64,000 nucleotides of DNA from Nostocoides sp. HKS02 (GTDB taxonomy: Bacteria > Actinomycetota > Actinomycetes > Actinomycetales > Dermatophilaceae): positions 2,356,001-2,420,000 of the forward strand of contig NZ_CP046121.1 in NCBI RefSeq assembly GCF_009707485.1, given 5' to 3'. Shown in pieces: positions 1 through 64,000 of the stretch. Below the pieces are notes generated by a model, which was not told the origin of the DNA, searched no databases, and saw only the letters and a program-made list of their open reading frames with translations. Positions within the stretch are counted from its first letter, which is position 1; every line of letters starts with the position of its first letter. The position numbers and the translations under genes were made by a program.

Positions 1-486
1 GCCGAGTCGTGGGGTGAACCCGTCACGGGTGACGAGCTCGAGTGGTGCCGGGCGCACTGGGCAGCTACCGAGCCGGGCCAGCGCGTCGAGATCGGCTTGT
101 CCCGCGCCACCGCGTGGTCCGAGCTGCTCTCCCGGGTTGACGCCGGGATCGTGCTCGCCGTCGACTACGGCCATCGCAGCGGAGACCGGCCCCACGGCGG
201 CACGCTCGCGGCATACCGCGCTGGGCGCATGGTCGACCCGGCACCCGATGGCACCTGCGACCTGACCGCCCACGTCGCGATGGACACCCTCGACCACGAC
301 GACCTGCTCGACCAGCGCACGGCCCTGCGTGGCCTCGGGATCGTCGGGCGCTCTCCCGACCACGAGCTTGCCCGCCGTGACCCTGCGGGCTACCTGCGCG
401 CCCTGGAGCGGGCCGGCGCGGCCACCGCCCTGACGGCCCATGGCGGGTTCGGCGACTTCCTGTGGGCGCTCAAGCGCGTGGGGTGA
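1..486 (+). CDS. C-terminal part of a MidA/NDUFAF7-type SAM-dependent methyltransferase (5' end outside window)
   Basis: The frame is open from the first base, so the start lies upstream; about 161 residues are visible. The segment contains VLAVDYGHRSG, followed by the Gly/Pro-rich TLAAYRAGRM stretch and the C-terminal block with ALTAHGGFGDFLWALK, all characteristic of the DUF185/MidA family. The SAM-binding N-terminal half is missing here. In mitochondria the family member NDUFAF7 symmetrically dimethylates an arginine of the complex I 49-kDa subunit, the NuoD homologue; an orphan NuoD-like gene lies 1.9 kb downstream on the same strand. The 3' end overlaps the convergent P450 gene by 17 nt. 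The family call is good; the substrate is inferred. Confidence 0.8.
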   Translation, partial: AESWGEPVTGDELEWCRAHWAATEPGQRVEIGLSRATAWSELLSRVDAGIVLAVDYGHRSGDRPHGGTLAAYRAGRMVDPAPDGTCDLTAHVAMDTLDHDDLLDQRTALRGLGIVGRSPDHELARRDPAGYLRALERAGAATALTAHGGFGDFLWALKRVG

Positions 487-1672
487 CCACCAACCGCTCG
501 AAGCCGCGCAGCACGAACGTCGGGCGACGCACTGCCTCGACCACCTCGAGCTCGGGGAACCGGCCAAGCAGGGTCCGCAGCGAGATCTCGAGCTCCAGCC
601 GCGCGAGCGGTGCCCCGAGGCAGAAGTGGATGCCCGCGCCGAAAGCCAGGTGCGGGTTCGGGTCGCGCGTCGGGTCGAACCGGTCCGGGTCGGCGAACAC
701 CGTGGGGTCGCGGTTCGCGGCACCCAGCAGCGCGGCCACCTTGTCGCCCGGCGCGAAGGCGACGCCGACGACCTCGGCGGGCTCCCTGGCGGTCCGCTCG
801 AACAGGTGCAGCGGCGAGTCGTGGCGCAGGAACTCCTCGACCAGACGTGACACGGCACCAGCGTCGGCCACGTCGACCTGTGGCCGTTCGGGAGCGGTGA
901 GCCAGGAGTGCAGGCCGTTGCCGAACCCGTTGACGCTCGCCTCGTGGCCGGCGTTGAGCAGCAGCACCGCCGCGGCCACCAGCTCGTGAGCGGCAAGCCG
1001 GTCCGAGCCGTCGCGGGCCTGGACGAGGTCGGTCAGCAGGTCCTGACCCGGTGTCCGTGCCCGGTCCGTCGCCAACGCCTCCACGTAGGCCGCGAACTCG
1101 GCGGCCGCTGTGCGGGCCGCTGCCTCGTCGGCGGGTGTTCGGTCCACCTCGTACATCCGCACGATCGCCTGGGACCACGGCCGAAGGTGGTGGCGGTCGG
1201 ACTCGGGGACACCGAGGAGCTCGGCGATCACGAGCACGGGGAGCGGCTCGGCATACGCCGCCAGCACGTCGAACGGGCCGCCCGGGACCTCGCGCAGCAG
1301 ACCCACAGCCAGCTCCTCGATGCGCGGTGCGAGTCGCTGCACGTGCCCGCGACCGAACGCCCCGGCGACGAGGCGCCGCAGCCGGGTGTGCTTGGGCGGC
1401 TCGGAGTCGAGGATCGAGTCGGCGTGCAGCCAGTTGAACGTCTGCCAGTCGTGCTCCGGGGCGCGGTCGTGGAAGATCCGGCCGAGGCGCCGGTCACGCA
1501 ACACCGCACCGGCCTCGGCGTGGCCCGTGGCCAGCCACATACCCAGACCCGAGTGCCACGCGAGGGGCGCCACGGCGCGCAGGGCCGCGAGGTGGGGATA
1601 GGGATCGGCTACCACGGCGGGGTCGCTGAGGTCGAGCAGGTCAGCGGCGTCGACGGCCTTCGGAGCGGGCAC
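470..1672 (-). CDS. Cytochrome P450
   Basis: A 400-residue soluble bacterial-type P450, a haem-thiolate monooxygenase needing external electron donors, none of which are encoded nearby. The I-helix motif AGHEAS is near residue 241, the K-helix ExxR (EFLR) near 280, and the haem loop FGAGIHFCLG carries the ligand Cys near 351. The frame runs upstream to 1963, but that extension is antisense to the lipoprotein gene and looks non-coding. I place the start at the GTG at 1672, which begins VPAPKAVDAADLL and gives a normal family length. It is divergent from the lipoprotein gene. The substrate cannot be predicted. Confidence 0.9.
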   Translation of the reverse strand: MPAPKAVDAADLLDLSDPAVVADPYPHLAALRAVAPLAWHSGLGMWLATGHAEAGAVLRDRRLGRIFHDRAPEHDWQTFNWLHADSILDSEPPKHTRLRRLVAGAFGRGHVQRLAPRIEELAVGLLREVPGGPFDVLAAYAEPLPVLVIAELLGVPESDRHHLRPWSQAIVRMYEVDRTPADEAAARTAAAEFAAYVEALATDRARTPGQDLLTDLVQARDGSDRLAAHELVAAAVLLLNAGHEASVNGFGNGLHSWLTAPERPQVDVADAGAVSRLVEEFLRHDSPLHLFERTAREPAEVVGVAFAPGDKVAALLGAANRDPTVFADPDRFDPTRDPNPHLAFGAGIHFCLGAPLARLELEISLRTLLGRFPELEVVEAVRRPTFVLRGFERLVVTPRA

Positions 1673-1760
1673 AGTCGAAGCCTGCCGCAGGGCGCTCGGT
1701 TTTGTCAGGTGCTCCGGGCGGGGCAGACTTGAGGGCTGCTGCACGTCGAAAGGACCCCTC

Positions 1761-2339
1761 GTGCTTGTCGTCCCCCGGAAGCATCGGCACCGCCTCAGCC
1801 TGCTCGCTGCACCCTGCGTGGTCGGGGCGGTCGCGTTGACCGCCTGCGGGGCCTCCGGCTCGCAGGGCGGCGCCGCAGTGACGGTCACCATCACCCCCAC
1901 CGTCACGGCCACCGGTGGGCCAGCCGCCCCGGCCACCCCGACGGTGCCCAAGAGCGACGACATCGGACGGGCCTTCGACTACGGCGCGGTGGTGAGCAGC
2001 ACGACGGTGGCCGGCGTGACCGTCATCAAGCTCGACCGCTACACGTGGAAGGGTCTCGACGACGCCAAGCTCGCTCGTCAGGGCCTGCCCGTCGCTCCGT
2101 TCAAGGGCAAGCTCCCCTACGAGAACCTCAACACCAGGCTCGTCTACACCCTGCCCGTCGCAGCCGGAGCGCGGATCCTCTACCACCACTGCGTCGCCGC
2201 GGACCAGCCGCTGCAGACCAAGTCGGTGGCCATGAAGGACTTCCTGCCCCTGGTCGACCCGGAGAAGACCGTGGTCGTCGCCCTCGACGCCCAGGGCCGC
2301 GTGACCGCCGCCGAGAACATCCCCGGCTGCCCCGGCTGA
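1761..2339 (+). CDS. Putative lipoprotein, function unknown
   Basis: 192 residues. An N-terminal basic stretch and hydrophobic segment are followed by the lipobox LTAC, so the mature protein should be anchored through Cys near residue 29. A Thr/Pro-rich linker then leads to a compact domain with two later cysteines (HHC and the C-terminal GCPG). The GTG start at 1761 is supported by AAAGGA about six bases upstream. I do not recognise the domain. The gene ends 21 nt before the NuoD-like gene on the same strand, but that gene has its own promoter-like element. Confidence 0.75.
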   Translation: MLVVPRKHRHRLSLLAAPCVVGAVALTACGASGSQGGAAVTVTITPTVTATGGPAAPATPTVPKSDDIGRAFDYGAVVSSTTVAGVTVIKLDRYTWKGLDDAKLARQGLPVAPFKGKLPYENLNTRLVYTLPVAAGARILYHHCVAADQPLQTKSVAMKDFLPLVDPEKTVVVALDAQGRVTAAENIPGCPG

Positions 2340-2347
2340 GGATGGCC

Positions 2348-2361
2348 TAGCCTTCAGTCCA
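2348..2361 (+). promoter_or_regulatory. Leaderless-type -10 element for the NuoD-like gene
   Basis: TAGCCT (2348-2353) is followed by seven bases and the ATG at 2361, with no purine-rich ribosome binding site. This spacing would put the transcript start at or next to the A of ATG. It is inferred from position and the recurrent pattern in this window. Confidence 0.5.
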
Positions 2362-3539
2362 TGACGACCCCGAGCACGCCGAGCCAGCGCGAGCTCACGG
2401 TCGGGCTGGGCGCCGGCGGGCTGGCCACCGCCGACATGGTGCTCAACATCGGGCCCCAACACCCGGCGACCCACGGCGTCCTGCGGCTACGCATCGTTGT
2501 CGACGGTGAGCGCATCGTCTCGGCCGAGCCGATCGTCGGCTACATGCACCGCGGCGCGGAGAAGCTCTTCGAGGTGCGGGACTACCGCCAGATCGTGGTC
2601 CTGGCCAACCGCCACGACTGGCTCTCGGCCTTCTCCTCCGAGCTCGGCGTCGTCCTGGGCGTCGAGCGCATGCTCGGCATCGAGGTGCCCGAGCGCGCCG
2701 TCTGGGCCCGCACCCTGCTGGCCGAGCTCAACCGCGTGCTCAACCACCTGATGTTCCTCGGCTCGTATCCGCTGGAGCTGGGCGCGATCACCCCGATCTT
2801 CTACGCGTTCCGCGAGCGCGAGGAGCTGCAGGCGGTCATGGAGGAAGCCTCCGGCGGCCGCATGCACTACATGTTCAACCGCGTGGGCGGCCTCAAGGAG
2901 GACCTCCCCGCTGGCTGGCTCGACCGCGCCGCGTATGCCGTCGCCGCCGTCCGGAGGCGACTGCCCGACCTCGAGGCGCTCATCGTCGGCAACGAGATCC
3001 TCGAGGCGCGCACGCGCGGGGTCGGCGTGCTGTCGCCGGAAACCATTGCGGCGCACGGTGTTTCGGGTCCGATTGCCCGCGCGTCCGGGGTCGACATGGA
3101 CCTCCGGCGTGACGAGCCGTATCTCGCCTACGCCGAGCTGTTCGCCGAGGGCGGCCCCGGTCGGGTCGTCACCCGCACCGCGGGCGACTGCCTGGCCCGC
3201 CTCGAGGTGCTGCTGGAGCAGACCCACGTCGCCCTGGACCTCGCCGACGTGTGCCTCGACCGACTGCGCTCGCTGGCGCGGGGCCCGGTGAACGTCAAGC
3301 TGCCCAAGGTTCTCAAGGTGCCCGAGGGTGACCTCTACACGGCCACCGAGAACCCCCTCGGCTTCAACGGGTACTACCTGGTGTCGCGGGGCGAGAAGAC
3401 GCCGTGGCGCCTCAAGCTGCGGTCGGCGTCCTTCAACAACATCTCGGTGCTCGGCGAGGTGCTGCCCGGCAACCTCATCGCCGACATGGTCGCCATCCTC
3501 GGGTCGATGTTCTTCGTCGTCGGCGACATCGACAAATAG
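2361..3539 (+). CDS. nuoD: Orphan NADH-quinone oxidoreductase subunit D-like protein
   Basis: 392 residues, full length for the 49-kDa subunit that helps form the quinone site of complex I. The quinone-pocket motif GPQHPATHG spans about residues 31-39, the HRGAEK motif carries Arg64, and the typical C-terminus ([26 protein letters not shown]) is present. The usual Asp of the ALDLGA segment is Glu here (PLELGAITP). No other nuo genes are in the window, so this is a stand-alone NuoD paralogue of the kind seen in actinobacteria. A NDUFAF7-like methyltransferase ends 1.9 kb upstream. Whether it joins a complex I or a hydrogenase-like complex cannot be read from the sequence. Confidence 0.88.
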
Positions 3540-3548
3540 GGCTGCGAG

Positions 3549-4016
3549 TCAGTCGCGGTCGTCCGAGGGCGGCTCGACGCGGCACATCCGCTGGGTCACC
3601 ATCCCGGCCACGGCGAGCAGCACGGCGCCGCCGCAGACGCCCGCGAGCTGCCACGCGAGGGTCCGGTAACCGGGCAGTCCGAGGTCAGCCAGGGCGTGCG
3701 CCTCCTGGGCGGCATACCAGCCGAGCACGGCAGCGCCGGTGAGGGCCGCGGCCTGGGCGAGCACGAGCGTGCGCGCCGCCCGCAGCGCGTTGAGGGGCTT
3801 GCGAGCCTCGCCGCGCAGGAACCGCCGCACCGGCAGCCCCGCCGACACGACGAGCAGGGCCATCGCCACCAGCAGGACCGTCGAGATCCATGACACCTGG
3901 CTCAGCAGGTGGCCGTTGTCGAGGTAGACGCGCCACCCGATCCACGACAGCAGGCCGACGACCAGCGTGATGCCGAGCAGCTGGCCCCAACGCAGCCCCT
4001 CGCCGCCGTTCACCAT
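3549..4016 (-). CDS. DUF3180-type membrane protein
   Basis: 155 residues with about four hydrophobic segments (near 13-29, 40-58, 83-103 and 123-143) and a charged C-terminus, matching the DUF3180 membrane proteins that follow folK in many actinobacteria. No catalytic motif is visible. The ATG at 4016 overlaps the end of the folB-folK gene by seven bases, so it is the last gene of the folate block and probably translationally coupled. It converges on the NuoD-like gene with a nine-base gap and no obvious hairpin. Function unknown. Confidence 0.75.
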   Translation of the reverse strand: MVNGGEGLRWGQLLGITLVVGLLSWIGWRVYLDNGHLLSQVSWISTVLLVAMALLVVSAGLPVRRFLRGEARKPLNALRAARTLVLAQAAALTGAAVLGWYAAQEAHALADLGLPGYRTLAWQLAGVCGGAVLLAVAGMVTQRMCRVEPPSDDRD

Positions 4017-4894
4017 GGCCCCTCCAGGAGGTCGACCTCGGGCCCGGGTCGGACCCCGGACGTGTCGAGCTCGGCGACGAGGTCGGCGACCCGGCGGACC
4101 TGGCCGCCGACCCGCAGCGCGGCCTCAGGCTCGGCCTGGAGCCACGGCACGAGCACGAAGGCCCGCTCGTGCGCCCGCGGGTGCGGCAACGTGAGGGTCG
4201 GGCTGTCCATGCGCACGTCGGTGTCGAACACCGGGTCGCCGTACTGGATCAGGTCGAGATCGAGAGTCCTTGGGCCCCAACGGACTTCGCGGGTGCGTCC
4301 ATGGGCGCGCTCGATGTCGTGCAGGCCCGCGAGCACCGAGGAGGGTGCCAGGTGGGTGGTCCCCGTGACCACCGCGTTCAGGTATGCCGGCTGCTCGGGA
4401 CCGCCGACCGCATCCGTCTCGACGAGGGGCGACACTTCGATGATGTCGATCAGCCCGTAGAGGCTGACCGCCGCGTCGTGGAGCGTCTCGACGGAGTCGC
4501 CGAGGTTGGACCCGAGGGCGATGACCACCGGGCTCTGGCGCTCGCGTGTGACCCGCACGTACACGTCGCCAAACGGGTGGCCGACCGGCGCCTGGGGTTT
4601 GTGCACCGTCACCTCGACGGCCTCGACCCGGGGCCTGGAGAGGACACGGTCGGCGATGCGCGCGGCAAGCGCCTCGATCAGGTCGAGGGACTCGCCTTCG
4701 ACGAGCGTGACGACGTCACTGGCGACCTCGGCGTAGTTGACCGTGTCAGCGAGGTCGTCGCTCGCGCCCGCGGCCGAGAGGTCGACCTCCATGACCACGT
4801 CGACGACAAAGGTCTGCCCGTCGCGCTTCTCGAAGTCCAGCACGCCGTGGAACCCCCGCGCCGAGATGCCCTTGATGGCGATCTGGTCGGTCAT
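4010..4894 (-). CDS. folB-folK: Bifunctional dihydroneopterin aldolase / 6-hydroxymethyl-7,8-dihydropterin pyrophosphokinase (FolB-FolK fusion)
   Basis: 294 residues holding two consecutive folate enzymes. Residues 1 to about 120 are FolB (ARGFHGVLDFEK, VNYAEVASDV, VHKPQAPVGHPFGDV). Residues from about 125 are FolK (VIALGSNLGDS, then GPRTLDLDLIQYGD with the metal-binding Asp residues, then LPHPRAHERAFVLVPW). Together they convert dihydroneopterin to hydroxymethyl-dihydropterin and pyrophosphorylate it for FolP. The ATG at 4894 follows a strong GGAGG and overlaps folP by four bases (ATGA), which fixes the start. The two domains share one continuous frame with no sign of an indel. Confidence 0.95.
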   Translation of the reverse strand: MTDQIAIKGISARGFHGVLDFEKRDGQTFVVDVVMEVDLSAAGASDDLADTVNYAEVASDVVTLVEGESLDLIEALAARIADRVLSRPRVEAVEVTVHKPQAPVGHPFGDVYVRVTRERQSPVVIALGSNLGDSVETLHDAAVSLYGLIDIIEVSPLVETDAVGGPEQPAYLNAVVTGTTHLAPSSVLAGLHDIERAHGRTREVRWGPRTLDLDLIQYGDPVFDTDVRMDSPTLTLPHPRAHERAFVLVPWLQAEPEAALRVGGQVRRVADLVAELDTSGVRPGPEVDLLEGPW

Positions 4895-5733
4895 GGCGCC
4901 TCCTTGATGGCGTGCGCGACGCGCATCGCGTCGATCGTGGACGGGACGTGGTGGACCCGGACACCCCACGCTCCCACGGTCAGGGCGTGCGACGACGTCG
5001 CTGCGGTGGCGACGTCGCGGTCGCGAGGCGGTCGCGGCTCGCCGTCCCCGACGCCGAGTCGGCCGAGGAAGGCCTTGCGGGAGGCGCCCACCAGGACGGG
5101 GAAGCCGAGATCGAGCAGCTGGTCGAGATGCCGCAGCAGGGCCCAGTTGTGGACGGCCAGCTTGGCGAAACCGAAGCCGGGGTCCAGCACCAACCGCTCG
5201 GCGCTGATTCCTTGCGAGACGAGCTGGTCGGCGCGCTCGGCGAGCTCGGACCGCACGTCGGCCACGACGTCGCCGTAGACCGCCCGCGACTGCATGTCCG
5301 AGCTGTGGCCGCGCCAGTGCATCGCGATGTACGGCACCTGTGCCCCCGCCACCACCTCGACCATCGACTCGTCGGCGAGGCCACCGCTGACGTCGTTGAC
5401 CAGGCTCGCGCCCGCGTCAAGAGCCGCCTCGGCGACCGAGGCCCGCATGGTGTCGATGGACACGACGGCCCCTGCGGCGCCGAGCGCGGTCACGACCGGC
5501 AGGACCCGCCGCAGCTCCTCGGCGACCGAGGGGCGCCCGGCGCCGGGGCGGGTGGACTCACCGCCGACATCGAGGATGTCGGCGCCCTGGGCGAGCAGCT
5601 CGAGCCCGTGGGCGATGGCAGCCGTGGGCTCGAACCACTCGCCGCCGTCGCTGAACGAGTCGGGCGTGACGTTGACGACCCCCATGACCACCGGCAGGCC
5701 GTCGGCCCGGCTGATCGGCCAGGCGGCCGTCAT
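4891..5733 (-). CDS. folP: Dihydropteroate synthase
   Basis: 280 residues. Condenses hydroxymethyl-dihydropterin pyrophosphate with p-aminobenzoate. The signature MGVVNVTPDSFSDGG is at about residues 17-31, followed by DVGGESTRPGA, SIDTMRASVAEAAL, NDVSGG, LDPGFGFAK and the C-terminal RVHHV. The ATG at 5733 overlaps the stop of the upstream membrane-protein gene as ATGA; a start 33 bases further upstream would lie inside that gene and is less likely. It is coupled downstream to folB-folK by another ATGA overlap. Confidence 0.95.
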   Translation of the reverse strand: MTAAWPISRADGLPVVMGVVNVTPDSFSDGGEWFEPTAAIAHGLELLAQGADILDVGGESTRPGAGRPSVAEELRRVLPVVTALGAAGAVVSIDTMRASVAEAALDAGASLVNDVSGGLADESMVEVVAGAQVPYIAMHWRGHSSDMQSRAVYGDVVADVRSELAERADQLVSQGISAERLVLDPGFGFAKLAVHNWALLRHLDQLLDLGFPVLVGASRKAFLGRLGVGDGEPRPPRDRDVATAATSSHALTVGAWGVRVHHVPSTIDAMRVAHAIKEAP

Positions 5734-7451
5734 CGGGCGCCGCCCAGGCGGCCGAGTCGGGGCCACGCGAGGAAGGCCTCTGCCTCGAGCGCTGCCAGGC
5801 CGACCCGCGGCAGGTCCGAGGCCGTGGGGTAGACGAGGAAGCGTGGCTGCCAGGTCGGCTGGAACTTGGCGTTAAACCGGTACAGGCTCTCGATCTGCAG
5901 CCAGCGCGAGGCGAGCAGCAGGATCCGTCGCCACACCCGCAGAACCGGGCCGGCGCCGAGCTTCTCGCCACGCTCGAGCGCCGAGCGGAAGGCCGCGAAG
6001 TTGAGGGAGACGCGCTCGACCCCGAGGTCGGGTGCGGCCTTCAGGGCCTCGACGATCATGAGCTCGTTGACCCCGGCATCGGCCGTCGAGTCCCGCCGCA
6101 TCACGTCGAGCGACATGCCGTCGGTTCCCCAGGGGACGAACTGGAGGAAGGCTCGCACGATCCCGTCGTGGCGCGCCGCGACGAACACGCAGTCGGGGTC
6201 GCTCTCGTCGAGCAGGCGGCCCAGCGCCATCGAGAACCCGCGCTCGGTGTCCGTGGAGCGCCAGGCGGCCGCATCGCGCATCGCGCGGTCACGCACGCTC
6301 TGGGGCACGTCGCGGACGCGACACACCTCCACGGCATACCCCGCCCGGGCGATGCGCCCGACCATCTGGCGGACGTTGCGCATGGGGCGACCCTCGAGGG
6401 AGAAGTGCGCGGTCTGCACCACGGCCTCGTCGCCGAGCTCCAATGCGGCGAAGCCGGTCTCGCGAACCCACCGCGTGCCTGCCTGCTCGGAGCACCCGAG
6501 GACCGCCGGCGTCCACGCATGCGCGGCCGCCTCCTCGAGGAATGCCTTGATCGACCCGGGCCACGCCTCGGGGTCGCCAAGGGGGTCGCCACTGGCCAGC
6601 ATGACGCCCGACACGACGCGGTAGGCGATGGCGGACTTTCCGGTGGGCGACCAGATGACCGACTTGTCACGGCGGGTGTTGAAGTAGGCCAGCGAGTCGG
6701 CATGACGCGCCATCAGCTGGCGCAGCCTGGTCGCATCGGCATCGGTGAGCTCGGGGCGCGGCTCCGGTGGACGCAGCGCGAGGTAGACGGTGGTGAGGAT
6801 CGTCATGAGCCCCAGGCCCAGGAGCAGCGAACCCACGATGTCGCCGGCACGGTCGCGGGTGAAGGTCAGCGGGCCGTTCGCGCCCACGAGGCCGAAGAGG
6901 ATCTCCTCGGCCACGGGGGTCACCCCGGGCCAACCGCCGCGGATGTCGTGGCGGTTGAGCCAGAGCACCGACCCCCCGGCGACCACCGAGACCGCGAACA
7001 GGACGGCACCCGCCCGCACTGCCCGCCAGCGCGTCGAGGGGTCGCCCAACGCGCGGAACTCGTTGCGGTAGAGCAGCAGCAGCGTCAGACCGGCGCACGC
7101 CATCGTCGCGGCGACCGGTTCGAACTTGACCAGGTGCAGACCCGCGGAGATCGCGAGCAGCGCCGTGGCCGCGCGCCAGGCGCGGATCTTGCGCCGCTTG
7201 AGGGAGTGCCCGAGGACGATGAGCAGGATGCCGGAGACGACGGTCGCCGCCGCGGCTGCCGCAGACAGGGCGCCGGGAAGCACCTCGGTGAGGTTGTGCA
7301 GCCTGACGCGCCAGCTGTGCAGCAGCCCGGTGAGCAGGTCGAGCAGGCCGATCAGGTAGGTCAGGTTCCCGAGCAGACGCGGGACCCGGTTGGCGGTGAA
7401 GAAGCCGGGCAGCCGGCTGGTCGTGCTCTTGGTGGCCTGGTCCTCGGTCAC
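5730..7451 (-). CDS. Lysyl-phosphatidylglycerol synthase-like (DUF2156) membrane protein inside the folate operon
   Basis: 573 residues. The N-terminal ~260 residues hold about six transmembrane segments; the C-terminal ~300 resemble the MprF/LPG-synthase catalytic domain with its tandem GNAT-like folds ([65 protein letters not shown]). Family members transfer lysine from Lys-tRNA to phosphatidylglycerol in the membrane, altering surface charge. No lysyl-tRNA synthetase domain is fused. The GTG at 7451 overlaps the folE stop (GTGA) and the end overlaps folP (ATGA), so the gene is tightly embedded between two folate genes. Specificity for Lys, Ala or another amino acid is not readable. Confidence 0.82.
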
Positions 7452-8041
7452 CGTTTGCCGCCCAGCAGCAACGACATCGCCTCCGCACGGGTGGCCGGGT
7501 CGCGCAGCTGGCCTCGGACGGCTGACGTGATGGTGCGCGACCCGGGCTTGCGGATGCCGCGCATGGACATGCACAGGTGCTCGCACTCGACGACCACGAT
7601 GACGCCCTGGGCGCCGAGGTGGGTGACGATGGCGTCGGCGACCTGGGTGGTCAGCCGCTCCTGGACCTGGGGGCGGCGGGCGTACATCTCGACCAGCCGG
7701 GCGAGCTTGGACAGCCCGGTGACCCGGCCGTCCTTGCCCGGGATGTAGCCGACGTGGGCCACCCCGTGGAAGGGCACGAGGTGGTGTTCGCACATCGAGT
7801 ACACCTCGATGTCGCGCACCAGGATCATCTCCTCGTGTTCGATCTCGAACGTCTTGGACAGCACGTCGGCAGCGTCGAGGGCCAGCCCGGCGAAGAACTC
7901 GCCGTACGCCCGCGCCACCCGGGCCGGCGTCTCGACCAGACCCTCGCGGTCCGGGTCCTCACCGACCGCGAGCAGCAGCTCGCGCACGGCAGCCTCGGCA
8001 CGCGGCTGGTCGACCACGTGCCGCGCGTCCTCAGTGCTCAC
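7448..8041 (-). CDS. folE: GTP cyclohydrolase I
   Basis: 197 residues, typical length. First step of tetrahydrofolate synthesis, GTP to dihydroneopterin triphosphate. The zinc and active-site motif [12 protein letters not shown] is near residues 87-98, with [24 protein letters not shown] and the [11 protein letters not shown] segment supplying the other conserved Cys/His residues. The GTG start at 8041 overlaps the end of ftsH by 11 bases; a weak leader and the overlap suggest translational coupling to ftsH, as in many actinobacteria. Confidence 0.96.
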
Positions 8042-10124
8042 GAGGATCGACCTGGCCGCCCTCCGGCACCTCGATCACCTGGGTGGGCGGGTGCTCCTCG
8101 GAGACCACCGCGCCCTCCTTTGCGGCCTTGTCGATGGCCTCGGCGGCCCTGGGGTCGCTGCCCGCGGACTCGAGCCCATGGACCGAGCCGTTCTGGGCGG
8201 CGACCTCGGCCGGGGTGAGCACCGGCGGCTGGTCGGAGAGCAGACGGGTGTCACTCGACAGCCAGGTCGGCCGGAGCGGGCGCTTGCGCACCGGCTCGAA
8301 GATGGCCGCGAGCTCCTTGGCGTTGAGCGTCTCGTGCTCGAGGAGGTCGAGGACCAACCGGTCGAGGATGTCGCGGTTGTCGTTGATGACGTGCCACGCC
8401 TCGTCGTGGGCGTGGTCGATCAGACCGCGCACCTCCTTGTCGACGACGCTCGCGACCTCTTCGGAGTAGTCGCGCTGGTGGCCCATGTCACGGCCGAGGA
8501 AGACCTCGCCCGCCGACTGCCCCAGCTTGATCGCGCCCACCCGCTCGCTCATGCCGTACTCGGTGACCATCTTGCGGGCCATCGCCGTGGCCTTCTCGAT
8601 GTCGTTCGCAGCGCCGGTTGTGGGGTCGTGGAAGACGACCTCCTCGGCGACACGACCACCCATGGCGAACGCCAGCTGGTCGAGGATCTCGTTGCGCGTC
8701 GTCGAGTACTTGTCGTCCGTCGGCATGACCATGGTGTACCCGAGGGCGCGTCCGCGCGGCAGGATCGTCACCTTGGTGACGGGGTCGGTGTGGTTCATCG
8801 CCGCGGCCACCAGGGCGTGCCCACCCTCGTGGTATGCCGTGATCTTGCGTTCCTTGGCCGACATGATCCGGGTGCGCTTCTGGGGACCGGCGATGACGCG
8901 GTCGATGGCCTCGTCGAGGGCGGCGTCGTCGATGAGCAGCTTGTCGCTGCGCGCGGTGAGCAGGGCCGCCTCGTTGAGGACGTTGGCGAGGTCGGCGCCC
9001 GTGAAGCCGGGGGTACGCCGTGCGACGGCCAGCAGGTCGACGCCGGTCGCCATCGGCTTGCCCTGCGAGTGCACCTCGAGGATGCGGTGGCGCCCGATCA
9101 TGTCGGGGGCCTCGACGGCGATCTGGCGGTCGAACCGACCGGGACGCAGCAGGGCAGGGTCGAGGATGTCGGGCCGGTTGGTCGCCGCGATGAGGATGAC
9201 GTTGGTCTTGACGTCGAAACCGTCCATCTCGACGAGCAGCTGGTTGAGGGTCTGCTCGCGCTCGTCGTGTCCACCGCCGAGGCCGGCACCACGGTGGCGG
9301 CCCACGGCGTCGATCTCGTCGACGAAGACGATCGCCGGGGCGTTCGCCTTGGCCTGCTCGAAGAGGTCACGCACTCGCGAGGCACCCACGCCGACGAACA
9401 TCTCGACGAAGTCGGAACCGGAGATGGAGTAGAACGGCACCCCGGCCTCACCGGCGACAGCGCGCGCCAGCAGCGTCTTGCCCGTGCCGGGCGGCCCGTA
9501 GAGGAGGACGCCCTTGGGGATCTTGGCGCCGACCGCGAGGAACTTCGCGGGTTCGGACAGGAACTCCTTGATCTCGTAGAGCTCCTCGACCGCCTCGTCC
9601 ACACCGGCGACGTCGGCGAAGGTGACCTTGGGGGTGTCCTTGGTCGCCAGCTTGGCGCGTGACTTGCCGAACTGCATGACCCGGGAGCCACCGCCCTGCA
9701 TCTGGTTCATGAGGAACCAGAACAGACCCAGCAGGATGACCACCGGAAGCAGCGAGCCGAGCAGGGCCAGCAGCGGGTTGGTGTCCTTGACGACCTGGTC
9801 GACGCGGCCCGGGGGCTGGTTGTCGTCGAGCAGCTTGATGAAGCTCGGGCCGGCGGCCTCCACGAACTGGGTGCGGACCTTGGTCGCGCCCTTGATGTTC
9901 TTGCCGTCGGAGTAGGTCTGGCCGGCCTTGAGGTCGATGTCGACGATCTCGTTGTCCGTGACGACGACCCGCTGGACCTTGTGCTCGGTGATGAGTTGCT
10001 CGGCCGCGGAGGTGTCGATCCGGGTGTAGCCACCGGTGTCACTGAGCGAGAACACCATGAGCGTGATCGCGATGACGGCGACCACCCAGAACAGGGGGGC
10101 CCGAAGGATGCGCTTGAAATCCAT
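8031..10124 (-). CDS. ftsH: ATP-dependent zinc metalloprotease FtsH
   Basis: 697 residues. Membrane-bound AAA+ protease that degrades misfolded and regulatory proteins. Two transmembrane segments (about 11-27 and 119-141) flank a short extracytoplasmic domain. Walker A GPPGTGKT is at about 210-217, Walker B VFVDEID near 267, then the second region of homology [20 protein letters not shown] and the protease zinc motif HEGGH near 430. The C-terminus is a charged tail. The ATG at 10124 has a poor ribosome binding site. It is followed by folE with an 11-base overlap and preceded by hpt at 175 bases. Confidence 0.97.
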
Positions 10125-10299
10125 GTGTGTAGCGGGGCTGGGCGCCCCGTGCCTCCTGCTCGATCAGCTTCTGCACCGCGGCCCGACCTGGGCGCGGCGA
10201 TGCCACGACGGTACTACGGCGGGGAAGGCGCCGTTCGTGCTGGACAACGACCTGAGCGGGCGTGGTGTTCCACCTCGCAGCAGGGCCCGCGCCCGGCGA
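10125..10299. other. hpt-ftsH intergenic region
   Basis: 175 bases without a convincing gene. On the minus strand a TACCGT box at 10209-10214 could serve as a -10 for an ftsH transcript with a leader of about 75 bases. The call is weak. Confidence 0.3.
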
Positions 10300-10852
10300 T
10301 CAGGCGTACACGTGAGGAGCCAGGGTCCCGACGACGCGCAGGTTGCGGAACTTCTCGGCGTAGTCCAGCCCGTAGCCGACGACGAACTCGTTGGGGATGT
10401 CGAACCCGACCCACTTGACGTCGATCTGGACCTTCGCGGCATCCGGCTTGCGCAGCAGGGTGCAGATCTCGACCGACGCGGGCGAGCGCGACTCGAGGTT
10501 GGACTTGATCCACGAGAGGGTCAGGCCCGAGTCGACGATGTCCTCGACGATGAGCACGTGCTTGCCGGTGATGTCGGTGTCGAGGTCCTTGAGGATGCGC
10601 ACGACGCCGGAGGACTTGGTGCCCGAACCGTAGGACGACACCGCCATCCAGTCGACCGGCGCGGTCCCCGGCAGGGCCCGGGACAGGTCGGCCATGACCA
10701 TGACAGCCCCCTTGAGCACGCCGACGAGGAGCAGGTCCTTGCCGTCGTACTCGGCCCACACCTCCTTGGCCAGCTCTTCCAGCCTGGCGTGGATCTCCCT
10801 CCTCGGTGATGAGGACCTTCTCCAGATCGGCTCCCATGTGGGCAGCGTCCAC
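10300..10852 (-). CDS. hpt: Hypoxanthine phosphoribosyltransferase, frameshifted in this sequence
   Basis: Purine-salvage enzyme converting hypoxanthine or guanine plus PRPP to IMP or GMP. The C-terminal 160 residues carry LLLVGVLKGAVMVMADL, the PRPP loop VLIVEDIVDSGLTL and WVGFDIPNEFVVGYGLDYAEKFRNL. The expected N-terminus VDAAHMGADLEKVLITEE lies in a different frame. The two join if one G is removed from the GGG run read on the minus strand (plus-strand C run 10797-10799), giving ITEEEIHARLEEL. The GTG at 10852 has AGGAG eight bases upstream and sits four bases after tilS. As written, no intact protein would be made; a one-base sequence error is likelier than a real pseudogene. Confidence 0.88.
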
Positions 10853-10856
10853 GGCT

Positions 10857-11891
10857 CTACTCCTGGCTTGGTGCATCGGTGGGTGGTGCGTCGGTGTGGG
10901 GGGTGCGGCCCCATTCAACCCGGTCGGGCGCGTCGATGGATACCCGACCGCCAGCGCGGCTGGCCAGCAGCGGGCCCGGGAGGCTGACCGGCCCCTGCCC
11001 GTGCCAGCGGGTGAGCAGCGCGTCGCAGGCCTCGGTATGCCGCGCGCTCACCTGTCCAGCTGGCGCTCCGGCTGCGACCGCCAGGCGTCGCCAGACCCGG
11101 GTGCGCACGGGCCGCGGCAGTCCGGTCAGCTCGTCGACCGGCCACGGGCCGGCGCCCAGCGCGGCCACGGCGTGGGCCGCGAGGGCGTCGAGCAGGTCGG
11201 CGTCCTCGCGCAGCTGGTCGGCAGTGCGGGCCAGGGCGGCGGCAACGCCGGGCCCGAGGTCGGCCTCGAGGTCGGCGAGCGCCGTGCGGGCGCGGACCCG
11301 GGTGTAGGCGCGGTCCTCGTTCATGGGGTCGTCCCACCAGGCCAGGCCGAGCGCCGCGCACGAGGCCCGGGTCTGGGCCCGGGATACCCCGAGCAGGGGC
11401 CGCCGGAACCGGTCGCGCGCCCGCGGCATACCGGCCAAGGACCGCGCGCCGGCGCCACGGGTCAGCCCGAGGAGGACCTGTTCGGCCTGGTCGTCGAGGG
11501 TGTGACCGAGCAGGACCAGCCGGGCACGGTGGCGGTCGGCCGCCTGGGACAGGGCGGCGTAGCGTGCCGTCCGCGCGGCGGCCTCGACGCCGGCCGCCGA
11601 CGCGGGCACGTCGACTGCAGCGACCTCGACCGGGTCCAGTCCGAGCTCGCGACAGGCCTGCGCGGCGCGCGCGGCCACGGCGGCCGAGTCCGGCTGGAGC
11701 TGGTGGTCCACGACCGTGGCCCCGGCTCGCAGCCCCAGGCGCGGGCTCTCGAACGCGGCAGCCGCCGCCAGGGCGAGCGAGTCGGCGCCCCCACTGCAGG
11801 CAACGAGCACGACGTCGCCGGGGGCGCACTCCGCGAGCAGGGCGCGCACGGCGACCCGGGTGGCCGCCGTCGCGGGATCCGGGCCGCTCAC
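10857..11891 (-). CDS. tilS: tRNA(Ile)-lysidine synthase
   Basis: 344 residues. Uses ATP and lysine to convert C34 of tRNA-Ile2 to lysidine so that it reads AUA. The N-type ATP-pyrophosphatase loop CSGGADS is at about residues 32-38, followed by VVDHQLQPDSA, GHTLDDQAEQVLLGLTRG and RPLLGVSRAQTRA with DDPMNEDRAYTRVRAR. The start is the GTG at 11891. The gene lies between the metalloprotease (10 bases upstream) and hpt (4 bases downstream), the usual actinobacterial order. Confidence 0.95.
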   Translation of the reverse strand: MSGPDPATAATRVAVRALLAECAPGDVVLVACSGGADSLALAAAAAFESPRLGLRAGATVVDHQLQPDSAAVAARAAQACRELGLDPVEVAAVDVPASAAGVEAAARTARYAALSQAADRHRARLVLLGHTLDDQAEQVLLGLTRGAGARSLAGMPRARDRFRRPLLGVSRAQTRASCAALGLAWWDDPMNEDRAYTRVRARTALADLEADLGPGVAAALARTADQLREDADLLDALAAHAVAALGAGPWPVDELTGLPRPVRTRVWRRLAVAAGAPAGQVSARHTEACDALLTRWHGQGPVSLPGPLLASRAGGRVSIDAPDRVEWGRTPHTDAPPTDAPSQE

Positions 11892-11901
11892 CCCGCGCTC
11901 G

Positions 11902-12981
11902 TCATCCGTGGACGCGGCTGACCCAGGTCGAGGGGTGCTCGATCTCGGTGGGAAGGGGCAGCGTCTCGGGTGACTCCCAGACGCGGTTGAACCCGTCGAC
12001 GCCGACGGCGTCGGTCACCGCCCGCACGAACACCGCACCGTCGCGGTACTGGCGCATCTTGGCCTCGAGCCCGAGCAGGCGACGCAGGACCCGGTCAAAG
12101 GCACCCACGCCCTTGCGGCGCTCGGTGAACTTGGCGCGGATCTGGGCCACGGAGGGGATCACCTGCGGGCCCACCTCGTCCATGACGACGTCAGCGTGGC
12201 CCTCGAGCAACGCCATGATCGCCGTCACCTGGGCGAGCTGGGCGCGCTGCTCCGGACTGGCGATCAGGTCGACCACACCGGCGCCCCCGCTCTTCAGGGC
12301 GTCCGGCAGCTGGGTGCCGAGGCGGGTCAGGGTCTCCTGGAGGGTCTCCGGGTCGGGTACGAGGTCGGCGGCGAGGGTGCGGATGCGCTCGACCATGTGG
12401 TCGCGCAACCACGGCACCGCCGTGAACTGCACGCGGTGGGTCTCCTCGTGCATGCAGACCCAGAGCCGGAAGTCGCTGGGGTTGACGCCCAGCTCGCGCT
12501 CGACCTGCACGAGGTTGGGGGCCACGAGCATGAGCCGGGGGGTCCCGCCGGGCGCGAGGTCGTACTGTCCGAGCACCTTGCTGGCCATGAAGGCGAGGAG
12601 GGTGCCGGCCTCGCCACCGGTGACCTTGCCGCCGATCAGCTTCATCGCCTCGGTGGGCGCCTTGCGCTGCCCGTCGACGAGCTTCCCGAACACGGGGTCC
12701 ATGAGCGCAGACATCGAGTCGGCATTGAGGGCGATCCAGGTGGGACGGTCGACCACGACCGGGGCAGGAGCGTCACCGGGAGCGTGCAGTCGCGCGGTCT
12801 CGGCGACGGGTTGCTGCGCTCGCGTCGCAGCGGCCCGCACCTCGGCGACCACTTGGGCGGCCTCGGCGGCGGTGACCCTGGGGCCGGCAGGGACGAGCCG
12901 CGCCCCGGTGGTCTTGGCGAACTCCCAGTCGACGTAGCGAGCAGGCGGCGCATGCGTCAGTGGCGCGTCGGGCACGGTCAT
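11902..12981 (-). CDS. Zinc-dependent metalloprotease-like protein (DUF2342 type)
   Basis: 359 residues. The motif HEETH, a classic HExxH zinc site, lies near residue 175 with a downstream EGHADVVMDEVG glutamate region, as in the DUF2342 family conserved in F420-producing actinobacteria. The substrate is unknown; no signal peptide or transmembrane segment is seen, so it is probably cytoplasmic. I prefer the ATG at 12981, just downstream of dacB. An in-frame ATG at 13011 would overlap the end of dacB by 16 bases and cannot be excluded. It sits between dacB and tilS. Confidence 0.85.
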   Translation of the reverse strand: MTVPDAPLTHAPPARYVDWEFAKTTGARLVPAGPRVTAAEAAQVVAEVRAAATRAQQPVAETARLHAPGDAPAPVVVDRPTWIALNADSMSALMDPVFGKLVDGQRKAPTEAMKLIGGKVTGGEAGTLLAFMASKVLGQYDLAPGGTPRLMLVAPNLVQVERELGVNPSDFRLWVCMHEETHRVQFTAVPWLRDHMVERIRTLAADLVPDPETLQETLTRLGTQLPDALKSGGAGVVDLIASPEQRAQLAQVTAIMALLEGHADVVMDEVGPQVIPSVAQIRAKFTERRKGVGAFDRVLRRLLGLEAKMRQYRDGAVFVRAVTDAVGVDGFNRVWESPETLPLPTEIEHPSTWVSRVHG

Positions 12982-12995
12982 CACCTCACGGTAGG

Positions 12996-14432
12996 TCAGC
13001 GGCACCCGCATGTCGCGAGCGCCGCCACGAACCGGTCCAACGCCGCCCGGGCGTTGAGCGTTCCCACCCCCGCAGGTATGCCGTCGGCGACGGCGACGTA
13101 GGACAGCACCCGGCCGTCGGCGTCGACCACGGTGCCCGCCATGGCGCTGGCACCGGTGAGGGTGCCGGTCTTGGCGCGAGCGATCCCGGCCACGACGTGG
13201 GTGCTCTTGGCCAGGAAGCGGTCGTGCAGCGTGCCGCTCAACCCCGCCACCGGGAGTCGGGCGACGATGTCCTGCAGGGCCGGGACCGAGCCGTCGGTGC
13301 CCAGCTGGAGGACGTCGGCCAGGACGCTCGGAGGAATCGCCTGCCCGGCCGTTAGGCCACTGGAGTCCCGCAAGGTCACCCCGGTGAGGTCGACTCCCTC
13401 GGCGGTCGCCTTCTGCTTCACCAGGGCCACCGCGGCGGCAAAGCTCGCCCCGAGCTTGGCCTTGACGGCGGCTTGGCGGGCGAGCCCCTCGGTCAGGGCG
13501 TTGTCGCTGTCGTCGAGGGCCAGGGAGAGCACGTCGCCGATCGGCGCGGATTGCACCGTGCCGAGCACCGGCGCCCCGGCGACCGTCGGCGTGGACCAGG
13601 TGGCCTCGGGCGCCAGGGTCGCCGTGATGCCGAGCCGCCCCAGCGCCGCGACGAACGCATGCGCGACGGCGGCCTCGGGATCCCGGGGAGCAGGCTTGCC
13701 GGGCACGGCCCGCTGACCCGCCAACCCGAGCATGGACACGCCCCCGGTGTAGCCGGCATACACGTCGGCCTGGGGCCAGCCGGGCGCCCACCGGGGTCCG
13801 GCGGCATAGGTGGTGTCGAGGCGGAGCGTGACCGAGCTGGTGCCCGCCGCCTGCAGGGCGGTCGCGACCTGGCTCGCCAGGTCGGCGAGGCCGGCATGCC
13901 CCTCGACTGCCGCCGGGTTGCCCGCGCCCGGGGCCAGCATCGTGTCGCCGCCCGCAACCAGCACGATCTCCCTGGGCGTCGCTCCCTGGACCACGGTCGT
14001 CGGCAGGGTGGCGTGGGGGTCGAGCGTCGTCACCACGGCCAGGGCGGTGAGCAGCTTCGCGGTCGAGGCAGCCACCCGGGGCCGGTCGGCGTCGACGCTG
14101 AGCAGCTCCTGGCCGGTGAAGGCGTCGCGGACGACGAACCCGGGGTGCGGGCCGAGGGCCGGGTCGGTCAGGGCGCCGCCGAGCCTCGCCCGCAGGGCCG
14201 AAGCCACCGGGATGGGCGCACCGGCCGATGCGGGCGCGAGCGGCTGGGCTCCGGCATCGACCGTGGGGACGGCCACCGCCGGGCCCACCTTGGCCCTCGA
14301 TGGCGTCGTCGTCACGATCGGCCTGGGCGCACTGCGCGTGAGGAACCCGGGCACGATGTCGAAGATGTCGAGGGTGAGGTAGCCCGCGAGCAGCACGACG
14401 ACCGCCGCGACCGCAGCGAGGAAGCGACGCAC
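12996..14432 (-). CDS. dacB: D-alanyl-D-alanine carboxypeptidase/endopeptidase (PBP4, peptidase family S13)
   Basis: 478 residues. Trims peptidoglycan stem peptides outside the membrane. An N-terminal hydrophobic signal/anchor (about 4-20) is followed by a Pro/Ala-rich linker. The three penicillin-binding motifs are visible: SxxK as STAK near 123-126, SxN as SDN near 301, and KTG near 421. The GTG at 14432 is chosen because GAGGGGG precedes it at good spacing; in-frame ATGs at 14471 and 14462 lie upstream and have weaker support. It is the first gene of the long minus-strand block ending with DUF3180. Confidence 0.92.
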
Positions 14433-14473
14433 TCGACCCCCTCGGCACAGGACTTGCGTCATACGGAACACTT

Positions 14474-14486
14474 GGCGGCGAGCCTA
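14474..14486 (-). promoter_or_regulatory. Predicted dacB promoter -10 element
   Basis: TAGGCT on the minus strand (14481-14486) lies about 50 bases before the dacB GTG and would start a transcript near 14474, giving a leader that includes the GAGGGGG ribosome binding site. No clear -35 was identified. Confidence 0.4.
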
Positions 14487-14524
14487 GGTCATTCAGGGCG
14501 CGGACAAACGGAAGGGGCAGCGTC

Positions 14525-15082
14525 GTGGACTTCGACGTCACCATCGAGATTCCCCAGGGCCATCGCAACAAGTACGAGGTCGACCACGAGACCGGACGCA
14601 TCCGCCTCGACCGGCTCCTGTTCACCTCGACGCGCTACCCCGCCGACTACGGCTACGTCGAGGACAGCCTCGGCGAGGACGGCGACCCGCTCGACGCCCT
14701 GGTCCTGCTCGAGGAGCCGACCTTCCCCGGCTGCCTCGTGCGCGCCCGTCCGATCGGCATGTTCCACATGCGCGACGAGGCCGGCGGCGACGACAAGATC
14801 CTGTGCGTGCCCGCCGGCGACCCGCGTCAGGCACACATCACCGAGCTCGAGCAGGTCAGCGAGTTCGACCGCCTCGAGATCCAGCACTTCTTCGAGACCT
14901 ACAAGGACCTCGAGCCCGGCAAGTCCGTCGAGGGCGCTCACTGGGCCGGCCGCGAGGAGTCCGAGCGGGTGGTGCGTGAGTCCATCGAGCGGGCCCGGCA
15001 GGCCGGCATGACCACGGCCCGGTGGCGTATGCCGGACGTCGCGGCGCTGCCGATGTCCGACGCCGAGCCGCCCACCGCCTGA
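14525..15082 (+). CDS. ppa: Inorganic pyrophosphatase (family I)
   Basis: 185 residues; hydrolyses cytosolic pyrophosphate and so drives biosynthetic reactions. Family signatures: [34 protein letters not shown] and the catalytic Asp cluster [13 protein letters not shown], then [13 protein letters not shown]. It is about 20 residues longer at the C-terminus than compact bacterial enzymes. The GTG start at 14525 follows AAGGGG. It diverges from dacB. A membrane H+-pyrophosphatase is also encoded in this window, so the organism has both ways of using pyrophosphate. Confidence 0.97.
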
Positions 15083-15108
15083 GCCGCCTCAGGCGTGCGC
15101 GGCGCTGA

Positions 15109-16480
15109 TCAGGGTCGGCCGCCGTACGGCAGCAGGTCGTACCGGTAGATGCTGGCGATGCGGACATCCGCGCCAGTGTGCGGAGCCTCGATCATCTGGC
15201 CGTTGCCGATGTAGAGCCCCACGTGGTGGCTGGACGGCCCGTCCGTGCCGTAGAAGACGAGGTCACCAGGGCGAAGATCGCTGATCGCCACCCGCGCGGT
15301 CTGGTCCCACTGCGCCCCGGTGTAGTGAGGCAGGCTCACGCCGGCCTGCTGCCAGGCCCGCATCGTCAGGCCCGAGCAGTCGAAGGCGTCCGGTCCGGCC
15401 GCGCCCCACCCGTAGGGCTTGCCCAGCTGGGCGTAGGCGTAGGACAGGACCGCGGAGGACCCGCCGCTCTGGGGCGGCGGCGCCTGGACCACGGGGGCGG
15501 GGTCAGGCGCCGGGTTCGACGGACCGGGGTTCGAGGACTGCTGGGCGGCGGCACGTGCCGCGGCCTGAGCAGCGGCCTGCTGCGCGGCGGCCGCCTGGGC
15601 GGCGGCACGGGCCGCCTCCTGGCGCGCGGCGGCGCGCGCCGCGGCATCCCGAGCCGCCTGCGCGCGCGCTGCGGCCAGGCGCGCCTGGCGAGCGGCCTCA
15701 GCGGCGGCGGCCCGGGCCGCCGCGGCGGCGGCGAGCCCGTTCTGACGCTGCTGCTCCAGCGCCACCGAGGTCTTGCGCAGCGTGGCGAGCTTGGCGACCA
15801 GGGACTGCTGCTGCTTCTGGATCTGCGTCGCCGCGACCTGGGCCTGGTCGGCCAGGGCCTGCGCGGCATCGCGCGCCTGCTGGGCCTGTACGGCGGCCTT
15901 GGCCTGCTCGGCCTGGGCTTGTGCGGCCTGGCGCTTCATCATGTCCGCGACGATCGAGGTCGCGGACGCCTTCTGGAGGGTGCGAGCGCGGGCGTCCCCG
16001 ACCGCCTGGAGGCCGGTGGCGCGGTCCATCATGTCCTGCGGGCCGGTGCTGGACAGGAAGGCGTCGAGCTCCCCGAGGTTGCCACCCTGCTGGTACACGA
16101 TCGCGGCATAACGGCGGACCACGAGACTGGCGGCATCGGCGACGGTCTGAGCCTGGGCGGCGCGCTTCTGCGTGGCTGCGGTCTCCGCCTTGCGCTGGGA
16201 GAGCCGGTAGAGCGCGCCGTTGTACTCCTCGCCGGCGGCCGCGGCGCGGTCCTGGACATCGGCCAACCGGGCGCTTGCCGCGGCGTACTGGGCGTCGAGG
16301 CTGGCGATCTGGCCAGCGGCGCCGGCCACCGCGGCCTTGGCGCTGTCGACCTGCTGCTGCGAGGGGAACACCGGACCGGGGTCTGCCGACGCGGCGAGGG
16401 GAGGAGACGGAGGCGAGCACGCCGACGAGCGCGACGGCGGCAACCCCGCGGGTGGCGCGGGCGGCAGGGGTCCGTGGCAC
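15109..16480 (-). CDS. Secreted NlpC/P60 (RipA-like) peptidoglycan hydrolase, frameshifted in the signal peptide
   Basis: The C-terminal ~120 residues are an NlpC/P60 cysteine peptidase (DAFDCSGLTMRAW with the catalytic Cys, SSHHVGLYIGNG with His) that cleaves peptidoglycan peptides. Upstream are a long coiled-coil region and a highly Ala/Arg/Gln-rich linker (encoded about 15540-15735), as in RipA-type proteins. The main frame has no signal peptide, but the next frame encodes a good one from the GTG at 16480 (RGVAAVALVGVLASVSS). Removing one base from the G4 run at 16398-16401 joins them and ends in an ASA/DPG-type cleavage site. The indel is probably a sequence error. A GAGAGG precedes the GTG. 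Confidence 0.87.
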
Positions 16481-16806
16481 GGGAAATGCCTCTCGATCTC
16501 GGGTACTGGCAGCCGCATGAGACTAAGGCGCAGTTTTCACTCCGAACACTCCCGTCACAAAAATCCCACCGCAAACGGGCGTCTCCACGAAATGACACCA
16601 CTGTGGTTTCGCGAGTTACACGGATGTTTTTCAGCAGGCAGCGAGGCGGATTCGATCAGGTGTCCAGCGTCGGTCACAACTCGATAACGAAATCCGCGTT
16701 TTCGCAGGTCAGAGCCCCAGAACCGGCGGAAAGCCGGTCCTGCCAGCCAACCCCAAATGCCCGAGTTCTCCGGCCGTTTCGATCGCCACGAACCGCGAGC
16801 CGTCGC
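16481..16806. other. AT-richer leader/intergenic region upstream of the NlpC/P60 gene
   Basis: About 325 bases without a supported gene and clearly less GC-rich than the flanks. An imperfect inverted repeat (arms near 16646-16653 and 16695-16704, CGAATCCG-like) and two copies of GTCACAA (16554-16560 and 16672-16678) are visible. Such genes in actinobacteria often have long regulatory leaders, including c-di-AMP riboswitches, but I could not match the riboswitch core. Promoter elements are not assigned. Confidence 0.4.
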
Positions 16807-18126
16807 TCAGGGGACGATCGACTGCCCGGCCCGCAGCGCGGCATACGCCTCGGGGTCGCTCTCCTGCAGGCCCCGCCGCGCCTTGTGGCGGTAGCGCAGG
16901 ATCTGCACGACGCCCAGGGTCCACACGAGGTACTGGGCCGACATGGCGACCCGGAAGCTGTCGACGGTGTAGGTCGTGGGACCGCCCGGGGCCACGCGGT
17001 CGAGGATGAACCCGATCAGGGTCACCGTCGACAGCGAGGCCAGGAAGCCGCCGACGTTGACGATTCCCGTCGCGCTGCCCAGCCGCGTCGGCGGGTTGAA
17101 GGTGCGGGCGAGGTCGAAGCCGACGAGCGAGCCGGGCCCACCGACGGCAGTGACCAGGACGAGCACCACGAGCAGCGGCAACGGAGCCCGGCCCGGCCAG
17201 AGCAGGACGACTCCCCACACCGTCATGATCGCCACCACGATGCCCAGGATGAGGGTCGAGCGGGAGAAGGGGTACTTGGTGATGAAGCCCCCGATCACTG
17301 GGCTGGTGATGACGGTGGTCACCGTCATGAGCATGAGCAGCGTGCCGGCGGTGGAGGGCGAAAGCCCTTGGCCCGCAACGAGAAACGGGTAACCCCACAG
17401 CAAGGCGAACACGGTGGCGCCGAACTGCGCCGAGAAGTGCGACCACAGGCCGAGCCGGGTGCCGGGGGTGCGCCAGGCGGCCCGCACGCCCCGGGCGATC
17501 GCCCGGACCTTGATCTGGTCGAGCTCGTGGTCGGGGTTGGGCGAGTCCCGCACGAGAAGGAGGACCAGCAGGGCGAACAACACGCCGGCGGCGGCCGAGC
17601 TGGCGTAGGACGGGGTCCAACCCCAGCGGTGCAGCGCGTAGACCAGGGGCGAGGCGGCCATCAGCGCACCGAGCTGGCCGGACAGCCCGGTCAGCTGGGA
17701 CAGCATGGGAATGCGCAGCGGTGGGAACCACAGGGCCACGATGCGCAGCAGGGGGATGAACACCATCGAGTCGCCGATCCCGATGAACACGCGGGCGGCG
17801 ACCCCCTCGGCAAAGGTCGTCGCGAAGGCGAAGGCGAACTGGGCCACCGTCATGGCGAGCACCCCGCAGAGCAGGAGGCGCTTGGGGCCGAACCGGTCGA
17901 GCAACGCCCCGACAGGGATCTGCATCGCGGCGTAGACGAACAGCTGCACCATGGTGAAGATCGACAGCTGGGTCGCGGCGATGTGGAACCGCTCGGTCGC
18001 CAGCAGCCCGGCCACGCCGAGGGAGGACCGGTTGAACACGGCGAGGATGTAGATCGCGAGCGCGCTCACGTAGACGATCCACGCCTGGCGACCACCGAGT
18101 GGGAACTGGCGGTCGCGGCGGGTCAC
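16807..18126 (-). CDS. MFS transporter
   Basis: About 439 residues with roughly 12 hydrophobic helices. The first cytoplasmic loop holds a major-facilitator motif (GALLDRFGPKRLLL). The substrate is unknown; the helix pattern (NRSSLGVAGLLA, MQIPVGALLDRFG, GIGDSMVFIPLLRI) recalls the anion/organic-acid symporter branch. Two in-frame GTGs compete at 18132 and 18126. I prefer 18126, because a GACAAT box ends six bases before it, the leaderless layout repeated elsewhere in the window. It stands alone between the NlpC gene and the SRPBCC gene. Confidence 0.85.
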   Translation of the reverse strand: MTRRDRQFPLGGRQAWIVYVSALAIYILAVFNRSSLGVAGLLATERFHIAATQLSIFTMVQLFVYAAMQIPVGALLDRFGPKRLLLCGVLAMTVAQFAFAFATTFAEGVAARVFIGIGDSMVFIPLLRIVALWFPPLRIPMLSQLTGLSGQLGALMAASPLVYALHRWGWTPSYASSAAAGVLFALLVLLLVRDSPNPDHELDQIKVRAIARGVRAAWRTPGTRLGLWSHFSAQFGATVFALLWGYPFLVAGQGLSPSTAGTLLMLMTVTTVITSPVIGGFITKYPFSRSTLILGIVVAIMTVWGVVLLWPGRAPLPLLVVLVLVTAVGGPGSLVGFDLARTFNPPTRLGSATGIVNVGGFLASLSTVTLIGFILDRVAPGGPTTYTVDSFRVAMSAQYLVWTLGVVQILRYRHKARRGLQESDPEAYAALRAGQSIVP

Positions 18127-18138
18127 CGGCACATTGTC
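18126..18138 (-). promoter_or_regulatory. Leaderless-type -10 element for the MFS gene
   Basis: Minus-strand GACAAT at 18133-18138 is followed by six bases and the GTG at 18126. No ribosome binding site is present. A copy of the CGGCATAC octamer lies just upstream, at 18140-18148. Confidence 0.45.
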
Positions 18139-18169
18139 GCGTATGCCGCCGGTGCCGCTGCGCGCCGGC

Positions 18170-18627
18170 TCAGGGACCCGTCGGCGTGGGGACCGCGAGG
18201 TGCTCGGCGAGCCCGGCGCGGCCCGAACGCATCATCCAGGCATGGTTGGCGCGCAGGAGTGGGCCGGTCACCGCGGCGGTGCGTGCGAGCAGCCGCGGGG
18301 TCACCGCCGCCTCCTGGGCGAACTCCGCCACGGACCCCCGTGCTGGTCGGGGCGCACCACCCACTGGCACCACCCCTCGAGGTCGCCGTGGACTGCCACC
18401 CGCAGCACGCCCGCGTCGGCGTCCTGGACCTCGCGCCGCAGCACGAGCTCGAGCGTGTACGGCAGGAAGCTGCGGATCGCCGTGCGTCCCGACTCGTCGT
18501 CGATCCGCTCGGCGGTGCGCACCTGCGGCCACCACGCGGCATACCGCTCGACGTCGGCGAGGGCGTCGAAGACGCGGTGGGCCGGGGCCTCGATGGCCCA
18601 CTCGTGGTGGAAGCGGAAGGTGCGCAC
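18170..18627 (-). CDS. SRPBCC (START/polyketide cyclase-like) family protein, frameshifted in this sequence
   Basis: The first ~97 residues (FRFHHEWAIEAPAHRVFDAL, YAAWWPQV, LRREVQDADAG, GWCQWVVRPDQHG) are a SRPBCC lipid-binding fold. The C-terminal part (VAEFAQEAAVTPRLLARTAA, RANHAWMMRSGRAGLAEHL) is in a different frame. Adding one base to the C5 run at 18335-18339 joins them with a normal family length of about 152 residues. This is most likely a homopolymer deletion in the sequence. The GTG at 18627 follows a GACAAT box six bases upstream. It is divergent from the alpha/beta hydrolase, with 46 bases between starts. The ligand is unknown. Confidence 0.78.
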
Positions 18628-18674
18628 ACGTCCATTGTCGGGGTGCCCGTGGGGCGCCGAGTACATTCGGCTCG
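18627..18674. promoter_or_regulatory. Compact back-to-back leaderless-type promoters
   Basis: Only 46 bases separate two divergent GTG starts. The plus-strand box TACATT (18662-18667) ends six bases before the GTG at 18674. The minus-strand box GACAAT (18634-18639) ends six bases before the GTG at 18627. Each -10 overlaps the region where the other's -35 would lie, so the promoters probably exclude each other. Confidence 0.45.
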
Positions 18675-19555
18675 TGGAGTACTTCACCCGTGCGGGCCTG
18701 ACCTTCGACGTCACCGACTCCGGCCCCACGGATGGCGAGGTGATCATCCTGCTCCATGGCTGGCCCCAGGACCGCCATGCCTTCGACCGGCTCATCCCCC
18801 TGCTCACGGCAGCCGGCTACCGCGCGCTCGCCTTCGACCAGCGTGGCTACTCGCCGGGCGCCCAGCCCAAGCCGCTCGCGGCCTATGCCATGGCCGAGCT
18901 CGTCGAGGACGTGATCGCCCTGGCCGACGCCGTGCCTGCGGAGCGGGTGCACCTCGTGGGCCACGACTGGGGCGGTGCGGTGGCCTGGGCTGTCGCCGAG
19001 CGCTTCCCGGACAAGCTGGCGTCGCTCACCGTGTTGTCGACGCCCCACCCCCGCGCGATGGCGGCGGCGTGGCAGCACCCGGAACAGCTCGCCAAGAGCT
19101 GGTACATGCTGGCCTTCCAGGCGCCGGTCCTGCCCGAGCTCGTCCTGAGGTCGACGCTCGGCATCGTGCTGCGGCGCAGCGGCCTCGACGCAGAGGACGC
19201 CGACGGGTATGCCGCCCGGTTCCGCCGTCCCGGCCGGGCGAGCGGGGGTCTGGCCTGGTATCGCGCGATGGGTCTCTCGGAGGTGAAGCACCTCGGAAAG
19301 TCGTTGCGCCGCAACGCCACCACGGATTCTGGTGGCGACTCCCTGATCACCGTACCCACAACCTTCGTGTGGGGAAACCAGGACGTCGCCCTGGGGCGCC
19401 ACGCCGCCACGGAGACCGCCCGCTGGGTGTCCGGAGACTACCGGTTCGTCGAGCTCGAGGCGGGTCACTGGCTGCCGGAGACCCGTCCCCATGACGTCGC
19501 GTCGGCGATCCTGCACCGGACGCGCGGGGAACGCGCCCCGAGGGGGAACGGCTGA
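18674..19555 (+). CDS. Alpha/beta hydrolase (epoxide hydrolase/haloalkane dehalogenase-like)
   Basis: 293 residues. The oxyanion motif LLHGWPQDRHAF is near residue 30, the nucleophile elbow GHDWGG near residue 98 has Asp as nucleophile as in epoxide hydrolases, and the acid/base region ends in VWGNQDVALG and ELEAGHWLPE with the catalytic His. The reaction would be ester-enzyme hydrolysis of an epoxide or halide; the substrate is unknown. The GTG at 18674 is chosen from the leaderless-type promoter. The frame is open further upstream but there runs antisense to the SRPBCC gene. Its stop overlaps the next gene. Confidence 0.85.
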   Translation: MEYFTRAGLTFDVTDSGPTDGEVIILLHGWPQDRHAFDRLIPLLTAAGYRALAFDQRGYSPGAQPKPLAAYAMAELVEDVIALADAVPAERVHLVGHDWGGAVAWAVAERFPDKLASLTVLSTPHPRAMAAAWQHPEQLAKSWYMLAFQAPVLPELVLRSTLGIVLRRSGLDAEDADGYAARFRRPGRASGGLAWYRAMGLSEVKHLGKSLRRNATTDSGGDSLITVPTTFVWGNQDVALGRHAATETARWVSGDYRFVELEAGHWLPETRPHDVASAILHRTRGERAPRGNG

Positions 19556-21018
19556 GCGCGTCGGCCAGGCTCCCCGACCCCGCCCTGGTCGTCCTGGTCG
19601 GCGCTGGCGGCTCGGGCAAGTCCACCTGGGCGGCTGAGCACTACCGCGCGCAGGAAGTCGTCTCCTCGGACGCCCTGCGGGCCGTCGTGGGCAGCGGGGA
19701 GGGCGATCTCGACGCCTCCGCCGACGCGTTCGCCGTCCTGGAGCAGATCATCACCGCCCGCCTGCGCCGCGGACTCACCGTCGTCGTCGACACTCTGGGG
19801 CTCGACCCCGCGCAACGAAGCCGACACCTCGCGCTGGGCCGTGCCGCCGGACTTCCTTGTGTTGCAGTCCTTTTCGACACCCCACCCGCCGTGTGCCGTG
19901 AGCGCAACGCCCAGCGCGACCGCCCGGTCCCTGCGGCCGCGCTCGGTCGACAGCTCGCTCAGGCCGCAGCGGCTCGGGACCAGCTGGAGGGCGAGGCCTG
20001 GGACTGGGTCGCGGTGATCGAGCCGGAGGTCGGCGACCCGGCGGGGACGCCCACTCCGACGACAGCGACGCAGACCCGCGACGACTCACGCCCGCTGGAC
20101 GTGGTGCTCCAGATCGGCCGCTTCCCCTGGCGGGAGGACCCGGCCGGGTGGTTGCGGTCGATCGCCCTGGCTGCCGACGAGGCCGGGTTCTCGGGACTGG
20201 CGTTGATGGACCACCTGATCCAGATCCCGCAGGTGGACCGCGCCTGGGAACCGATCCCCGAGCCGTGGGTCACCCTCGGGCTGGTCGCCGGGCTCGACAC
20301 GGACCTGCGCCTCGGCACCCTGGTCTCGCCGGTCACCTTCAGGCAGCCCGGGATCATCGCGAAAACCGTTGCCACTCTTGACGTGCTGTCCGGTGGGAGG
20401 GCCTTCCTCGGCTTGGGGGCCGGCTGGTGGGAGCGTGAGCACCTGGCGTTCGGGATCGAGTTCCCGCCCGTCGCCGAGCGGCTCGACCAGCTGGAGCTGT
20501 GCATCGAGACCGTCCGCGCGCTCTGGGCGAAGGGGACCAAGGCTCACACCGGCAGCCGCGTCTCGCTCCCCGAGACCACGGCATACCCGCGCCCAGTGGG
20601 CCAGCCCGAGATCATCGTCGGGGGTAGTGGCGAGCGGCGGACCCTACGGATTGCGGCGCAGCTGGCCGATGCCTGCAACCTGCCGAGCGAGCTGGGTGTG
20701 CTCGACCACAAGATGGACGTGCTCCGACGCCACTGCCTGGAGGTGGGCCGCGATCCCGACGAGGTCGCCATCACCGTGCTCGACCTGCCGGTCGTCGGCA
20801 CGGATCGCGACGACACGTGGCGACGGGTCGAACGGTTGCGCGGTCGGACCGCGGCGGCGAGTTTCGCCGAGCGCCACCACGCCGGCGACGCGGCCCACCA
20901 CCGCGACCGCTACCGCGCCCTGGCCGACCGGGGCGTGCGCACGGTGTTCCTCGCAGTCGGCGATCTCGACACGGCTGAGGACATCGCCCGGCTGGCCCCG
21001 GTGCTCGACCTCGCGTAG
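19552..21018 (+). CDS. Fusion of a P-loop kinase-like (AAA_33) domain with an F420-dependent LLM-class oxidoreductase
   Basis: 488 residues. The N-terminal ~165 residues are a small P-loop NTPase resembling polynucleotide-kinase domains: Walker A GAGGSGKST near residue 18, VVSSDALRAVVG, VVVDTLGLD, FDTPPAVCRERN. From about residue 180 a luciferase-like flavin/F420 monooxygenase fold follows (LDVVLQIGRFPWRED, GLALMDHL, TLDVLSGGRAFLGLGAGWWEREH, IIVGGSGERRTLRIAAQLADA). The frame continues without interruption between them. No ATG, GTG or TTG fits the N-terminus; the only reasonable start is the CTG at 19552, which overlaps the upstream stop and follows AGGGGGAA. Either a CTG start or an upstream indel is involved. 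Confidence 0.78.
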   Translation: MSASARLPDPALVVLVGAGGSGKSTWAAEHYRAQEVVSSDALRAVVGSGEGDLDASADAFAVLEQIITARLRRGLTVVVDTLGLDPAQRSRHLALGRAAGLPCVAVLFDTPPAVCRERNAQRDRPVPAAALGRQLAQAAAARDQLEGEAWDWVAVIEPEVGDPAGTPTPTTATQTRDDSRPLDVVLQIGRFPWREDPAGWLRSIALAADEAGFSGLALMDHLIQIPQVDRAWEPIPEPWVTLGLVAGLDTDLRLGTLVSPVTFRQPGIIAKTVATLDVLSGGRAFLGLGAGWWEREHLAFGIEFPPVAERLDQLELCIETVRALWAKGTKAHTGSRVSLPETTAYPRPVGQPEIIVGGSGERRTLRIAAQLADACNLPSELGVLDHKMDVLRRHCLEVGRDPDEVAITVLDLPVVGTDRDDTWRRVERLRGRTAAASFAERHHAGDAAHHRDRYRALADRGVRTVFLAVGDLDTAEDIARLAPVLDLA

Positions 21019-21039
21019 GGCGGGCAGGTGGGGCGCGCC

Positions 21040-21071
21040 GGAGCCCGGCAGCCTCGAGGGCGCCGGGCTCC
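21040..21071. terminator. Bidirectional hairpin terminator
   Basis: Perfect 10-bp arms GGAGCCCGGC (21040-21049) and GCCGGGCTCC (21062-21071) around a 12-base loop, between the convergent LLM fusion gene and cvnD. There is no U-tract, as is common in high-GC actinobacteria. Confidence 0.7.
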
Positions 21072-21090
21072 GGGCGGTCCCGGGGTTAGC

Positions 21091-21672
21091 TCAGACTGGC
21101 GTGGCCACGCCAGTGAGCTGGGTCAGCGCGAACTCGGTGATCCGGACAAGCGCCTGCTTGGCCGACTCCCGGTCGCGCGCGTCGACGGTGATGACGGGGA
21201 TGTGCGAGGGGATGGCGAGGGCCTCACGGATCTCCTCGGCACCGAACTGCTGGGCGTCGTCGAACTGGTTGAGGGCGACGATGAAGGGCAGGCCCTTGGC
21301 CTCGAAGTAGTCGACGGCCGCGAACGAGTCGTCCAGACGCCGGGTGTCGACCAGGACCACGGCACCGATGGCCCCGGTGACCAGGTCGTCCCACATGAAC
21401 CAGAAGCGCCGCTGGCCCGGTGTGCCGAACAGGTAGAGCACGAGGTTCTCGGCCAGCGTGATGCGCCCGAAGTCCATGGCCACCGTGGTCGTCTGCTTCT
21501 GCTGGACCTTGGAGATGTCGTCCTGGCCTTCGGACTCCTGGGTGACCAGGGCCTCGGTCCGGAGCGGGTCGATCTCGGAGACGGCACCAACGAAGGTGGT
21601 CTTGCCGACGCCGAAGCCGCCAGCGACGACGATCTTTGTCGAGGCGCTGCGGTTAGAGGGCGCGTAGTCCAC
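21091..21672 (-). CDS. cvnD: Conservon small GTPase-like ATP/GTP-binding protein CvnD
   Basis: 193 residues. A Ras/MglA-like G domain: P-loop GGFGVGKTTFVG near residues 18-29, the effector-like TTTVAMDFGRITL, FGTPGQRRF in place of DxxG, and the specificity motif NQFD near residue 135. In conservons this GTPase acts with the roadblock protein and the CvnA kinase at the membrane as a signalling module. The GTG at 21672 has AAAGGA seven bases upstream and lies 20 bases inside cvnC; an upstream in-frame ATG at 21696 is less well placed. It is the last gene of cvnABCD. Confidence 0.92.
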   Translation of the reverse strand: MDYAPSNRSASTKIVVAGGFGVGKTTFVGAVSEIDPLRTEALVTQESEGQDDISKVQQKQTTTVAMDFGRITLAENLVLYLFGTPGQRRFWFMWDDLVTGAIGAVVLVDTRRLDDSFAAVDYFEAKGLPFIVALNQFDDAQQFGAEEIREALAIPSHIPVITVDARDRESAKQALVRITEFALTQLTGVATPV

Positions 21673-22024
21673 TGAGTGTCCTTTCAATGAGTGCACGTCG
21701 TTCGTCAGTCGTCGTGTTTTCGGAGATGGTGGCGCGGGTCTTCAGATGGCCGGCCGAGACGAGGTCACCGATGAGGACCCTGGCGACTCCGAGGGGGATG
21801 TGAAGCTTTGCGGAGATCTCGGCCACCGAGGGCGAGGTGGCACAGAGCTCGACGATCCGACCCTTCAGGTCTCCCTCTGGCCAGGTGGCGTGACGACCGG
21901 ACGGCAGCACCTCGAGTGTGGCCTCGATGGGCAGGTCGACCACAGACTCAGTGCGTCCGGACGTCAGCGCATAGGGTCGGACCAGGCGTGGCCCGACCGA
22001 CTCCTCGCGTACGTCTGGCGCCAT
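21653..22024 (-). CDS. cvnC: DUF742 protein CvnC
   Basis: 123 residues, typical for DUF742. A central winged-helix-like segment (LKGRIVELCATSPSVAEISAKLHIPLGVARVLIGDL) follows an N-terminal RLVRPYALTSGRT motif seen throughout the family. It is a scaffold or DNA-binding-like partner of the conservon with no known enzymatic role. The ATG at 22024 begins three bases after the cvnB stop, and its end overlaps cvnD by 20 bases, so the genes are translationally coupled. Confidence 0.92.
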   Translation of the reverse strand: MAPDVREESVGPRLVRPYALTSGRTESVVDLPIEATLEVLPSGRHATWPEGDLKGRIVELCATSPSVAEISAKLHIPLGVARVLIGDLVSAGHLKTRATISENTTTDERRALIERTLSGLRAL

Positions 22025-22027
22025 CGA

Positions 22028-22447
22028 CTACCCCGACATCGGGGTTCGCGCAGCCGCGTCGATCATCTGACCCACGCGGTCGACGAGCACGGCCATCTCG
22101 TACCCGACCTGGCCGATGTCCGAGTCGGTGCTGGTCAGCGCGGCAAGGTGCGAGCCGTCGCCGACACTCATGAGCAGCAGGTAGCCGAGCTCCATCTCGA
22201 TGACGGACTGGAGCACCGTCCCGCCCTGGAAGAGGCGTGCGGCACCCGAAGCCAGGCTCGCCATGCCCGAGGCGACGGCAGCCATCTGCTCGGCGCGATC
22301 GGGCGGCAGCAGCTCGCTGGACGCCATGGGCAGCCCATCGGCCGAAACCAGGATGGCGTGCGAGACACCCGGCGTCTCGTTCGTGAACCTGGCCACGAGC
22401 CAGTCGTACTCGCCCCTGGGCTGGGCCATGGCGTCACTGGTGTACAT
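22028..22447 (-). CDS. cvnB: Roadblock/LC7-domain protein CvnB
   Basis: 139 residues with the roadblock/LC7 fold: [28 protein letters not shown], then [19 protein letters not shown] and [15 protein letters not shown]. Such proteins regulate the partner GTPase (CvnD). The ATG at 22447 follows GAGAGGAAG at good spacing and overlaps the end of cvnA by 14 bases, which favours it over an in-frame start at 22501 that would lie deeper inside cvnA. Confidence 0.92.
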
Positions 22448-25400
22448 CGGCTTCCTCTCGGTGTGATCCGTCTTGAGTTTCGGTGCGGGCTGCACTGACA
22501 CCCTGTTGGTGTCGGTTCAGGCTGCGGCGAATCGCCTCGGGGTCCCTGCGGTTCGCCGCAGTACTGGCGGCGGCCTGGGCCTCAGGGTGCTCGATCGCGC
22601 CGGGGACGAGGTGGTTGCCGGGGCGCCGCTTGGGCAGGCCGGCGGGGGACTCTTCCAGCGGTTGTGCCTCCTCGGTGCGGGCGGCCGCAGACCATGCCTG
22701 GTCGGCCTCGGTCGGCGACCACTGCGTCGCCTCGACCTCCGGACCCGGGTCGTCGGTGAGCCAGCGCGACATCATGGCCCGGAAGATGGGGGTGTCGTTG
22801 AGCACTCCTGACGGCTCGGCCTCTGGCTCGGGCTCAGGTGCCGTCTCAGGCTCGGTGGCCGCCTCGAGATCAGGCTCGGTGGCCGCCTCGGGCTCAGGCT
22901 CGGTGGCCGCCTCGGGCTCGGTCTCGGTGGCCGCCTCGGGCTCGGTGATCGGCTCCGGCGCCAGCTCGAATGCGGGCTCGGCCGTGAGCTCGGTGGTGGG
23001 CTCGGTGGTGGGCTCGGTGGTGCGCTCGCTGTCGACATCGGGCACCACCTCGGCCTGCTGCGGCTCGACCTCTGCGCTGTCACGGGCCTTGCGCGCCCCG
23101 AAGAAGGACGTGGTGTGGGCACGACCAGCCAGGCGCGGCGGGGCCTGAGCCTGGGTGGCCTCGGTGGGCACTCCAGACTGCCCGGGAACCCGGGTGGGCA
23201 GACCCACCACCGCGGCCGAGCCCTCGACACCGGGCACCGGCTCCGCCAGAGCGACCGCGGGCGCAGGCTGCTGCGGCACGTCAGGCTTCGCCTCCGGCTG
23301 CAGGGCAGCGTCGACGTCTACCTCGGGCTCGGGCTGCGGCTGCTCCTCCACCGCAGCGGGCATGTCTGCTTCGACGGGCTCGTCGGCGATCTCCGCGACC
23401 CACTCGGCTGGAACGTGCAGCTCCTGCGCGTCGACCTCGGTGTCGCGATCCGGTGTCGGGGACTCGACGGCGGGCGCCGGGGCGGCTGCGAGCTCGCGCT
23501 CCTTGGCCGCCTCGATGAGCTTGGCACGGTGGTCGAGCCACGCCGACAGGTTGGACGGCATCTGGCGCGGCTCGCTGGCCTCGGCCTCGAGTCGGGCAGC
23601 CTCGGCAGCGGCCTTGCCACGGCCCGGCAACCAGCTCAGGCGCTTGCCCTTGGCGGCCGGGGCCTCGCTCCTTGCCGACGGCGACGCCTCGGCGGCGCCG
23701 TCCTCGGGGGCATCTTCGAACTCGCGGTACTCCGTGATCCGCGTCGCCGACGGCTTGCGGACCGGCAGACCGGATGCGGCACGGGCCACCGGCGGCCGGG
23801 ACTCGTCGGCTCCACCGTCTGTGGTGGTGTCCTCCGATGCGTCCGATGCGTCCACCGCCTCGGAGTCGGCCTGCGCAGCAACCCCGTTGAGGTGGGGCTC
23901 GGCCGGCGCGGCAACCCCGTTGAGGTGGGGCTCGGCCGGCGCGGCGACCCCGTTGAGGTGGGACTCTGCCGGTGCGGCCACGCCATTCACGTGCTCCCCC
24001 GGGGCGGCCACGCCATTCACGTGCGGCTCGTCGGACTCGGCAGCGGGTGCGGCACCGTCGATCACGGGCTTGGCGCTCGCGGCCGACCCGTTGACCGCAG
24101 CCGGCCCGTGGGCACCCGGGGTGCGGGTCGGGAGCACCTTCTTGGCGGCATCCGGTATCGGAGTCGAGCCGCTCGCACCACGCACCCGGGTGGGCAGACC
24201 GCTCTTGGTGGACCCGCCGACGGCCGAGGGGCTGGGGATCGTGGGGCCGACAGGAGGCTGGCTGGGTGACCCGGCCACCTGGGCGGCACGCGCGCGGTCT
24301 GGCCGGACCGTGGCGGTCTCGGCGAGCAGGCCGGTCGGGATGTGCACGGAGACGGTGATCCCCTGGATCTCCTCACCATTGCGGCGCAGGCGCACAGCGA
24401 TCCCGTGCCGCTTCGCGAGGCTGCCCACGACGAACAGCCCCATGCGGCGGGCCGTGTCGGCCGTGATGTCGCCGCCGTGCGCGAGCTGGTCGTTGATGGC
24501 CGCCAGGTCCTTGGGCGACATGCCCAGGCCCCGGTCGCTCACCTCCACGAGGAGGCCGCCGTCCGGGGTCCGCGCGCCGCGGATGGCGACGCGAGTGGTG
24601 GGCGGCGAGTAGGCGAGCGCGTTGTCGACGATCTCGGCGACGAGGTGGATGAGGTCGGACCCGACGGCGCCCAGGACGTGGTCGCTGGCGGTGTCACCGA
24701 TGTCGATGCGCTCGTAGTTCTCGACCTCGGAGACAGCCGCGCGGATCGCGTCGGCGACCGAGATCGAGCCGGAGACGCCGCGCCGGGTGGACGTGCCTGC
24801 CAGCACCAGCAACGAGTCGCTGTTGCGACGCATACGGGCGGCGAGGTGGTCCAGGCGGAAGAGGCTCTGCAACCGCTTGGGGTCTTCCTCGTCGCTCTCC
24901 AGTCGCTCGATGAGGCTGAGCTGCTGGTCGATCAGCGAGGTGCTGCGGCGCGACAGGGTCTCGAACATGTGCCCGACCTGCACCCGCAGGCGGGCCTGCT
25001 CACCGGCGAGGGTGAGGGCTTGGCTGTGGAGGTCGTCGACAGCCCGGGCGAGCTGGCCCATCTCTTCGCGCGTCGTGACCGGGATCGGCTCGAACGGGGG
25101 CACCTCCTCGCCGTCGCGGATCTTCGCGACGGCGTTGGGGGAGCCGGTTCTGCGCCACGTCGAGCGCGCCCTCGCGCAGGACCCGGATGGGCGTGAGAAG
25201 CGAGCGGAGCAGGGCGACGACGAGCAGGAGGGCGGCGATCAAGGCGGCCGCGACGAGGGCCGCGTTGACGATCGCGGCGGTGCGGAAGCTCGTGGCGCGG
25301 GCTCGCAGGTTGGTCTCGAGCGAGGTGAGCTGGGCATCCATCAGCGAGGAGTAGACGGCGTTGCTCGACCGGTAGACCCCGTCCAGGCCAGCGATGTCCT

Positions 25401-26154
25401 CCTTGCTCGGGGAGTTCTGCTGGAGGATGCCGCCACGCCGGCCGTTCTCGTTGAGCAGCTGGCGGACCTGGCTGGCCATGTCCGGCACTTCCGACTGCAG
25501 CCGCGTGAGGGCAGCAGTCTCGGCACCCACCTGGCCGATGGCCCGCAGGTTCGCGGCGGCGTCGTCGGTGTTCGCGAGGTTCAGCTGCTGGCCGGTCAGC
25601 GCCCGCTCCGCGGCGATGGTGTCCTGCAGGGCCACGACGAGCTTGGCCGATGCCGAGTCGTCGCTGAGACCCAGGTCAGAGACGGCCGTTGACATGAGGG
25701 TCGCGGTGTTCCCGGACTGGTTGATGACGACGTCCGAGAAGCCGGTCTGGGTCTTGGCGGCTCGCACGGCCTGGCCGAGGCTGAGGGCCGACTCGGCGCT
25801 GGCCTTGACGTTGGCGGGGACGTTGGCGGCCTTGACGGCGATGCGCAGGTCCGCGGCCGCGGACTCGTACTTGGTGATCGCGGCGATGACACCCCCGCCG
25901 CCCACGCTCTCCGCGGCAGCGAGGTGCTGGACGGCGAGGTTGTACTCGACGACGGGCCTGATGACCTGGACGGTGTCGGCGGCCCGGGACAGCTGCTGGG
26001 CCGAGGTGAAGTCGCTCAAGACGCGCAGCCCCCCGAACACGAACGCGAGGAGCATCGGCAGGACCAGGGCAGCCGCAAGTTTCCGACGCAACGGCCACTG
26101 CCCGAAGGACCAGCGTGGCGGGACGCTGCCAGCCGCCGACTGCAGTCTGGACAC
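22434..26154 (-). CDS. cvnA: Conservon sensor kinase CvnA with nitrate/nitrite-sensing-like ectodomain, frameshifted in the HAMP region
   Basis: About 1,239 residues after correction. Order: short N-terminus, TM1 ([19 protein letters not shown]), helical extracytoplasmic NIT-like domain, TM2 ([19 protein letters not shown]), HAMP, a DHp-like stretch with [12 protein letters not shown], and HATPase ([22 protein letters not shown]). A ~650-residue low-complexity tail carries five LPxR motifs and tandem [10 protein letters not shown] repeats. Two frames meet inside HAMP; removing one base from the G5 run at 25137-25141 (giving [15 protein letters not shown]) restores a single frame, and the total then divides by three. 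The GTG at 26154 follows AGGAAGG. It heads cvnABCD. Confidence 0.9.
22800..23035. repeat. Glu/Thr/Pro low-complexity repeat in cvnA
   Basis: Degenerate repeats of a unit reading EPEAATE or EPTTE on the minus strand, within the cvnA tail. It forms an acidic, probably disordered linker. Confidence 0.7.
23876..24035. repeat. 33-bp tandem repeats in cvnA
   Basis: Five consecutive copies of an 11-residue unit ([11 protein letters not shown] or [11 protein letters not shown]) are encoded on the minus strand. The middle three are nearly identical at DNA level, which suggests recent slippage expansion. Confidence 0.75.
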
Positions 26155-26341
26155 GAAGCCACCTTCCTCATCACGAAAACCCGGGTGAACGGCAACATAT
26201 GCGGCCCCATACGTACGAGGGATAGCCATCAGAGGCCAGTTGGCACGTTTGGCCTCCGCAAATCTGACCGAACGGACTAGCTGCTCCCGGAGCGTCGGCG
26301 AGACAACGGCCACCAGAGTCGTATGCCGGCTGCAGCGCGCC
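26155..26341. other. Intergenic region upstream of cvnA
   Basis: 187 bases with AT-richer DNA around 26165-26275, where the cvnA promoter should lie. No confident hexamers were assigned. Confidence 0.3.
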
Positions 26342-26641
26342 TCACGGAAGGTGGCGGTCGAGGCGCCGCAACAGCGGCCTCAACACCGGCCACCGCTGTA
26401 TGCCGCGCCGCATCACGGCGACGCGAACCGTGGCCAGGGCGCGCCTGGCCCGAGCTCCGGGGGTTGCCCTGCCACGGTCCTCCGCCGCGCGGGCCCGCCG
26501 GGCCAGCCAGCGGGCACACCGGGCGCACACCCCGACCTCCGGGTGGTTGCCCAGGCGGGTCAGCTTCGCCTCGTCGACCTCGTCACCGCAGCACCAGCAC
26601 CGCGGCCGGTCCACCTGGTCGCGCGCGACAGCGGCGGTCAT
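26342..26641 (-). CDS. Small zinc-ribbon protein
   Basis: 99 residues. Two CxxC pairs (CWCCGDEV and VCARCARW) near residues 15-18 and 39-42 should bind one zinc; the rest is strongly basic (RRARAAEDRGRA, RRALATVRVAVMRRG), suggesting nucleic acid contact. No named family was recognised. The ATG at 26641 follows a GACGAT box by six bases, with no ribosome binding site. It is divergent from the next gene with 48 bases between starts. Confidence 0.65.
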   Translation of the reverse strand: MTAAVARDQVDRPRCWCCGDEVDEAKLTRLGNHPEVGVCARCARWLARRARAAEDRGRATPGARARRALATVRVAVMRRGIQRWPVLRPLLRRLDRHLP

Positions 26642-26653
26642 GGACCAATCGTC
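26641..26653 (-). promoter_or_regulatory. Leaderless-type -10 element for the zinc-ribbon gene
   Basis: Minus-strand GACGAT at 26648-26653, six bases, then the ATG at 26641. Assigned by similarity to the other leaderless-type starts here. Confidence 0.4.
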
Positions 26654-26675
26654 CCTCTTCGAGGTGCGTACCCGC

Positions 26676-26692
26676 TACGGTCGGGGCTCATG
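26676..26692 (+). promoter_or_regulatory. Promoter -10 element close to the start at 26690
   Basis: TACGGT at 26676-26681 ends eight bases before the ATG at 26690, so the leader would be absent or one to three bases long. Confidence 0.4.
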
Positions 26693-27082
26693 ACGCGCCG
26701 ACGTGCGAGACGAGCACTCGCCCTCGTGGGGGTCATCGCGGCTGTCTCCGCCGTCGCGACCCTGGCATACCGGCACGCCTACGGGACGTGGTGGCAGGAG
26801 CCGGAGCGCATCTCCTTCTGCGGACGCACCTACTTGGCTGGGCATTCCGACTTGACGCTCACGGACGTGCAGCGGTTCGAGCGCACGACGTCGCTGGCCG
26901 GAGACAAGCCGTACCCGCTGGTGTCGATCGGCAAGACCCCTCCCCTGGTGGGCCAGGCGATGCTGGCCGCCCTCACGCCCGAGTCGCGCCAACGACAGCT
27001 CGGCGTGCCCTGCACCATGGGCCTCTACCTGCAGACCGGCGCGGACTCGTACACCGCCTACGGCCTCAGCGGCGGCCCGTGA
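26690..27082 (+). CDS. Membrane-anchored hypothetical protein
   Basis: 130 residues. Arg-rich N-terminus (RRRARRALALVGVIAAVSAVATLAY) followed by one transmembrane or signal-anchor segment, then a small extracytoplasmic domain with two cysteines (FCGRTY and VPCTMG) that could pair. I do not recognise the family. It converges on the small secreted-protein gene at 27127 with a 44-base gap. Confidence 0.6.
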   Translation: MTRRRARRALALVGVIAAVSAVATLAYRHAYGTWWQEPERISFCGRTYLAGHSDLTLTDVQRFERTTSLAGDKPYPLVSIGKTPPLVGQAMLAALTPESRQRQLGVPCTMGLYLQTGADSYTAYGLSGGP

Positions 27083-27126
27083 CTCGTGCGTCACCGCGAC
27101 CAACTCGGCCACGCCGACTGAGCGAG

Positions 27127-27585
27127 TCAGCAGGTGGTGGTCTGGGTGTAGGCCGGGCCGGTCCACGTCGCCACGTGCGCGACGATGGTCAGGGTGTACA
27201 GACCCTTGTTGGGGAAGCCGGCCACCGACAGCGTCACCTGCTGCGGCGTCGGCACGGTCTGGGTGGCTGAGCCATTCGGCGTGGTCAGCGTCAGCGCATA
27301 GCTGGTAGCCCGCGGCACGGCCGTGAAGGATGCGACGTTTGCCGACCCGAACTTGACGCTGCCCGTGGGACAGGTGAACGCGGCGCTCACCGTGCCCGGG
27401 GCCGCCAGCCCCAGAGTCGACGCGCTGAGGGAGCCCGTGGCCACGCTCGCGAATGACGCCCACGCTGCTGGCGCGGAGGCCAGCCCGACAGCGCCCACGG
27501 CCGCAAGCACGGCCGCAATCGACGCACGGGGGCGGCCGCGCCGACGGGCGGCCGGCATACCAACGACGAGGGCGGTGGGAATCAT
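27127..27585 (-). CDS. Small secreted protein, probable third SipW-type substrate
   Basis: 152 residues. A basic N-terminus, a hydrophobic segment (IAAVLAAVGAVGLASAPAAWA) and then SFASVATGSLSASTLGL, which resembles the cleavage region and mature N-terminus of the TasA-like proteins encoded just upstream (GSFTSTTSASQSV...GLGAPG). The C-terminal half (ATSYALTLTTPNGSAT...TLTIVAHVATWTGPAY) looks like a fibronectin-III-type beta sandwich, with cysteines near its ends. The ATG at 27585 follows AGGAG. It lies 97 bases downstream of tasA copy 1 and beyond a strong hairpin. The link to SipW processing is inferred from sequence similarity and position. Confidence 0.65.
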   Translation of the reverse strand: MIPTALVVGMPAARRRGRPRASIAAVLAAVGAVGLASAPAAWASFASVATGSLSASTLGLAAPGTVSAAFTCPTGSVKFGSANVASFTAVPRATSYALTLTTPNGSATQTVPTPQQVTLSVAGFPNKGLYTLTIVAHVATWTGPAYTQTTTC

Positions 27586-27624
27586 GTTCCGCTCCTGTCG
27601 TGGATAGGTCTGAGCGTTACCGCA

Positions 27625-27660
27625 CAGGTCCGGGCCCGGGGAGTCACGGGCCCGGACCTG
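27625..27660 (-). terminator. Hairpin between tasA-like copy 1 and the downstream secreted-protein gene
   Basis: Arms CAGGTCCGGGCCCG (27625-27638) and its exact complement (27647-27660) around an 8-base loop: 14 perfect base pairs. It could end or attenuate transcription after the abundant substrate gene. Confidence 0.7.
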
Positions 27661-27674
27661 CGGTCTGGGTGGTC

Positions 27675-28445
27675 CGACCGGCCTAGTGGGCGGTGGCGGT
27701 GCGCTGGGTGCCGGTGAACGCGAAGGTGATGGTGCTGGCCAGGTTCTGGAAGGTGTTGTCCGCGGCCGCGGGCAGGGTCAGCGTGGCCCGCAGGTTGTCG
27801 CTGGCCCCGGCGGTCAGGCTGGACAGCCCGGCCAGGGCGGTGTTGGCGCCGATGACGGGCTGGCTGGCCAGCACCGCGGTGGTCGTGCCGGTGCAGGTGT
27901 AGGTGTATGCCGGGGCGGTGCCGGCCTCGGTCCACGGGACCGAGCAGGAGTCCAGGGCCAGGTGCAGCCCGTTGGTGGGGTCGCTGTCCAGCTTGCTGCT
28001 CGGTGAGGCGGTGGTGGTCAGCGTGACCGCGCTCAGGGCCTGGGTGCCGGTGTTGCTCAGCGTCACCGCGCGCTGGACGGTGTCGCCGGGGACCAGGCCC
28101 GCAGCGGCCACGGCGAGCCGGTTCGCCGGGCCGGGCGCGCCCAGGCCGATGACGACGGTGCCGCTGGCGACCGACTGGCTGGCCGAGGTGGTCGAGGTGA
28201 ACGAGCCGAAGGTGCCCAGGCCCGCGACGCCGGCGGCGCCCGCCAGCAGGGCAACCGAGGCCAGGACCTTGCCGGAGGACTTCGTGGTGGCGTTGCGCAT
28301 GGGGGTTTCCTTTGCTGGGGGCCGCAGCCGTGGCGGCTCATGGTCGGGTGTCGGCTTTCGCCGTTGCCACGACTGTGCGACCCCGACCTCAAGGAACCGG
28401 CCCACCAGCCCGCAGGATTCGCACAAGAAACCCGCAAGAACCCCC
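27675..28445. repeat. 771-bp direct repeat, copy A
   Basis: This segment recurs at 30343-31113 in the same orientation with a constant offset of 2,668 bp. I count nine substitutions and no indels, about 98.8% identity. All nine lie in the coding region; the ~145 bases upstream of the gene are identical. It contains a complete tasA-like gene with its leader. Confidence 0.97.
27683..28300 (-). CDS. SipW-dependent-type TasA/CalY-like secreted protein, copy 1
   Basis: 205 residues. The N-terminal signal (KVLASVALLAGAAGVAGLGTFGSFTSTTSAS) is the kind recognised by SipW-type signal peptidases; the mature part is a Thr/Ser/Ala-rich beta-rich domain with conserved GDTVQRAVTLSNTGTQALSAVTL, as in camelysin/TasA fibre or matrix proteins. 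Two cysteines (DSCSVPW and YTCTG) could pair. It differs from copy 2 at three residues only. AAAGGA precedes the ATG at 28300. A cognate peptidase lies 1.3 kb away. Formation of fibres is inferred from the family. Confidence 0.85.
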   Translation of the reverse strand: MRNATTKSSGKVLASVALLAGAAGVAGLGTFGSFTSTTSASQSVASGTVVIGLGAPGPANRLAVAAAGLVPGDTVQRAVTLSNTGTQALSAVTLTTTASPSSKLDSDPTNGLHLALDSCSVPWTEAGTAPAYTYTCTGTTTAVLASQPVIGANTALAGLSSLTAGASDNLRATLTLPAAADNTFQNLASTITFAFTGTQRTATAH

Positions 28446-28524
28446 CGACCGGCGACCCGCGAATCGGGCCGCCGTGCGTCGCGTCGCCCCGGACCTACCG
28501 CTCTGCTCTGCGATGATGGCGCCC
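28301..28524. other. Divergent intergenic region between tasA-like copy 1 and the response regulator
   Basis: 224 bases. The part up to 28445 belongs to the direct repeat and must hold the tasA promoter and leader. It includes a short direct repeat on the minus strand (GGTTCTTGC then GGTTTCTTG). The response-regulator promoter must lie in the rest. Confidence 0.4.
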
Positions 28525-29286
28525 ATGAGCGGGACTCCCACGGTTGGCGTCGTCGTCGAGGACGACGACGACATCCGCGAGCTCATCGCGACCACGCTGA
28601 CCATGAAGGGCCTCACCGTTCACACCGCGGCCACGGGGCGCGAGGGCCTGGAGCTGATCGGCGCGACCAACCCTGACCTGGTGACCCTCGACATCGGACT
28701 ACCCGACCTCGACGGCATCGAGGTGTGCCGCCAGGTGCGCGCCGTCTCGGACGCCTACATCGTGCTCATCAGCGGACGCACCGACGAGGTCGACCGGCTC
28801 ATGGGGCTGGAAACCGGGGCCGACGACTACCTCACCAAGCCGTTCAGTCCACGCGAGCTCCAGGCTCGGGTCACGGCGATGTTCCGCCGGCCGCGCCGCC
28901 CCACCGCGTGGACGACGCGAGCGGCATACCCCGACGCCCAGACGGCTGACGGCGCAGCTGGCGACGGCGTGGTCGTCCTGGGCAAGCTGGCGGTCGACCT
29001 CGAGAGCCGCAGCGTGACCGTGGACGAGACGGACGTCGAGCTCACCCGCACCGAGTTCGAGCTGCTTGCCGTCATGGTGGGCGCCCCCCGCCGGGTCTGG
29101 GCTCGGGACGTCCTCCTGCGCCGGGTCTGGGGCGAGGACTGGGGCACCGACGAGCACCTGGTCGAGGTCCACGTGGGAAACCTGCGCCGCAAGCTCGGCG
29201 GCGCCACGGGGTCGGCCAGCCTGATTCGCACCGTCCGCGGTGTGGGTTACCGCATGGAGGAGCCCTCGGCCGTCTGGGCGGACTAG
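28525..29286 (+). CDS. OmpR-family DNA-binding response regulator
   Basis: 253 residues. Receiver domain with acidic pocket VEDDDD (about 11-16), phosphoacceptor Asp56 in VTLDIGLP and Lys105 in TKPF. A linker (PTAWTTRAAYPDA) precedes a winged-helix transcriptional domain (LTRTEFELLAVMV, RRVWGEDWGTDEHLVEVHVGNLRRKL, IRTVRGVGYRM). No histidine kinase is adjacent. Three in-frame ATGs lie at 28513, 28516 and 28525; the last gives the normal N-terminus. It is divergent from tasA-like copy 1 and convergent with the HPt gene, so it probably controls this locus. That role is inferred. Confidence 0.9.
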   Translation: MSGTPTVGVVVEDDDDIRELIATTLTMKGLTVHTAATGREGLELIGATNPDLVTLDIGLPDLDGIEVCRQVRAVSDAYIVLISGRTDEVDRLMGLETGADDYLTKPFSPRELQARVTAMFRRPRRPTAWTTRAAYPDAQTADGAAGDGVVVLGKLAVDLESRSVTVDETDVELTRTEFELLAVMVGAPRRVWARDVLLRRVWGEDWGTDEHLVEVHVGNLRRKLGGATGSASLIRTVRGVGYRMEEPSAVWAD

Positions 29287-29642
29287 CTGGGGCGGGGCGG
29301 GACCACGGTCGCCAGTGCCTTGGCGGTGTCGAAGCCCCGTCGGCGCACGCACTGCAGAGCGCCCCGCGCCGCGACGCACCCCCCGACGAGGAGGCATTCC
29401 TCCACCTGGGCCGCCAGGTCCCGCATGGCGACGGCGCCCACCATGGCCGAGCTGACCTTCAGGCTGAGCACCGCGTCCATGGCAGTGGACTCGTCGCCTG
29501 CGACGCAGGCACCGACGAGTCGGCCGATCCGCCCGTCGAGCAGCTCGAGGTAGAGCGCCACGATGCGTCGTGCGGCCTCAGGACTGGCCAGCTCGCCGGC
29601 CAGCTGCTCGAAGATCCGTAGGTCGATCACCGGGTCACCCAC
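29283..29642 (-). CDS. HPt-domain-like protein lacking the phosphoacceptor histidine
   Basis: 119 residues, almost all helical, with the HPt pattern IDLRIFEQLAGEL, RRIVALYLELLDGRIGRLVGAC and LSLKVSSAMVGAVAMRDLAAQVEE. In active HPt proteins the conserved segment reads AHxLKGSS; here the histidine position is Leu59 (AVLSLKVSS), so phosphotransfer at that site should not be possible. I chose the GTG at 29642, which overlaps the signal peptidase stop by eight bases and has GAGG upstream; in-frame starts at 29657 and 29669 are alternatives. It converges on the response regulator with a three-base overlap. A binding or decoy role is possible. Confidence 0.7.
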   Translation of the reverse strand: MGDPVIDLRIFEQLAGELASPEAARRIVALYLELLDGRIGRLVGACVAGDESTAMDAVLSLKVSSAMVGAVAMRDLAAQVEECLLVGGCVAARGALQCVRRRGFDTAKALATVVPPRPS

Positions 29643-30252
29643 CAGAAGCCTCGTCACCAGAGTCCTCATCGCTCGACCAGATGCGCCACAGACCCAGCAG
29701 CACGAGCCCCCCAAGGGCGGTCCACATCGCGCCGAACTGGATGACCGGCGACCGAAGGACGCGGATCGCCGAGCCCAGATGGGGGATGACGACCTTGGCC
29801 TGCCACACCGTGGGGCCGTTGATGGTCGCCACCCACGGGTCGGCCCCGTTGTTGGCGTCGCCCTTGGTGACGATCGCCAGGCGCCCGGAGGAATCGTGGG
29901 TCACCCTGATGACCCGGTGGGTCTCGACCCGGTGGTCCTCGACCGGAATCTGGTAGGTGACGATGTCTCCGACGGCCACGTGCGCGGCGGGCTTCGGCAT
30001 GGTCACGACCACGTCTCCGGGGTTGATCCCAGGCGCCATGCTCCCGGTCAGCATCGTCACGGTCCGGTACCCGAGCACATGCGGCCCCACCCCCAGCAGG
30101 ACGAACGCTGCAGCGGCAAGCACCAGGACGCTGGTCGACAACATCCGGCCGAGGCCGTGGAGCGACCGGCGGAGCGGGAACGCGCCGCGTTGCCGGTCCG
30201 TAGCCCGCATGCGGTGGTCCACGACTGTGGCGGCGTCGATCGGAATGACCAC
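29635..30252 (-). CDS. sipW: SipW-like (ER-type) signal peptidase I
   Basis: 205 residues. TM segment (LSTSVLVLAAAAFVLLGVG), catalytic Ser in LTGSMAPGINPGDVVV, then THRVIRV with the His that replaces Lys in ER-type peptidases, and KGDANNGADPW with the conserved Asp box. A second hydrophobic segment near the C-terminus precedes an acidic tail. SipW-type enzymes process TasA/CalY-like proteins, two of which flank this gene. The GTG at 30252 has AAGGGA upstream; the ATG at 30285 is an alternative start. It lies 98 bases downstream of tasA-like copy 2. Confidence 0.88.
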   Translation of the reverse strand: MVIPIDAATVVDHRMRATDRQRGAFPLRRSLHGLGRMLSTSVLVLAAAAFVLLGVGPHVLGYRTVTMLTGSMAPGINPGDVVVTMPKPAAHVAVGDIVTYQIPVEDHRVETHRVIRVTHDSSGRLAIVTKGDANNGADPWVATINGPTVWQAKVVIPHLGSAIRVLRSPVIQFGAMWTALGGLVLLGLWRIWSSDEDSGDEASGG

Positions 30253-30306
30253 GACCCGGTCCCTTCTGTGATGGCTGTTGGACATGCTCGGGAGCCCAGG
30301 TGCGCC

Positions 30307-30331
30307 GGCCGCCTCCCCCAGCGAGGCGGCC
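30307..30331 (-). terminator. Hairpin between tasA-like copy 2 and sipW
   Basis: Perfect 9-bp arms GGCCGCCTC and GAGGCGGCC around a 7-base loop. It is placed to reduce read-through from the substrate gene into the peptidase gene. Confidence 0.55.
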
Positions 30332-30342
30332 GACGTCCTGGT

Positions 30343-31113
30343 CGACCGGCCTAGTGGGCGGTGGCGGTGCGCTGGGTGCCGGTGAACGCGAAGGTGATGG
30401 TGCTGGCCAGGTTCTGGAAGGTGTTGTCCGCGGCCGCGGGCAGGGACAGCGTGGCCCGCAGGTTGTCGCTGGCCCCGGCGGTCAGGCTGGACAGCCCGGC
30501 CAGGGCGGTGTTGGCGCCGATGACCGGCTGGCTGGCCAGCACCGCGGTGGTCGTACCGGTGCAGGTGTAGGTGTATGCCGGGGCGGTGCCGGCCTCGGTC
30601 CACGGGACCGAGCAGGAGTCCAGGGCCAGGTGCAGCCCGTTGGCGGGGTCGGTGTCCAGCTTGCTGCTCGGCGACGCGGTGGTGGTCAGCGTGACCGCGC
30701 TCAGGGCCTGGGTGCCGGTGTTGCTCAGCGTCACCGCGCGCTGGACGGTGTCGCCGGGGACCAGGCCGGCAGCGGCCACGGCGAGCCGGTTGGCCGGGCC
30801 GGGCGCGCCCAGGCCGATGACGACGGTGCCGCTGGCGACCGACTGGCTGGCCGAGGTGGTCGAGGTGAACGAGCCGAAGGTGCCCAGGCCCGCGACGCCG
30901 GCGGCGCCCGCCAGCAGGGCAACCGAGGCCAGGACCTTGCCGGAGGACTTCGTGGTGGCGTTGCGCATGGGGGTTTCCTTTGCTGGGGGCCGCAGCCGTG
31001 GCGGCTCATGGTCGGGTGTCGGCTTTCGCCGTTGCCACGACTGTGCGACCCCGACCTCAAGGAACCGGCCCACCAGCCCGCAGGATTCGCACAAGAAACC
31101 CGCAAGAACCCCC
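30343..31113. repeat. 771-bp direct repeat, copy B
   Basis: Second copy of the segment at 27675-28445, same orientation, nine substitutions. It ends 68 bases before the tRNA-Thr gene. Recombination between copies would delete or amplify the 2.7-kb segment with the regulator, HPt and sipW genes. Confidence 0.97.
30351..30968 (-). CDS. SipW-dependent-type TasA/CalY-like secreted protein, copy 2
   Basis: 205 residues, differing from copy 1 at three positions (Ser to Thr and Thr to Ala in the SSKLD-DP-NGL segment, Thr to Ser in the NLRAT-LPAAAD segment). It has the same SipW-type signal region, Ser/Thr-rich mature domain and two cysteines. AAAGGA precedes the ATG at 30968, and the upstream ~145 bases equal those of copy 1, so both should be expressed alike. 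It heads a putative operon with sipW and the HPt-like gene. Near identity suggests recent duplication or ongoing gene conversion. Confidence 0.85.
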   Translation of the reverse strand: MRNATTKSSGKVLASVALLAGAAGVAGLGTFGSFTSTTSASQSVASGTVVIGLGAPGPANRLAVAAAGLVPGDTVQRAVTLSNTGTQALSAVTLTTTASPSSKLDTDPANGLHLALDSCSVPWTEAGTAPAYTYTCTGTTTAVLASQPVIGANTALAGLSSLTAGASDNLRATLSLPAAADNTFQNLASTITFAFTGTQRTATAH

Positions 31114-31148
31114 GAACCCGCCGGTGCGGCTGTGCCGCCGGGAAACGC

Positions 31149-31178
31149 AAACGCCCCCGACCGAAGTCGAGGGCGTTT
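31149..31178. terminator. Terminator after tRNA-Thr
   Basis: Hairpin with arms AAACGCCC (31149-31156) and GGGCGTTT (31171-31178) extended inward by a second four-base pairing around a CGAA loop. It lies just downstream of the tRNA on the minus strand. Confidence 0.75.
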
Positions 31179-31180
31179 CG

Positions 31181-31257
31181 TGGAGCCGCCTATCGGAATC
31201 GAACCGATGACCTATTCATTACGAGTGAATCGCTCTGGCCGACTGAGCTAAGGCGGC
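31181..31257 (-). tRNA. tRNA-Thr (anticodon CGU)
   Basis: 77 nt including an encoded CCA. Cloverleaf on the minus strand: acceptor GCCGCCT/AGGCGGC, D-arm GCTC...GAGC, anticodon stem ATTCA/TGAAT around loop CTCGTAA, five-base variable region AGGTC, T-arm ATCGG-TTCGATT-CCGAT, discriminator U. The anticodon CGU reads ACG threonine codons, frequent in this GC-rich genome. It is followed by a hairpin terminator and lies beside the TasA/SipW locus. Confidence 0.97.
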
Positions 31258-31345
31258 GCGTACCCCAAAGGCACGACGCATGAGTATACGGATGGGGCCC
31301 GCAAACGCCGAACCGGGCCACGTCAGCGCGAACGCGGCATACCCG

Positions 31346-32887
31346 TCAGCACTTGAGGCCGTCGGCGAACAGTGTGCCCGCGGTGTAGTAGTCGTCGATG
31401 GCCGAGTCGACGCAGGCATTCGATCGGGCGTATGCCGTGTGGCCGTCGCCGTTGAACGTCAGCAGCCGGGCATTGGCGAGCTCGTGGCGCAGCTGCACCG
31501 ACCACTCGTAGGGCGTCGCCGGGTCGCGGGTCGTGCCGATCACGGCGATGGGTCCACTGCCCGTGGCGCTGATCGCGTGGGGCCCGGTGCCCTCCTTGAC
31601 CGGCCACTGGCCGCAGACGAGCCCACCCCACGCGAGGAACGGACCCCAGGTCGGGGCCTTGGCCGCCGCGTCACGGGCGCGCTGCTCGTAGACCTTGGGG
31701 TCGGGGCTGTCAGGGCTGTCGAGGCAGGAGATGGCATAGAACGCCTCGAGCAGGTTGCCGGTGTAGTGCCCGTTGGGATCGCGCTCGGCGTACTGGTCGG
31801 CGAGCTTCATCAGCTCGGTGCCGTTGTTCTGGTCGACCACCTGGCGCAAGGCCGCCGTGAGTGAGTCCCAGGAGCCCTGGTCATACATGGCCTGGGCAAT
31901 GCCGGTCGCCGCCCAGCCCTCGGTGAGCATCGACTCATGCCCGTCGGACATGGGGACCGGCGAGGCGTCCAGCCGTTTCAGCAGGTCACGCATGCCCGTC
32001 ATCACGCCGTCGACGGAGTTGCCCAACGGGCACCCCGCGTTCACGCAGTTCTGGGCCCACGCGCGGGTGGCTCGCTCGAACCCCTCGGCCTGCCCCAGCG
32101 CGATCTGGGCGGGCGACGCGTCCGGCGGCACGACCCCGTCGAGCACGAACCGGCCGACGAGCTTCGGGAACAGGCCGGCATACACCGCTCCGAGCAGCGT
32201 GCCGTACGACTTGCCGAGGTAGTTGAGCTTGGCGTCGCCGAGGGCCGAGCGCAGGATGTCCATGTCCTTGGCGGCATCCTCGGTCGAGATGTGGCCGATG
32301 AGCGGGCCCGTGCGCTGGACGCAGCCCCGGGCGAACGCCGCGCCGGACGCCGCGAAGGCCTGCTCCTCGGCCTGGTCGTCGGGGGTCGGGTCCTGGGCGA
32401 GGAACGCGTCCATCTGGGCATCGGGCAAGCAGTCGACCGGGTGGGAGCGCTGCACGCCTCGCGGGTCGAAGCCGACGATGTCGAAGCGCTGGCGCACCGG
32501 CGCACCCACGATGAAGTCGGCCGCGCGGGCGTAGTCGACGCCCGACCCGCCCGGTCCACCCGGGTTGACCACCAAGGAGCCGATCCGCTGACCCGGCCGG
32601 GTGGCCTTCATGCGCAGCACCTGGACCGTGATCGAGGCGCCCATGGGCTTGGTGTAGTCCAGCGGGACTGACAGCCCGGCGCACTCGGCGGCGCCACAGG
32701 CGTGCCAGGCGAGCGCCTGTCCGTAGTACCGCGCCAACGCCTGCGACCCGGGGGGCGGAGTGCGCGAGGCACTCGGCAAGGGCGTGGTCGGCGTCTGGCC
32801 GCCCGACCCCGGCATCAGGGAGCAGCCAGACAGACCCAGCGTCAGCGCGGCGGCGGCAGCCACCAGGACCTTTCCGGGCACCCTCAT
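31346..32887 (-). CDS. Secreted lipoprotein alpha/beta hydrolase, tripeptidyl-aminopeptidase (TAP/SlpD) type
   Basis: 513 residues. Signal with lipobox LSGC (Cys near residue 22), Thr/Pro linker, then an alpha/beta hydrolase: oxyanion region VVNPGGPGGSGVDYA, FDIVGFDPRGVQRS, nucleophile elbow GKSYGT, and a C-terminal TAP-like domain with GTTRDPATPYEW and GDGHTAY holding the Asp and His. Family members release N-terminal tripeptides from extracellular peptides. The ATG at 32887 is preceded by GGGGG. A paralogue lies at 46993-48507. It is downstream of holB on the same strand. Confidence 0.87.
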   Translation of the reverse strand: MRVPGKVLVAAAAALTLGLSGCSLMPGSGGQTPTTPLPSASRTPPPGSQALARYYGQALAWHACGAAECAGLSVPLDYTKPMGASITVQVLRMKATRPGQRIGSLVVNPGGPGGSGVDYARAADFIVGAPVRQRFDIVGFDPRGVQRSHPVDCLPDAQMDAFLAQDPTPDDQAEEQAFAASGAAFARGCVQRTGPLIGHISTEDAAKDMDILRSALGDAKLNYLGKSYGTLLGAVYAGLFPKLVGRFVLDGVVPPDASPAQIALGQAEGFERATRAWAQNCVNAGCPLGNSVDGVMTGMRDLLKRLDASPVPMSDGHESMLTEGWAATGIAQAMYDQGSWDSLTAALRQVVDQNNGTELMKLADQYAERDPNGHYTGNLLEAFYAISCLDSPDSPDPKVYEQRARDAAAKAPTWGPFLAWGGLVCGQWPVKEGTGPHAISATGSGPIAVIGTTRDPATPYEWSVQLRHELANARLLTFNGDGHTAYARSNACVDSAIDDYYTAGTLFADGLKC

Positions 32888-32933
32888 GCCCCCGACGGTA
32901 TCTCGACCCGGTTGTCGGGATGACATGTGGCGC

Positions 32934-34073
32934 TCACCGCGGCACTCGGAGCGAGATCGCCATCGCCTCGAGGGCCAGCAGCGGGGCGACGTTGAGGCCG
33001 ATGCGCTCACGCGCCGTGCCGATGGCGTCCATCGCCTGCAGCAGCTGGTCCGGGCCCATCGAGCGGGCGAGCGCCTGCACCATGGGAAGGCTGTCCTGGT
33101 TGACCAGGCCGATGGCCGCACCGCTGTGCAGGACGAGCGCGTCGCGGTAGACCGACAGCAGGTCCACCAGCGACCGGTCGAGCACGTCGCGGGAGTGCCG
33201 CGTCGCCCTCGCCTTCTGCTCGCGCTCGAGCCCCGAGAGCTGGCTGCGGATATGGGGTGGCTGGGTCCGCGCCGACGGATCGGCCCCGAGCACCTCGAGG
33301 AGGCGCTGCCGTTCGCCGGCGTCGCGTTCGGCTGCCGCGGCGGTGGACTCCTGCTCGGCGATCGCGGCCAGGTCGGCAGCGGCCCCGATCGCGTCGCCGA
33401 CTCCGTGGATGCGGCCGGCGAGCCCGATGACGTCGGTGCGCCTGACCCGGGCATCCTCGTCACGAGCGAGGCGCCGGGCGAGCCCGACATGGCACTGCGC
33501 CGCCCGCGCGGCATACCGGGCCATGGGCATCTCGACCCCGTCGCGGCGGTGCAGCAGCTCGGCCACGGCCTCGACCGGGGGCGTGCGCAGCCGGACGTGG
33601 CGCGAGCGCGAGCGGATGGTGATGACGACGTCCTCGAGCGAGGGCGCGCAGAGGATCCAGACGGTGCGCGCGACCGGCTCCTCGATGGCCTTGAGCAGGG
33701 CATCGGCGGCGCGCTCGGTCAGCCGGTCGGCGTCCTCGATGATGATGACCCGCCACGGGCCGACCGAGGGCCGCAACGCCGACATCGCGGCGAGCTCGCG
33801 GGCCTGCTCGACCTTGATCGACAACCCCTCGGTGGCGATGACGTCGACATCGGCGTGGGTGCCGTCGACTGCCGTGCGGCACTCCCGGCAGTCGCCGCAG
33901 CCATGCTGGGGGCACTCGAGAGCGCCGGCGAACGCGCGTGCGGCCACCGACCGACCGGAGCCCGGGGGGCCCGTGAGAAGCCACGCATGGGTCATGGCGG
34001 CGCGGTCCTGCGCTGCCCGCTGGAGCGTGGCGACAGCGGCGTCCTGACCGATGACGTCGCGCCAGACGCTCAT
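32934..34073 (-). CDS. holB: DNA polymerase III delta' subunit
   Basis: 379 residues. Clamp-loader subunit. AAA+ fold with GPPGSGRS (Arg in place of the P-loop Lys, consistent with a subunit that need not hydrolyse ATP), zinc-binding cysteines in ECPQHGCGDCREC, then VIIIEDADRLTERAADALLKAIEEP and an SRSRHVRLRTP segment. The C-terminal helical domain forms the clamp-loader collar. The ATG at 34073 overlaps the tmk stop as ATGA; tmk-holB is the conserved actinobacterial pair. Confidence 0.93.
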   Translation of the reverse strand: MSVWRDVIGQDAAVATLQRAAQDRAAMTHAWLLTGPPGSGRSVAARAFAGALECPQHGCGDCRECRTAVDGTHADVDVIATEGLSIKVEQARELAAMSALRPSVGPWRVIIIEDADRLTERAADALLKAIEEPVARTVWILCAPSLEDVVITIRSRSRHVRLRTPPVEAVAELLHRRDGVEMPMARYAARAAQCHVGLARRLARDEDARVRRTDVIGLAGRIHGVGDAIGAAADLAAIAEQESTAAAAERDAGERQRLLEVLGADPSARTQPPHIRSQLSGLEREQKARATRHSRDVLDRSLVDLLSVYRDALVLHSGAAIGLVNQDSLPMVQALARSMGPDQLLQAMDAIGTARERIGLNVAPLLALEAMAISLRVPR

Positions 34074-34686
34074 CGCAGCAGCCCGTCGGAGCGCAGCCGC
34101 TCGAGGACGAGGTGGTGGATCTCCTCGGGGTCGAGCGTGCCATCGACGACGAGGTAGCGCTCGGGGTGGCCCTGGGCCATCGCCAGGAAGTGGGCCCGCA
34201 CCGCCTCGTGGAAGGTGTCGTCCTCGGACTCGAGCCGGTCGTGCACCTCGCCCCGGCGACGACGGCCCTCCTGGGCCGACACGTCGACGATGACCGTGAG
34301 GTCAGGCACGAGGTGGTCGACCGCCCACATCGTCAGCTCGTGGATCTCGGAGGCGCCCAGGTCTCGACCCGCCCCTTGGTAGGCGACCGACGAGTCGGTG
34401 TAGCGGTCCGTGATAACCACGTGGCCGGCTGCCAGGGCGGGACGCAGCACCAGCTCGGCGTGGTGGGCCTTGTCGGCGGCGTAGAGCAGCGCCTCGGCCC
34501 GGGGGAGACGTGGTCACCATGGAGCACGAGATCGCGGATCTGCTGGCCCAGCAGGGTGCCACCGGGCTGGCGGGTGAGGGTGACCGTGCGACCAGCCCCC
34601 TCGAACGCCTCGCGCAACAGCGCCACCTGGGTGGACTTGCCCGCACCGTCGCCGCCCTCGAAGGCGATGAAGAGTCCGTCGGTCAC
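34070..34686 (-). CDS. tmk: Thymidylate kinase, frameshifted in this sequence
   Basis: Phosphorylates dTMP to dTDP. The N-terminal part carries the P-loop EGGDGAGKST (about 10-18) and TRQPGGTLLGQQIRDLVLHGDHV. The rest, in another frame, carries VLRPALAAGHVVITDRYTDSSVAYQGAGR, DLTVIVDVS and the C-terminal helices. Adding one base in the G5 run at 34501-34505 joins them as HVSPRAEALLYAADKAHHAEL and gives about 205 residues, the normal length. The gene is essential in bacteria, so a sequencing error is much likelier than a broken gene. The GTG at 34686 follows TAGGCT by six bases; the stop overlaps holB. Confidence 0.92.
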
Positions 34687-34698
34687 GTGCCGAGCCTA
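34686..34698 (-). promoter_or_regulatory. Leaderless-type promoter of tmk-holB
   Basis: TAGGCT on the minus strand (34693-34698) with a six-base gap to the GTG at 34686 and no ribosome binding site. Confidence 0.5.
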
Positions 34699-34768
34699 GG
34701 CCAGCAGCCGGACACCCTCACCGACGCGGTATGCCGCCGTGCTCAGACCCCGTGGTCAGGCGCCGTGG

Positions 34769-35557
34769 TCAGGCGCCGTGGCGCGCGGCGTTCGCGTAGA
34801 TCGCGTCACGGACGTACTGGGACAGGCCGGGACGGATCTCGTCGTACGTCGCGGTGAACCGCGGGTCGCTGAGGTAGAGGTCGCCCAACCCCTTGTGGGA
34901 CTCGTGGGAGCAGTCGTAGAACCGGTCATGGATCGACCTGCGGTGCTGCTCGGCGGCATCCATCGCCACCGTGCTCGTCGGCGGCTCCCCGGCATCCATC
35001 GACGCGGTGAAGGCGGCCAGCACGGCGTCGCTCTCGGCCTTGACCTGGGCCCAGTCCTCCTTGGTGTAGTTCTTGGTGCGCTGGCGTGACTGCTTCCAGG
35101 CATCGGTGTCACCCCACCGCTCCTGCGCTTCAGCCTGGGCGTCGTCGAACCCCTCGCCGAACAGCTCCTTGAGGTCCTCGGTGGTGGCTGGTTCGTTGGT
35201 CATCTGTCTCTCCAATGCTCGGTCGATGGCGCTCACGAGCTCGGCCATCTCGTCCAGGCGCGCCGCCACGGCGGCGCGCTGACGGCGCAGGTGCTGCTCG
35301 ACGCTCTCGGGGTGCTCCAGCAACAGTCCGATCTCCTCGAGCGCGAAGCCGAGGCGGCGGTAGACGACGACGTGCTGGAGTCGGGTGAGGTCGTCATCGG
35401 TGTAGAGCCGGTACCCGGCGGTCGACCGGTCGCTGGGTCGCAACAGGCCGATCTCGTCGTAGTGGTGCAGCGTGCGCACGGTGATGTCGAACCGCTCGGC
35501 CACCTGCCCGACGGTGAGGACTCCTGCCCGCGTCTGCGGGCTCCGGTTCGCCGTCAT
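34769..35557 (-). CDS. MerR-family transcriptional activator with TipAS effector domain
   Basis: 262 residues. N-terminal MerR winged helix (VGQVAERFDITVRTLHHYDEIGLLRPS, GYRLYTDDDLTRLQHVVVYRRLGF), a coiled-coil dimer helix, then the TipAS-like antibiotic-binding domain (WKQSRQRTKNYTKEDW, HRRSIHDRFYDCSHESHKGLGDLYLSDPRFTATYDEI). TipA-type proteins trap thiopeptides or other ligands and activate their own promoter and efflux genes. An MFS exporter ends just upstream. The ATG at 35557 follows CACAGT by six bases, and a nested palindrome lies over the promoter. Confidence 0.88.
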   Translation of the reverse strand: MTANRSPQTRAGVLTVGQVAERFDITVRTLHHYDEIGLLRPSDRSTAGYRLYTDDDLTRLQHVVVYRRLGFALEEIGLLLEHPESVEQHLRRQRAAVAARLDEMAELVSAIDRALERQMTNEPATTEDLKELFGEGFDDAQAEAQERWGDTDAWKQSRQRTKNYTKEDWAQVKAESDAVLAAFTASMDAGEPPTSTVAMDAAEQHRRSIHDRFYDCSHESHKGLGDLYLSDPRFTATYDEIRPGLSQYVRDAIYANAARHGA

Positions 35558-35569
35558 GACTCCACTGTG
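35557..35569 (-). promoter_or_regulatory. Leaderless-type -10 element of the MerR gene
   Basis: Minus-strand CACAGT at 35564-35569, six bases, then the ATG at 35557. The adjacent palindrome at 35567-35589 would occupy the -35/-10 spacer. Confidence 0.4.
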
Positions 35570-35589
35570 AGGCCTCACGCGGCGTGAGG
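35567..35589. promoter_or_regulatory. Nested palindromic operator candidate for the MerR/TipA-like regulator
   Basis: GTGAGGCCTCAC (35567-35578) is a perfect 12-bp palindrome, and CCTCACGC-G-GCGTGAGG (35573-35589) is another perfect palindrome sharing the middle CCTCAC. Together they give three alternating copies of the same half-site between the MFS stop codon and the MerR start, the place where MerR proteins bind. Confidence 0.6.
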
Positions 35590-36804
35590 GTCAACCGTCC
35601 CGGGTGACGAAGACAGGTCGAGGGACAGGACCATCCGCAGACCCCAGGCGGCGGCGGGCAGGAGCATCAGGCCCAGGGCGGCATACCCCCCGGCCACTCC
35701 CAACAGGGCCACCGCGAAGCCGCCGAGCCCGCTCGCCGCACCGACACTCCACGACATGAAGGACCCGACGGCCACCATCTCGGACGCGGGCGTGTACTCG
35801 GTGAACGCCGCGATCATGCCGAGGAACCACACCCCCAGGCCCCCGATGAGCGCGTTCGCCGCGATGCCGTAGAGCGCCCGCACCACCGAGTCGGCCGGCT
35901 GTTGGAAGGCGACGTACATCCCGGCGCCGAGCACGACCAGCGACACCGACGACACCAGGGCCAGTCGCAGGGTGTCACGGACCCGCCCGAAGACACCGAG
36001 CCTCGTGCAGATCAGCGCCGCAACGGCCCCGCCCGCCGGTGAGGCCGCCATGACCAGGGGAAGCAGCTTGGTGCTCGTCACGGCCGGGCTGGCCGCCTCG
36101 GGGACACTGGCGACCAGCGCGCCGATGCAGGTCACGAACGCCAGCATCCGCAGCAACGGAATCGACCAGACCACGTGCGGGGCGCTGCCGAAGAAGGAGC
36201 GCGGGGCAGGCGCGGTGCGCACCGGCGAGACGCGCGCGAAGTGGATGGTCGCGATGACCAAGCCGGCAACGGTAAAGCTCAACGCGTCGATGGCCAGGGC
36301 GGTGCGGGCGCTGAGCGCCGCCGCGATGGCGCCACCGCTGGCGAGCCCGATGACCTGGACGGCCTGGGTGAACGAGCCCACCATGCCGTAGAAGCGGCCG
36401 CGCACCTCAGCGGGAACTGCTTCGGCCAGCGCCGCCATCTGCACGCCACGCGTCGCGACCCCGGATGCTCCGAGCAGCGCCGCCGCCAGGATCGCGGTCT
36501 CGGCCCCGGGGGCGGCGATCGCAGGCAGCAGGGCCAGCACACCGACGAGGTTGAGGACGAGGAGCACCGTGCGGCGCTGGCGGTGCTGGAGCCGGGGCGC
36601 GACGAACAGCGTGACGAGCAGGCCGGGCAGCACGTGGGCCGCGAGGACCATGGCCGTGCCGAGCAGTCGCGTCGAGTGGTAGCCGACGACGAGGAGGGCG
36701 GCCAGCCCGACATAGGTGCCCAGCCCGTCGATGATGTTGGCGACGGCCAGCCGGAACGCGTCGGGGTGGTCACGCAGCCGGGAACCGAACCCAGGTTCAG
36801 TCAC
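35575..36804 (-). CDS. MFS transporter, probable drug/efflux permease
   Basis: 409 residues with about 12 hydrophobic helices (AALLVVGYHSTRLLGTAMVLAAHVLPGLLVTLFVAPRL near the start, GLMLLPAAAWGLRMVL near the end). It resembles MFS efflux proteins related to the MFS_3 type. The GTG at 36804 overlaps the upstream hypothetical gene by eight bases, so the two are coupled. A MerR/TipAS regulator gene starts 18 bases after its stop, which suggests ligand-responsive export, but the promoter arrangement shows only that they are neighbours. Confidence 0.8.
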   Translation of the reverse strand: MTEPGFGSRLRDHPDAFRLAVANIIDGLGTYVGLAALLVVGYHSTRLLGTAMVLAAHVLPGLLVTLFVAPRLQHRQRRTVLLVLNLVGVLALLPAIAAPGAETAILAAALLGASGVATRGVQMAALAEAVPAEVRGRFYGMVGSFTQAVQVIGLASGGAIAAALSARTALAIDALSFTVAGLVIATIHFARVSPVRTAPAPRSFFGSAPHVVWSIPLLRMLAFVTCIGALVASVPEAASPAVTSTKLLPLVMAASPAGGAVAALICTRLGVFGRVRDTLRLALVSSVSLVVLGAGMYVAFQQPADSVVRALYGIAANALIGGLGVWFLGMIAAFTEYTPASEMVAVGSFMSWSVGAASGLGGFAVALLGVAGGYAALGLMLLPAAAWGLRMVLSLDLSSSPGTVDPHAA

Positions 36805-37642
36805 GGTGTTCCACGGGGTCGACCTCGCGGTAGTACGCGGCCTGCGCCCGCCGATAGGCCCCCCGTCCGGAGGTGCGGTTCTTGCGGCTGGCCACGAACT
36901 TGTCCCAGACCTCGGTCGGCCACGCGTCGATGCCCGAGCCCGATCCGGCCAAGGCCGCGTTCTCTCGCGCATAGCTCGCCACCGCGACCGGGTGGAGCAA
37001 CGCCAGCGGGGTGTCGCGGTGGAAACGGACGACCGCTCCCTCCGTGCGCAGCCGGATCATCACCGGGAGCACGTTGCCCGACCACGCAGTCTCCACGACG
37101 CCCTCGACGACATCGAAGTCGGCGCGGGCCCTGGGCCAGTTCGGCACCCCGCGCACCAACAGGGACCAGCCCGGCCGCGTGACCCCGACGATCCCGCTGA
37201 GGTACTGGAACTCGCGGGGATCACCGAACGGGCTCGGGTCGAGCAGGGGCATGCGCGCCAAGCCGATCTCCATCGCCTCCGCACCGCGCTGCGCGGAAAC
37301 GCCCTGCAGCATGCCGTCGATGTCCGGTGGCGCGGGTCCGTCGCCGGCGATGTCCCGCCACGGGCCGAGGTCGTTGGTCTCCGGGTCGATCATGGCCATC
37401 GACAGCTGGTCGCCGGCCCAGGTCATCGCAAAGGACGTCCGCGGCCGAAGCACCCAGCCGATCGAGGACGCGGTCGTGACCGGGGGGCACCGCTGCACCG
37501 CCACGAGCGGGAGGACGTTGGGCAGGACGTCCCGCGCGGGCTCGGGAATGGGTGCGCCGGGAAACAAGCCGTAGAACGCGGCGTCGGGGCCACTGGTGGG
37601 CAGGGCCGCACGACGAGGCACCTCGGCGCGACTGTCGCCCAT
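36797..37642 (-). CDS. Hypothetical protein co-encoded with the MFS gene
   Basis: 281 residues, no signal peptide or transmembrane segment. Pro/Trp-rich, with LPNVLPLVAVQRCPPVTTASSIGW near the N-terminus, VPNWPRARADFDVVEGVVETAW in the middle and VRFHRDTPLALLHPVAV, ending in a basic FVASRKNRTSGRGAYRRAQAAYYREV helix. The layout slightly recalls DUF6065-like proteins, but I cannot name the family. The ATG at 37642 has no strong ribosome binding site. The end overlaps the MFS start. Confidence 0.6.
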   Translation of the reverse strand: MGDSRAEVPRRAALPTSGPDAAFYGLFPGAPIPEPARDVLPNVLPLVAVQRCPPVTTASSIGWVLRPRTSFAMTWAGDQLSMAMIDPETNDLGPWRDIAGDGPAPPDIDGMLQGVSAQRGAEAMEIGLARMPLLDPSPFGDPREFQYLSGIVGVTRPGWSLLVRGVPNWPRARADFDVVEGVVETAWSGNVLPVMIRLRTEGAVVRFHRDTPLALLHPVAVASYARENAALAGSGSGIDAWPTEVWDKFVASRKNRTSGRGAYRRAQAAYYREVDPVEHRD

Positions 37643-37824
37643 GCTGCCCTGATCACCTCTTCCTCGTCGCAGGATCCCCGCGAGAATGACTCACCCCGAA
37701 GCGGCTCGCAACCTGAAGGCCCCCGGTGCCGCCCGGGTGACGATACCCGCACGGAGCGGACATCAGGGGCATCTTGCCGATCTTGGTCGCACCGGCACAG
37801 AGCAGGTATGCCGCGCGGCGCCGG

Positions 37825-38598
37825 TCACGCTCCCAGCTCGGGCCTGACCTCGTCGTAGGCGCCCTCGGCCACGACCTCGCCGCCCCGCAGGACGGTGACG
37901 GTGTCGGCGACGGAGCGCACGGCATACAGGTTGTGGTCGACGAGCACGAGGGTGCGCCCGGCGGCCACCCGCGTGAGCAGGGCGATCGTCCGGTCGACGT
38001 CGTCCGGGCCCAGCCCAGCGGTCGGCTCGTCGAGCAGCAGCACCTGCGGGCCCGGTGCGATGGCGACCGCGAACTCGAGGGCGCGCCGCTCGCAGGGCGC
38101 CAAGGACCCGGCCAGCACGTCGGCCTGGCCAGCGAGACCCGCCTCGGCCAGCACCGCCTCGGCGCCCTCGCGGAACTGGCCGAGCTCCCGGCGCGGCGGC
38201 CACCTGCCGTGATCGGCGCTGGACGAGGCCAGTGCGAGCTCCACCTGCTCGGCGGTCGTCAGCGCGTCGAGCACGCTGCTGGGGCGGAACGACCGGCCGA
38301 CTCCGAGGCGGGCGAGCTGCTCGGGCTGCTGTCCGGTGACGTCGCGGCCCAGGACCAGGAGCTGACCCGCGGTGGGCGCGAGGTAGCCGCTCAGCAGGTT
38401 GAGCACCGTCGTCTTGCCCGCCCCGCGCGGCCCCACCACCGCGTGGACGCTCCCCTCGGCGACGCGCAGGTCGACCTCGTGCAGCGCACGGACCGTCCGG
38501 GCCGCGCGCGCACGGTCCCCGGGGCGCAGCGATGAGGCTGCGACACCGGGGAACACCATGCTCAGCCGTCTGGTCTCCACCAGGCTCGGGGCAGGCAC
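37825..38598 (-). CDS. Orphan ABC transporter ATP-binding protein (LivG-like) with degenerate signature
   Basis: 257 residues. Walker A GPRGAGKTT near residue 58, Walker B VLLLDEPTAG and the His-loop VDHN are present. The family signature LSGGQ/LSYGEQ is replaced by LAPCERRALEF, which may weaken ATP-dependent dimer closure. The closest pattern is LivG of branched-chain amino-acid systems, but no permease or binding protein is nearby. It starts with GTG at 38598, six bases after topA; an in-frame GTG at 38580 is also possible. Probably cotranscribed with topA. Confidence 0.7.
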   Translation of the reverse strand: MPAPSLVETRRLSMVFPGVAASSLRPGDRARAARTVRALHEVDLRVAEGSVHAVVGPRGAGKTTVLNLLSGYLAPTAGQLLVLGRDVTGQQPEQLARLGVGRSFRPSSVLDALTTAEQVELALASSSADHGRWPPRRELGQFREGAEAVLAEAGLAGQADVLAGSLAPCERRALEFAVAIAPGPQVLLLDEPTAGLGPDDVDRTIALLTRVAAGRTLVLVDHNLYAVRSVADTVTVLRGGEVVAEGAYDEVRPELGA

Positions 38599-38604
38599 CA
38601 GCCG

Positions 38605-41403
38605 CTACGCCTTCTTGGCGGCCCTCGTGGCGGTCGCCTTCTTGGTCGCGGCTTTCGCGGTCTTGCTGGTCGCCTTCTTGGTCGTCGTCTTGGTCGTCGT
38701 CTTCTTGGCGGCCCGCTTGCGCGTGGTGGGGCCCTTGGCCCGCTTCTCGGCCAGCAGCTCGGCACCCCGTTCAGGGGAGATCGCCTCGGGGTCGTCGTCC
38801 TTGCGGAGCGTCGCGTTGGTCTCACCGTCGGTGACGTACGGGCCGAAGCGGCCGTCCTTGACCACCATGGGCTTGCCCGAGACCGGGTCGTTGCCGAGCT
38901 CCTTCAGCGGGGCGGCCGCGGCGCGACCACGCTGCTTGGGCTGGGCGTAGATCGCCAGCGCTTCCTCGAGGCTGATGTCGAAGAGCTGCTGCTCGGTGGC
39001 GAGCGAGCGCGAGTCGGTGCCCTTCTTCAGGTACGGGCCGTAGCGGCCGTTCTGGGCCGTGATCTCGACCTTGGTGCCGTCCTCCTCGGTGGCCATCCCG
39101 ACGACGCGGGGCAGGCTGAGCAGCTTGAGCGCGGCGTCGAGGTCGAGGGTCGCGAGGTCCATGTCCTTGAACAGCGAGGCCGTGCGTGGCTTGACCTTGC
39201 TCTTGCCCTTGAGGGCTGCCGTGTCCTCGTCGAGCACCTCGGTGACGTAGGGCCCGTAGCGGCCGGCCTTGGCCACGATGTCGCGCCCGGTCTCGGGATC
39301 CTGGCCGAGGACCTTGCCGTCGTCGGCGGACTGCTCGAGCAGCTCGCGCGCCTTGGCGGGGGTCATCTCGTCGGGAGCGATGTCGTCGTTGATGGTCGCA
39401 CGGCGGGGCGTGCCGGTCGCACCATCGGCGAGCTCGCCGGTCTCGAGGTTGACTCCCTCGGGCACGGTCTCCTCGACGTACGGGCCGTAGCGGCCGACGC
39501 GCACGACGATGCCCTCGCCGATGGGGATCGTCGAGATCTCGCGGGCATCGATCTCGCCGAGGTCCTCGACGAGGTGCTTGAGCCCGTGGCTGTACGCCTG
39601 CTCGCCCTTGAGGTCCTTGGCGTCGAGCAGCTCGCCGAAGTAGAACCGGTGCAGCCACGCGGCGCGGTGCTCGTCTCCCCCGGCGATGCGGTCGAGGTCC
39701 TCTTCCATGGAGGCGGTGAAGTCGTAGTCGACGAGCTCGCTGAAGTGCTCCTCGAGCAGGCGGGTCACGGCGAACGCGAGCCAGGTCGGGATGAGGGCGG
39801 AGCCGCGCGTCACGACGTAGCCGCGGTCCTGGATGGTGCCCACGGTCGAGGCATAGGTCGAGGGGCGGCCGATGCCCTTCTCCTCCATAGCCTTCACGAG
39901 GGTGGCCTCGGTGTAGCGCGGCGGCGGGGTGGTCTCGTGACCGTCGGCCTCGGCGCGGACGACGGTGATGCCGACGCCCTCGCTGAGCTTGGGCAGGCGG
40001 CGCTCCTCCTCCTGGAGACCGGCGCGGGCCGCCTCCTCGACGTCGCGGCCCTCCTCGTATGCCGCGAGGAACCCGCGGAACGTGATGACCGTGCCCGAGG
40101 CGCTGAACTCCACGACCCGGCCGTCCTCGAGCGTGCCGCCGAGCTTCACCGTGGCGGTGGACCCGCGGGCGTCAGCCATCTGCGAGGCGACGGTGCGCTT
40201 CCAGATCAGCTCGTAGAGCGCGAACTCGTCTCCACGCAGCTCACCGGCCACCTGCGCCGGGGTGCGGAAGCGGTCACCGGCCGGGCGGATGGCCTCGTGG
40301 GCCTCCTGGGCGTTCTTGACCTTCTTCTCGTAGCGGCGCGGGGCGTCGGGGACGTACTCGGCGCCATACAGGTCGCGGGCCTGCTGGCGCGCCGCGGTGA
40401 GCGCGGCCTCCGACAGCGTGGTGCTGTCGGTACGCATGTAGGTGATGTAGCCGTTCTCGTAGAGCCGCTGGGCGACCCGCATCGCGTTCTTGGACGACAG
40501 CCGCAGCTTGCGCGACGCCTCCTGCTGGAGCGTGCTCGTGGTGAACGGGGCGGAGGGGCGTCGGGTGTAGGGCTTCTCCTGGACGCCCGTCACCGACACC
40601 TGCGCCGAAAGGACCTGTGTCGCAATGGAGTTCGCGGTGGCCTCGTCGAGGTGGACGACGCTCTTGCCCTTCAGCGTGCCGTCGTCGGCGAAGTCGCGCC
40701 CAGTGGCGACCCGGGTCCCGTCGACCGCGCTGAGCCGTGCCTGGAACTGGTTGCCGGCGCCGTCGGGGGTGAAGTCGCCCTCGACGTCCCAGTACGCCGC
40801 CCGGACGAACGCCATGCGCTCGCGCTCGCGCTCGACCACCATGCGGGTCGCGACGGACTGCACCCGGCCCGCGGACAGGCCGGCCTTGACCTTGCGCCAC
40901 AGGACCGGGCTCACCTCGTAGCCGTAGAGGCGGTCGAGGATGCGCCGGGTCTCCTGGGCGTCGACGAGGGCTGTGTCGAGGTCGCGGGTGCTGTTGGCCG
41001 CGCGCTGGATCGCTTCCTTGGTGATCTCGTGGAACACCATCCGCTTGACCGGGACCTTGGGCTGCAGCACCTCGAGCAGGTGCCAGGCGATTGCCTCGCC
41101 CTCGCGGTCCTCATCAGTGGCGAGGTAGAGCTCGTCGGCGCCCTTGAGGAGCCGCTTGAGCTCGGACACCTTCTTGCGCTTGTCGGCGTCCACCACGTAG
41201 TACGCCTCGAACCCGTTGTCGACGTCCACGCCGAAGCGCCCGAACGGGCCCTTCTTGATGTCGGCGGGCATCTCCGACGGCGTCGGGATGTCGCGGATGT
41301 GGCCGACGGACGCCTCGACGTCCCAGTCCTTGCCCAGATAGCCGCCGATTGTCTTCGCCTTGGCCGGCGACTCGACGATGACCAGCTTGCGCCCGGTGCT
41401 CAC
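38605..41403 (-). CDS. topA: DNA topoisomerase I
   Basis: 932 residues; relaxes negative supercoils by a type IA mechanism. Toprim domain at the N-terminus (KLVIVESPAKAKTIGGYLG, LATDEDREGEAIAW), catalytic Tyr in GYITYMRTDSTTL near residue 325, then several C-terminal repeats of the GRYGPYV type instead of zinc fingers. A ~45-residue Lys/Ala/Thr tail (KKTTTKTTTKKATSKTAKAA) probably grips DNA, as in other actinobacteria. The GTG at 41403 has GAGG eight bases upstream. Confidence 0.97.
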   Translation of the reverse strand: MSTGRKLVIVESPAKAKTIGGYLGKDWDVEASVGHIRDIPTPSEMPADIKKGPFGRFGVDVDNGFEAYYVVDADKRKKVSELKRLLKGADELYLATDEDREGEAIAWHLLEVLQPKVPVKRMVFHEITKEAIQRAANSTRDLDTALVDAQETRRILDRLYGYEVSPVLWRKVKAGLSAGRVQSVATRMVVERERERMAFVRAAYWDVEGDFTPDGAGNQFQARLSAVDGTRVATGRDFADDGTLKGKSVVHLDEATANSIATQVLSAQVSVTGVQEKPYTRRPSAPFTTSTLQQEASRKLRLSSKNAMRVAQRLYENGYITYMRTDSTTLSEAALTAARQQARDLYGAEYVPDAPRRYEKKVKNAQEAHEAIRPAGDRFRTPAQVAGELRGDEFALYELIWKRTVASQMADARGSTATVKLGGTLEDGRVVEFSASGTVITFRGFLAAYEEGRDVEEAARAGLQEEERRLPKLSEGVGITVVRAEADGHETTPPPRYTEATLVKAMEEKGIGRPSTYASTVGTIQDRGYVVTRGSALIPTWLAFAVTRLLEEHFSELVDYDFTASMEEDLDRIAGGDEHRAAWLHRFYFGELLDAKDLKGEQAYSHGLKHLVEDLGEIDAREISTIPIGEGIVVRVGRYGPYVEETVPEGVNLETGELADGATGTPRRATINDDIAPDEMTPAKARELLEQSADDGKVLGQDPETGRDIVAKAGRYGPYVTEVLDEDTAALKGKSKVKPRTASLFKDMDLATLDLDAALKLLSLPRVVGMATEEDGTKVEITAQNGRYGPYLKKGTDSRSLATEQQLFDISLEEALAIYAQPKQRGRAAAAPLKELGNDPVSGKPMVVKDGRFGPYVTDGETNATLRKDDDPEAISPERGAELLAEKRAKGPTTRKRAAKKTTTKTTTKKATSKTAKAATKKATATRAAKKA

Positions 41404-41531
41404 AGATCAAACCTCAGTTCCTGCTGACATGTGCTGCGGATTCGTCGCAGCATCGACATGACAACGCGCACGACGGTAGCCGAGGAGGTCAAATCCGGGG
41501 CGATCGGTCTCGCCCGGCGGCATCCGACTAT

Positions 41532-41566
41532 TTGATTGAATCTTCAAGTAGCGTACTCTTGAACCA
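41532..41566 (+). promoter_or_regulatory. Promoter with operator-like palindrome for the dioxygenase gene
   Basis: -35 TTGATT (41532-41537), 16-bp spacer, -10 TACTCT (41554-41559) and six bases to the ATG at 41566. Between the boxes lies TTGAATCTTCAA (41536-41547), a palindrome with 5-bp arms. The layout suggests repression by a dimeric regulator such as MarR or HxlR, not encoded nearby. Confidence 0.6.
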
Positions 41567-42378
41567 TGACCGAGCCGACCCGCCAGCGGAAGAGTGACCG
41601 CCAACCCGTGCTCTACCTGAGCCACGGTGCGCCACCGCTGGCCGACGACCCGGTGTGGACCGAGCAGCTGGCCACCTGGTCGCGTGACGTCGGCAAGCCG
41701 ACGAACATCCTCATGGTGTCCGCGCACTGGGAGGAGGCGCCACTGGCGCTCAGTGCCACGAGCGGCCAGGTGCCCCTCGTCTACGACTTCTGGGGCTTCC
41801 CCCGCCACTACTACGAGGTGACGTATGCCGCGCCGGGCGCGCCCGCGCTCGCGGACCGGGTCACCGGGCTGGTCCACTCCTCCGCCACGCCGGTCCAGCG
41901 TGACGAGTCGCGGGGCCTGGACCACGGCGCGTACGTGCCGCTGGTGGAGATGTACCCCGATGCCGACATCCCGGTGCTCCAGATGTCGATGCCCACGCTC
42001 GACCCCCGGGCGCTGTTCGACCTGGGTCGCAAGCTGGCGCCGCTGCGCGACGAGGGCACGCTGATCGTCGGCTCGGGCTTCACCACCCACAACCTGCGCT
42101 GGTTCAACCCCGGGGCCGGCGCCGACGCCGCGCCCCCGAAGCCGTCCGCGGAGTTCGACAACTGGGCCGCCGAGGCGCTCGAGCGCCAGGACGTCGATGC
42201 GATCCTCGACTTCATGAACAAGGCACCCGCGGCCCGCGAGGCGCACCCCCGCACTGAGCACTGGGCGCCGTTGTACGTGAGCCTCGGCGCGGCATACGAG
42301 TCGGGCAGCCTCGACAACGAGAGCGTCATCGACGGGTTCTGGTTCGGCCTGAGCAAGAGGTCCTGGCAGTTCACCTGA
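41566..42378 (+). CDS. Class III extradiol ring-cleavage dioxygenase-like protein (DODA/YgiD type)
   Basis: 270 residues. The metal ligands of the LigB/DODA fold are visible: YLSHGAPPLADD (His near residue 20), VSAHWEEAP (His near 54), the LDHGAYVPLVEMYP loop (His near 125) and GSGFTTHNL with His. Family members open catechol-type rings, DOPA in the plant enzymes, with a non-haem metal. The substrate is unknown. The ATG at 41566 has no ribosome binding site and a leaderless-type promoter. It converges on the oxidoreductase gene with a three-base gap. Confidence 0.87.
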   Translation: MTEPTRQRKSDRQPVLYLSHGAPPLADDPVWTEQLATWSRDVGKPTNILMVSAHWEEAPLALSATSGQVPLVYDFWGFPRHYYEVTYAAPGAPALADRVTGLVHSSATPVQRDESRGLDHGAYVPLVEMYPDADIPVLQMSMPTLDPRALFDLGRKLAPLRDEGTLIVGSGFTTHNLRWFNPGAGADAAPPKPSAEFDNWAAEALERQDVDAILDFMNKAPAAREAHPRTEHWAPLYVSLGAAYESGSLDNESVIDGFWFGLSKRSWQFT

Positions 42379-42381
42379 CCG

Positions 42382-43437
42382 TCACGGGATGACCACGGAC
42401 TTGCCGCGGGCGTGGAACTCGCCCTGCACGCGGAGCGCTTCGGCCGCCTCGGCCAGCGACCATCGCCGGTCCAGCACCGGCGACAGCTGGCCGGACGCCG
42501 CCAGCCGGGCCAGGAGCTCGAGGTCGGCGCGGCTACGGGAGGCGACCTTGAAGGCAGGCGCGTGCTGGGAACTGAAGGCGAAGAAGAACGGAACGCTCAG
42601 CATGCGCGGCAGCGGGCGCAGCCACGTGGACTTCGGTGAAGTCACCATCACGTAGGTCCCCTTCGGGGCGACGAGCCGTCGGCTGTCGCGCAAGGTGAGG
42701 CTGCCGGCGTTGTCGAAGAACAGGTCGAAGGCGTCACCCAGCGAGCGCACGTCCTGCCTGGTGTAGTCGACGACCCGGTCGGCGCCGCCGCGCCTGGCCG
42801 CCTCGACGTTGCGGGTGCTGCACACGGCGGTCACGTGCGACGCGCCGAGGGCCTTGGCGAGCTGGACCGCGAAGCTGCCGACCCCGCCGGAGGCACCGTT
42901 CACCAGCACCCGCTGCCCCGGGCGCAGGCCACCCCAGTCGCGCAGGCCCTGCAACGCGGTCTCCGCAGCCACCCCGAGCGTGGCTGCCTGCTCGATGCCG
43001 ACCCCCTCGGGGACCGGCACCAGCCAGTCCGCCGGCGCCACCACGAACTCGGCGAACCCACCTCCCGGCACCTCGCCGAAAACCCGGTCGCCGATGCCGA
43101 GTCGGGTCACGTTGGCCCCCACCGCCTCGACGACGCCGGCCATGTCGGCCCCGGGGACGTGCCGCTTCGGGTGGCGAAGCCCCAGGGTGGGGCGGGCGAA
43201 CATCGGCAACCCGGTGACGAGGTGCCAGTCGAGCGCGTTGACCGAGGCCGCCCCCACCCGCACCAGCACGTCGTCGGCGCCGAGCTCGGGCACGGGAACG
43301 GTGCGCACCGACACGACCTGCTCGGGAGGGCCGTAGCGGTCGTAGACCGCAGCCCGCATGGTCGTGGGGATCGAGGCGCCGTCCTGCGGCGCGGTGCCGG
43401 TGGCGTCGGTGGCGGTGGTGTGGTCGAGGTCGGTCAT
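42382..43437 (-). CDS. NAD(P)-dependent zinc-independent MDR oxidoreductase (quinone reductase-like)
   Basis: 351 residues. GroES-like N-terminal domain (MRAAVYDRYGPPEQV, VRVGAASVNALDWHLVTG) and Rossmann fold with VLVNGASGGVGSFAVQLAKALGA near residue 175, then ADRVVDYTRQDV. No catalytic zinc Cys set is seen, so it is quinone-reductase/enone-reductase-like. The ATG at 43437 has AGGAG upstream. It is divergent from a TetR gene across a strong palindromic operator, so it is the likely target of that repressor. Confidence 0.88.
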   Translation of the reverse strand: MTDLDHTTATDATGTAPQDGASIPTTMRAAVYDRYGPPEQVVSVRTVPVPELGADDVLVRVGAASVNALDWHLVTGLPMFARPTLGLRHPKRHVPGADMAGVVEAVGANVTRLGIGDRVFGEVPGGGFAEFVVAPADWLVPVPEGVGIEQAATLGVAAETALQGLRDWGGLRPGQRVLVNGASGGVGSFAVQLAKALGASHVTAVCSTRNVEAARRGGADRVVDYTRQDVRSLGDAFDLFFDNAGSLTLRDSRRLVAPKGTYVMVTSPKSTWLRPLPRMLSVPFFFAFSSQHAPAFKVASRSRADLELLARLAASGQLSPVLDRRWSLAEAAEALRVQGEFHARGKSVVIP

Positions 43438-43464
43438 CGCGCTGCTCCTGGGTTCGATGAGGTA

Positions 43465-43494
43465 AACTTACGGTGTAAATATACAGCGTAAGTT
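43465..43494. promoter_or_regulatory. TetR-type operator between the MDR oxidoreductase and TetR genes
   Basis: A 30-bp imperfect palindrome, 26 of 30 positions symmetric: outer arms AACTTACG and CGTAAGTT, inner TGTA-AATA-TACA. A further half-site CCGTAAGT follows at 43504-43511. It lies in an AT-rich island just upstream of the oxidoreductase start. Confidence 0.8.
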
Positions 43495-43611
43495 AGGCCT
43501 ACGCCGTAAGTCTGTCAAGGGTCGCCAGCTACCATTCGTGGTACTCGTGGCGGCCCGCCGACCGAGGCGACCGACCAGCGACCGACCAGCGACCGACCCC
43601 TTGAGGAACCC

Positions 43612-44337
43612 GTGACCGACACCGCCCAGAGTGACCTCGACACCGCTGGCGGCACCGCCCGTCAACCGCTGAGCCGTGAGCGAGTCATGCGCGCAGCCGT
43701 GGCGGTGGCCGACCGGGAGGGGATCGCCGCGGTGTCGATGCGCCGCATCGGCCAGGAGCTCGGCGTCGAGGCCATGTCGCTGTACAACCACGTCGCCGGC
43801 AAGGAGGCGCTGCTCGACGCGATGGTCGACCAGCTCGCCGCCGAGGTCAACGCCGCGGTCGCCGCGCTCGACGCCCCCGATCCGACCGTCGACTGGCGGG
43901 GGGCGCTGCGGGCTCGGGCCCTCGCGGCCCGCCAGGTCATGCTGCGACACCGCTGGGCGCCCAGTGTGCTGGAGACCCGCACGACGATGAGCCTCGACAT
44001 CGTCCGGTACTACGACGGCGTCGTGGGGATCCTGCGAGCCGGTGGGTTCAGCAACGACCTGGCGCACCACTCGCTGCACGCCCTCGGCAGCCGGGTGATC
44101 GGCTTCTCGCAGGAGCTGTTCGACCCAGGCGACGCTGCTGCCGACGGTGCGTCGGAGGAGCTGCTGGCGGCCATGGCCACCCAGATCCCGCACCTCGTCG
44201 AGATGCTCGGGGAGGTCGCGCACGACGACCCGGGCTCGACCCTGGGCTGGTGCGACGACCAGAGCGAGTTCGAGTTCGGACTCGATGTGCTGCTCGATGG
44301 GCTGGAACGCCGCCGGGCTTCTACGGTGGGCTCATGA
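43612..44337 (+). CDS. TetR/AcrR-family transcriptional regulator (TetR_C_1 type)
   Basis: 241 residues. Helix-turn-helix SRERVMRAAVAVADREGIAAVSMRRIGQELGVEAMSLYNHV at about 21-61, then a C-terminal domain of the class shared with TetR itself (LRARALAARQVMLRHRWAPSVLE, GFSQELFD). Ligand unknown. The GTG at 43612 follows TTGAGGAA. It is divergent from the MDR oxidoreductase with the operator between, and its stop overlaps the VOC gene start as ATGA. The leader holds a short tandem repeat (CGACCGACCAG, around 43568-43596). Confidence 0.9.
   Translation: MTDTAQSDLDTAGGTARQPLSRERVMRAAVAVADREGIAAVSMRRIGQELGVEAMSLYNHVAGKEALLDAMVDQLAAEVNAAVAALDAPDPTVDWRGALRARALAARQVMLRHRWAPSVLETRTTMSLDIVRYYDGVVGILRAGGFSNDLAHHSLHALGSRVIGFSQELFDPGDAAADGASEELLAAMATQIPHLVEMLGEVAHDDPGSTLGWCDDQSEFEFGLDVLLDGLERRRASTVGS
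44322..44336 (+). promoter_or_regulatory. Internal leaderless-type -10 element for the VOC gene
   Basis: TACGGT (44322-44327), six bases, then the ATG at 44334, inside the end of the tetR gene. It would let the VOC gene be expressed independently. Confidence 0.4.
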
Positions 44338-44735
44338 TCACCGCACTGCACACCCTCGTGTACGCCGAAGACCCCGACGCCGCCCGCACCTTCTTTCGCG
44401 ACGTCCTGCAGTTCCCCGCGGCCGACACCGGAGGCGGCTGGCTGATCTTCGCCACCGGTCCGAGCGAGCTCGGGGTCCACCCGTCGTCTTGGGAGCACGA
44501 GGGACAGACCGGCGGCACGGACCAGCGCTTCGACCTGTCCCTCATGTGCGACGACCTCGAGGCCACCCGCAAGGAGCTGGAGGGCCGCGGCGCCACCTTC
44601 GAAGGCGACGTCGTCGAGCAACGGTGGGGGTCGACGCTTCAGCTCAAGATCCCCGGCGCGGGCACGATGATGCTGTTCCAGCCGAAGTACGACCCGCCAG
44701 CGCTCGGCCACCCCGACCTCGAGGCGATGTGGTGA
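44334..44735 (+). CDS. VOC (glyoxalase/bleomycin-resistance) superfamily protein
   Basis: 133 residues. Two beta-alpha-beta modules: HTLVYAEDPDAARTFFRDVLQFP at the start and LMCDDLEATRKELEGRGATFEGDV in the middle, ending with TLQLKIPGAGTMMLFQP. Metal ligands His6 and a C-terminal Glu or Gln position are plausible, but the activity is unknown. The ATG at 44334 overlaps the tetR stop and also follows a TACGGT box at six bases. Confidence 0.82.
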   Translation: MITALHTLVYAEDPDAARTFFRDVLQFPAADTGGGWLIFATGPSELGVHPSSWEHEGQTGGTDQRFDLSLMCDDLEATRKELEGRGATFEGDVVEQRWGSTLQLKIPGAGTMMLFQPKYDPPALGHPDLEAMW

Positions 44736-44742
44736 CCCAGGC

Positions 44743-45069
44743 TCAGTGATCGGCCGGTCGGCGACGCGGGGCCGGACGGGTTGGGTCGTCCTCGACCGGT
44801 TCGACGTGCGCGGGCACCACGATCGGCTTGAGCCGTGCCCACACGAGGAACACGGCCGAGGCGACCGCTAGCGCGAGCCCGGTCCACAGGTTGGCGTTGA
44901 TGCCGCCGGTCTTGGCCGAGGCCGTGTCACCGAAGAGCCCGGCGAGCAGCAGGATCACGCCGTAGATCCCCAGCAGGGCACCGATGATGTTGCGGATGTC
45001 GAAGGCGCCGGCGGTGTGGGTGCCGGACGGTGTGGCCTTCTCGGGCAACGGGGTGGTCTTCTCGGACAT
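44743..45069 (-). CDS. Small two-helix membrane protein downstream of the sodium symporter
   Basis: 108 residues. Cytoplasmic charged N-terminus, two transmembrane helices (IIGALLGIYGVILLLAGLF and LWTGLALAVASAVFLVWARL) and a basic/acidic C-terminus with PVEDDPTRPAPRRR. It starts 12 bases after the symporter stop, with GAGGAG overlapping that stop, so it is probably a partner or accessory subunit of the symporter. Family not recognised. Confidence 0.7.
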   Translation of the reverse strand: MSEKTTPLPEKATPSGTHTAGAFDIRNIIGALLGIYGVILLLAGLFGDTASAKTGGINANLWTGLALAVASAVFLVWARLKPIVVPAHVEPVEDDPTRPAPRRRPADH

Positions 45070-45081
45070 CGCGGGACTCCT

Positions 45082-46848
45082 CTAGAAGGCGAAGTTGAGG
45101 ATCAGGACGAGGACCAGGGCGATGCCGGCCAGGGGCATGGTGCGCTGGAACCACGGGTGACTGGCTTCCTCGGGGTCGACCAAGTCCTCCCGGGGCGTCT
45201 CGGAGTACACCAGCCCGCGCAGCTCCGAAGCCGGCTTGGGCTCGGTCGCGAGGGACACGGCATACGAGACTGCGATGTCGACCACGAAGGCGGTGGAGGC
45301 GGCCACGAAGCTCGCGCCCTGCCCGGACAGCGGGATGACGCCGAGGCTGGCCGACCCGAACGCGTCCTGGCTGAGGAAGGCCACCGCCACGGCTGACAAC
45401 GTGCCGCTGGCCAGACCAGCCCAGCCAGCCGTGGGCGTCATCCGCTTCCAGAACATGCCGAGGATGAAGGTGGCGAACAGGGGCGCGTTGAAGAAGCCGA
45501 ACAGCGTCTGGAGGTAGTCCATGATGTTGGAGAAGCTGCTGGCGATGGTGGCCGTGAAGATCGCGACGATGGTCGCGGCGACGGTCGCCAGCCGACCGAT
45601 GCGCAGGTAGTAGTCGTCGCTGTGGTCCTTGCGCAGGTAGCGCTGCCACAGGTCGTAGCTGAACACCGTGTTGAACGCCGAGATGTTGGCGGCCATGCCC
45701 GCCATGAAGGCCGCAAGCAGGCCCGCGATGGCCAGCCCGAGCAGACCGTTGGGCAACACGTCGCGCATGAGCAGCAGCAGCGCGTCGTTGTACTTGACGC
45801 CCTCGCCCGATGCGCCGCCCGCAGGAGCCCCGCCGCCCTTGAGCTGGACCATCTCCTTGACGAGCACGGCCGAGATCATGCCGGGGAGGATGACGATGAA
45901 CGGCACGAACATCTTGGGGAACGCGCCGATGATCGGCGTCTTGCGGGCAGCCGAGATCGACTTCGAGGCCATCGCGCGCTGGACCTCGACGAAGTTCGTG
46001 GTCCAGTAGCCGAACGAGAGCACGAACCCGAGCCCGAAGACGATGCCGACCACCGAGAGGAACCCGGACCCGAACCCGGACAGGGCCTGACCGGGCCAGG
46101 AGTGGAGCTGCTGGCCGGCCGGGGCGACCGCGGCCTTGGCCGGCGCCGAGCTCGCGAAGGCGGTGATCTTGTCCTGCAGACCACTCCACCCACCGACGCG
46201 GTGCAGGCCGATCAGGGTCAGCGGCAGCAACGAGGCGACGATGACGAAGAACTGCAGCACCTCGTTGTAGATCGCCGCCGAGAGCCCGCCGAGGGTGATG
46301 TAGGACAACACGATCGCTGCGGCCACCAGCAGGGCCACCCACAGGGGCCAGCCCAAGAGCGCGTGCACGATCGACCCCAAGAGGTAGAGGTTGACGCCGG
46401 CAATCAGCAGCTGGGCGGTGGCGAAGCTGATCGCGTTGACCAGGTGCGCCCCCGTGCCGAACCGGCGGAACATGAACTCCGGGACCGAGCGCACCTTCGA
46501 GCCGTAGTAGAACGGCATCATCACGACGCCGAGGAACAGCATCGCCGGGATGGCTCCGACCCAGAAGTAGTGCACCGTCGGCAGCCCGATCTGGGCGCCG
46601 TTGGCCGACATCCCCATGATCTCGACCGCACCGAGGTTGGCCGAGATGAACGCCAGACCGGTCACCCACGCAGGCAGCGAGCGCCCCGAGAGGAAGAAGT
46701 CGATCGAGTCCGAGACCGACCGGCGCGCGATGACACCGATGCCGAGAACGAAGACGAAGTAAAGCGCCACGAGGACGTAGTCGAGCCAGTTGGCGTTGAT
46801 CAGCGTGCCGGCCGCCGCAGGAACGGCCATGGGGGCGAGGTGGGACAT
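45082..46848 (-). CDS. Sodium:solute symporter family (SLC5-like) transporter
   Basis: 588 residues with about 13-14 transmembrane helices. Family features: SVSDSIDFFLSGRSLPAWVTGLAFISANLGAVEIMG near the N-terminus, the sodium-site region FATAQLLIAGVNLYLLG, and YDLWQRYLRKD in the middle. It resembles the sugar/myo-inositol-like SSS branch; the solute is not readable. A long cytoplasmic C-terminal loop carries EPKPASELRGLVYSET. The ATG at 46848 follows AGGAG. It is operonic with the small membrane protein. Confidence 0.88.
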   Translation of the reverse strand: MSHLAPMAVPAAAGTLINANWLDYVLVALYFVFVLGIGVIARRSVSDSIDFFLSGRSLPAWVTGLAFISANLGAVEIMGMSANGAQIGLPTVHYFWVGAIPAMLFLGVVMMPFYYGSKVRSVPEFMFRRFGTGAHLVNAISFATAQLLIAGVNLYLLGSIVHALLGWPLWVALLVAAAIVLSYITLGGLSAAIYNEVLQFFVIVASLLPLTLIGLHRVGGWSGLQDKITAFASSAPAKAAVAPAGQQLHSWPGQALSGFGSGFLSVVGIVFGLGFVLSFGYWTTNFVEVQRAMASKSISAARKTPIIGAFPKMFVPFIVILPGMISAVLVKEMVQLKGGGAPAGGASGEGVKYNDALLLLMRDVLPNGLLGLAIAGLLAAFMAGMAANISAFNTVFSYDLWQRYLRKDHSDDYYLRIGRLATVAATIVAIFTATIASSFSNIMDYLQTLFGFFNAPLFATFILGMFWKRMTPTAGWAGLASGTLSAVAVAFLSQDAFGSASLGVIPLSGQGASFVAASTAFVVDIAVSYAVSLATEPKPASELRGLVYSETPREDLVDPEEASHPWFQRTMPLAGIALVLVLILNFAF

Positions 46849-46879
46849 CGAGGGCTCCTGGGGGGTGCGTCGGCGAACC

Positions 46880-46892
46880 TCCGCACCAACCT
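46880..46892 (-). promoter_or_regulatory. Predicted symporter promoter -10
   Basis: Minus-strand TAGGTT at 46887-46892 would start transcription near 46880 and give a ~32-base leader that includes the AGGAG site. Confidence 0.4.
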
Positions 46893-46992
46893 AGGGCGTA
46901 TGCCGCAAACCGGCACCCCGAGCGCGCAGCCCGCGTACCCTGTCCTCGCCACGATCGGGGGAAGATCGCGGGTCGCCGACCAGGAGCGGGGA

Positions 46993-48507
46993 ATGAAGCT
47001 GAGATCGAGTGTCGTCCTCGCTCTGGCGGTCACTCTTGTCATGACGGCCTGCACTTCGCCCGGCTCCGACTCGGCCACACCGACCACACCACCCGCGCAG
47101 GCGCTGGGCTGGCGAGGCGGCGGTCATGGCGAGGCGTTCCAGGCCGGCGCCGCCGTCAAGGGTGCGCCAGAGTGCGCGTACCTCACGGTCCCGACCGACT
47201 ACGCCCACCCCACCGCCGGCCACCAGTCGTTGGCTGTGACCCGGGTGCAGGCTGGTGGGAGGCGCCAAGGGGTGCTGTTCGTCAACCCCGGTGGTCCCGG
47301 TGCACCGGCGACCAGCATGCTGAAAGCCCTGGTTGGCGCGATGCCTTCCGAGGTGACGGACGCCTTCGACATCGTCGCGATGGATCCACGAGCGGTCGGC
47401 GAGTCGGGGTACCTCAGCTGTACGGACCCTCAGGCCCGTAGTCGCACCACCCCACTGGACGCCACGCCCGAGGACCCGACCGAGCTGGCCACGCTCAAGG
47501 ACGGCCTCACCCGGCTGGGCGCCTCGTGCGCACAGCGGCAGCCGTCCCTCGTCGCCCACCTCGGGACGGCTGACTTCGCCCGGGACCTCGACACCCTGAG
47601 GTCTGCGCTGGGCGTCGAGCGTCTCGACCTGCTGACCTACTCGTACGGCACGGTGCTGGCCTACGAGTACGCGCGGCTGTTTCCAGGTCGACTGCACCGG
47701 ATGGTTCTGGACGGGGCGGTCGTCCCGGGCCGCACGCCCGCCGTCCGAGCCCTCGCGAAGGCCAGCACCTCCGAAGACACGCTGTACCAGTTCGCCACGG
47801 CGTGTGCGGATGAGAAGTGCAGTCTCGGCTCGACGGCGGACGCAGTCATCGGTGCAGTCAGGGCCATGCAGCGAACCCTGGAACGGGCCCCCGTCACCAT
47901 CCCCGGTCATGACCCGCTACGACCCGCGGTGGACGCCGGCGCCTTCACCGCGGTGGTGTTCAGCGCGCTCTACTCCCCCGACCTGGCCTTTGAGCTGCCT
48001 GCGGTCATGCACGCGCTGGGCAAGGGCGACCCAGCTCCATTCGTCGCCTTGTCCGACAAGCTCGAGAACTCACCCGGCCATGTTGCGAACTCCGTGGTGA
48101 ACGGTGTCTTCTGGGGGACCTCGTGCCTGGACGAACCGCGCACCGAGATCACGCCGGGGGCCAGGGCCGCGATCGATGACGCGTCCGAGACTTTTGGCGT
48201 GCTCCTGGCCACCTCAGCCGAGCTGTGCGGCTCATGGCCGGTCCCAGCCCAGCCGCTGGTCGGGACGACCCTGAGCGCTGACGTCGGCGCCAGGACACTG
48301 ATCGTCAGCAACGCGTCCGACCCAGCCACTCCGCGCTCGGAGGCGATTGCCCTGCGCGCAAGGATCCCCGGGTCCGCCCTGCTCGAGGTCGACATCTGGG
48401 GCCACACCGCCACCTTCGAAGGACTGAGCTGTGTCGACGCCGCCGTCACTACCTTCCTGGTGCGTGGGGACAGCAGGCCCGCATCGCGGACCTGCAGTCC
48501 TGACTGA
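46993..48507 (+). CDS. Secreted lipoprotein alpha/beta hydrolase, TAP/SlpD type, second copy
   Basis: 504 residues. Signal with lipobox MTAC, then the same architecture as the gene at 31346: FVNPGGPGAPATSM, FDIVAMDPRAVGESG, nucleophile elbow TYSYGT, and the C-terminal NASDPATPRSEA and WGHTATF carrying Asp and His. Probably an extracellular aminopeptidase or esterase. The ATG at 46993 has AGGAG six bases upstream; a TACCCT box at 46936-46941 may be the -10. It ends before a strong bidirectional hairpin. Confidence 0.85.
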   Translation: MKLRSSVVLALAVTLVMTACTSPGSDSATPTTPPAQALGWRGGGHGEAFQAGAAVKGAPECAYLTVPTDYAHPTAGHQSLAVTRVQAGGRRQGVLFVNPGGPGAPATSMLKALVGAMPSEVTDAFDIVAMDPRAVGESGYLSCTDPQARSRTTPLDATPEDPTELATLKDGLTRLGASCAQRQPSLVAHLGTADFARDLDTLRSALGVERLDLLTYSYGTVLAYEYARLFPGRLHRMVLDGAVVPGRTPAVRALAKASTSEDTLYQFATACADEKCSLGSTADAVIGAVRAMQRTLERAPVTIPGHDPLRPAVDAGAFTAVVFSALYSPDLAFELPAVMHALGKGDPAPFVALSDKLENSPGHVANSVVNGVFWGTSCLDEPRTEITPGARAAIDDASETFGVLLATSAELCGSWPVPAQPLVGTTLSADVGARTLIVSNASDPATPRSEAIALRARIPGSALLEVDIWGHTATFEGLSCVDAAVTTFLVRGDSRPASRTCSPD

Positions 48508-48557
48508 GCCGGTCTGCGCGGGGTGGACCGCGGCCAGCGCCAGCCGACCGCATCACC

Positions 48558-48597
48558 GTGCAGGGTCTTCCGGGTCAGGACCCGGGAGACCCTGCAC
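48558..48597. terminator. Strong bidirectional terminator
   Basis: 19-base arms (48558-48576 and 48579-48597), GTGCAGGGTCT... and ...AGACCCTGCAC, with a single G-U type mismatch, between the convergent hydrolase and ABC genes. Confidence 0.85.
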
Positions 48598-48615
48598 GCT
48601 CCGCCATCGGGAAGC

Positions 48616-50652
48616 TCACGGGCGGGCCGCCGCCATCTCCGGTGCAGGGGCCTCGCCGGTGTCCACGTCGACCGCCGCCCCGCTGAACTGCGCGGCATAC
48701 AGCTCGGCGTACGCGCCATCGCGCAGCAGGAGCTCCTCGTGGGAGCCCTGCTCCACGATCTGCCCGTCACGCATCACGAGGATGACGTCGGCGTCACGGA
48801 TCGTGGACAGCCGGTGGGCGATGACGAAGCTCGTGCGGTCGTGGCGCAACGCCGACATCGCCTGCTGCACCAGCAGCTCGGTGCGGGTGTCGACCGAGCT
48901 CGTGGCCTCGTCGAGGATCAGGAGCGCCGGGTCGGCGAGGAAGGCGCGGGCGATGGTGAGGAGCTGCTTCTCCCCGGCGCTGATGTTGCCACCTTCGGCA
49001 TCGAGCACCGTGTCGTAGCCGTCGGGCAACGAGTGCACGAACCGGTCGACATAGGTGGCGCGGGCGGCAGCGAGCACGTCCTCGTCGGACGCACCGGGGC
49101 GGCCGTAGGCGATGTTGTCGCGGATCGTGCCGCCGAACAGCCAGGTGTCCTGCAGGACCATGCCGATCTCGCCGCGCAGGTTGTCGCGGCGCAGGTTGGT
49201 GATGTCGACGCCGTCGAGCGTGATGCGGCCACCGTCGAGCTCGTAGAACCGCATGATGAGGTTGACCAGCGTCGTCTTGCCGGCTCCGGTCGGGCCCACG
49301 ATCGCCACGGTCTGCCCTGGCTCCACGACGAGGTCGAGGTGCTCGATGAGCGGCTTGGCGGGGTCGTACGAGAAGGACACGTCCTCGAACTCCACCCGGC
49401 CGTGCGGGTCGTCCAAGGTCGTCGCATCGGCCGCGTCGGGGCGCTGCTCGGCGGCATCCAGCACCTCGAAGACCCTCTCTGCAGAGGCCACCCCGGACTG
49501 CAGCAGGTTGGCCATCGACGCGACCTGCGTGAGCGGCTGGGTGAACTGCCGCGAGTACTGGATGAACGCCTGCACGTCGCCGAGGCTCATCGACCCGCTC
49601 GCCACGCGCAGGCCCCCGACCACGGCGATGATGACGTAGTTGAGGTTCCCGATGAACATCATCGTCGGCATGATGATGCCGCTGACGAACTGCGCACCGA
49701 AGCCTGCGTCGAACAGGTCGTCGTTCTTCGCCCGGAACGCGGCGCGCACCTCGTCCTGACGGCCGAACACCTTGACGAGCTGGTGACCGGTGAAGGTCTC
49801 CTCGACGATCGAGTTGAGCTCGCCAGTGCTCTTCCACTGCTGCACGAAGTGACGCTGCGAGCGCTTGCCGATGGCCGCGGTCACCACCATCGAGACCGGA
49901 ATGGTCACCAGCGCGATCACGGCCAGCAGCGGCGAGATGTAGATCATCATGGCCACCATCGCCACCACCGTGAGCAATGAGGTGAGCAGCTGGCTCAACG
50001 TCTGTTGCAGGCTCTGCGCGACGTTGTCGATGTCGTTCGTCACCCGGCTCAGCAGCTCACCACGCGGCTGGGCGTCGAAGTACGGCAACGGAAGCCGGTT
50101 GAGCTTGTCCTCGACGTCACGCCGCAACGTGAAGATCGTGCGGTTGACCGCGCCGGTGAGGATCCAGCCCATCGCCCACGACAGCAGGCTGGCCGCCACG
50201 TAGATGCCGAGCACCGCCAGCAGGACCTGGCCCACCGCGCCGAAGTCGATCCCCGAGCCGGGCACGAGGTTCGGCATGTTCGCGACCATGTCGGCGAAGG
50301 TGTTCTGGCCGTGCGCCCGCAGCCCCTGGACGATCTCGTCACGGGTGGCGGTGGCGGGCAGGTGCTTGCCGACCACGCCCCCGAAGATGAGGTCGGTGGC
50401 GCGGCCGAGGATCTTCGGCCCGACCGCGTTGAGGGCCACGCTCGTGACGGCGAGCGCCAGCACGGCATACAAAGAGCTCCGCTCGGGCCGTAGCAAGCCC
50501 AGGAGCCGCTTGGCGGACGGCCCGAAGTTCTGCGACTTCTCAGCGGGCACGCCCGCGCCCATCATCGGCCCGTGCCGCTGACCGGCGCGCGCCCCTGGCC
50601 CCCGGCGCGCCTCGGCGGCCTTCTCCTCGGCGGTCTTCACACCCTCGGTCAT
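48616..50652 (-). CDS. ABC transporter, fused permease/ATPase (second subunit of a heterodimer)
   Basis: 678 residues. Six-helix exporter domain (SLYAVLALAVTSVALNAVGPKILG at the first helix, ELLSRVTNDIDNVAQSLQQTLSQLL), then the nucleotide-binding domain: Walker A GPTGAGKTT near residue 430, signature ISAGEKQLL, Walker B LLILDEATSSVD, H-loop IAHRLS. The signature is slightly altered. It resembles heterodimeric multidrug exporters. The ATG at 50652 follows GGAGGCGAG and lies 73 bases after the partner gene. Confidence 0.92.
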   Translation of the reverse strand: MTEGVKTAEEKAAEARRGPGARAGQRHGPMMGAGVPAEKSQNFGPSAKRLLGLLRPERSSLYAVLALAVTSVALNAVGPKILGRATDLIFGGVVGKHLPATATRDEIVQGLRAHGQNTFADMVANMPNLVPGSGIDFGAVGQVLLAVLGIYVAASLLSWAMGWILTGAVNRTIFTLRRDVEDKLNRLPLPYFDAQPRGELLSRVTNDIDNVAQSLQQTLSQLLTSLLTVVAMVAMMIYISPLLAVIALVTIPVSMVVTAAIGKRSQRHFVQQWKSTGELNSIVEETFTGHQLVKVFGRQDEVRAAFRAKNDDLFDAGFGAQFVSGIIMPTMMFIGNLNYVIIAVVGGLRVASGSMSLGDVQAFIQYSRQFTQPLTQVASMANLLQSGVASAERVFEVLDAAEQRPDAADATTLDDPHGRVEFEDVSFSYDPAKPLIEHLDLVVEPGQTVAIVGPTGAGKTTLVNLIMRFYELDGGRITLDGVDITNLRRDNLRGEIGMVLQDTWLFGGTIRDNIAYGRPGASDEDVLAAARATYVDRFVHSLPDGYDTVLDAEGGNISAGEKQLLTIARAFLADPALLILDEATSSVDTRTELLVQQAMSALRHDRTSFVIAHRLSTIRDADVILVMRDGQIVEQGSHEELLLRDGAYAELYAAQFSGAAVDVDTGEAPAPEMAAARP

Positions 50653-50725
50653 GACTGCTCGCCTCCGCGCTTGCTCCGCGCCTCGCTCGTTCCTCGCTCG
50701 TGTGCTCGCTTGGCTGTCGGCTCGC
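50653..50725. other. Low-complexity linker between the two ABC genes
   Basis: 73 bases rich in GCGAGC/CGAGCGAG repeats on the minus strand, ending in the GGAGG ribosome binding site of the second ABC gene. No gene. Confidence 0.5.
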
Positions 50726-52462
50726 TCATGCCGCCGCCTCCTCTGCGGAACGCTGGGACTCGACGATCTCGAGGTAGGTCGGGCAGGTCGCGAGCAGCTC
50801 GTCGTGGCTGCCCGCACCCACCACCACCCCGTCGTCGAGGACGACGATGTGGTCGGCGTCGATGATGGTGGACACCCGTTGCGCGACCACGATCACCGCC
50901 GTATGCCGGGTCACCGGCCGCAGCGCCGAGCGGAGCCTGGCGTCCGTGGACAGGTCGAGCGCCGAGAAGCTGTCGTCGAAGAGGAACACCTCGGGCTTGG
51001 CCACCAGGGCCCGGGCGATGGCCAGCCGCTGGCGCTGTCCTCCCGAGACGTTGGTGCCTCCCTGGGCGATCAGCGAGTCGAGACCGGCGGGCATGGCCCG
51101 GACGAAGTCCTCGGCCTGGGCGATGCGCAACGCCTCCCAGAGCTCCTCGTCGGTGGCGTTCGAGTCGCCGTACCGCAGGTTGGAAGCGACCGTGCCCGTG
51201 AACAGGTAGGGCCGCTGCGGGACCAGCCCGATGCGCGACCACACGTCCTCGAGCGCTGCCTCGCGGATGTCCACTCCGCCCAGCCGGACCGAGCCACCGG
51301 TGACGTCGTAGAGCCGGGGAATCAGCGAGAGCAGCGTCGACTTGCCCGCACCGGTACTCCCGATGATCGCCGTGGTCCTGCCCGGCTCGGCCACGAGGGA
51401 CACGCCCTGGAGCACCGGCGCCGCAGCGCCGGGGTAGGAGAAGACGACATCCTGGAGCTCCACGCTGGTGCCCGTGCGCGGAATGGCCACCGGCGCGGAC
51501 GGTTCGACCACCGTCGAGTCGGTGTCGAGGATCTCGACGATGCGTCCAGCCGAGACCGTGGCGCGGGGAATCATCATCGACATGAACGTCGCCATCATCA
51601 CCGACATGAGGATCTGCATGAGGTAGCTCATGAACGCGGTCAGCTCGCCGATCTGCATCTGGCCGGCATCGACGCGCTTAGCACCGAACCACAGCACCGC
51701 CACGGTCGAGGCGTTGAAGATGAGCATGACGATGGGGAAGACCATGGCCATCAGCCGGCCGACGGCGAGCGCGGTGCCGGTGTACTGGGTGTTGGCTGCC
51801 GCGAACCGCTGGCGTTCGTGGTTCTCGCGGACGAACGCCCGCACGACGCGGATGCCGGTGATCTGCTCGCGGAGGACCCGGTTGACCGAGTCGACGGACT
51901 CCTGCATGAGTCGGAAGTTCGGGATCATCCGTCGGATCACCATGGCGACCGAGAAGGCGAGCAGTGGCACGGCCACGGCCACCAGCCACGAGAGACCGAC
52001 GTCCTCACGCAGGGCCATGATGATACCGCCGACCATCATGATCGGCGCCGAGACCATCATCACGGCACCCATGAAGACGACCTGCTGCACCTGGGTGACG
52101 TCGTTGGTGTTGCGAGAGATCAGGGTCGGGGCACCGAACCGCGACACCTCCTGGGCCGAGAAGTCGCCGACCCTGGCGAAGATGCCGGCGCGCAGGTCGC
52201 GACCGAGCCCGGCGGCGGACCGCGCGCCGAGGTAGGTGGCGCAGACCGTCGCCACGATCTGGACGAGGGACACCCCGAGCATCCACCCGCCCGTGCCCAG
52301 GATATAGCCGGTGTCGCCCTTGGCCACCCCGTTGTCGATGATGCGGCCGTTGAGGCTGGGCAGGTAGAGCGAGGCGATGGTGCCGACCAGCTGGAGGCCG
52401 ACGAGGATGGCGATCATGCCTCGATACGGCCTGAGGTAGTCGCGGATGATCCTGACGAGCAC
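50726..52462 (-). CDS. ABC transporter, fused permease/ATPase (first subunit of a heterodimer)
   Basis: 578 residues. Exporter helices (MIAILVGLQLVGTIASLYL, WLVAVAVPLLAFSVAMVI) then the ATPase: Walker A GSTGAGKST, signature NVSGGQRQRLA, and FLFDDSFSALD where the usual catalytic Glu after Walker B is Asp, as in the degenerate half of heterodimeric exporters. I start it at the GTG at 52462, which begins LVRIIRDYLRPYRG, the normal N-terminus of such exporters. In the given sequence the frame runs on from a TetR gene without a stop; I treat that as an indel artefact. Confidence 0.88.
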   Translation of the reverse strand: MLVRIIRDYLRPYRGMIAILVGLQLVGTIASLYLPSLNGRIIDNGVAKGDTGYILGTGGWMLGVSLVQIVATVCATYLGARSAAGLGRDLRAGIFARVGDFSAQEVSRFGAPTLISRNTNDVTQVQQVVFMGAVMMVSAPIMMVGGIIMALREDVGLSWLVAVAVPLLAFSVAMVIRRMIPNFRLMQESVDSVNRVLREQITGIRVVRAFVRENHERQRFAAANTQYTGTALAVGRLMAMVFPIVMLIFNASTVAVLWFGAKRVDAGQMQIGELTAFMSYLMQILMSVMMATFMSMMIPRATVSAGRIVEILDTDSTVVEPSAPVAIPRTGTSVELQDVVFSYPGAAAPVLQGVSLVAEPGRTTAIIGSTGAGKSTLLSLIPRLYDVTGGSVRLGGVDIREAALEDVWSRIGLVPQRPYLFTGTVASNLRYGDSNATDEELWEALRIAQAEDFVRAMPAGLDSLIAQGGTNVSGGQRQRLAIARALVAKPEVFLFDDSFSALDLSTDARLRSALRPVTRHTAVIVVAQRVSTIIDADHIVVLDDGVVVGAGSHDELLATCPTYLEIVESQRSAEEAAA

Positions 52463-53074
52463 TAGTGGTTCCCCCCTCATGGTGGTGGCTGGCTTCAAGG
52501 TCCCCTCGAGGACCACGTCGACGAGCTCGTCCGCCGAGCTGCCCGACGAGTCGAGCATGGGATGGACGCTGGACAGGGTGATCATGCGCAGGTAGCCGAC
52601 GACCTTCTCCGGGGGCATCCGCAGCTGGTCGGCGTCGTCGCCGATCAGCGCCACGAAGTCCGCGTCGATCACCGCGGTGGACCGCTGGCGCTCGTGCGCA
52701 TGGTCATGGCCACTCGGGCGCTCCAGCCGCTGACCCGTGGCTTGCAGCACCGTCATCAGCGAGAAGATCCCGATCAGGTGGGCCTGCATCACCCCGACCG
52801 CCGCAGCCAGCCGGTCGCGCAGCGGTTGACTGCGGTCGATCTGGCTCAGCTCACGGTGCAGCCCGGCGGTGTCGAAGGCCTCGCGGATGCAGGCGCTGAT
52901 CAGCTCGTCCTTGCTGTCGAACACCCGGAAGATCGTGCCCTCGGCGATACCGGACACCTTGGCGATCTCGCGGGTGCTCAGGGCCCTGCCCTTGTCGCGC
53001 AGCAACGGGATGGTGGCAGCCACGATCGCTGCCCGACGGTCGTCGGGCGCCATGGCGGGGGCGCGAGGTGTCAC
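52462..53074 (-). CDS. TetR-family regulator, apparently fused to the ABC exporter by an indel
   Basis: About 203 residues. TetR helix-turn-helix RRAAIVAATIPLLRDKGRALSTREIAKVSGIAEGTIFRVFDSKDEL, then a ligand domain with a His-rich loop (GHDHAHERQ). As given, it continues straight into the ABC gene. Removing one base from the C6 run at 52471-52476 creates a TAG that overlaps the ABC GTG by one base, with AGGGGGAA as ribosome binding site, giving a conventional regulator-exporter operon. The GTG at 53074 follows TAACCT by six bases, and a TetR-type operator overlaps the promoter. Confidence 0.83.
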
Positions 53075-53086
53075 CTGCTCAGGTTA
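53074..53086 (-). promoter_or_regulatory. Leaderless-type promoter of the TetR-ABC operon
   Basis: Minus-strand TAACCT (53081-53086), six bases, then the GTG at 53074. Confidence 0.5.
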
Positions 53087-53087
53087 A

Positions 53088-53107
53088 GTGAGTGAGCACT
53101 CACTCAC
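53088..53107. promoter_or_regulatory. TetR-type autoregulatory operator
   Basis: Perfect 9-bp arms GTGAGTGAG and CTCACTCAC separated by CA, directly upstream of the -10 of the tetR-ABC operon. The TGAGTG-CACTCA core is typical of TetR-family sites. Confidence 0.8.
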
Positions 53108-53180
53108 AAGTGGTTTCCCGACCTGCGGAAATGCCAGGCCTCCCAGCGATCGACGGGTCCTCCACTCACTGGCGATGCCC

Positions 53181-54680
53181 TCACACGAGCAGGCCGTCGG
53201 CCACGAGCCCGCGCATCAGCGGCACCAGCTGAGCCCGGAGCGCGGCGGCGTCGACCGCGAGGAGTTCCGCGATTGCGGTGATCGCAGCGCCAGCAGGCAG
53301 GCTGCCGTCGCAGACGCTGACCAGGGCCGCGCCGGCCGTGTCGAGCCGTACGGTTCGCCGCAGCCCACCGCCCTGTCGGAGCAGGATGACCGCCTGATCC
53401 TCCTCCCCTGGCCGCCCATGGCGCTCCTCGGTGACATCGGGGGCACACGACCAGGCGGTCTCGAGGAGCTCGTCGTCGTCGTGTTCGGCCAGCCAGGTCC
53501 GCGCCCGCACACCAGCCAGCACGTGTGGACCCATCGGCGCCGCCACCGGACCCGCCACTTCGGTCAGGTCCACGAACGGCGCCCGCTCGCCCGCCGGCCG
53601 CTGCAGCGTGATCACGCCGAACCCGATGGCGGTCACGCCACGCGAGGCGAAGTCGTCGAGCCACGCGGCATACATGGCGGCGAACTCGGCGGTGGCGCTG
53701 TGGTGACCGCCATCGCGGGACCAGGTCTCGGCGTACTGCGCCGGGTCCTGCAGCTCGCGCTGGATGACCCAGGCGTCGAGGCCGGTGTCGGCCACCCATC
53801 CGCGCACCCGCTCGTGCCAGTCGGCGTCGCCGACGACCTCCCAGTTGCCGAGGAACTGTGCGATGCCGCCGGGCTCGAGGTGGTCACCGATCGAGCGCAC
53901 CAGATCAGCGACCACGGCGTCACCCGCCTGACCGCCGTCGCGGTACTCGAACATCGGCACCTCGGGCGAGCGCGGGGTGATGACGAACGGAGGGTTGCTG
54001 ACGATGAGCTCGAACCGTTGGCCCGCAACGGGATCCAGCATCGAGCCCTCGACGATCTCCCAGTCGCAGCCGTTGAGCGCAGCGTTGAAGCGGGCGAAGG
54101 CCAGGGCTCGGGTCGAGATGTCGGTGACCGTGATATGGCGAGCGTGGGAGCCGAGGTGCAGGGCCTGGACGCCACAGCCGGTGCCGAGGTCGAGGGCCCG
54201 GTCGACCGGTGGCCGAGGCGTCCACGACGCCAGCGTGGTCGAGGCTCCCCCGATGCCGAGGACGTGGTCCGGGTGGAGTGGGGCCCGGGTCGCCAGCTCG
54301 GAGAGGTCGGAGGCCACCCACCAGGAATGGCCGTCATCGCCGTAGGGCCGCAGGTCGCAGGTCGCGACGACGCCGGGCCCCTGCTCACGCACGAGGCCCA
54401 GGGCGGTCGCACCACTGATCCCCAGGGTGGGCAGGGCGCGCTCGAGGTCCTCTGCGTCGACGGCGTCGCCCAGCCCGAACAGCCGCACCAGGGTCGCCAG
54501 CGGGGTGCCCACGTCTGCGGTGACCCGTTGGGCGGGCAGCGCCTGCTCGCGGCCGAGCGCCGCCTGGGCGAGCGGTCCGAGGAGTGCGTCCACCGCCTCG
54601 ACGGTGTACGGCGCGCGCTCGAGGTCGGTCCGCAGCCGGGCGACGAGGTCGGGATCGGTGACCGGGGTCGGGGTGCTCAT
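53181..54680 (-). CDS. Class I SAM-dependent methyltransferase (N5-glutamine/RlmG-like, NPPF motif)
   Basis: 499 residues. A ~130-residue N-terminal helical region is followed by a Rossmann methyltransferase: motif I LDLGTGCGVQALHL near residue 160, DISTRALAFARFNAALNG, and the catalytic IVSNPPFVITPR near 228, the NPPF/Y signature of enzymes that methylate exocyclic nitrogens of Gln or bases. A C-terminal domain of ~170 residues ends in VPLMRGLVADGLLV. The target is unknown. The ATG at 54680 overlaps the AIM24-like stop as ATGA; in the given sequence the two frames run together because of an indel upstream. Confidence 0.85.
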   Translation of the reverse strand: MSTPTPVTDPDLVARLRTDLERAPYTVEAVDALLGPLAQAALGREQALPAQRVTADVGTPLATLVRLFGLGDAVDAEDLERALPTLGISGATALGLVREQGPGVVATCDLRPYGDDGHSWWVASDLSELATRAPLHPDHVLGIGGASTTLASWTPRPPVDRALDLGTGCGVQALHLGSHARHITVTDISTRALAFARFNAALNGCDWEIVEGSMLDPVAGQRFELIVSNPPFVITPRSPEVPMFEYRDGGQAGDAVVADLVRSIGDHLEPGGIAQFLGNWEVVGDADWHERVRGWVADTGLDAWVIQRELQDPAQYAETWSRDGGHHSATAEFAAMYAAWLDDFASRGVTAIGFGVITLQRPAGERAPFVDLTEVAGPVAAPMGPHVLAGVRARTWLAEHDDDELLETAWSCAPDVTEERHGRPGEEDQAVILLRQGGGLRRTVRLDTAGAALVSVCDGSLPAGAAITAIAELLAVDAAALRAQLVPLMRGLVADGLLV

Positions 54681-55391
54681 CCGTCGAGGAACCCACCCAG
54701 GTTGAACCCGCCGCCGCCTCCCCCGCCCTGCGCGACTGGCGGGGTCCACTCGCTGGGCTGGACGACCACGAACCCCTGGCCCGAGAACGCGTACTGGAAC
54801 GCCTCGCCCGAGCCGCCACGCAGCATCGACCGCACGTTCATGCTCGACACCACCTGGGGCACGAGGTTGGCGGACCACCCCACGCAGGCCTGCACGTCGA
54901 CGTACGTGGGCTTGTTGGCTGCAGTCGAGGATCACGGGCTGGCCGACCGTGTGGATGGCGACCGTGCCGCTGCCCTGGAGCGTCGTGTTGAACAGTCCGC
55001 CGCTGAGCATGCCGGCGCCCTGCACCCGCTTGATGTCCCAGCTGATCGAGGAGTCGAAGGCGAGCAGGTTGCGGGCGTTGACCGACAGCGCATCGCCGGT
55101 GAGCTCGATGAGGAACACGAAGCCGGCCTCGGAGGCGAAGAAGACGTCGCCCTCACCAGACACCCGCATCAGCGAGACGTCCTCGCCCGTCACCACCTTC
55201 TTGAAGAGCTTGCCGACGCTGCCGGCCTTCTCGTGGTCGAAGCGGATCTGCCCCTGGTAGGACACCATGGCGCCCTTGACCGCCAGCACGTCGCCGCCCA
55301 GGTGGACGCGCAGCATCTGGGGGTTCTGGAGGGCGAAACGCTGCCCGGCCTGGACTTCGAGGTTGCGCTGGTCGAACAGTGGGCTCTGCAT
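54677..55391 (-). CDS. AIM24-family protein, frameshifted in this sequence
   Basis: About 237 residues after correction. Beta-rich AIM24 fold: FALQNPQMLRVHLGGDVLAVKG, GQIRFDHEKAGSVG, GEGDVFFASEAGFVFLIELTGDALSVNARNLLAF, then in the other frame QACVGWSANLVPQV, GSGEAFQYAFSGQGFVVVQPSEW and a Gly-rich tail. Removing one base near 54911-54913 joins them as DCSQQPTYVDVQACVGW. Bacterial members are poorly characterised; the mitochondrial homologue shapes cristae. The ATG at 55391 follows TAGGCT by six bases. Coupled to the downstream methyltransferase. Confidence 0.85.
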
Positions 55392-55403
55392 GGAGCCAGC
55401 CTA
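55391..55403 (-). promoter_or_regulatory. Leaderless-type promoter of the AIM24-methyltransferase operon
   Basis: TAGGCT on the minus strand (55398-55403), six bases, then the ATG at 55391. Same layout and hexamer as the tmk promoter. Confidence 0.5.
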
Positions 55404-55444
55404 GGGTTCCCCTCCGCTCGGCGGCACGGCATACGGGCAGGAAA

Positions 55445-55483
55445 GCGGCGGCCGGCACCACCGTGAGGTGGGCCGGCCGCCGC
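55445..55483 (-). terminator. Terminator of hppA
   Basis: Perfect 12-bp arms GCGGCGGCCGGC (55445-55456) and its complement (55472-55483) with further pairing inside, followed on the minus strand by TTTC. Confidence 0.85.
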
Positions 55484-55503
55484 GTGGGTATGCCGTGTGG
55501 TGC

Positions 55504-57951
55504 CTAGCGGTTCGCGGGCTCCTCGAGCACGTCGGTCGACTCGTCGACCGCCACACCCGGCGCGGTGACAGCCCCCGCGTCAGGCGTCGAGGCGACGTCC
55601 GCTGTGCCGTCGTCGCTGCCACCGATGGCCAGGTCGCGCGTCTTGGACACGGCGACCGCGGCGACGACGATGATGAGCGCCGCAGCAGCGATGCCGTAGC
55701 GGACCACGTTGTTCTTGCCGTCCCCGATCGACAAGGTCACGATGGCCGGCGCGATGAGCACGGAGACGAGGTTCATCACCTTGATCAGCGGGTTGATCGC
55801 CGGGCCTGCGGTGTCCTTGAAGGGGTCACCCACGGTGTCGCCGATGACCGTCGCCTCGTGGGCGGCGCTCCCCTTACCGCCGTGGTGGCCGTCCTCGACG
55901 ATCTTCTTCGCGTTGTCCCACGAGCCACCGGAGTTGGCCAGGAACACCGCCATGAGGCAGCCCGTGCCGATGGCACCGGCCAGGAAGCCGGCGAGCGGGC
56001 CGATGCCGAGGCCGAAACCGATGGCCACGGGGGTCAGCGCCGCCAGCAGGCCAGGCGTCGCGAGCTCGCGCAGCGAGTCCTTGGTGCAGATGTCGACGAC
56101 GCGGCCGTACTCGGGCTTCTCGGTGTAGTCCATGATGCCCGGGTGCTCGCGGAACTGGCGGCGCACCTCGAACACGATCGCCCCTGCGGCGCGGGTCACG
56201 GCGTTGATGGCCAGGCCCGAGAACAGGAAGACCACCGCGGCGCCGAGGAGCAGCCCGACCAGGGTGCTCGGCGTGACGATCTCGAGGCTGAACGAGGTCG
56301 ACAGCTGGCGCTGGATCGCGGTCACGTCAGCCTGCGAGAGCGCGCCACTCTGGGCCTTGGCCTGAAGGCCCGTGATGATCGGGCCGAGGGTGTTCTTCCA
56401 CGCGTCCGAGTAGGAGCCGAACAGCGCCGTCGCCGCGAGCACGGCGGTGGCGATGGCGATTCCCTTGGTGATGGCCTTGGTGGTGTTGCCGACGGCGTCG
56501 AGGTCGGTGAGGATCTGTGCGCCCTCGCCGTCGACGTCGCCGGACATCTCGGCGATGCCCTGGGCGTTGTCGGACACCGGTCCGAAGGTGTCCATCGCCA
56601 CGATGACGCCCACCGTGGTGAGCAGCCCGCAGCCGGCCAGCGCGATGAGGAACAGCGACAGGACGACCGACCCGCCACCGAGCAGGAAGGCGAGGTAGAC
56701 CGCGCCACCGATGATGACGGCGGTGTAGACCGCCGACTCGAGGCCGACCCCGATGCCCGACAGCACGACGGTGGCCGCGCCGGTCAGGGAGGTGCGAGCC
56801 ACGTCCTTGGTCGGGCGCTTGTCGGTGCCCGTGAAGTAACCGGTCAGCCAGAGGATCACCGCAGCGAGCACGATGCCGATGATCACGGCCAGCACGGCGG
56901 TGCGGCGCGGGTCGCCCGCGAGCACGGTGACCGTCTGGTCGCTCGAGCCCAGACCCTTGAAGGTGTCGGGCAGGTAGACGTATGCCGCCACGCCCGACAG
57001 CACCGCGGCGATGGCTGCCGAGATGTAGAAGCCGCGGTTGATGGCCTTCAGCGCGTTCTCACCGGGCTTGACCCGGGTGATGAAGACGCCGACGAGCGCG
57101 GTCACCGCGCCGATCGCCGGGACGATCAGCGGGAAGACGAGCCCATAGGTGCCGAAGGCGGCCGAACCCAGGATGAGGGCGGCCACCAAGGTCACGGCAT
57201 ACGACTCGAAGAGGTCGGCGGCCATGCCGGCGCAGTCGCCCACATTGTCGCCGACGTTGTCGGCGATGGTCGCCGCGTTGCGCGGGTCATCCTCGGGGAT
57301 GCCGGCCTCGACCTTGCCGACGAGGTCGGCGCCCACGTCGGCGGCCTTGGTGAAGATGCCACCGCCGACGCGCATGAACATCGCGAGCAGCGCGGCGCCG
57401 AAGCCGAAGCCCTCGAGAACCTTGGGGGCCTCACCCTTGTAGAGAAGGACGACGACCGACGCGCCCAGCAGACCCAGGCCGACCGTGGCCATACCGACGG
57501 TGCCGCCGGTGCGGAACGCGATCCGCATGCCGAAGTCGCGGTTCCCGTCACGGGCGGCCGAGGCGACACGCACGTTGGCCTTCACCGCGAGGCTCATGCC
57601 GAGGTAGCCGATGGCTGCGGAGAAGAGCGCACCGACGATGAAGAAGCCCGAGCGACCCCACCGGACGCCCATGGTGTCGGCCGGCAGCAGGAGCAGGAGC
57701 CCGAAGACCAGCACCACGAAGACGCTGAGGGTCTTGAACTGCCGAGCGAGGTACGCCTGCGCGCCTTCCTCGACCGCAGCGCCGATCTCCTGCATCTTCT
57801 CGGTGCCGGGATCGGCCGCGAGGACCTGTTGGCGGAAATAGACACCCATGGCCAGCGAGATGACCGCGATCGCGGCTACCACGATGACCAGGGTGAGATT
57901 GGTGCCGGTCAGCGGCATTTCAGCTGCTGCGGCAGACGCAAGGCGCGACAT
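55504..57951 (-). CDS. hppA: Membrane-bound H+-translocating pyrophosphatase, K+-independent type
   Basis: 815 residues with about 16 transmembrane helices. Couples pyrophosphate hydrolysis to proton export. Substrate motifs: DVGADLVGKVEAGIPEDDPRN and NVGDNVGDCAGMAADLFES, plus SGGSWDNAKKIVE and GDTVGDPFKDTAGPAINPLIK near the C-terminus. The GNTTKAITKG segment has Lys at the position that distinguishes K+-independent from K+-dependent enzymes. A ~45-residue acidic tail follows the last helix. The ATG at 57951 follows GAGGAGG; a start 45 bases upstream is less likely. Confidence 0.95.
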   Translation of the reverse strand: MSRLASAAAAEMPLTGTNLTLVIVVAAIAVISLAMGVYFRQQVLAADPGTEKMQEIGAAVEEGAQAYLARQFKTLSVFVVLVFGLLLLLPADTMGVRWGRSGFFIVGALFSAAIGYLGMSLAVKANVRVASAARDGNRDFGMRIAFRTGGTVGMATVGLGLLGASVVVLLYKGEAPKVLEGFGFGAALLAMFMRVGGGIFTKAADVGADLVGKVEAGIPEDDPRNAATIADNVGDNVGDCAGMAADLFESYAVTLVAALILGSAAFGTYGLVFPLIVPAIGAVTALVGVFITRVKPGENALKAINRGFYISAAIAAVLSGVAAYVYLPDTFKGLGSSDQTVTVLAGDPRRTAVLAVIIGIVLAAVILWLTGYFTGTDKRPTKDVARTSLTGAATVVLSGIGVGLESAVYTAVIIGGAVYLAFLLGGGSVVLSLFLIALAGCGLLTTVGVIVAMDTFGPVSDNAQGIAEMSGDVDGEGAQILTDLDAVGNTTKAITKGIAIATAVLAATALFGSYSDAWKNTLGPIITGLQAKAQSGALSQADVTAIQRQLSTSFSLEIVTPSTLVGLLLGAAVVFLFSGLAINAVTRAAGAIVFEVRRQFREHPGIMDYTEKPEYGRVVDICTKDSLRELATPGLLAALTPVAIGFGLGIGPLAGFLAGAIGTGCLMAVFLANSGGSWDNAKKIVEDGHHGGKGSAAHEATVIGDTVGDPFKDTAGPAINPLIKVMNLVSVLIAPAIVTLSIGDGKNNVVRYGIAAAALIIVVAAVAVSKTRDLAIGGSDDGTADVASTPDAGAVTAPGVAVDESTDVLEEPANR

Positions 57952-58078
57952 TCCATCCTCCTCGATGGGGAACACACTGGGACCACCCACGCGCACGCCG
58001 AGGGTGGCGCACCGCCGAGGGGGACGATGGGGCGAGGGTAATGCACCTCACACCGTTTGTGGACGTGGATGAGGCGCG
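57952..58078. other. hppA leader region
   Basis: 127 bases. A minus-strand TACCCT at 58035-58040 is a candidate -10 for hppA, giving a leader of about 75 bases that ends in GAGGAGG. Confidence 0.35.
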
Positions 58079-58432
58079 TTACACAGAATTCGAGTCCGAG
58101 GCCTCAACGGCTTCGTCGACGGTCGGATAGATGTGGAAGACCTTGTCGAGCCCCGTGATCTTGAAGACCTTGAGGATGCGCTCCTGGGCGCTGACGATGC
58201 GCAGCGCGCCGTTCTGGCCCCGGACGAGCTTGAGCCGACCGACGAGGACCCCCAGGCCGGTGGAGTCCATGAACGTGACCTTCTCGAGGTCGACGACCAG
58301 ACTCGTGCGCCCGGCCGCGACCTGCTTGTCGAGTACCTCGCGCAGCAGGGGCGCCGTGTAGACGTCGATCTCGCCGGCCACGTGGACGACGGTGACTGCG
58401 CCCTGCTCGGTGCTGGAGACCGAAAGATCCAC
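58079..58432 (-). CDS. Anti-sigma factor antagonist (STAS domain)
   Basis: 117 residues. STAS fold: [51 protein letters not shown], where the Ser of MDSTGLG is the usual phosphorylation site for a partner anti-sigma kinase. Such proteins release a sigma factor in a stress partner-switch. No kinase or sigma factor is adjacent. The GTG at 58432 is chosen because GAAAGGG lies five bases upstream; the GTG at 58438 is too close to that site. It is divergent from the helicase gene. Confidence 0.9.
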
Positions 58433-58492
58433 GGCCACCCTTTCATTTCGACTGCGTCTATGGGCCGAGACGGTGCGGTCTGCCCTCGGGAT

Positions 58493-58508
58493 TACGGTAG
58501 CGGCAATG
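58493..58508 (+). promoter_or_regulatory. Leaderless-type -10 element of the helicase gene
   Basis: TACGGT (58493-58498) with seven bases to the ATG at 58506 and no ribosome binding site. Confidence 0.45.
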
Positions 58509-60881
58509 TCCAGTGATGCTCGCACACCACCCCCCGGACGGCCTCCGTTCGATCCCGTGTCGGTGCTGGCCGGGCTCACGCGGGCCGCGGGCGAGGAGCG
58601 GCTGCTGCACGTGCACGAGGTGCCAGCCCGCGCCGCATCCCTTGCGCCATGGCCCGACTGGGTGGATCCCAGCGTGTATGCCGCGTGCGCCGGCGCGGGC
58701 GTGACGTCGCTGTGGGAGCACCAACGTGCTGCCGCTGACCTCGCCCATGCTGGCTCGCACGTGGTGATGGCGACCGGCACGGCATCGGGCAAGAGCCTGG
58801 GCTACCTGCTGCCGGTGCTGAGCGCGCTCGTGGCGGGCTCGGACGCGCCCACGGGCCGCGGCGCGACGGCGCTGTACCTGTCGCCGACGAAGGCGCTCGC
58901 CGCGGACCAGCTCGCACGCATCACGTCGATGGCCGTGCCGGGGGTCCGGGCCGCGACCTACGACGGCGACACCCCGACCGAGGAGCGCCGCTGGATCCGC
59001 GACCACGCCCAGCTGGTGCTCACCAACCCGGACCTGGTCCACCATTCGCTCCTGCCCCTGCACGAGCGGTGGGCGCCCTTCCTGCGCGCTCTGCGCTACG
59101 TCGTCATCGACGAGTGCCACGTCTACCGCGGCGTCTTCGGGTCACACCTGGCCGCGCTGCTGCGCCGCCTGCGGCGGGTGTGCGCCCGCTACGGCTCGTT
59201 CCCCACGTTCGTGCTGGCGTCCGCGACGGTGCGTGACCCGGGGGGCCACGCCAGCCGCCTGGTCGGTCTGCCGGTCGAAGCGGTCACGCGCGACGGCTCC
59301 CCGCGCGAGGCCATGACCTTCGCGTTGTGGGAACCCGGCACCCTCTCGGACGGCGAGGGGCGCCGGTCGGCCACCTCCGAGGCCGCCGACCTGCTGGCAG
59401 AGCTGGTGGCCCAGCGCGTCCAGACGGTGGCGTTCGCGAGGTCGCGGGCAGGGGTCGAGGCGCTGGCGACCAGCGCCCGCCGGACCCTGTCCGAGAGGGC
59501 ACCGCACCTCGAAGGGGCCGTCGCGGCATACCGGGGTGGGTACCTGCCCGAAGAGCGACGGGCGCTGGAGCGATCCCTTCGCGACGGATCGCTGGTCGGG
59601 CTGGCCGCGACGAACGCGTTGGAGCTGGGCATCGACATCAGCGGCCTCGACGCCGTGCTGCTGGCCGGCTGGCCGGGCACGCGGGCCTCGCTGTGGCAGC
59701 AGGCCGGGCGCGCGGGCCGAGCCGGAACCCGCTCGCTGGCGGTCTTCGTGGCGGCGGACGACCCGCTCGACACCTACGTCGTGCACCACCCCGACGTGGT
59801 CTTCGGGCAGCCGGTCGAGGCGACCGCGCTCGACCCGGACAACCCCCACGTCCTGGCCCCCCACCTCGCGGCGGCGGCCGCCGAGCTGCCCCTGCGCGAA
59901 GCCGACCTGCCGATGTTCGGCCCGTCGGCGGCCGGCCTGCTCGAGGTGCTGGTGGCCCGCGGCATCCTGAGGAGGCGGCCGAACGGGTGGTACTGGGCCC
60001 GCACCGACCGAGCCAGCGACCACGTGTCCCTGCGGGGTGCGGGTGAGGTCGTGGGCATCGTCGAACAGCGCACTGGCCGGGTGCTCGGCACCATCGACGA
60101 AGCATCAGCGCACTCCCAGGCCCACACCGGAGCCGTGCACGTCCACCAGGGAGACACGTTCGTGGTCACCGAGCTCGACCTCGAGGGCGGGACGGCTTCC
60201 GTCGTCCGCGGCGACCCGGGGTGGAGCACCTTCGCCCAGTCCGTCAGTGCGTTCGACATCGTCGGGGCGCAGCGCTCGCAGGCATGGGGGCCGGTGGAAG
60301 TGTCGTTCGGCGCGGTGCGGGTGCACACGCAGGTGACGTCCTTCCTGCGACGCCTGCCCAGCGGCGAGGTCATCGGGACGCACCCGCTCGACCTGCCGCA
60401 GCGCACGCTGGCCACCAAGGCCGTGTGGTGGACCATGCCGGTGGAGTTCCTCGCGCACGCGGGGGTGCAGGAGCAGGACATCCCGGGGGCGGCGCACGCG
60501 GCCGAGCACGCGGGCATCGGGATGCTGCCGCTCGTGGCCACCTCGGACCGCTGGGACATCGGCGGCGTCTCCACCGCGCTGCATCCCGACACCGGACTCC
60601 CGACGATCCTGGTCTACGACGGCTACCCGGGCGGGGCGGGTTTCGCCGAGCGGGCCTTCGAGTCGTTCCGCGCGTGGCTGGAGGCGACCCTCGAGACGAT
60701 CACGTCGTGCCGATGCGAGCAGGGGTGCCCGGCCTGTGTGCAGTCCCCGAAGTGCGGCAACGGCAACGAGCCGCTCGACAAGGCAGGGGCGGCGAGGCTC
60801 CTTGCGGCGGTCCTCGCCCACGCTCCTGCACCTGCGTCCGGCGACCGTTCGCAACGGGCACAACCCCAGGTCGCGGGCTAG
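58506..60881 (+). CDS. DEAH/DEAD-box helicase with C-terminal DUF1998/MZB zinc domain (MrfA/Hrq1-like)
   Basis: 791 residues. Helicase motifs: [10 protein letters not shown] near residue 97, Ia [15 protein letters not shown] near 207, III SATVRD, then [16 protein letters not shown] and [10 protein letters not shown] in the second RecA domain. The C-terminal zinc motif [19 protein letters not shown] is the DUF1998 signature of MrfA/Hrq1, DNA-repair helicases linked to crosslink or mitomycin repair. It belongs to the helicase/secretion neighbourhood of actinobacteria, adjoining the Tad genes as here. The ATG at 58506 is set by the promoter box. Confidence 0.93.
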
Positions 60882-60930
60882 GGTCGAGACACAGGCGCTG
60901 CCCGGCGCCCCAAGACTCGGAGGTGTCCAC

Positions 60931-61686
60931 GTGGTCCTGCTCGGACTGTTGCTCATTCTGCTGGCGGCTGGCGCGGCGGTGTGGCTCGTCCTCGGTAGCC
61001 AGTCGCTGACCACGCCCATCACGTTGCCCACCCCTGGCGCCCACATCGGCATGACGCCGCTCGCGCTGCTCATCACCGGGGCCGTGATCCTGCTCGTGTT
61101 CTGGCTCGGGCTGCTGCTGATCCGCGGCAGCGTCAAGAGGCGCCGCCGACCCGGCCGCGAGGCCAAGGAGGCCCAGCGCCAGGCCGAGCTCGAGGAGAAC
61201 ATCCGGGCCGACGAACGAGGCCGCGCCGAGGAGACCCACCAGAGCGCGCTCGCCGAGCGGGACCGCGTTCGCGACGAGGAGTTCCAGTCGCAGCTCGCCG
61301 AGCGTGAGCGCGTGCGGGACACCGAGGAGCGCACCCGGATGTCCGAGGCGGAGACCCGGATCCGGGCCGACGAACGCGCCAAGGTTGAGGACGAGTTCCG
61401 TCGGCGCGAGGCCGCGGTGACACCATCTGCCGCCACAGCGCCCGTCGTGGGCACGACCGCGGCTACGGGTGCCGCGGCATACACCGGGAGCCACGCGGCA
61501 GCGGCCACGGCGCCCGAGACAGACCCCACCGAGGGCACCGACGCCACCGACGGCACGGACCGCACGGACCGCACGGACGCCAGCGAGGGCACCGACGCCG
61601 GCGAGCAGCCGGACCACGGTGAGGGGGAGCGCTACCGCACGGTGGCCGACAAGCTCATGGGTCGCGGCCCGACCGGCGAGGCCTGA
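60931..61686 (+). CDS. Membrane protein with coiled-coil cytoplasmic domain, function unknown
   Basis: 251 residues. Two transmembrane helices (VLLGLLLILLAAGAAVWLVL and PLALLITGAVILLVFWLGLLLI) joined by a short loop, then a basic KRRRRPGRE stretch, a charged coiled coil (about 75-150: ERGRAEETHQSALAERDRVR) and a Thr/Asp/Glu-rich low-complexity tail with GTDATDGTDRTDRTDASEGTD. It resembles LapA/DUF1049-type two-helix proteins only in layout. The GTG at 60931 follows GGAGG by seven bases; a TAGGGT box at 60879-60884, at the helicase stop, is a plausible -10. Confidence 0.7.
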   Translation: MVLLGLLLILLAAGAAVWLVLGSQSLTTPITLPTPGAHIGMTPLALLITGAVILLVFWLGLLLIRGSVKRRRRPGREAKEAQRQAELEENIRADERGRAEETHQSALAERDRVRDEEFQSQLAERERVRDTEERTRMSEAETRIRADERAKVEDEFRRREAAVTPSAATAPVVGTTAATGAAAYTGSHAAAATAPETDPTEGTDATDGTDRTDRTDASEGTDAGEQPDHGEGERYRTVADKLMGRGPTGEA

Positions 61687-61721
61687 CCAGCGCCCCGCCC
61701 GCGCCCTCGCGGTGCTCCGGC

Positions 61722-62120
61722 TCACGGCGAAGGCCCGGCTCTGGCGCGGGCCTTCGCCGTCAGCGGGCCAGCGGCGGGCAACGTCCAGCTGACCGACGCG
61801 CTGACGACGACCACGACCGAACCGTCAGGCTCCACTCGGCAACCCGACATCGTCGCCGCATTTCGCCGGACGACCTGTGCGGAGCGCACGCACGCCACGG
61901 CGGGATCGGCACCACGGGCCACCTCGATCGCGCCGGCCAGCGCCCCGAGATCGGCCGATGCCCGCGCCCGGTGCGCCGCGATCACCGCGCTGGTCACGGC
62001 GAGTGCCGCGACCAGCGCCAGCCCGATCACCCCCAGGCTCGCCACGACCACCACGGTCATCGAGCCGTCGTCAGCGCGACGGGCTCGCCGGTGCTCCAGC
62101 CGTCGCGCCGCCTTGCTCAC
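61722..62120 (-). CDS. TadE-like secreted/pilus-associated protein (helicase/secretion neighbourhood type)
   Basis: 132 residues. Basic N-terminus, then DDGSMTVVVVASLGVIGLALVAALAVTSAV, a prepilin-like hydrophobic helix with the Gly that a prepilin peptidase could cut after, and HRARASADLGALAGAIEVARG as in TadE-like proteins that follow TadE in actinobacteria. The usual Glu five residues after the Gly is absent. The GTG at 62120 overlaps the preceding tadE stop (GTGA). Its last 12 codons also form one arm and the loop of a strong terminator hairpin. Confidence 0.78.
   Translation of the reverse strand: MSKAARRLEHRRARRADDGSMTVVVVASLGVIGLALVAALAVTSAVIAAHRARASADLGALAGAIEVARGADPAVACVRSAQVVRRNAATMSGCRVEPDGSVVVVVSASVSWTLPAAGPLTAKARARAGPSP
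61725..61759. terminator. Terminator overlapping the 3' end of the TadE-like gene
   Basis: Perfect 13-bp arms CGGCGAAGGCCCG (61725-61737) and its complement (61747-61759) around a 9-base loop. It serves the convergent gene ending at 61686 and lies inside the coding end of the minus-strand gene. Confidence 0.8.
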
Positions 62121-62503
62121 GGGCGAACCGGGGGCCGAAGCGTTGACCCGGTCACACTCGGGTCATCTTCTTCAGCGGCGACGGCGCTGCCCTGCGGCGT
62201 GGCGCGAGCCCCGAGCCAGGCCAGCGCGGGCCCCGGGTGTCCGACCACGCGCACCTCGAGGTCCTGGCCAGACTGCCGCACGCTGAGCTCCGCCCCCGGG
62301 GGCGCCAGCGCGCGGCCCTGCGTGATCGCGCGCTCGGGGCTGTCGCCCCTGGCGAGGAGCCGCGCCGTGGCTCGGGCTGCGTCGAGGCACCGAACCTGGT
62401 CCAGCGCGGTCGACATCGCCGACAGCGCCATGACGACCATGAGAATCACCGCGGGCACGGCGACGGCGAACTCGGCGGTGGCCAGGCCCGCCTCCCGGGC
62501 TAG
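62117..62503 (-). CDS. tadE: TadE-family pilus protein, start codon not identifiable
   Basis: About 125 residues. AREAGLATAEFAVAVPAVILMVVMALSAM is a typical TadE class III signal: Gly at the cleavage point, Glu five residues later, then a hydrophobic helix. The rest (LDAARATARLLARGDSPERAITQGRALAP) fits TadE. No ATG, GTG or TTG lies in frame before the signal; the coordinates therefore begin at the CTA overlapping the previous stop, and the true start is either a non-standard codon or hidden by an indel. A CTG at 62485 has GGAGG upstream but would remove the leader. The end overlaps the next gene by four bases. Confidence 0.75.
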   Translation of the reverse strand, partial: LAREAGLATAEFAVAVPAVILMVVMALSAMSTALDQVRCLDAARATARLLARGDSPERAITQGRALAPPGAELSVRQSGQDLEVRVVGHPGPALAWLGARATPQGSAVAAEEDDPSVTGSTLRPPVRP

Positions 62504-62688
62504 CTCGCCGTGCCCAGCGCCGCGGTGATGACCGACGCCAACGCCGCCCTGACCGCCCCCGACTTCACGACCAGCAGCAGCACCGCGGCGAAGGCGCAAG
62601 CCGCCAACGTGCCCACGGCGTACTCGGCGGTCGTCATGCCGACCTCGCGGCTCAGGCGCCGCAACCGTTGTCTGAGAATGCATTTCAC
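62500..62688 (-). CDS. DUF4244 Flp-pilin-like small protein
   Basis: 62 residues. Basic leader KCILRQRLRRLSREVG followed by MTTAEYAVGTLAACAFAAVLLLVV: Gly, then Glu at position five, then a hydrophobic helix, the class III prepilin pattern of Flp pilins. It corresponds in position to the Flp-like gene of the mycobacterial secretion cluster. The GTG at 62688 has AAGGAG six bases upstream. It lies between tadC and tadE. Confidence 0.87.
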   Translation of the reverse strand: MKCILRQRLRRLSREVGMTTAEYAVGTLAACAFAAVLLLVVKSGAVRAALASVITAALGTAS

Positions 62689-62855
62689 GCGCGTCTCCTT
62701 CGGATGGGTGGCGGCCGATCGGCCGTGGAACATCCAGTGCACCGCAGCGCGCGCGTCGGCTCCCATCGTCCGGCACGAGGCTGTGGACGTCCCGGCTCTC
62801 GGGGCCTCGCTGTGGATGACACCGCGGGCCAGGCGGTGCGATGACTCGACGCGGG
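62689..62855. other. Gap between tadC and the Flp-like gene
   Basis: 167 bases without a supported gene. It probably holds the promoter and ribosome binding site for an independently expressed pilin. No clear hexamers were found. Confidence 0.3.
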
Positions 62856-63491
62856 CTACCCACCCAGGACGCCGTGGGCCAAGGCCACCACGACGGGAAC
62901 CACGGCGGTGCAGGCAAAGGCCGGCAGGAAGCCCAGCCCGAGCGGCACCACCAGGAGAACTCCGGCGCGGGCGGCCCGACGCTCCGCCGCGCGCCCCTCG
63001 GTCGCCCGAAGGCGGTGTGCCGCGCGCTCCACGAGGTCTGCCGGAGGCGCGCCGGTCTGGTCCGCCACCTGCCAGGCCAACGCCACGGGTCGCCAGCACG
63101 GCCCGGCGAACGCCCACGCCTGGGCGGCCGACCGCCCCCAACGTAGGGCTGCCACCACGGCACCGAGGTCGCGCTTGACCGCGCCTGCGGAGCCTGTCTG
63201 GACCTGTGCCAGTGCCTCTGCCAGCCCCATCCCCGACCGGACCGCCAGGGCGATCAGCACGAGGGTGTCGGCCACCTCGGCGGTCGCAGGCATGGCCTCG
63301 GCGCGACCGGTCAGCGTCTGGGCGACCCGTCCCACCGGGCCCAGGACCTGGGCGACCCGCCGGGAGACGGGGCCCGGCCACCCCCAGGCGGTGTCGGCCG
63401 ATCGCGAGGACGCAGCCGTGAACCTTGGGCGGGTCGGCGGCCAGAACAGGACAGCGACAGCACCGAGCACCGCCGCTGCGGCGAGCGGCAT
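62856..63491 (-). CDS. tadC: TadC-like type II secretion system F protein
   Basis: 211 residues. N-terminal helix (LAAAAVLGAVAVLFWPPTR), a cytoplasmic segment with the GspF pattern (ADTLVLIALAVRSGMGLAEALAQVQ, LERAAHRL-like LVERAAHRLRATEGRAAERR) and C-terminal helices (AGVLLVVPLGLGFLPAFACTAVVPVVVAL). With TadB it forms the membrane platform of a Tad pilus assembly machine. It is shorter than canonical TadC, as usual in this actinobacterial cluster. The ATG at 63491 overlaps the tadB stop (TGATG). Confidence 0.85.
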   Translation of the reverse strand: MPLAAAAVLGAVAVLFWPPTRPRFTAASSRSADTAWGWPGPVSRRVAQVLGPVGRVAQTLTGRAEAMPATAEVADTLVLIALAVRSGMGLAEALAQVQTGSAGAVKRDLGAVVAALRWGRSAAQAWAFAGPCWRPVALAWQVADQTGAPPADLVERAAHRLRATEGRAAERRAARAGVLLVVPLGLGFLPAFACTAVVPVVVALAHGVLGG

Positions 63492-64000
63492 CAGGGCGCC
63501 CCGGCGCCCGATGACACCGCGGGTCGCAGCGCCCGCTCGATGATGATGCGGCTGACCAACCACCCGAACAGGGCCATCACGAGCCCGATCACGAGGCTGG
63601 CCAGCGCGACCGGGGACGACAGGTAGAGGTCGCCCGGGCCGAAGCCGAACACTGCCCCCACCAACGGGCCACACAACGGAAGGACGGTGAGGACCACCAT
63701 CGACGCCCTGGGCCCGGCCGTCATCGCGGCCAGGCGCTCTCGGGACACCTGACGCTCGCGCAGGACCTCCTCGGCCGACTCGAGGGCGCGCGCGAGGGGC
63801 GCGCCGGTGCGCTCGGTCAGGCGCCAGGCTTGACCGACGAACCGAAGGTCGGCGCTGTCGAGTGCATCGGCCTCTCGGAGCCACACCTCGGCCAGGGCTT
63901 CACCACGTGCGGCGGCCTCGAGCAGGTGCTCGAACGACTGGCTCAGCGGGCGGCTGACGTCGACCGCGTCGATCGCCACGCGCAGGGCCGTCGCAGGCGG
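63491..64000 (-). CDS. tadB: TadB-like type II secretion system F protein (5' end outside window)
   Basis: At least 169 residues are visible; the frame stays open to the window edge, so the start is probably beyond it, although a GTG at 63979 exists. The GspF pattern SFEHLLEAAARGEALAEVW, AWRLTERTGAPLARALESAEEVLRERQ is followed by two transmembrane helices (ASMVVLTVLPLCGPLVGAVFGFG and ALASLVIGLVMALFGWLVSRIII). It forms the inner-membrane platform with TadC. The ATPase expected upstream is outside the window. Confidence 0.85.
   Translation of the reverse strand, partial: PPATALRVAIDAVDVSRPLSQSFEHLLEAAARGEALAEVWLREADALDSADLRFVGQAWRLTERTGAPLARALESAEEVLRERQVSRERLAAMTAGPRASMVVLTVLPLCGPLVGAVFGFGPGDLYLSSPVALASLVIGLVMALFGWLVSRIIIERALRPAVSSGAGAP

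Follow-up and report, generated by a model that had tools for sequence, protein, structure and literature searches.

The interval 27127–31113 of the window, which is the whole stretch of 64,000 nucleotides of Nostocoides sp. HKS02 that was analysed, is probably best explained overall as an actinobacterial TasA/SipW cassette controlled by a response regulator (RR), in which duplication of a tasA gene, promoter-type element included, has put the new copy where the element of a small secreted-protein gene would otherwise stand. On the reverse strand, tasA copy 1 (30351–30968, 205 aa) is the first gene of a tasA-sipW-hpt series, in the ancestral position shared with relatives, and is followed by the genes of a SipW-type signal peptidase (29635–30285, 216 aa) and of an HPt-like protein (29283–29669, 128 aa), the latter overlapping the end of sipW by 35 nt. 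An OmpR-type RR gene on the forward strand (28513–29286, with an alternative start at the ATG at 28525) converges with hpt, and beyond it, again on the reverse strand, are located tasA copy 2 (27683–28300, 205 aa) and the gene of a small secreted protein (27127–27585, 152 aa), a cassette member that falls inside the interval of the preliminary description of this DNA and was left undiscussed there.

Genes of the cassette and their relatives

Both tasA products match the TasA/camelysin family PF12389 above its gathering threshold of 22.5 bits (36.7 and 36.4 bits, the latter value, with E 6e-9, for copy 1), and their predicted fold, a jelly-roll, is closest to TasA. The SipW-dependent-type signal peptide TIGR04088 scores 17.1 bits in the window copies against a cut-off of 19, with 19 of 30 members matching it at E ≤0.1, and the Bacillus TasA equivalog NF046066 is not reached (15 of 450 bits). 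The peptidase is assigned to the SipW/archaeal-type signal peptidase I group by TIGR02228 (65.5 bits, cut-off 51.85) and carries TGSM, THRV, and TKGD motifs, which we take to be catalytic; the score for the Bacillus SipW equivalog NF046067 is 54.1 of 190 bits.

The HPt-like protein matches PF01627 with an E value of 4.5e-5 and 24.0 bits, slightly below the cut-off of 24.6; an HPt domain match at E ≤0.1 is obtained for 22/22 cassette members, and the PDB profile matches include the HPt phosphotransfer domains 7c1i (E 7e-9) and 3myf (E 5e-6). The profile match is shared with these domains, but the column of the phospho-His is Leu in all 22 aligned cassette proteins, which therefore lack the histidine of a functional HPt; among 45 database homologues the same column holds Leu in 42, Val in 1, and His in 2, both of the latter being the weakest matches. 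The RR combines a receiver (PF00072) and a winged-helix domain (PF00486) and keeps the usual Asp and Lys motifs (LDIGLP, KPF). The small secreted protein has an FN3-like predicted fold; Pfam fn3 matches one of its 16 members (E 0.0035) and not that of the window, whose NCBIfam search gave no match. Its descent from a common ancestor with TasA was considered and is not supported (2% in hhalign with TasA).

In 38 loci analysed by tblastn the recurrent order is tasA(1–5)-sipW-hpt> <RR, small; it is not universal, several loci holding tasA alone. A tasA match is present in 9 of 186 genomes of the family, 30 of 394 sampled genomes of the class, and 36 of 215 genomes of Nocardioides (the genus of G578), with at least two matches in 17 of these 36; among 11 genomes of the genus to which the window belongs, one other, G003, has a match, in single copy. 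At E ≤1e-50, a line drawn after the result had been seen, SipW is matched in 35/36 tasA-positive Nocardioides genomes (the exception is G643) vs 0/19 tasA-negative ones, the 19 being a non-random subset of 179 negatives with G590 left out. Cassette order and genome co-occurrence thus link sipW to the window tasA genes.

The relatives also differ in copy number and arrangement. In L119 (G702), L120 (G654), L121 (G709), and L118 (G766), three to five tasA genes are arrayed in tandem 5' of sipW, and solitary tasA genes with the element described below occur in G650, G671, and G610. Two tasA genes of G653, on separate contigs (L122:4801–5397 and L123:6554–7150), share 99.4% identity over 989 bp, of which about 300 bp are upstream DNA, and in L131 (G696) and L132 (G643) the HPt-like gene comes immediately after tasA, no sipW match lying between the two. 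Among the literature matches listed, with subscription papers and preprints outside the scope, none concerned a TasA cassette of actinobacteria or the promoter or HPt-like protein of such a cassette.

The TasA/SipW-type locus recognised in the preliminary description is upheld by the two family matches above their cut-offs, the predicted fold, and the co-occurrence of SipW, which support window genes that are TasA/camelysin-like. What stands of the fibre identity claimed there is the TasA-like genes and their SipW partner; fibre formation and SipW cleavage of the window TasA are proposed from sequence.

The three-box element and the hairpins

An identical promoter-type element revealed by pattern scan precedes tasA copy 1 (31040–31106) and tasA copy 2 (28372–28438), in both cases on the reverse strand: CTTG, 11 bp, CTTG, 34 bp, CTTG, 16 bp, CACAGT. 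The general layout is CTTG, 11 bp, CTTG, 22, 34, or 44–45 bp, CTTG, 16 bp, and a hexamer (e.g., CAGAGT), with the third box mostly at 34 bp in tasA upstreams. The strict long-spacing pattern is found in 42 of 59 tasA upstreams (58 distinct ones, as L009 and L128 are one contig) against a shuffled mean of 0.0. A relaxed pattern reaches 45/59 tasA upstreams and 18/19 small-gene upstreams, the window being the exception and L080 (weak RR and small-gene matches only, no element) being left out of the count; the small-gene spacing is 22 in 17 loci and 23 in one. In the 38 loci (579 kb, both strands) there are 70 element matches, all ahead of cassette genes, 67 placed by script and three judged by eye (ahead of sipW in L114 and L116 and of a small-type gene in L122); they are not independent cases because the loci were picked for tasA and are related. 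The third-box spacings are solely 22–23, 33–34, and 44–45 although 18–49 were scanned. In the whole genome of HKS02 the long-spacing pattern has two matches, ahead of the two tasA genes, and its reversed control none.

Promoters of the PhoB/OmpR type are characterized by 11-bp tandem half-sites and a box close to the -10 site. The window element shares the 11-bp direct repeats and the box near a -10 site; in contrast, its third box stands at 22, 34, or 44–45 bp depending on the gene, and binding is predicted. Simple patterns for sigma-70 promoters and T-run terminators had no match within 27000–31300.

A 15-bp perfect hairpin (27624–27661, reverse strand; z -4.0, or -2.0 with the other shuffle) lies in the gap between tasA copy 2 and the small gene, and another (30300–30336, reverse strand; stem of 13, z -1.6) in the gap between tasA copy 1 and sipW. 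Stems of at least 11 bp follow 42/59 tasA genes vs 5/295 shuffles and 0/59 intervals within genes; by folding energy, just 11 of the 59 post-tasA stems stand out.

Direct repeats and the origin of the second tasA copy

The two tasA genes are contained in 771-bp direct repeats (copy 1, 30343–31113; copy 2, 27675–28445; no strand assigned) with an offset of 2668 and 98.8% identity, the only repeat family of at least 30 bp reported within 25–33 kb, which starts 7 bases ahead of the first CTTG box. In agreement with the preliminary description, repeat analysis finds nine mismatches, all inside the tasA-like gene (six synonymous, plus S106T, T109A, and T175S), 145 identical bases 5' of the ATG, and the RR, HPt-like, and SipW genes between the copies. 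The proteins are 98.5% identical (3/205 residues differ), third-position divergence is 2.9%, and the one-contig genome of 3.48 Mb has two tasA matches, both being these copies. The weight placed earlier on the confinement of the changes to coding sequence is not sustained: the nine of nine carry little weight alone because P=0.135 under a uniform spread, which is not significant. The lack of any change in 321 bases at the repeat's upstream end is suggestive (P=0.007), and the 347-base span has P=0.009; both measures were picked after the data were seen.

On comparative grounds copy 2 is the derived one, because tasA stands between RR and the small gene in none of the 18 other cassette loci with both genes (17 distinct loci, for the shared contig noted above; 0/19 including L080), and all 18 have at that place the three-box element of the small gene, which is absent in the window, where copy 2 and its own element occupy the place. 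In addition, the short-spacing (22-bp type) form has zero matches in the whole genome of HKS02, which gives no sign of a relocated small-gene element.

Further evidence on how such copies evolve comes from four Nocardioides-type genomes (G578, G648, G671, and G610) that have in common the layout tasA-sipW-tasA-hpt-tasA <RR small. The tasA pairs flanking sipW group by genome (support 0.98 in G671, 0.99 in G648, and 0.85 in G610; the pair of G578 is identical), and the third copy groups by position. A by-position tree is rejected vs the by-genome tree (delta lnL 600, AU p=1.6e-34) in a comparison of two self-written trees from which the solitary copies of G671 and G610 were left out. The identities of the flanking pairs, some upstream DNA included, are 99.6, 95.9, 94.2, and 92.2%. 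Concerted evolution of these pairs is thus supported by the sequences, repeated duplication into the same site being a less simple alternative. The gene conversion suggested in the preliminary description stands for these related loci, and at the window repeats it is plausible; the fibre identity and gene conversion each have partial support. A rule by which upstream DNA is always better conserved than coding sequence in paralogue pairs was also considered and is not general: upstream vs coding differences are 0/140 vs 9/615 in the window, 5/140 vs 8/627 in G648, and 13/139 vs 47/630 in G610.

A recent simple duplication, with neither conversion nor special meaning and with the extra tasA heading to loss or drift, is possible but somewhat doubtful as an account of the window pair. 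It would agree with the 98.8% identity across 771 bp and with the one copy in G003, the sole other tasA genome among the 11 of the genus, and nine differences alone cannot prove conversion; against it, six of the nine are synonymous, neither copy has lost its reading frame or its element, multi-copy tasA is recurrent (the 17 of 36 Nocardioides genomes), and tasA pairs are kept alike in four genomes. Artificial duplication in the assembly, repeats being a known source of misassembly, is extremely improbable given the nine differing sites, the different flanks, the single contig, and the analogous pair in G578.

That the copies encode two functionally distinct fibre subunits, like TasA and CalY of Bacillus cereus, with three substitutions tuning assembly, is very unlikely: the passages on that species do describe two such proteins with separate roles (PMC4292775, PMC13082335), but these are 61% identical (PMC4292775), against 3 of 205 residues differing here, and each residue state is also found among the close metagenome relatives P0003–P0007. 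Even less probable is the recombination switch of the preliminary description, in which the repeats would delete or amplify the regulator-peptidase segment, turning fibres off or up. Long near-identical direct repeats do bracket the segment, related tasA pairs exchange sequence, the tasA-hpt order without a sipW match in L131 and L132 is the expected deletion product, and G643, which carries L132, alone among the tasA genomes lacks a strong match to SipW. A deletion would however be irreversible, the cassette's peptidase and regulator being lost for good; moreover, sipW is kept in all four genomes with flanking copies, and a strong SipW match in 35/36 tasA genomes, the tasA genes of L131 and L132 fall outside the flanking-pair clade with nothing to show that two copies were ever there, and G696, which carries L131, has another tasA-sipW locus. 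In the assembled sequence no variation in copy number is seen.

Proposed working, known systems, and neighbourhood

In the RR-controlled cassette that we prefer, the RR would bind the CTTG boxes 11 bp apart as well as the third one, close to a weak -10 site, and so activate both the small gene and tasA, along with the sipW and hpt genes that follow tasA. The hairpin after tasA may damp sipW and hpt, with TasA consequently made in excess; TasA would be exported, cut by SipW, and polymerised by donor-strand exchange, and capping, anchoring, or initiation of the fibres may fall to the small FN3-like protein. The HPt-like protein, devoid of the His, would bind the RR with no passage of phosphate. 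With the second tasA, more TasA would be made under unchanged control and the small gene would come to lie downstream of a tasA promoter, and gene conversion would keep the window copies alike. A wider reading is tentative: tasA with its private, helically phased three-box promoter may be a portable unit, copied again and again in the fibre cassettes of actinobacteria and kept identical by conversion, the RR being paired with a conserved His-less HPt-fold binding partner that is not a phosphate carrier, and the unit having here captured a small accessory gene by promoter replacement.

Fibres of the TasA/SipW type are known mainly from Bacillus. The tapA-sipW-tasA operon of B. subtilis, in the parts of PMC9674648 and PMC10151520 that describe it, resembles the window in the N-terminal and C-terminal blocks of TasA, the linked SipW, and a further small secreted protein; in contrast, the window cassette has its own OmpR-type RR and His-less HPt-like gene, where those passages give SinR for B. 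subtilis, as well as several tasA copies and the three-box element. The small protein of the window, compared here with TasA alone, is FN3-like with no detectable TasA homology. In the B. cereus sipW-tasA-bc1280-calY locus, passages of PMC4292775 and PMC13082335 report two TasA-type genes and one SipW, with calY on its own promoter. The roles of that pair are distinct, whereas the window pair, 98.5% identical, has the same element, and the passages of PMC4292775 mention no regulator or HPt-like gene, both of which the window cassette has. If the proposal is true, TasA/SipW fibres would be extended to an actinobacterial cassette that is regulated and whose parts are defined, offering a specific promoter-type element with a spacing of about 2, 3, or 4 helical turns depending on the gene, a conserved HPt-like protein that lacks the His and whose partner is open to testing, and natural cases in which a surface-fibre gene evolves in concert on both sides of a peptidase gene.

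The cassette adjoins a tRNA-Thr(CGT) gene (31181–31257, reverse strand), which lies outside the proposed mechanism and alone reached threshold in an Rfam scan of five sources; its 3' end points at the cassette. A genomic island at this tRNA was considered as a candidate reading: the hydrolase side of the tRNA is matched in five of five genus mates, two of which have roughly 1 kb more next to the tRNA, the cassette side is variable, and the G003 cassette sits elsewhere in the genome. There is no second copy of the tRNA-Thr end within the window. Further away, 21091–26313 is presumably a conservon-like operon (sensor kinase-like, small proteins, GTPase), in which domain search finds a kinase domain. 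The kinase-like gene is split into two frames near 25000–25103, as a pseudogene or by a sequencing error; L139 (G007) is open for 800 residues there.
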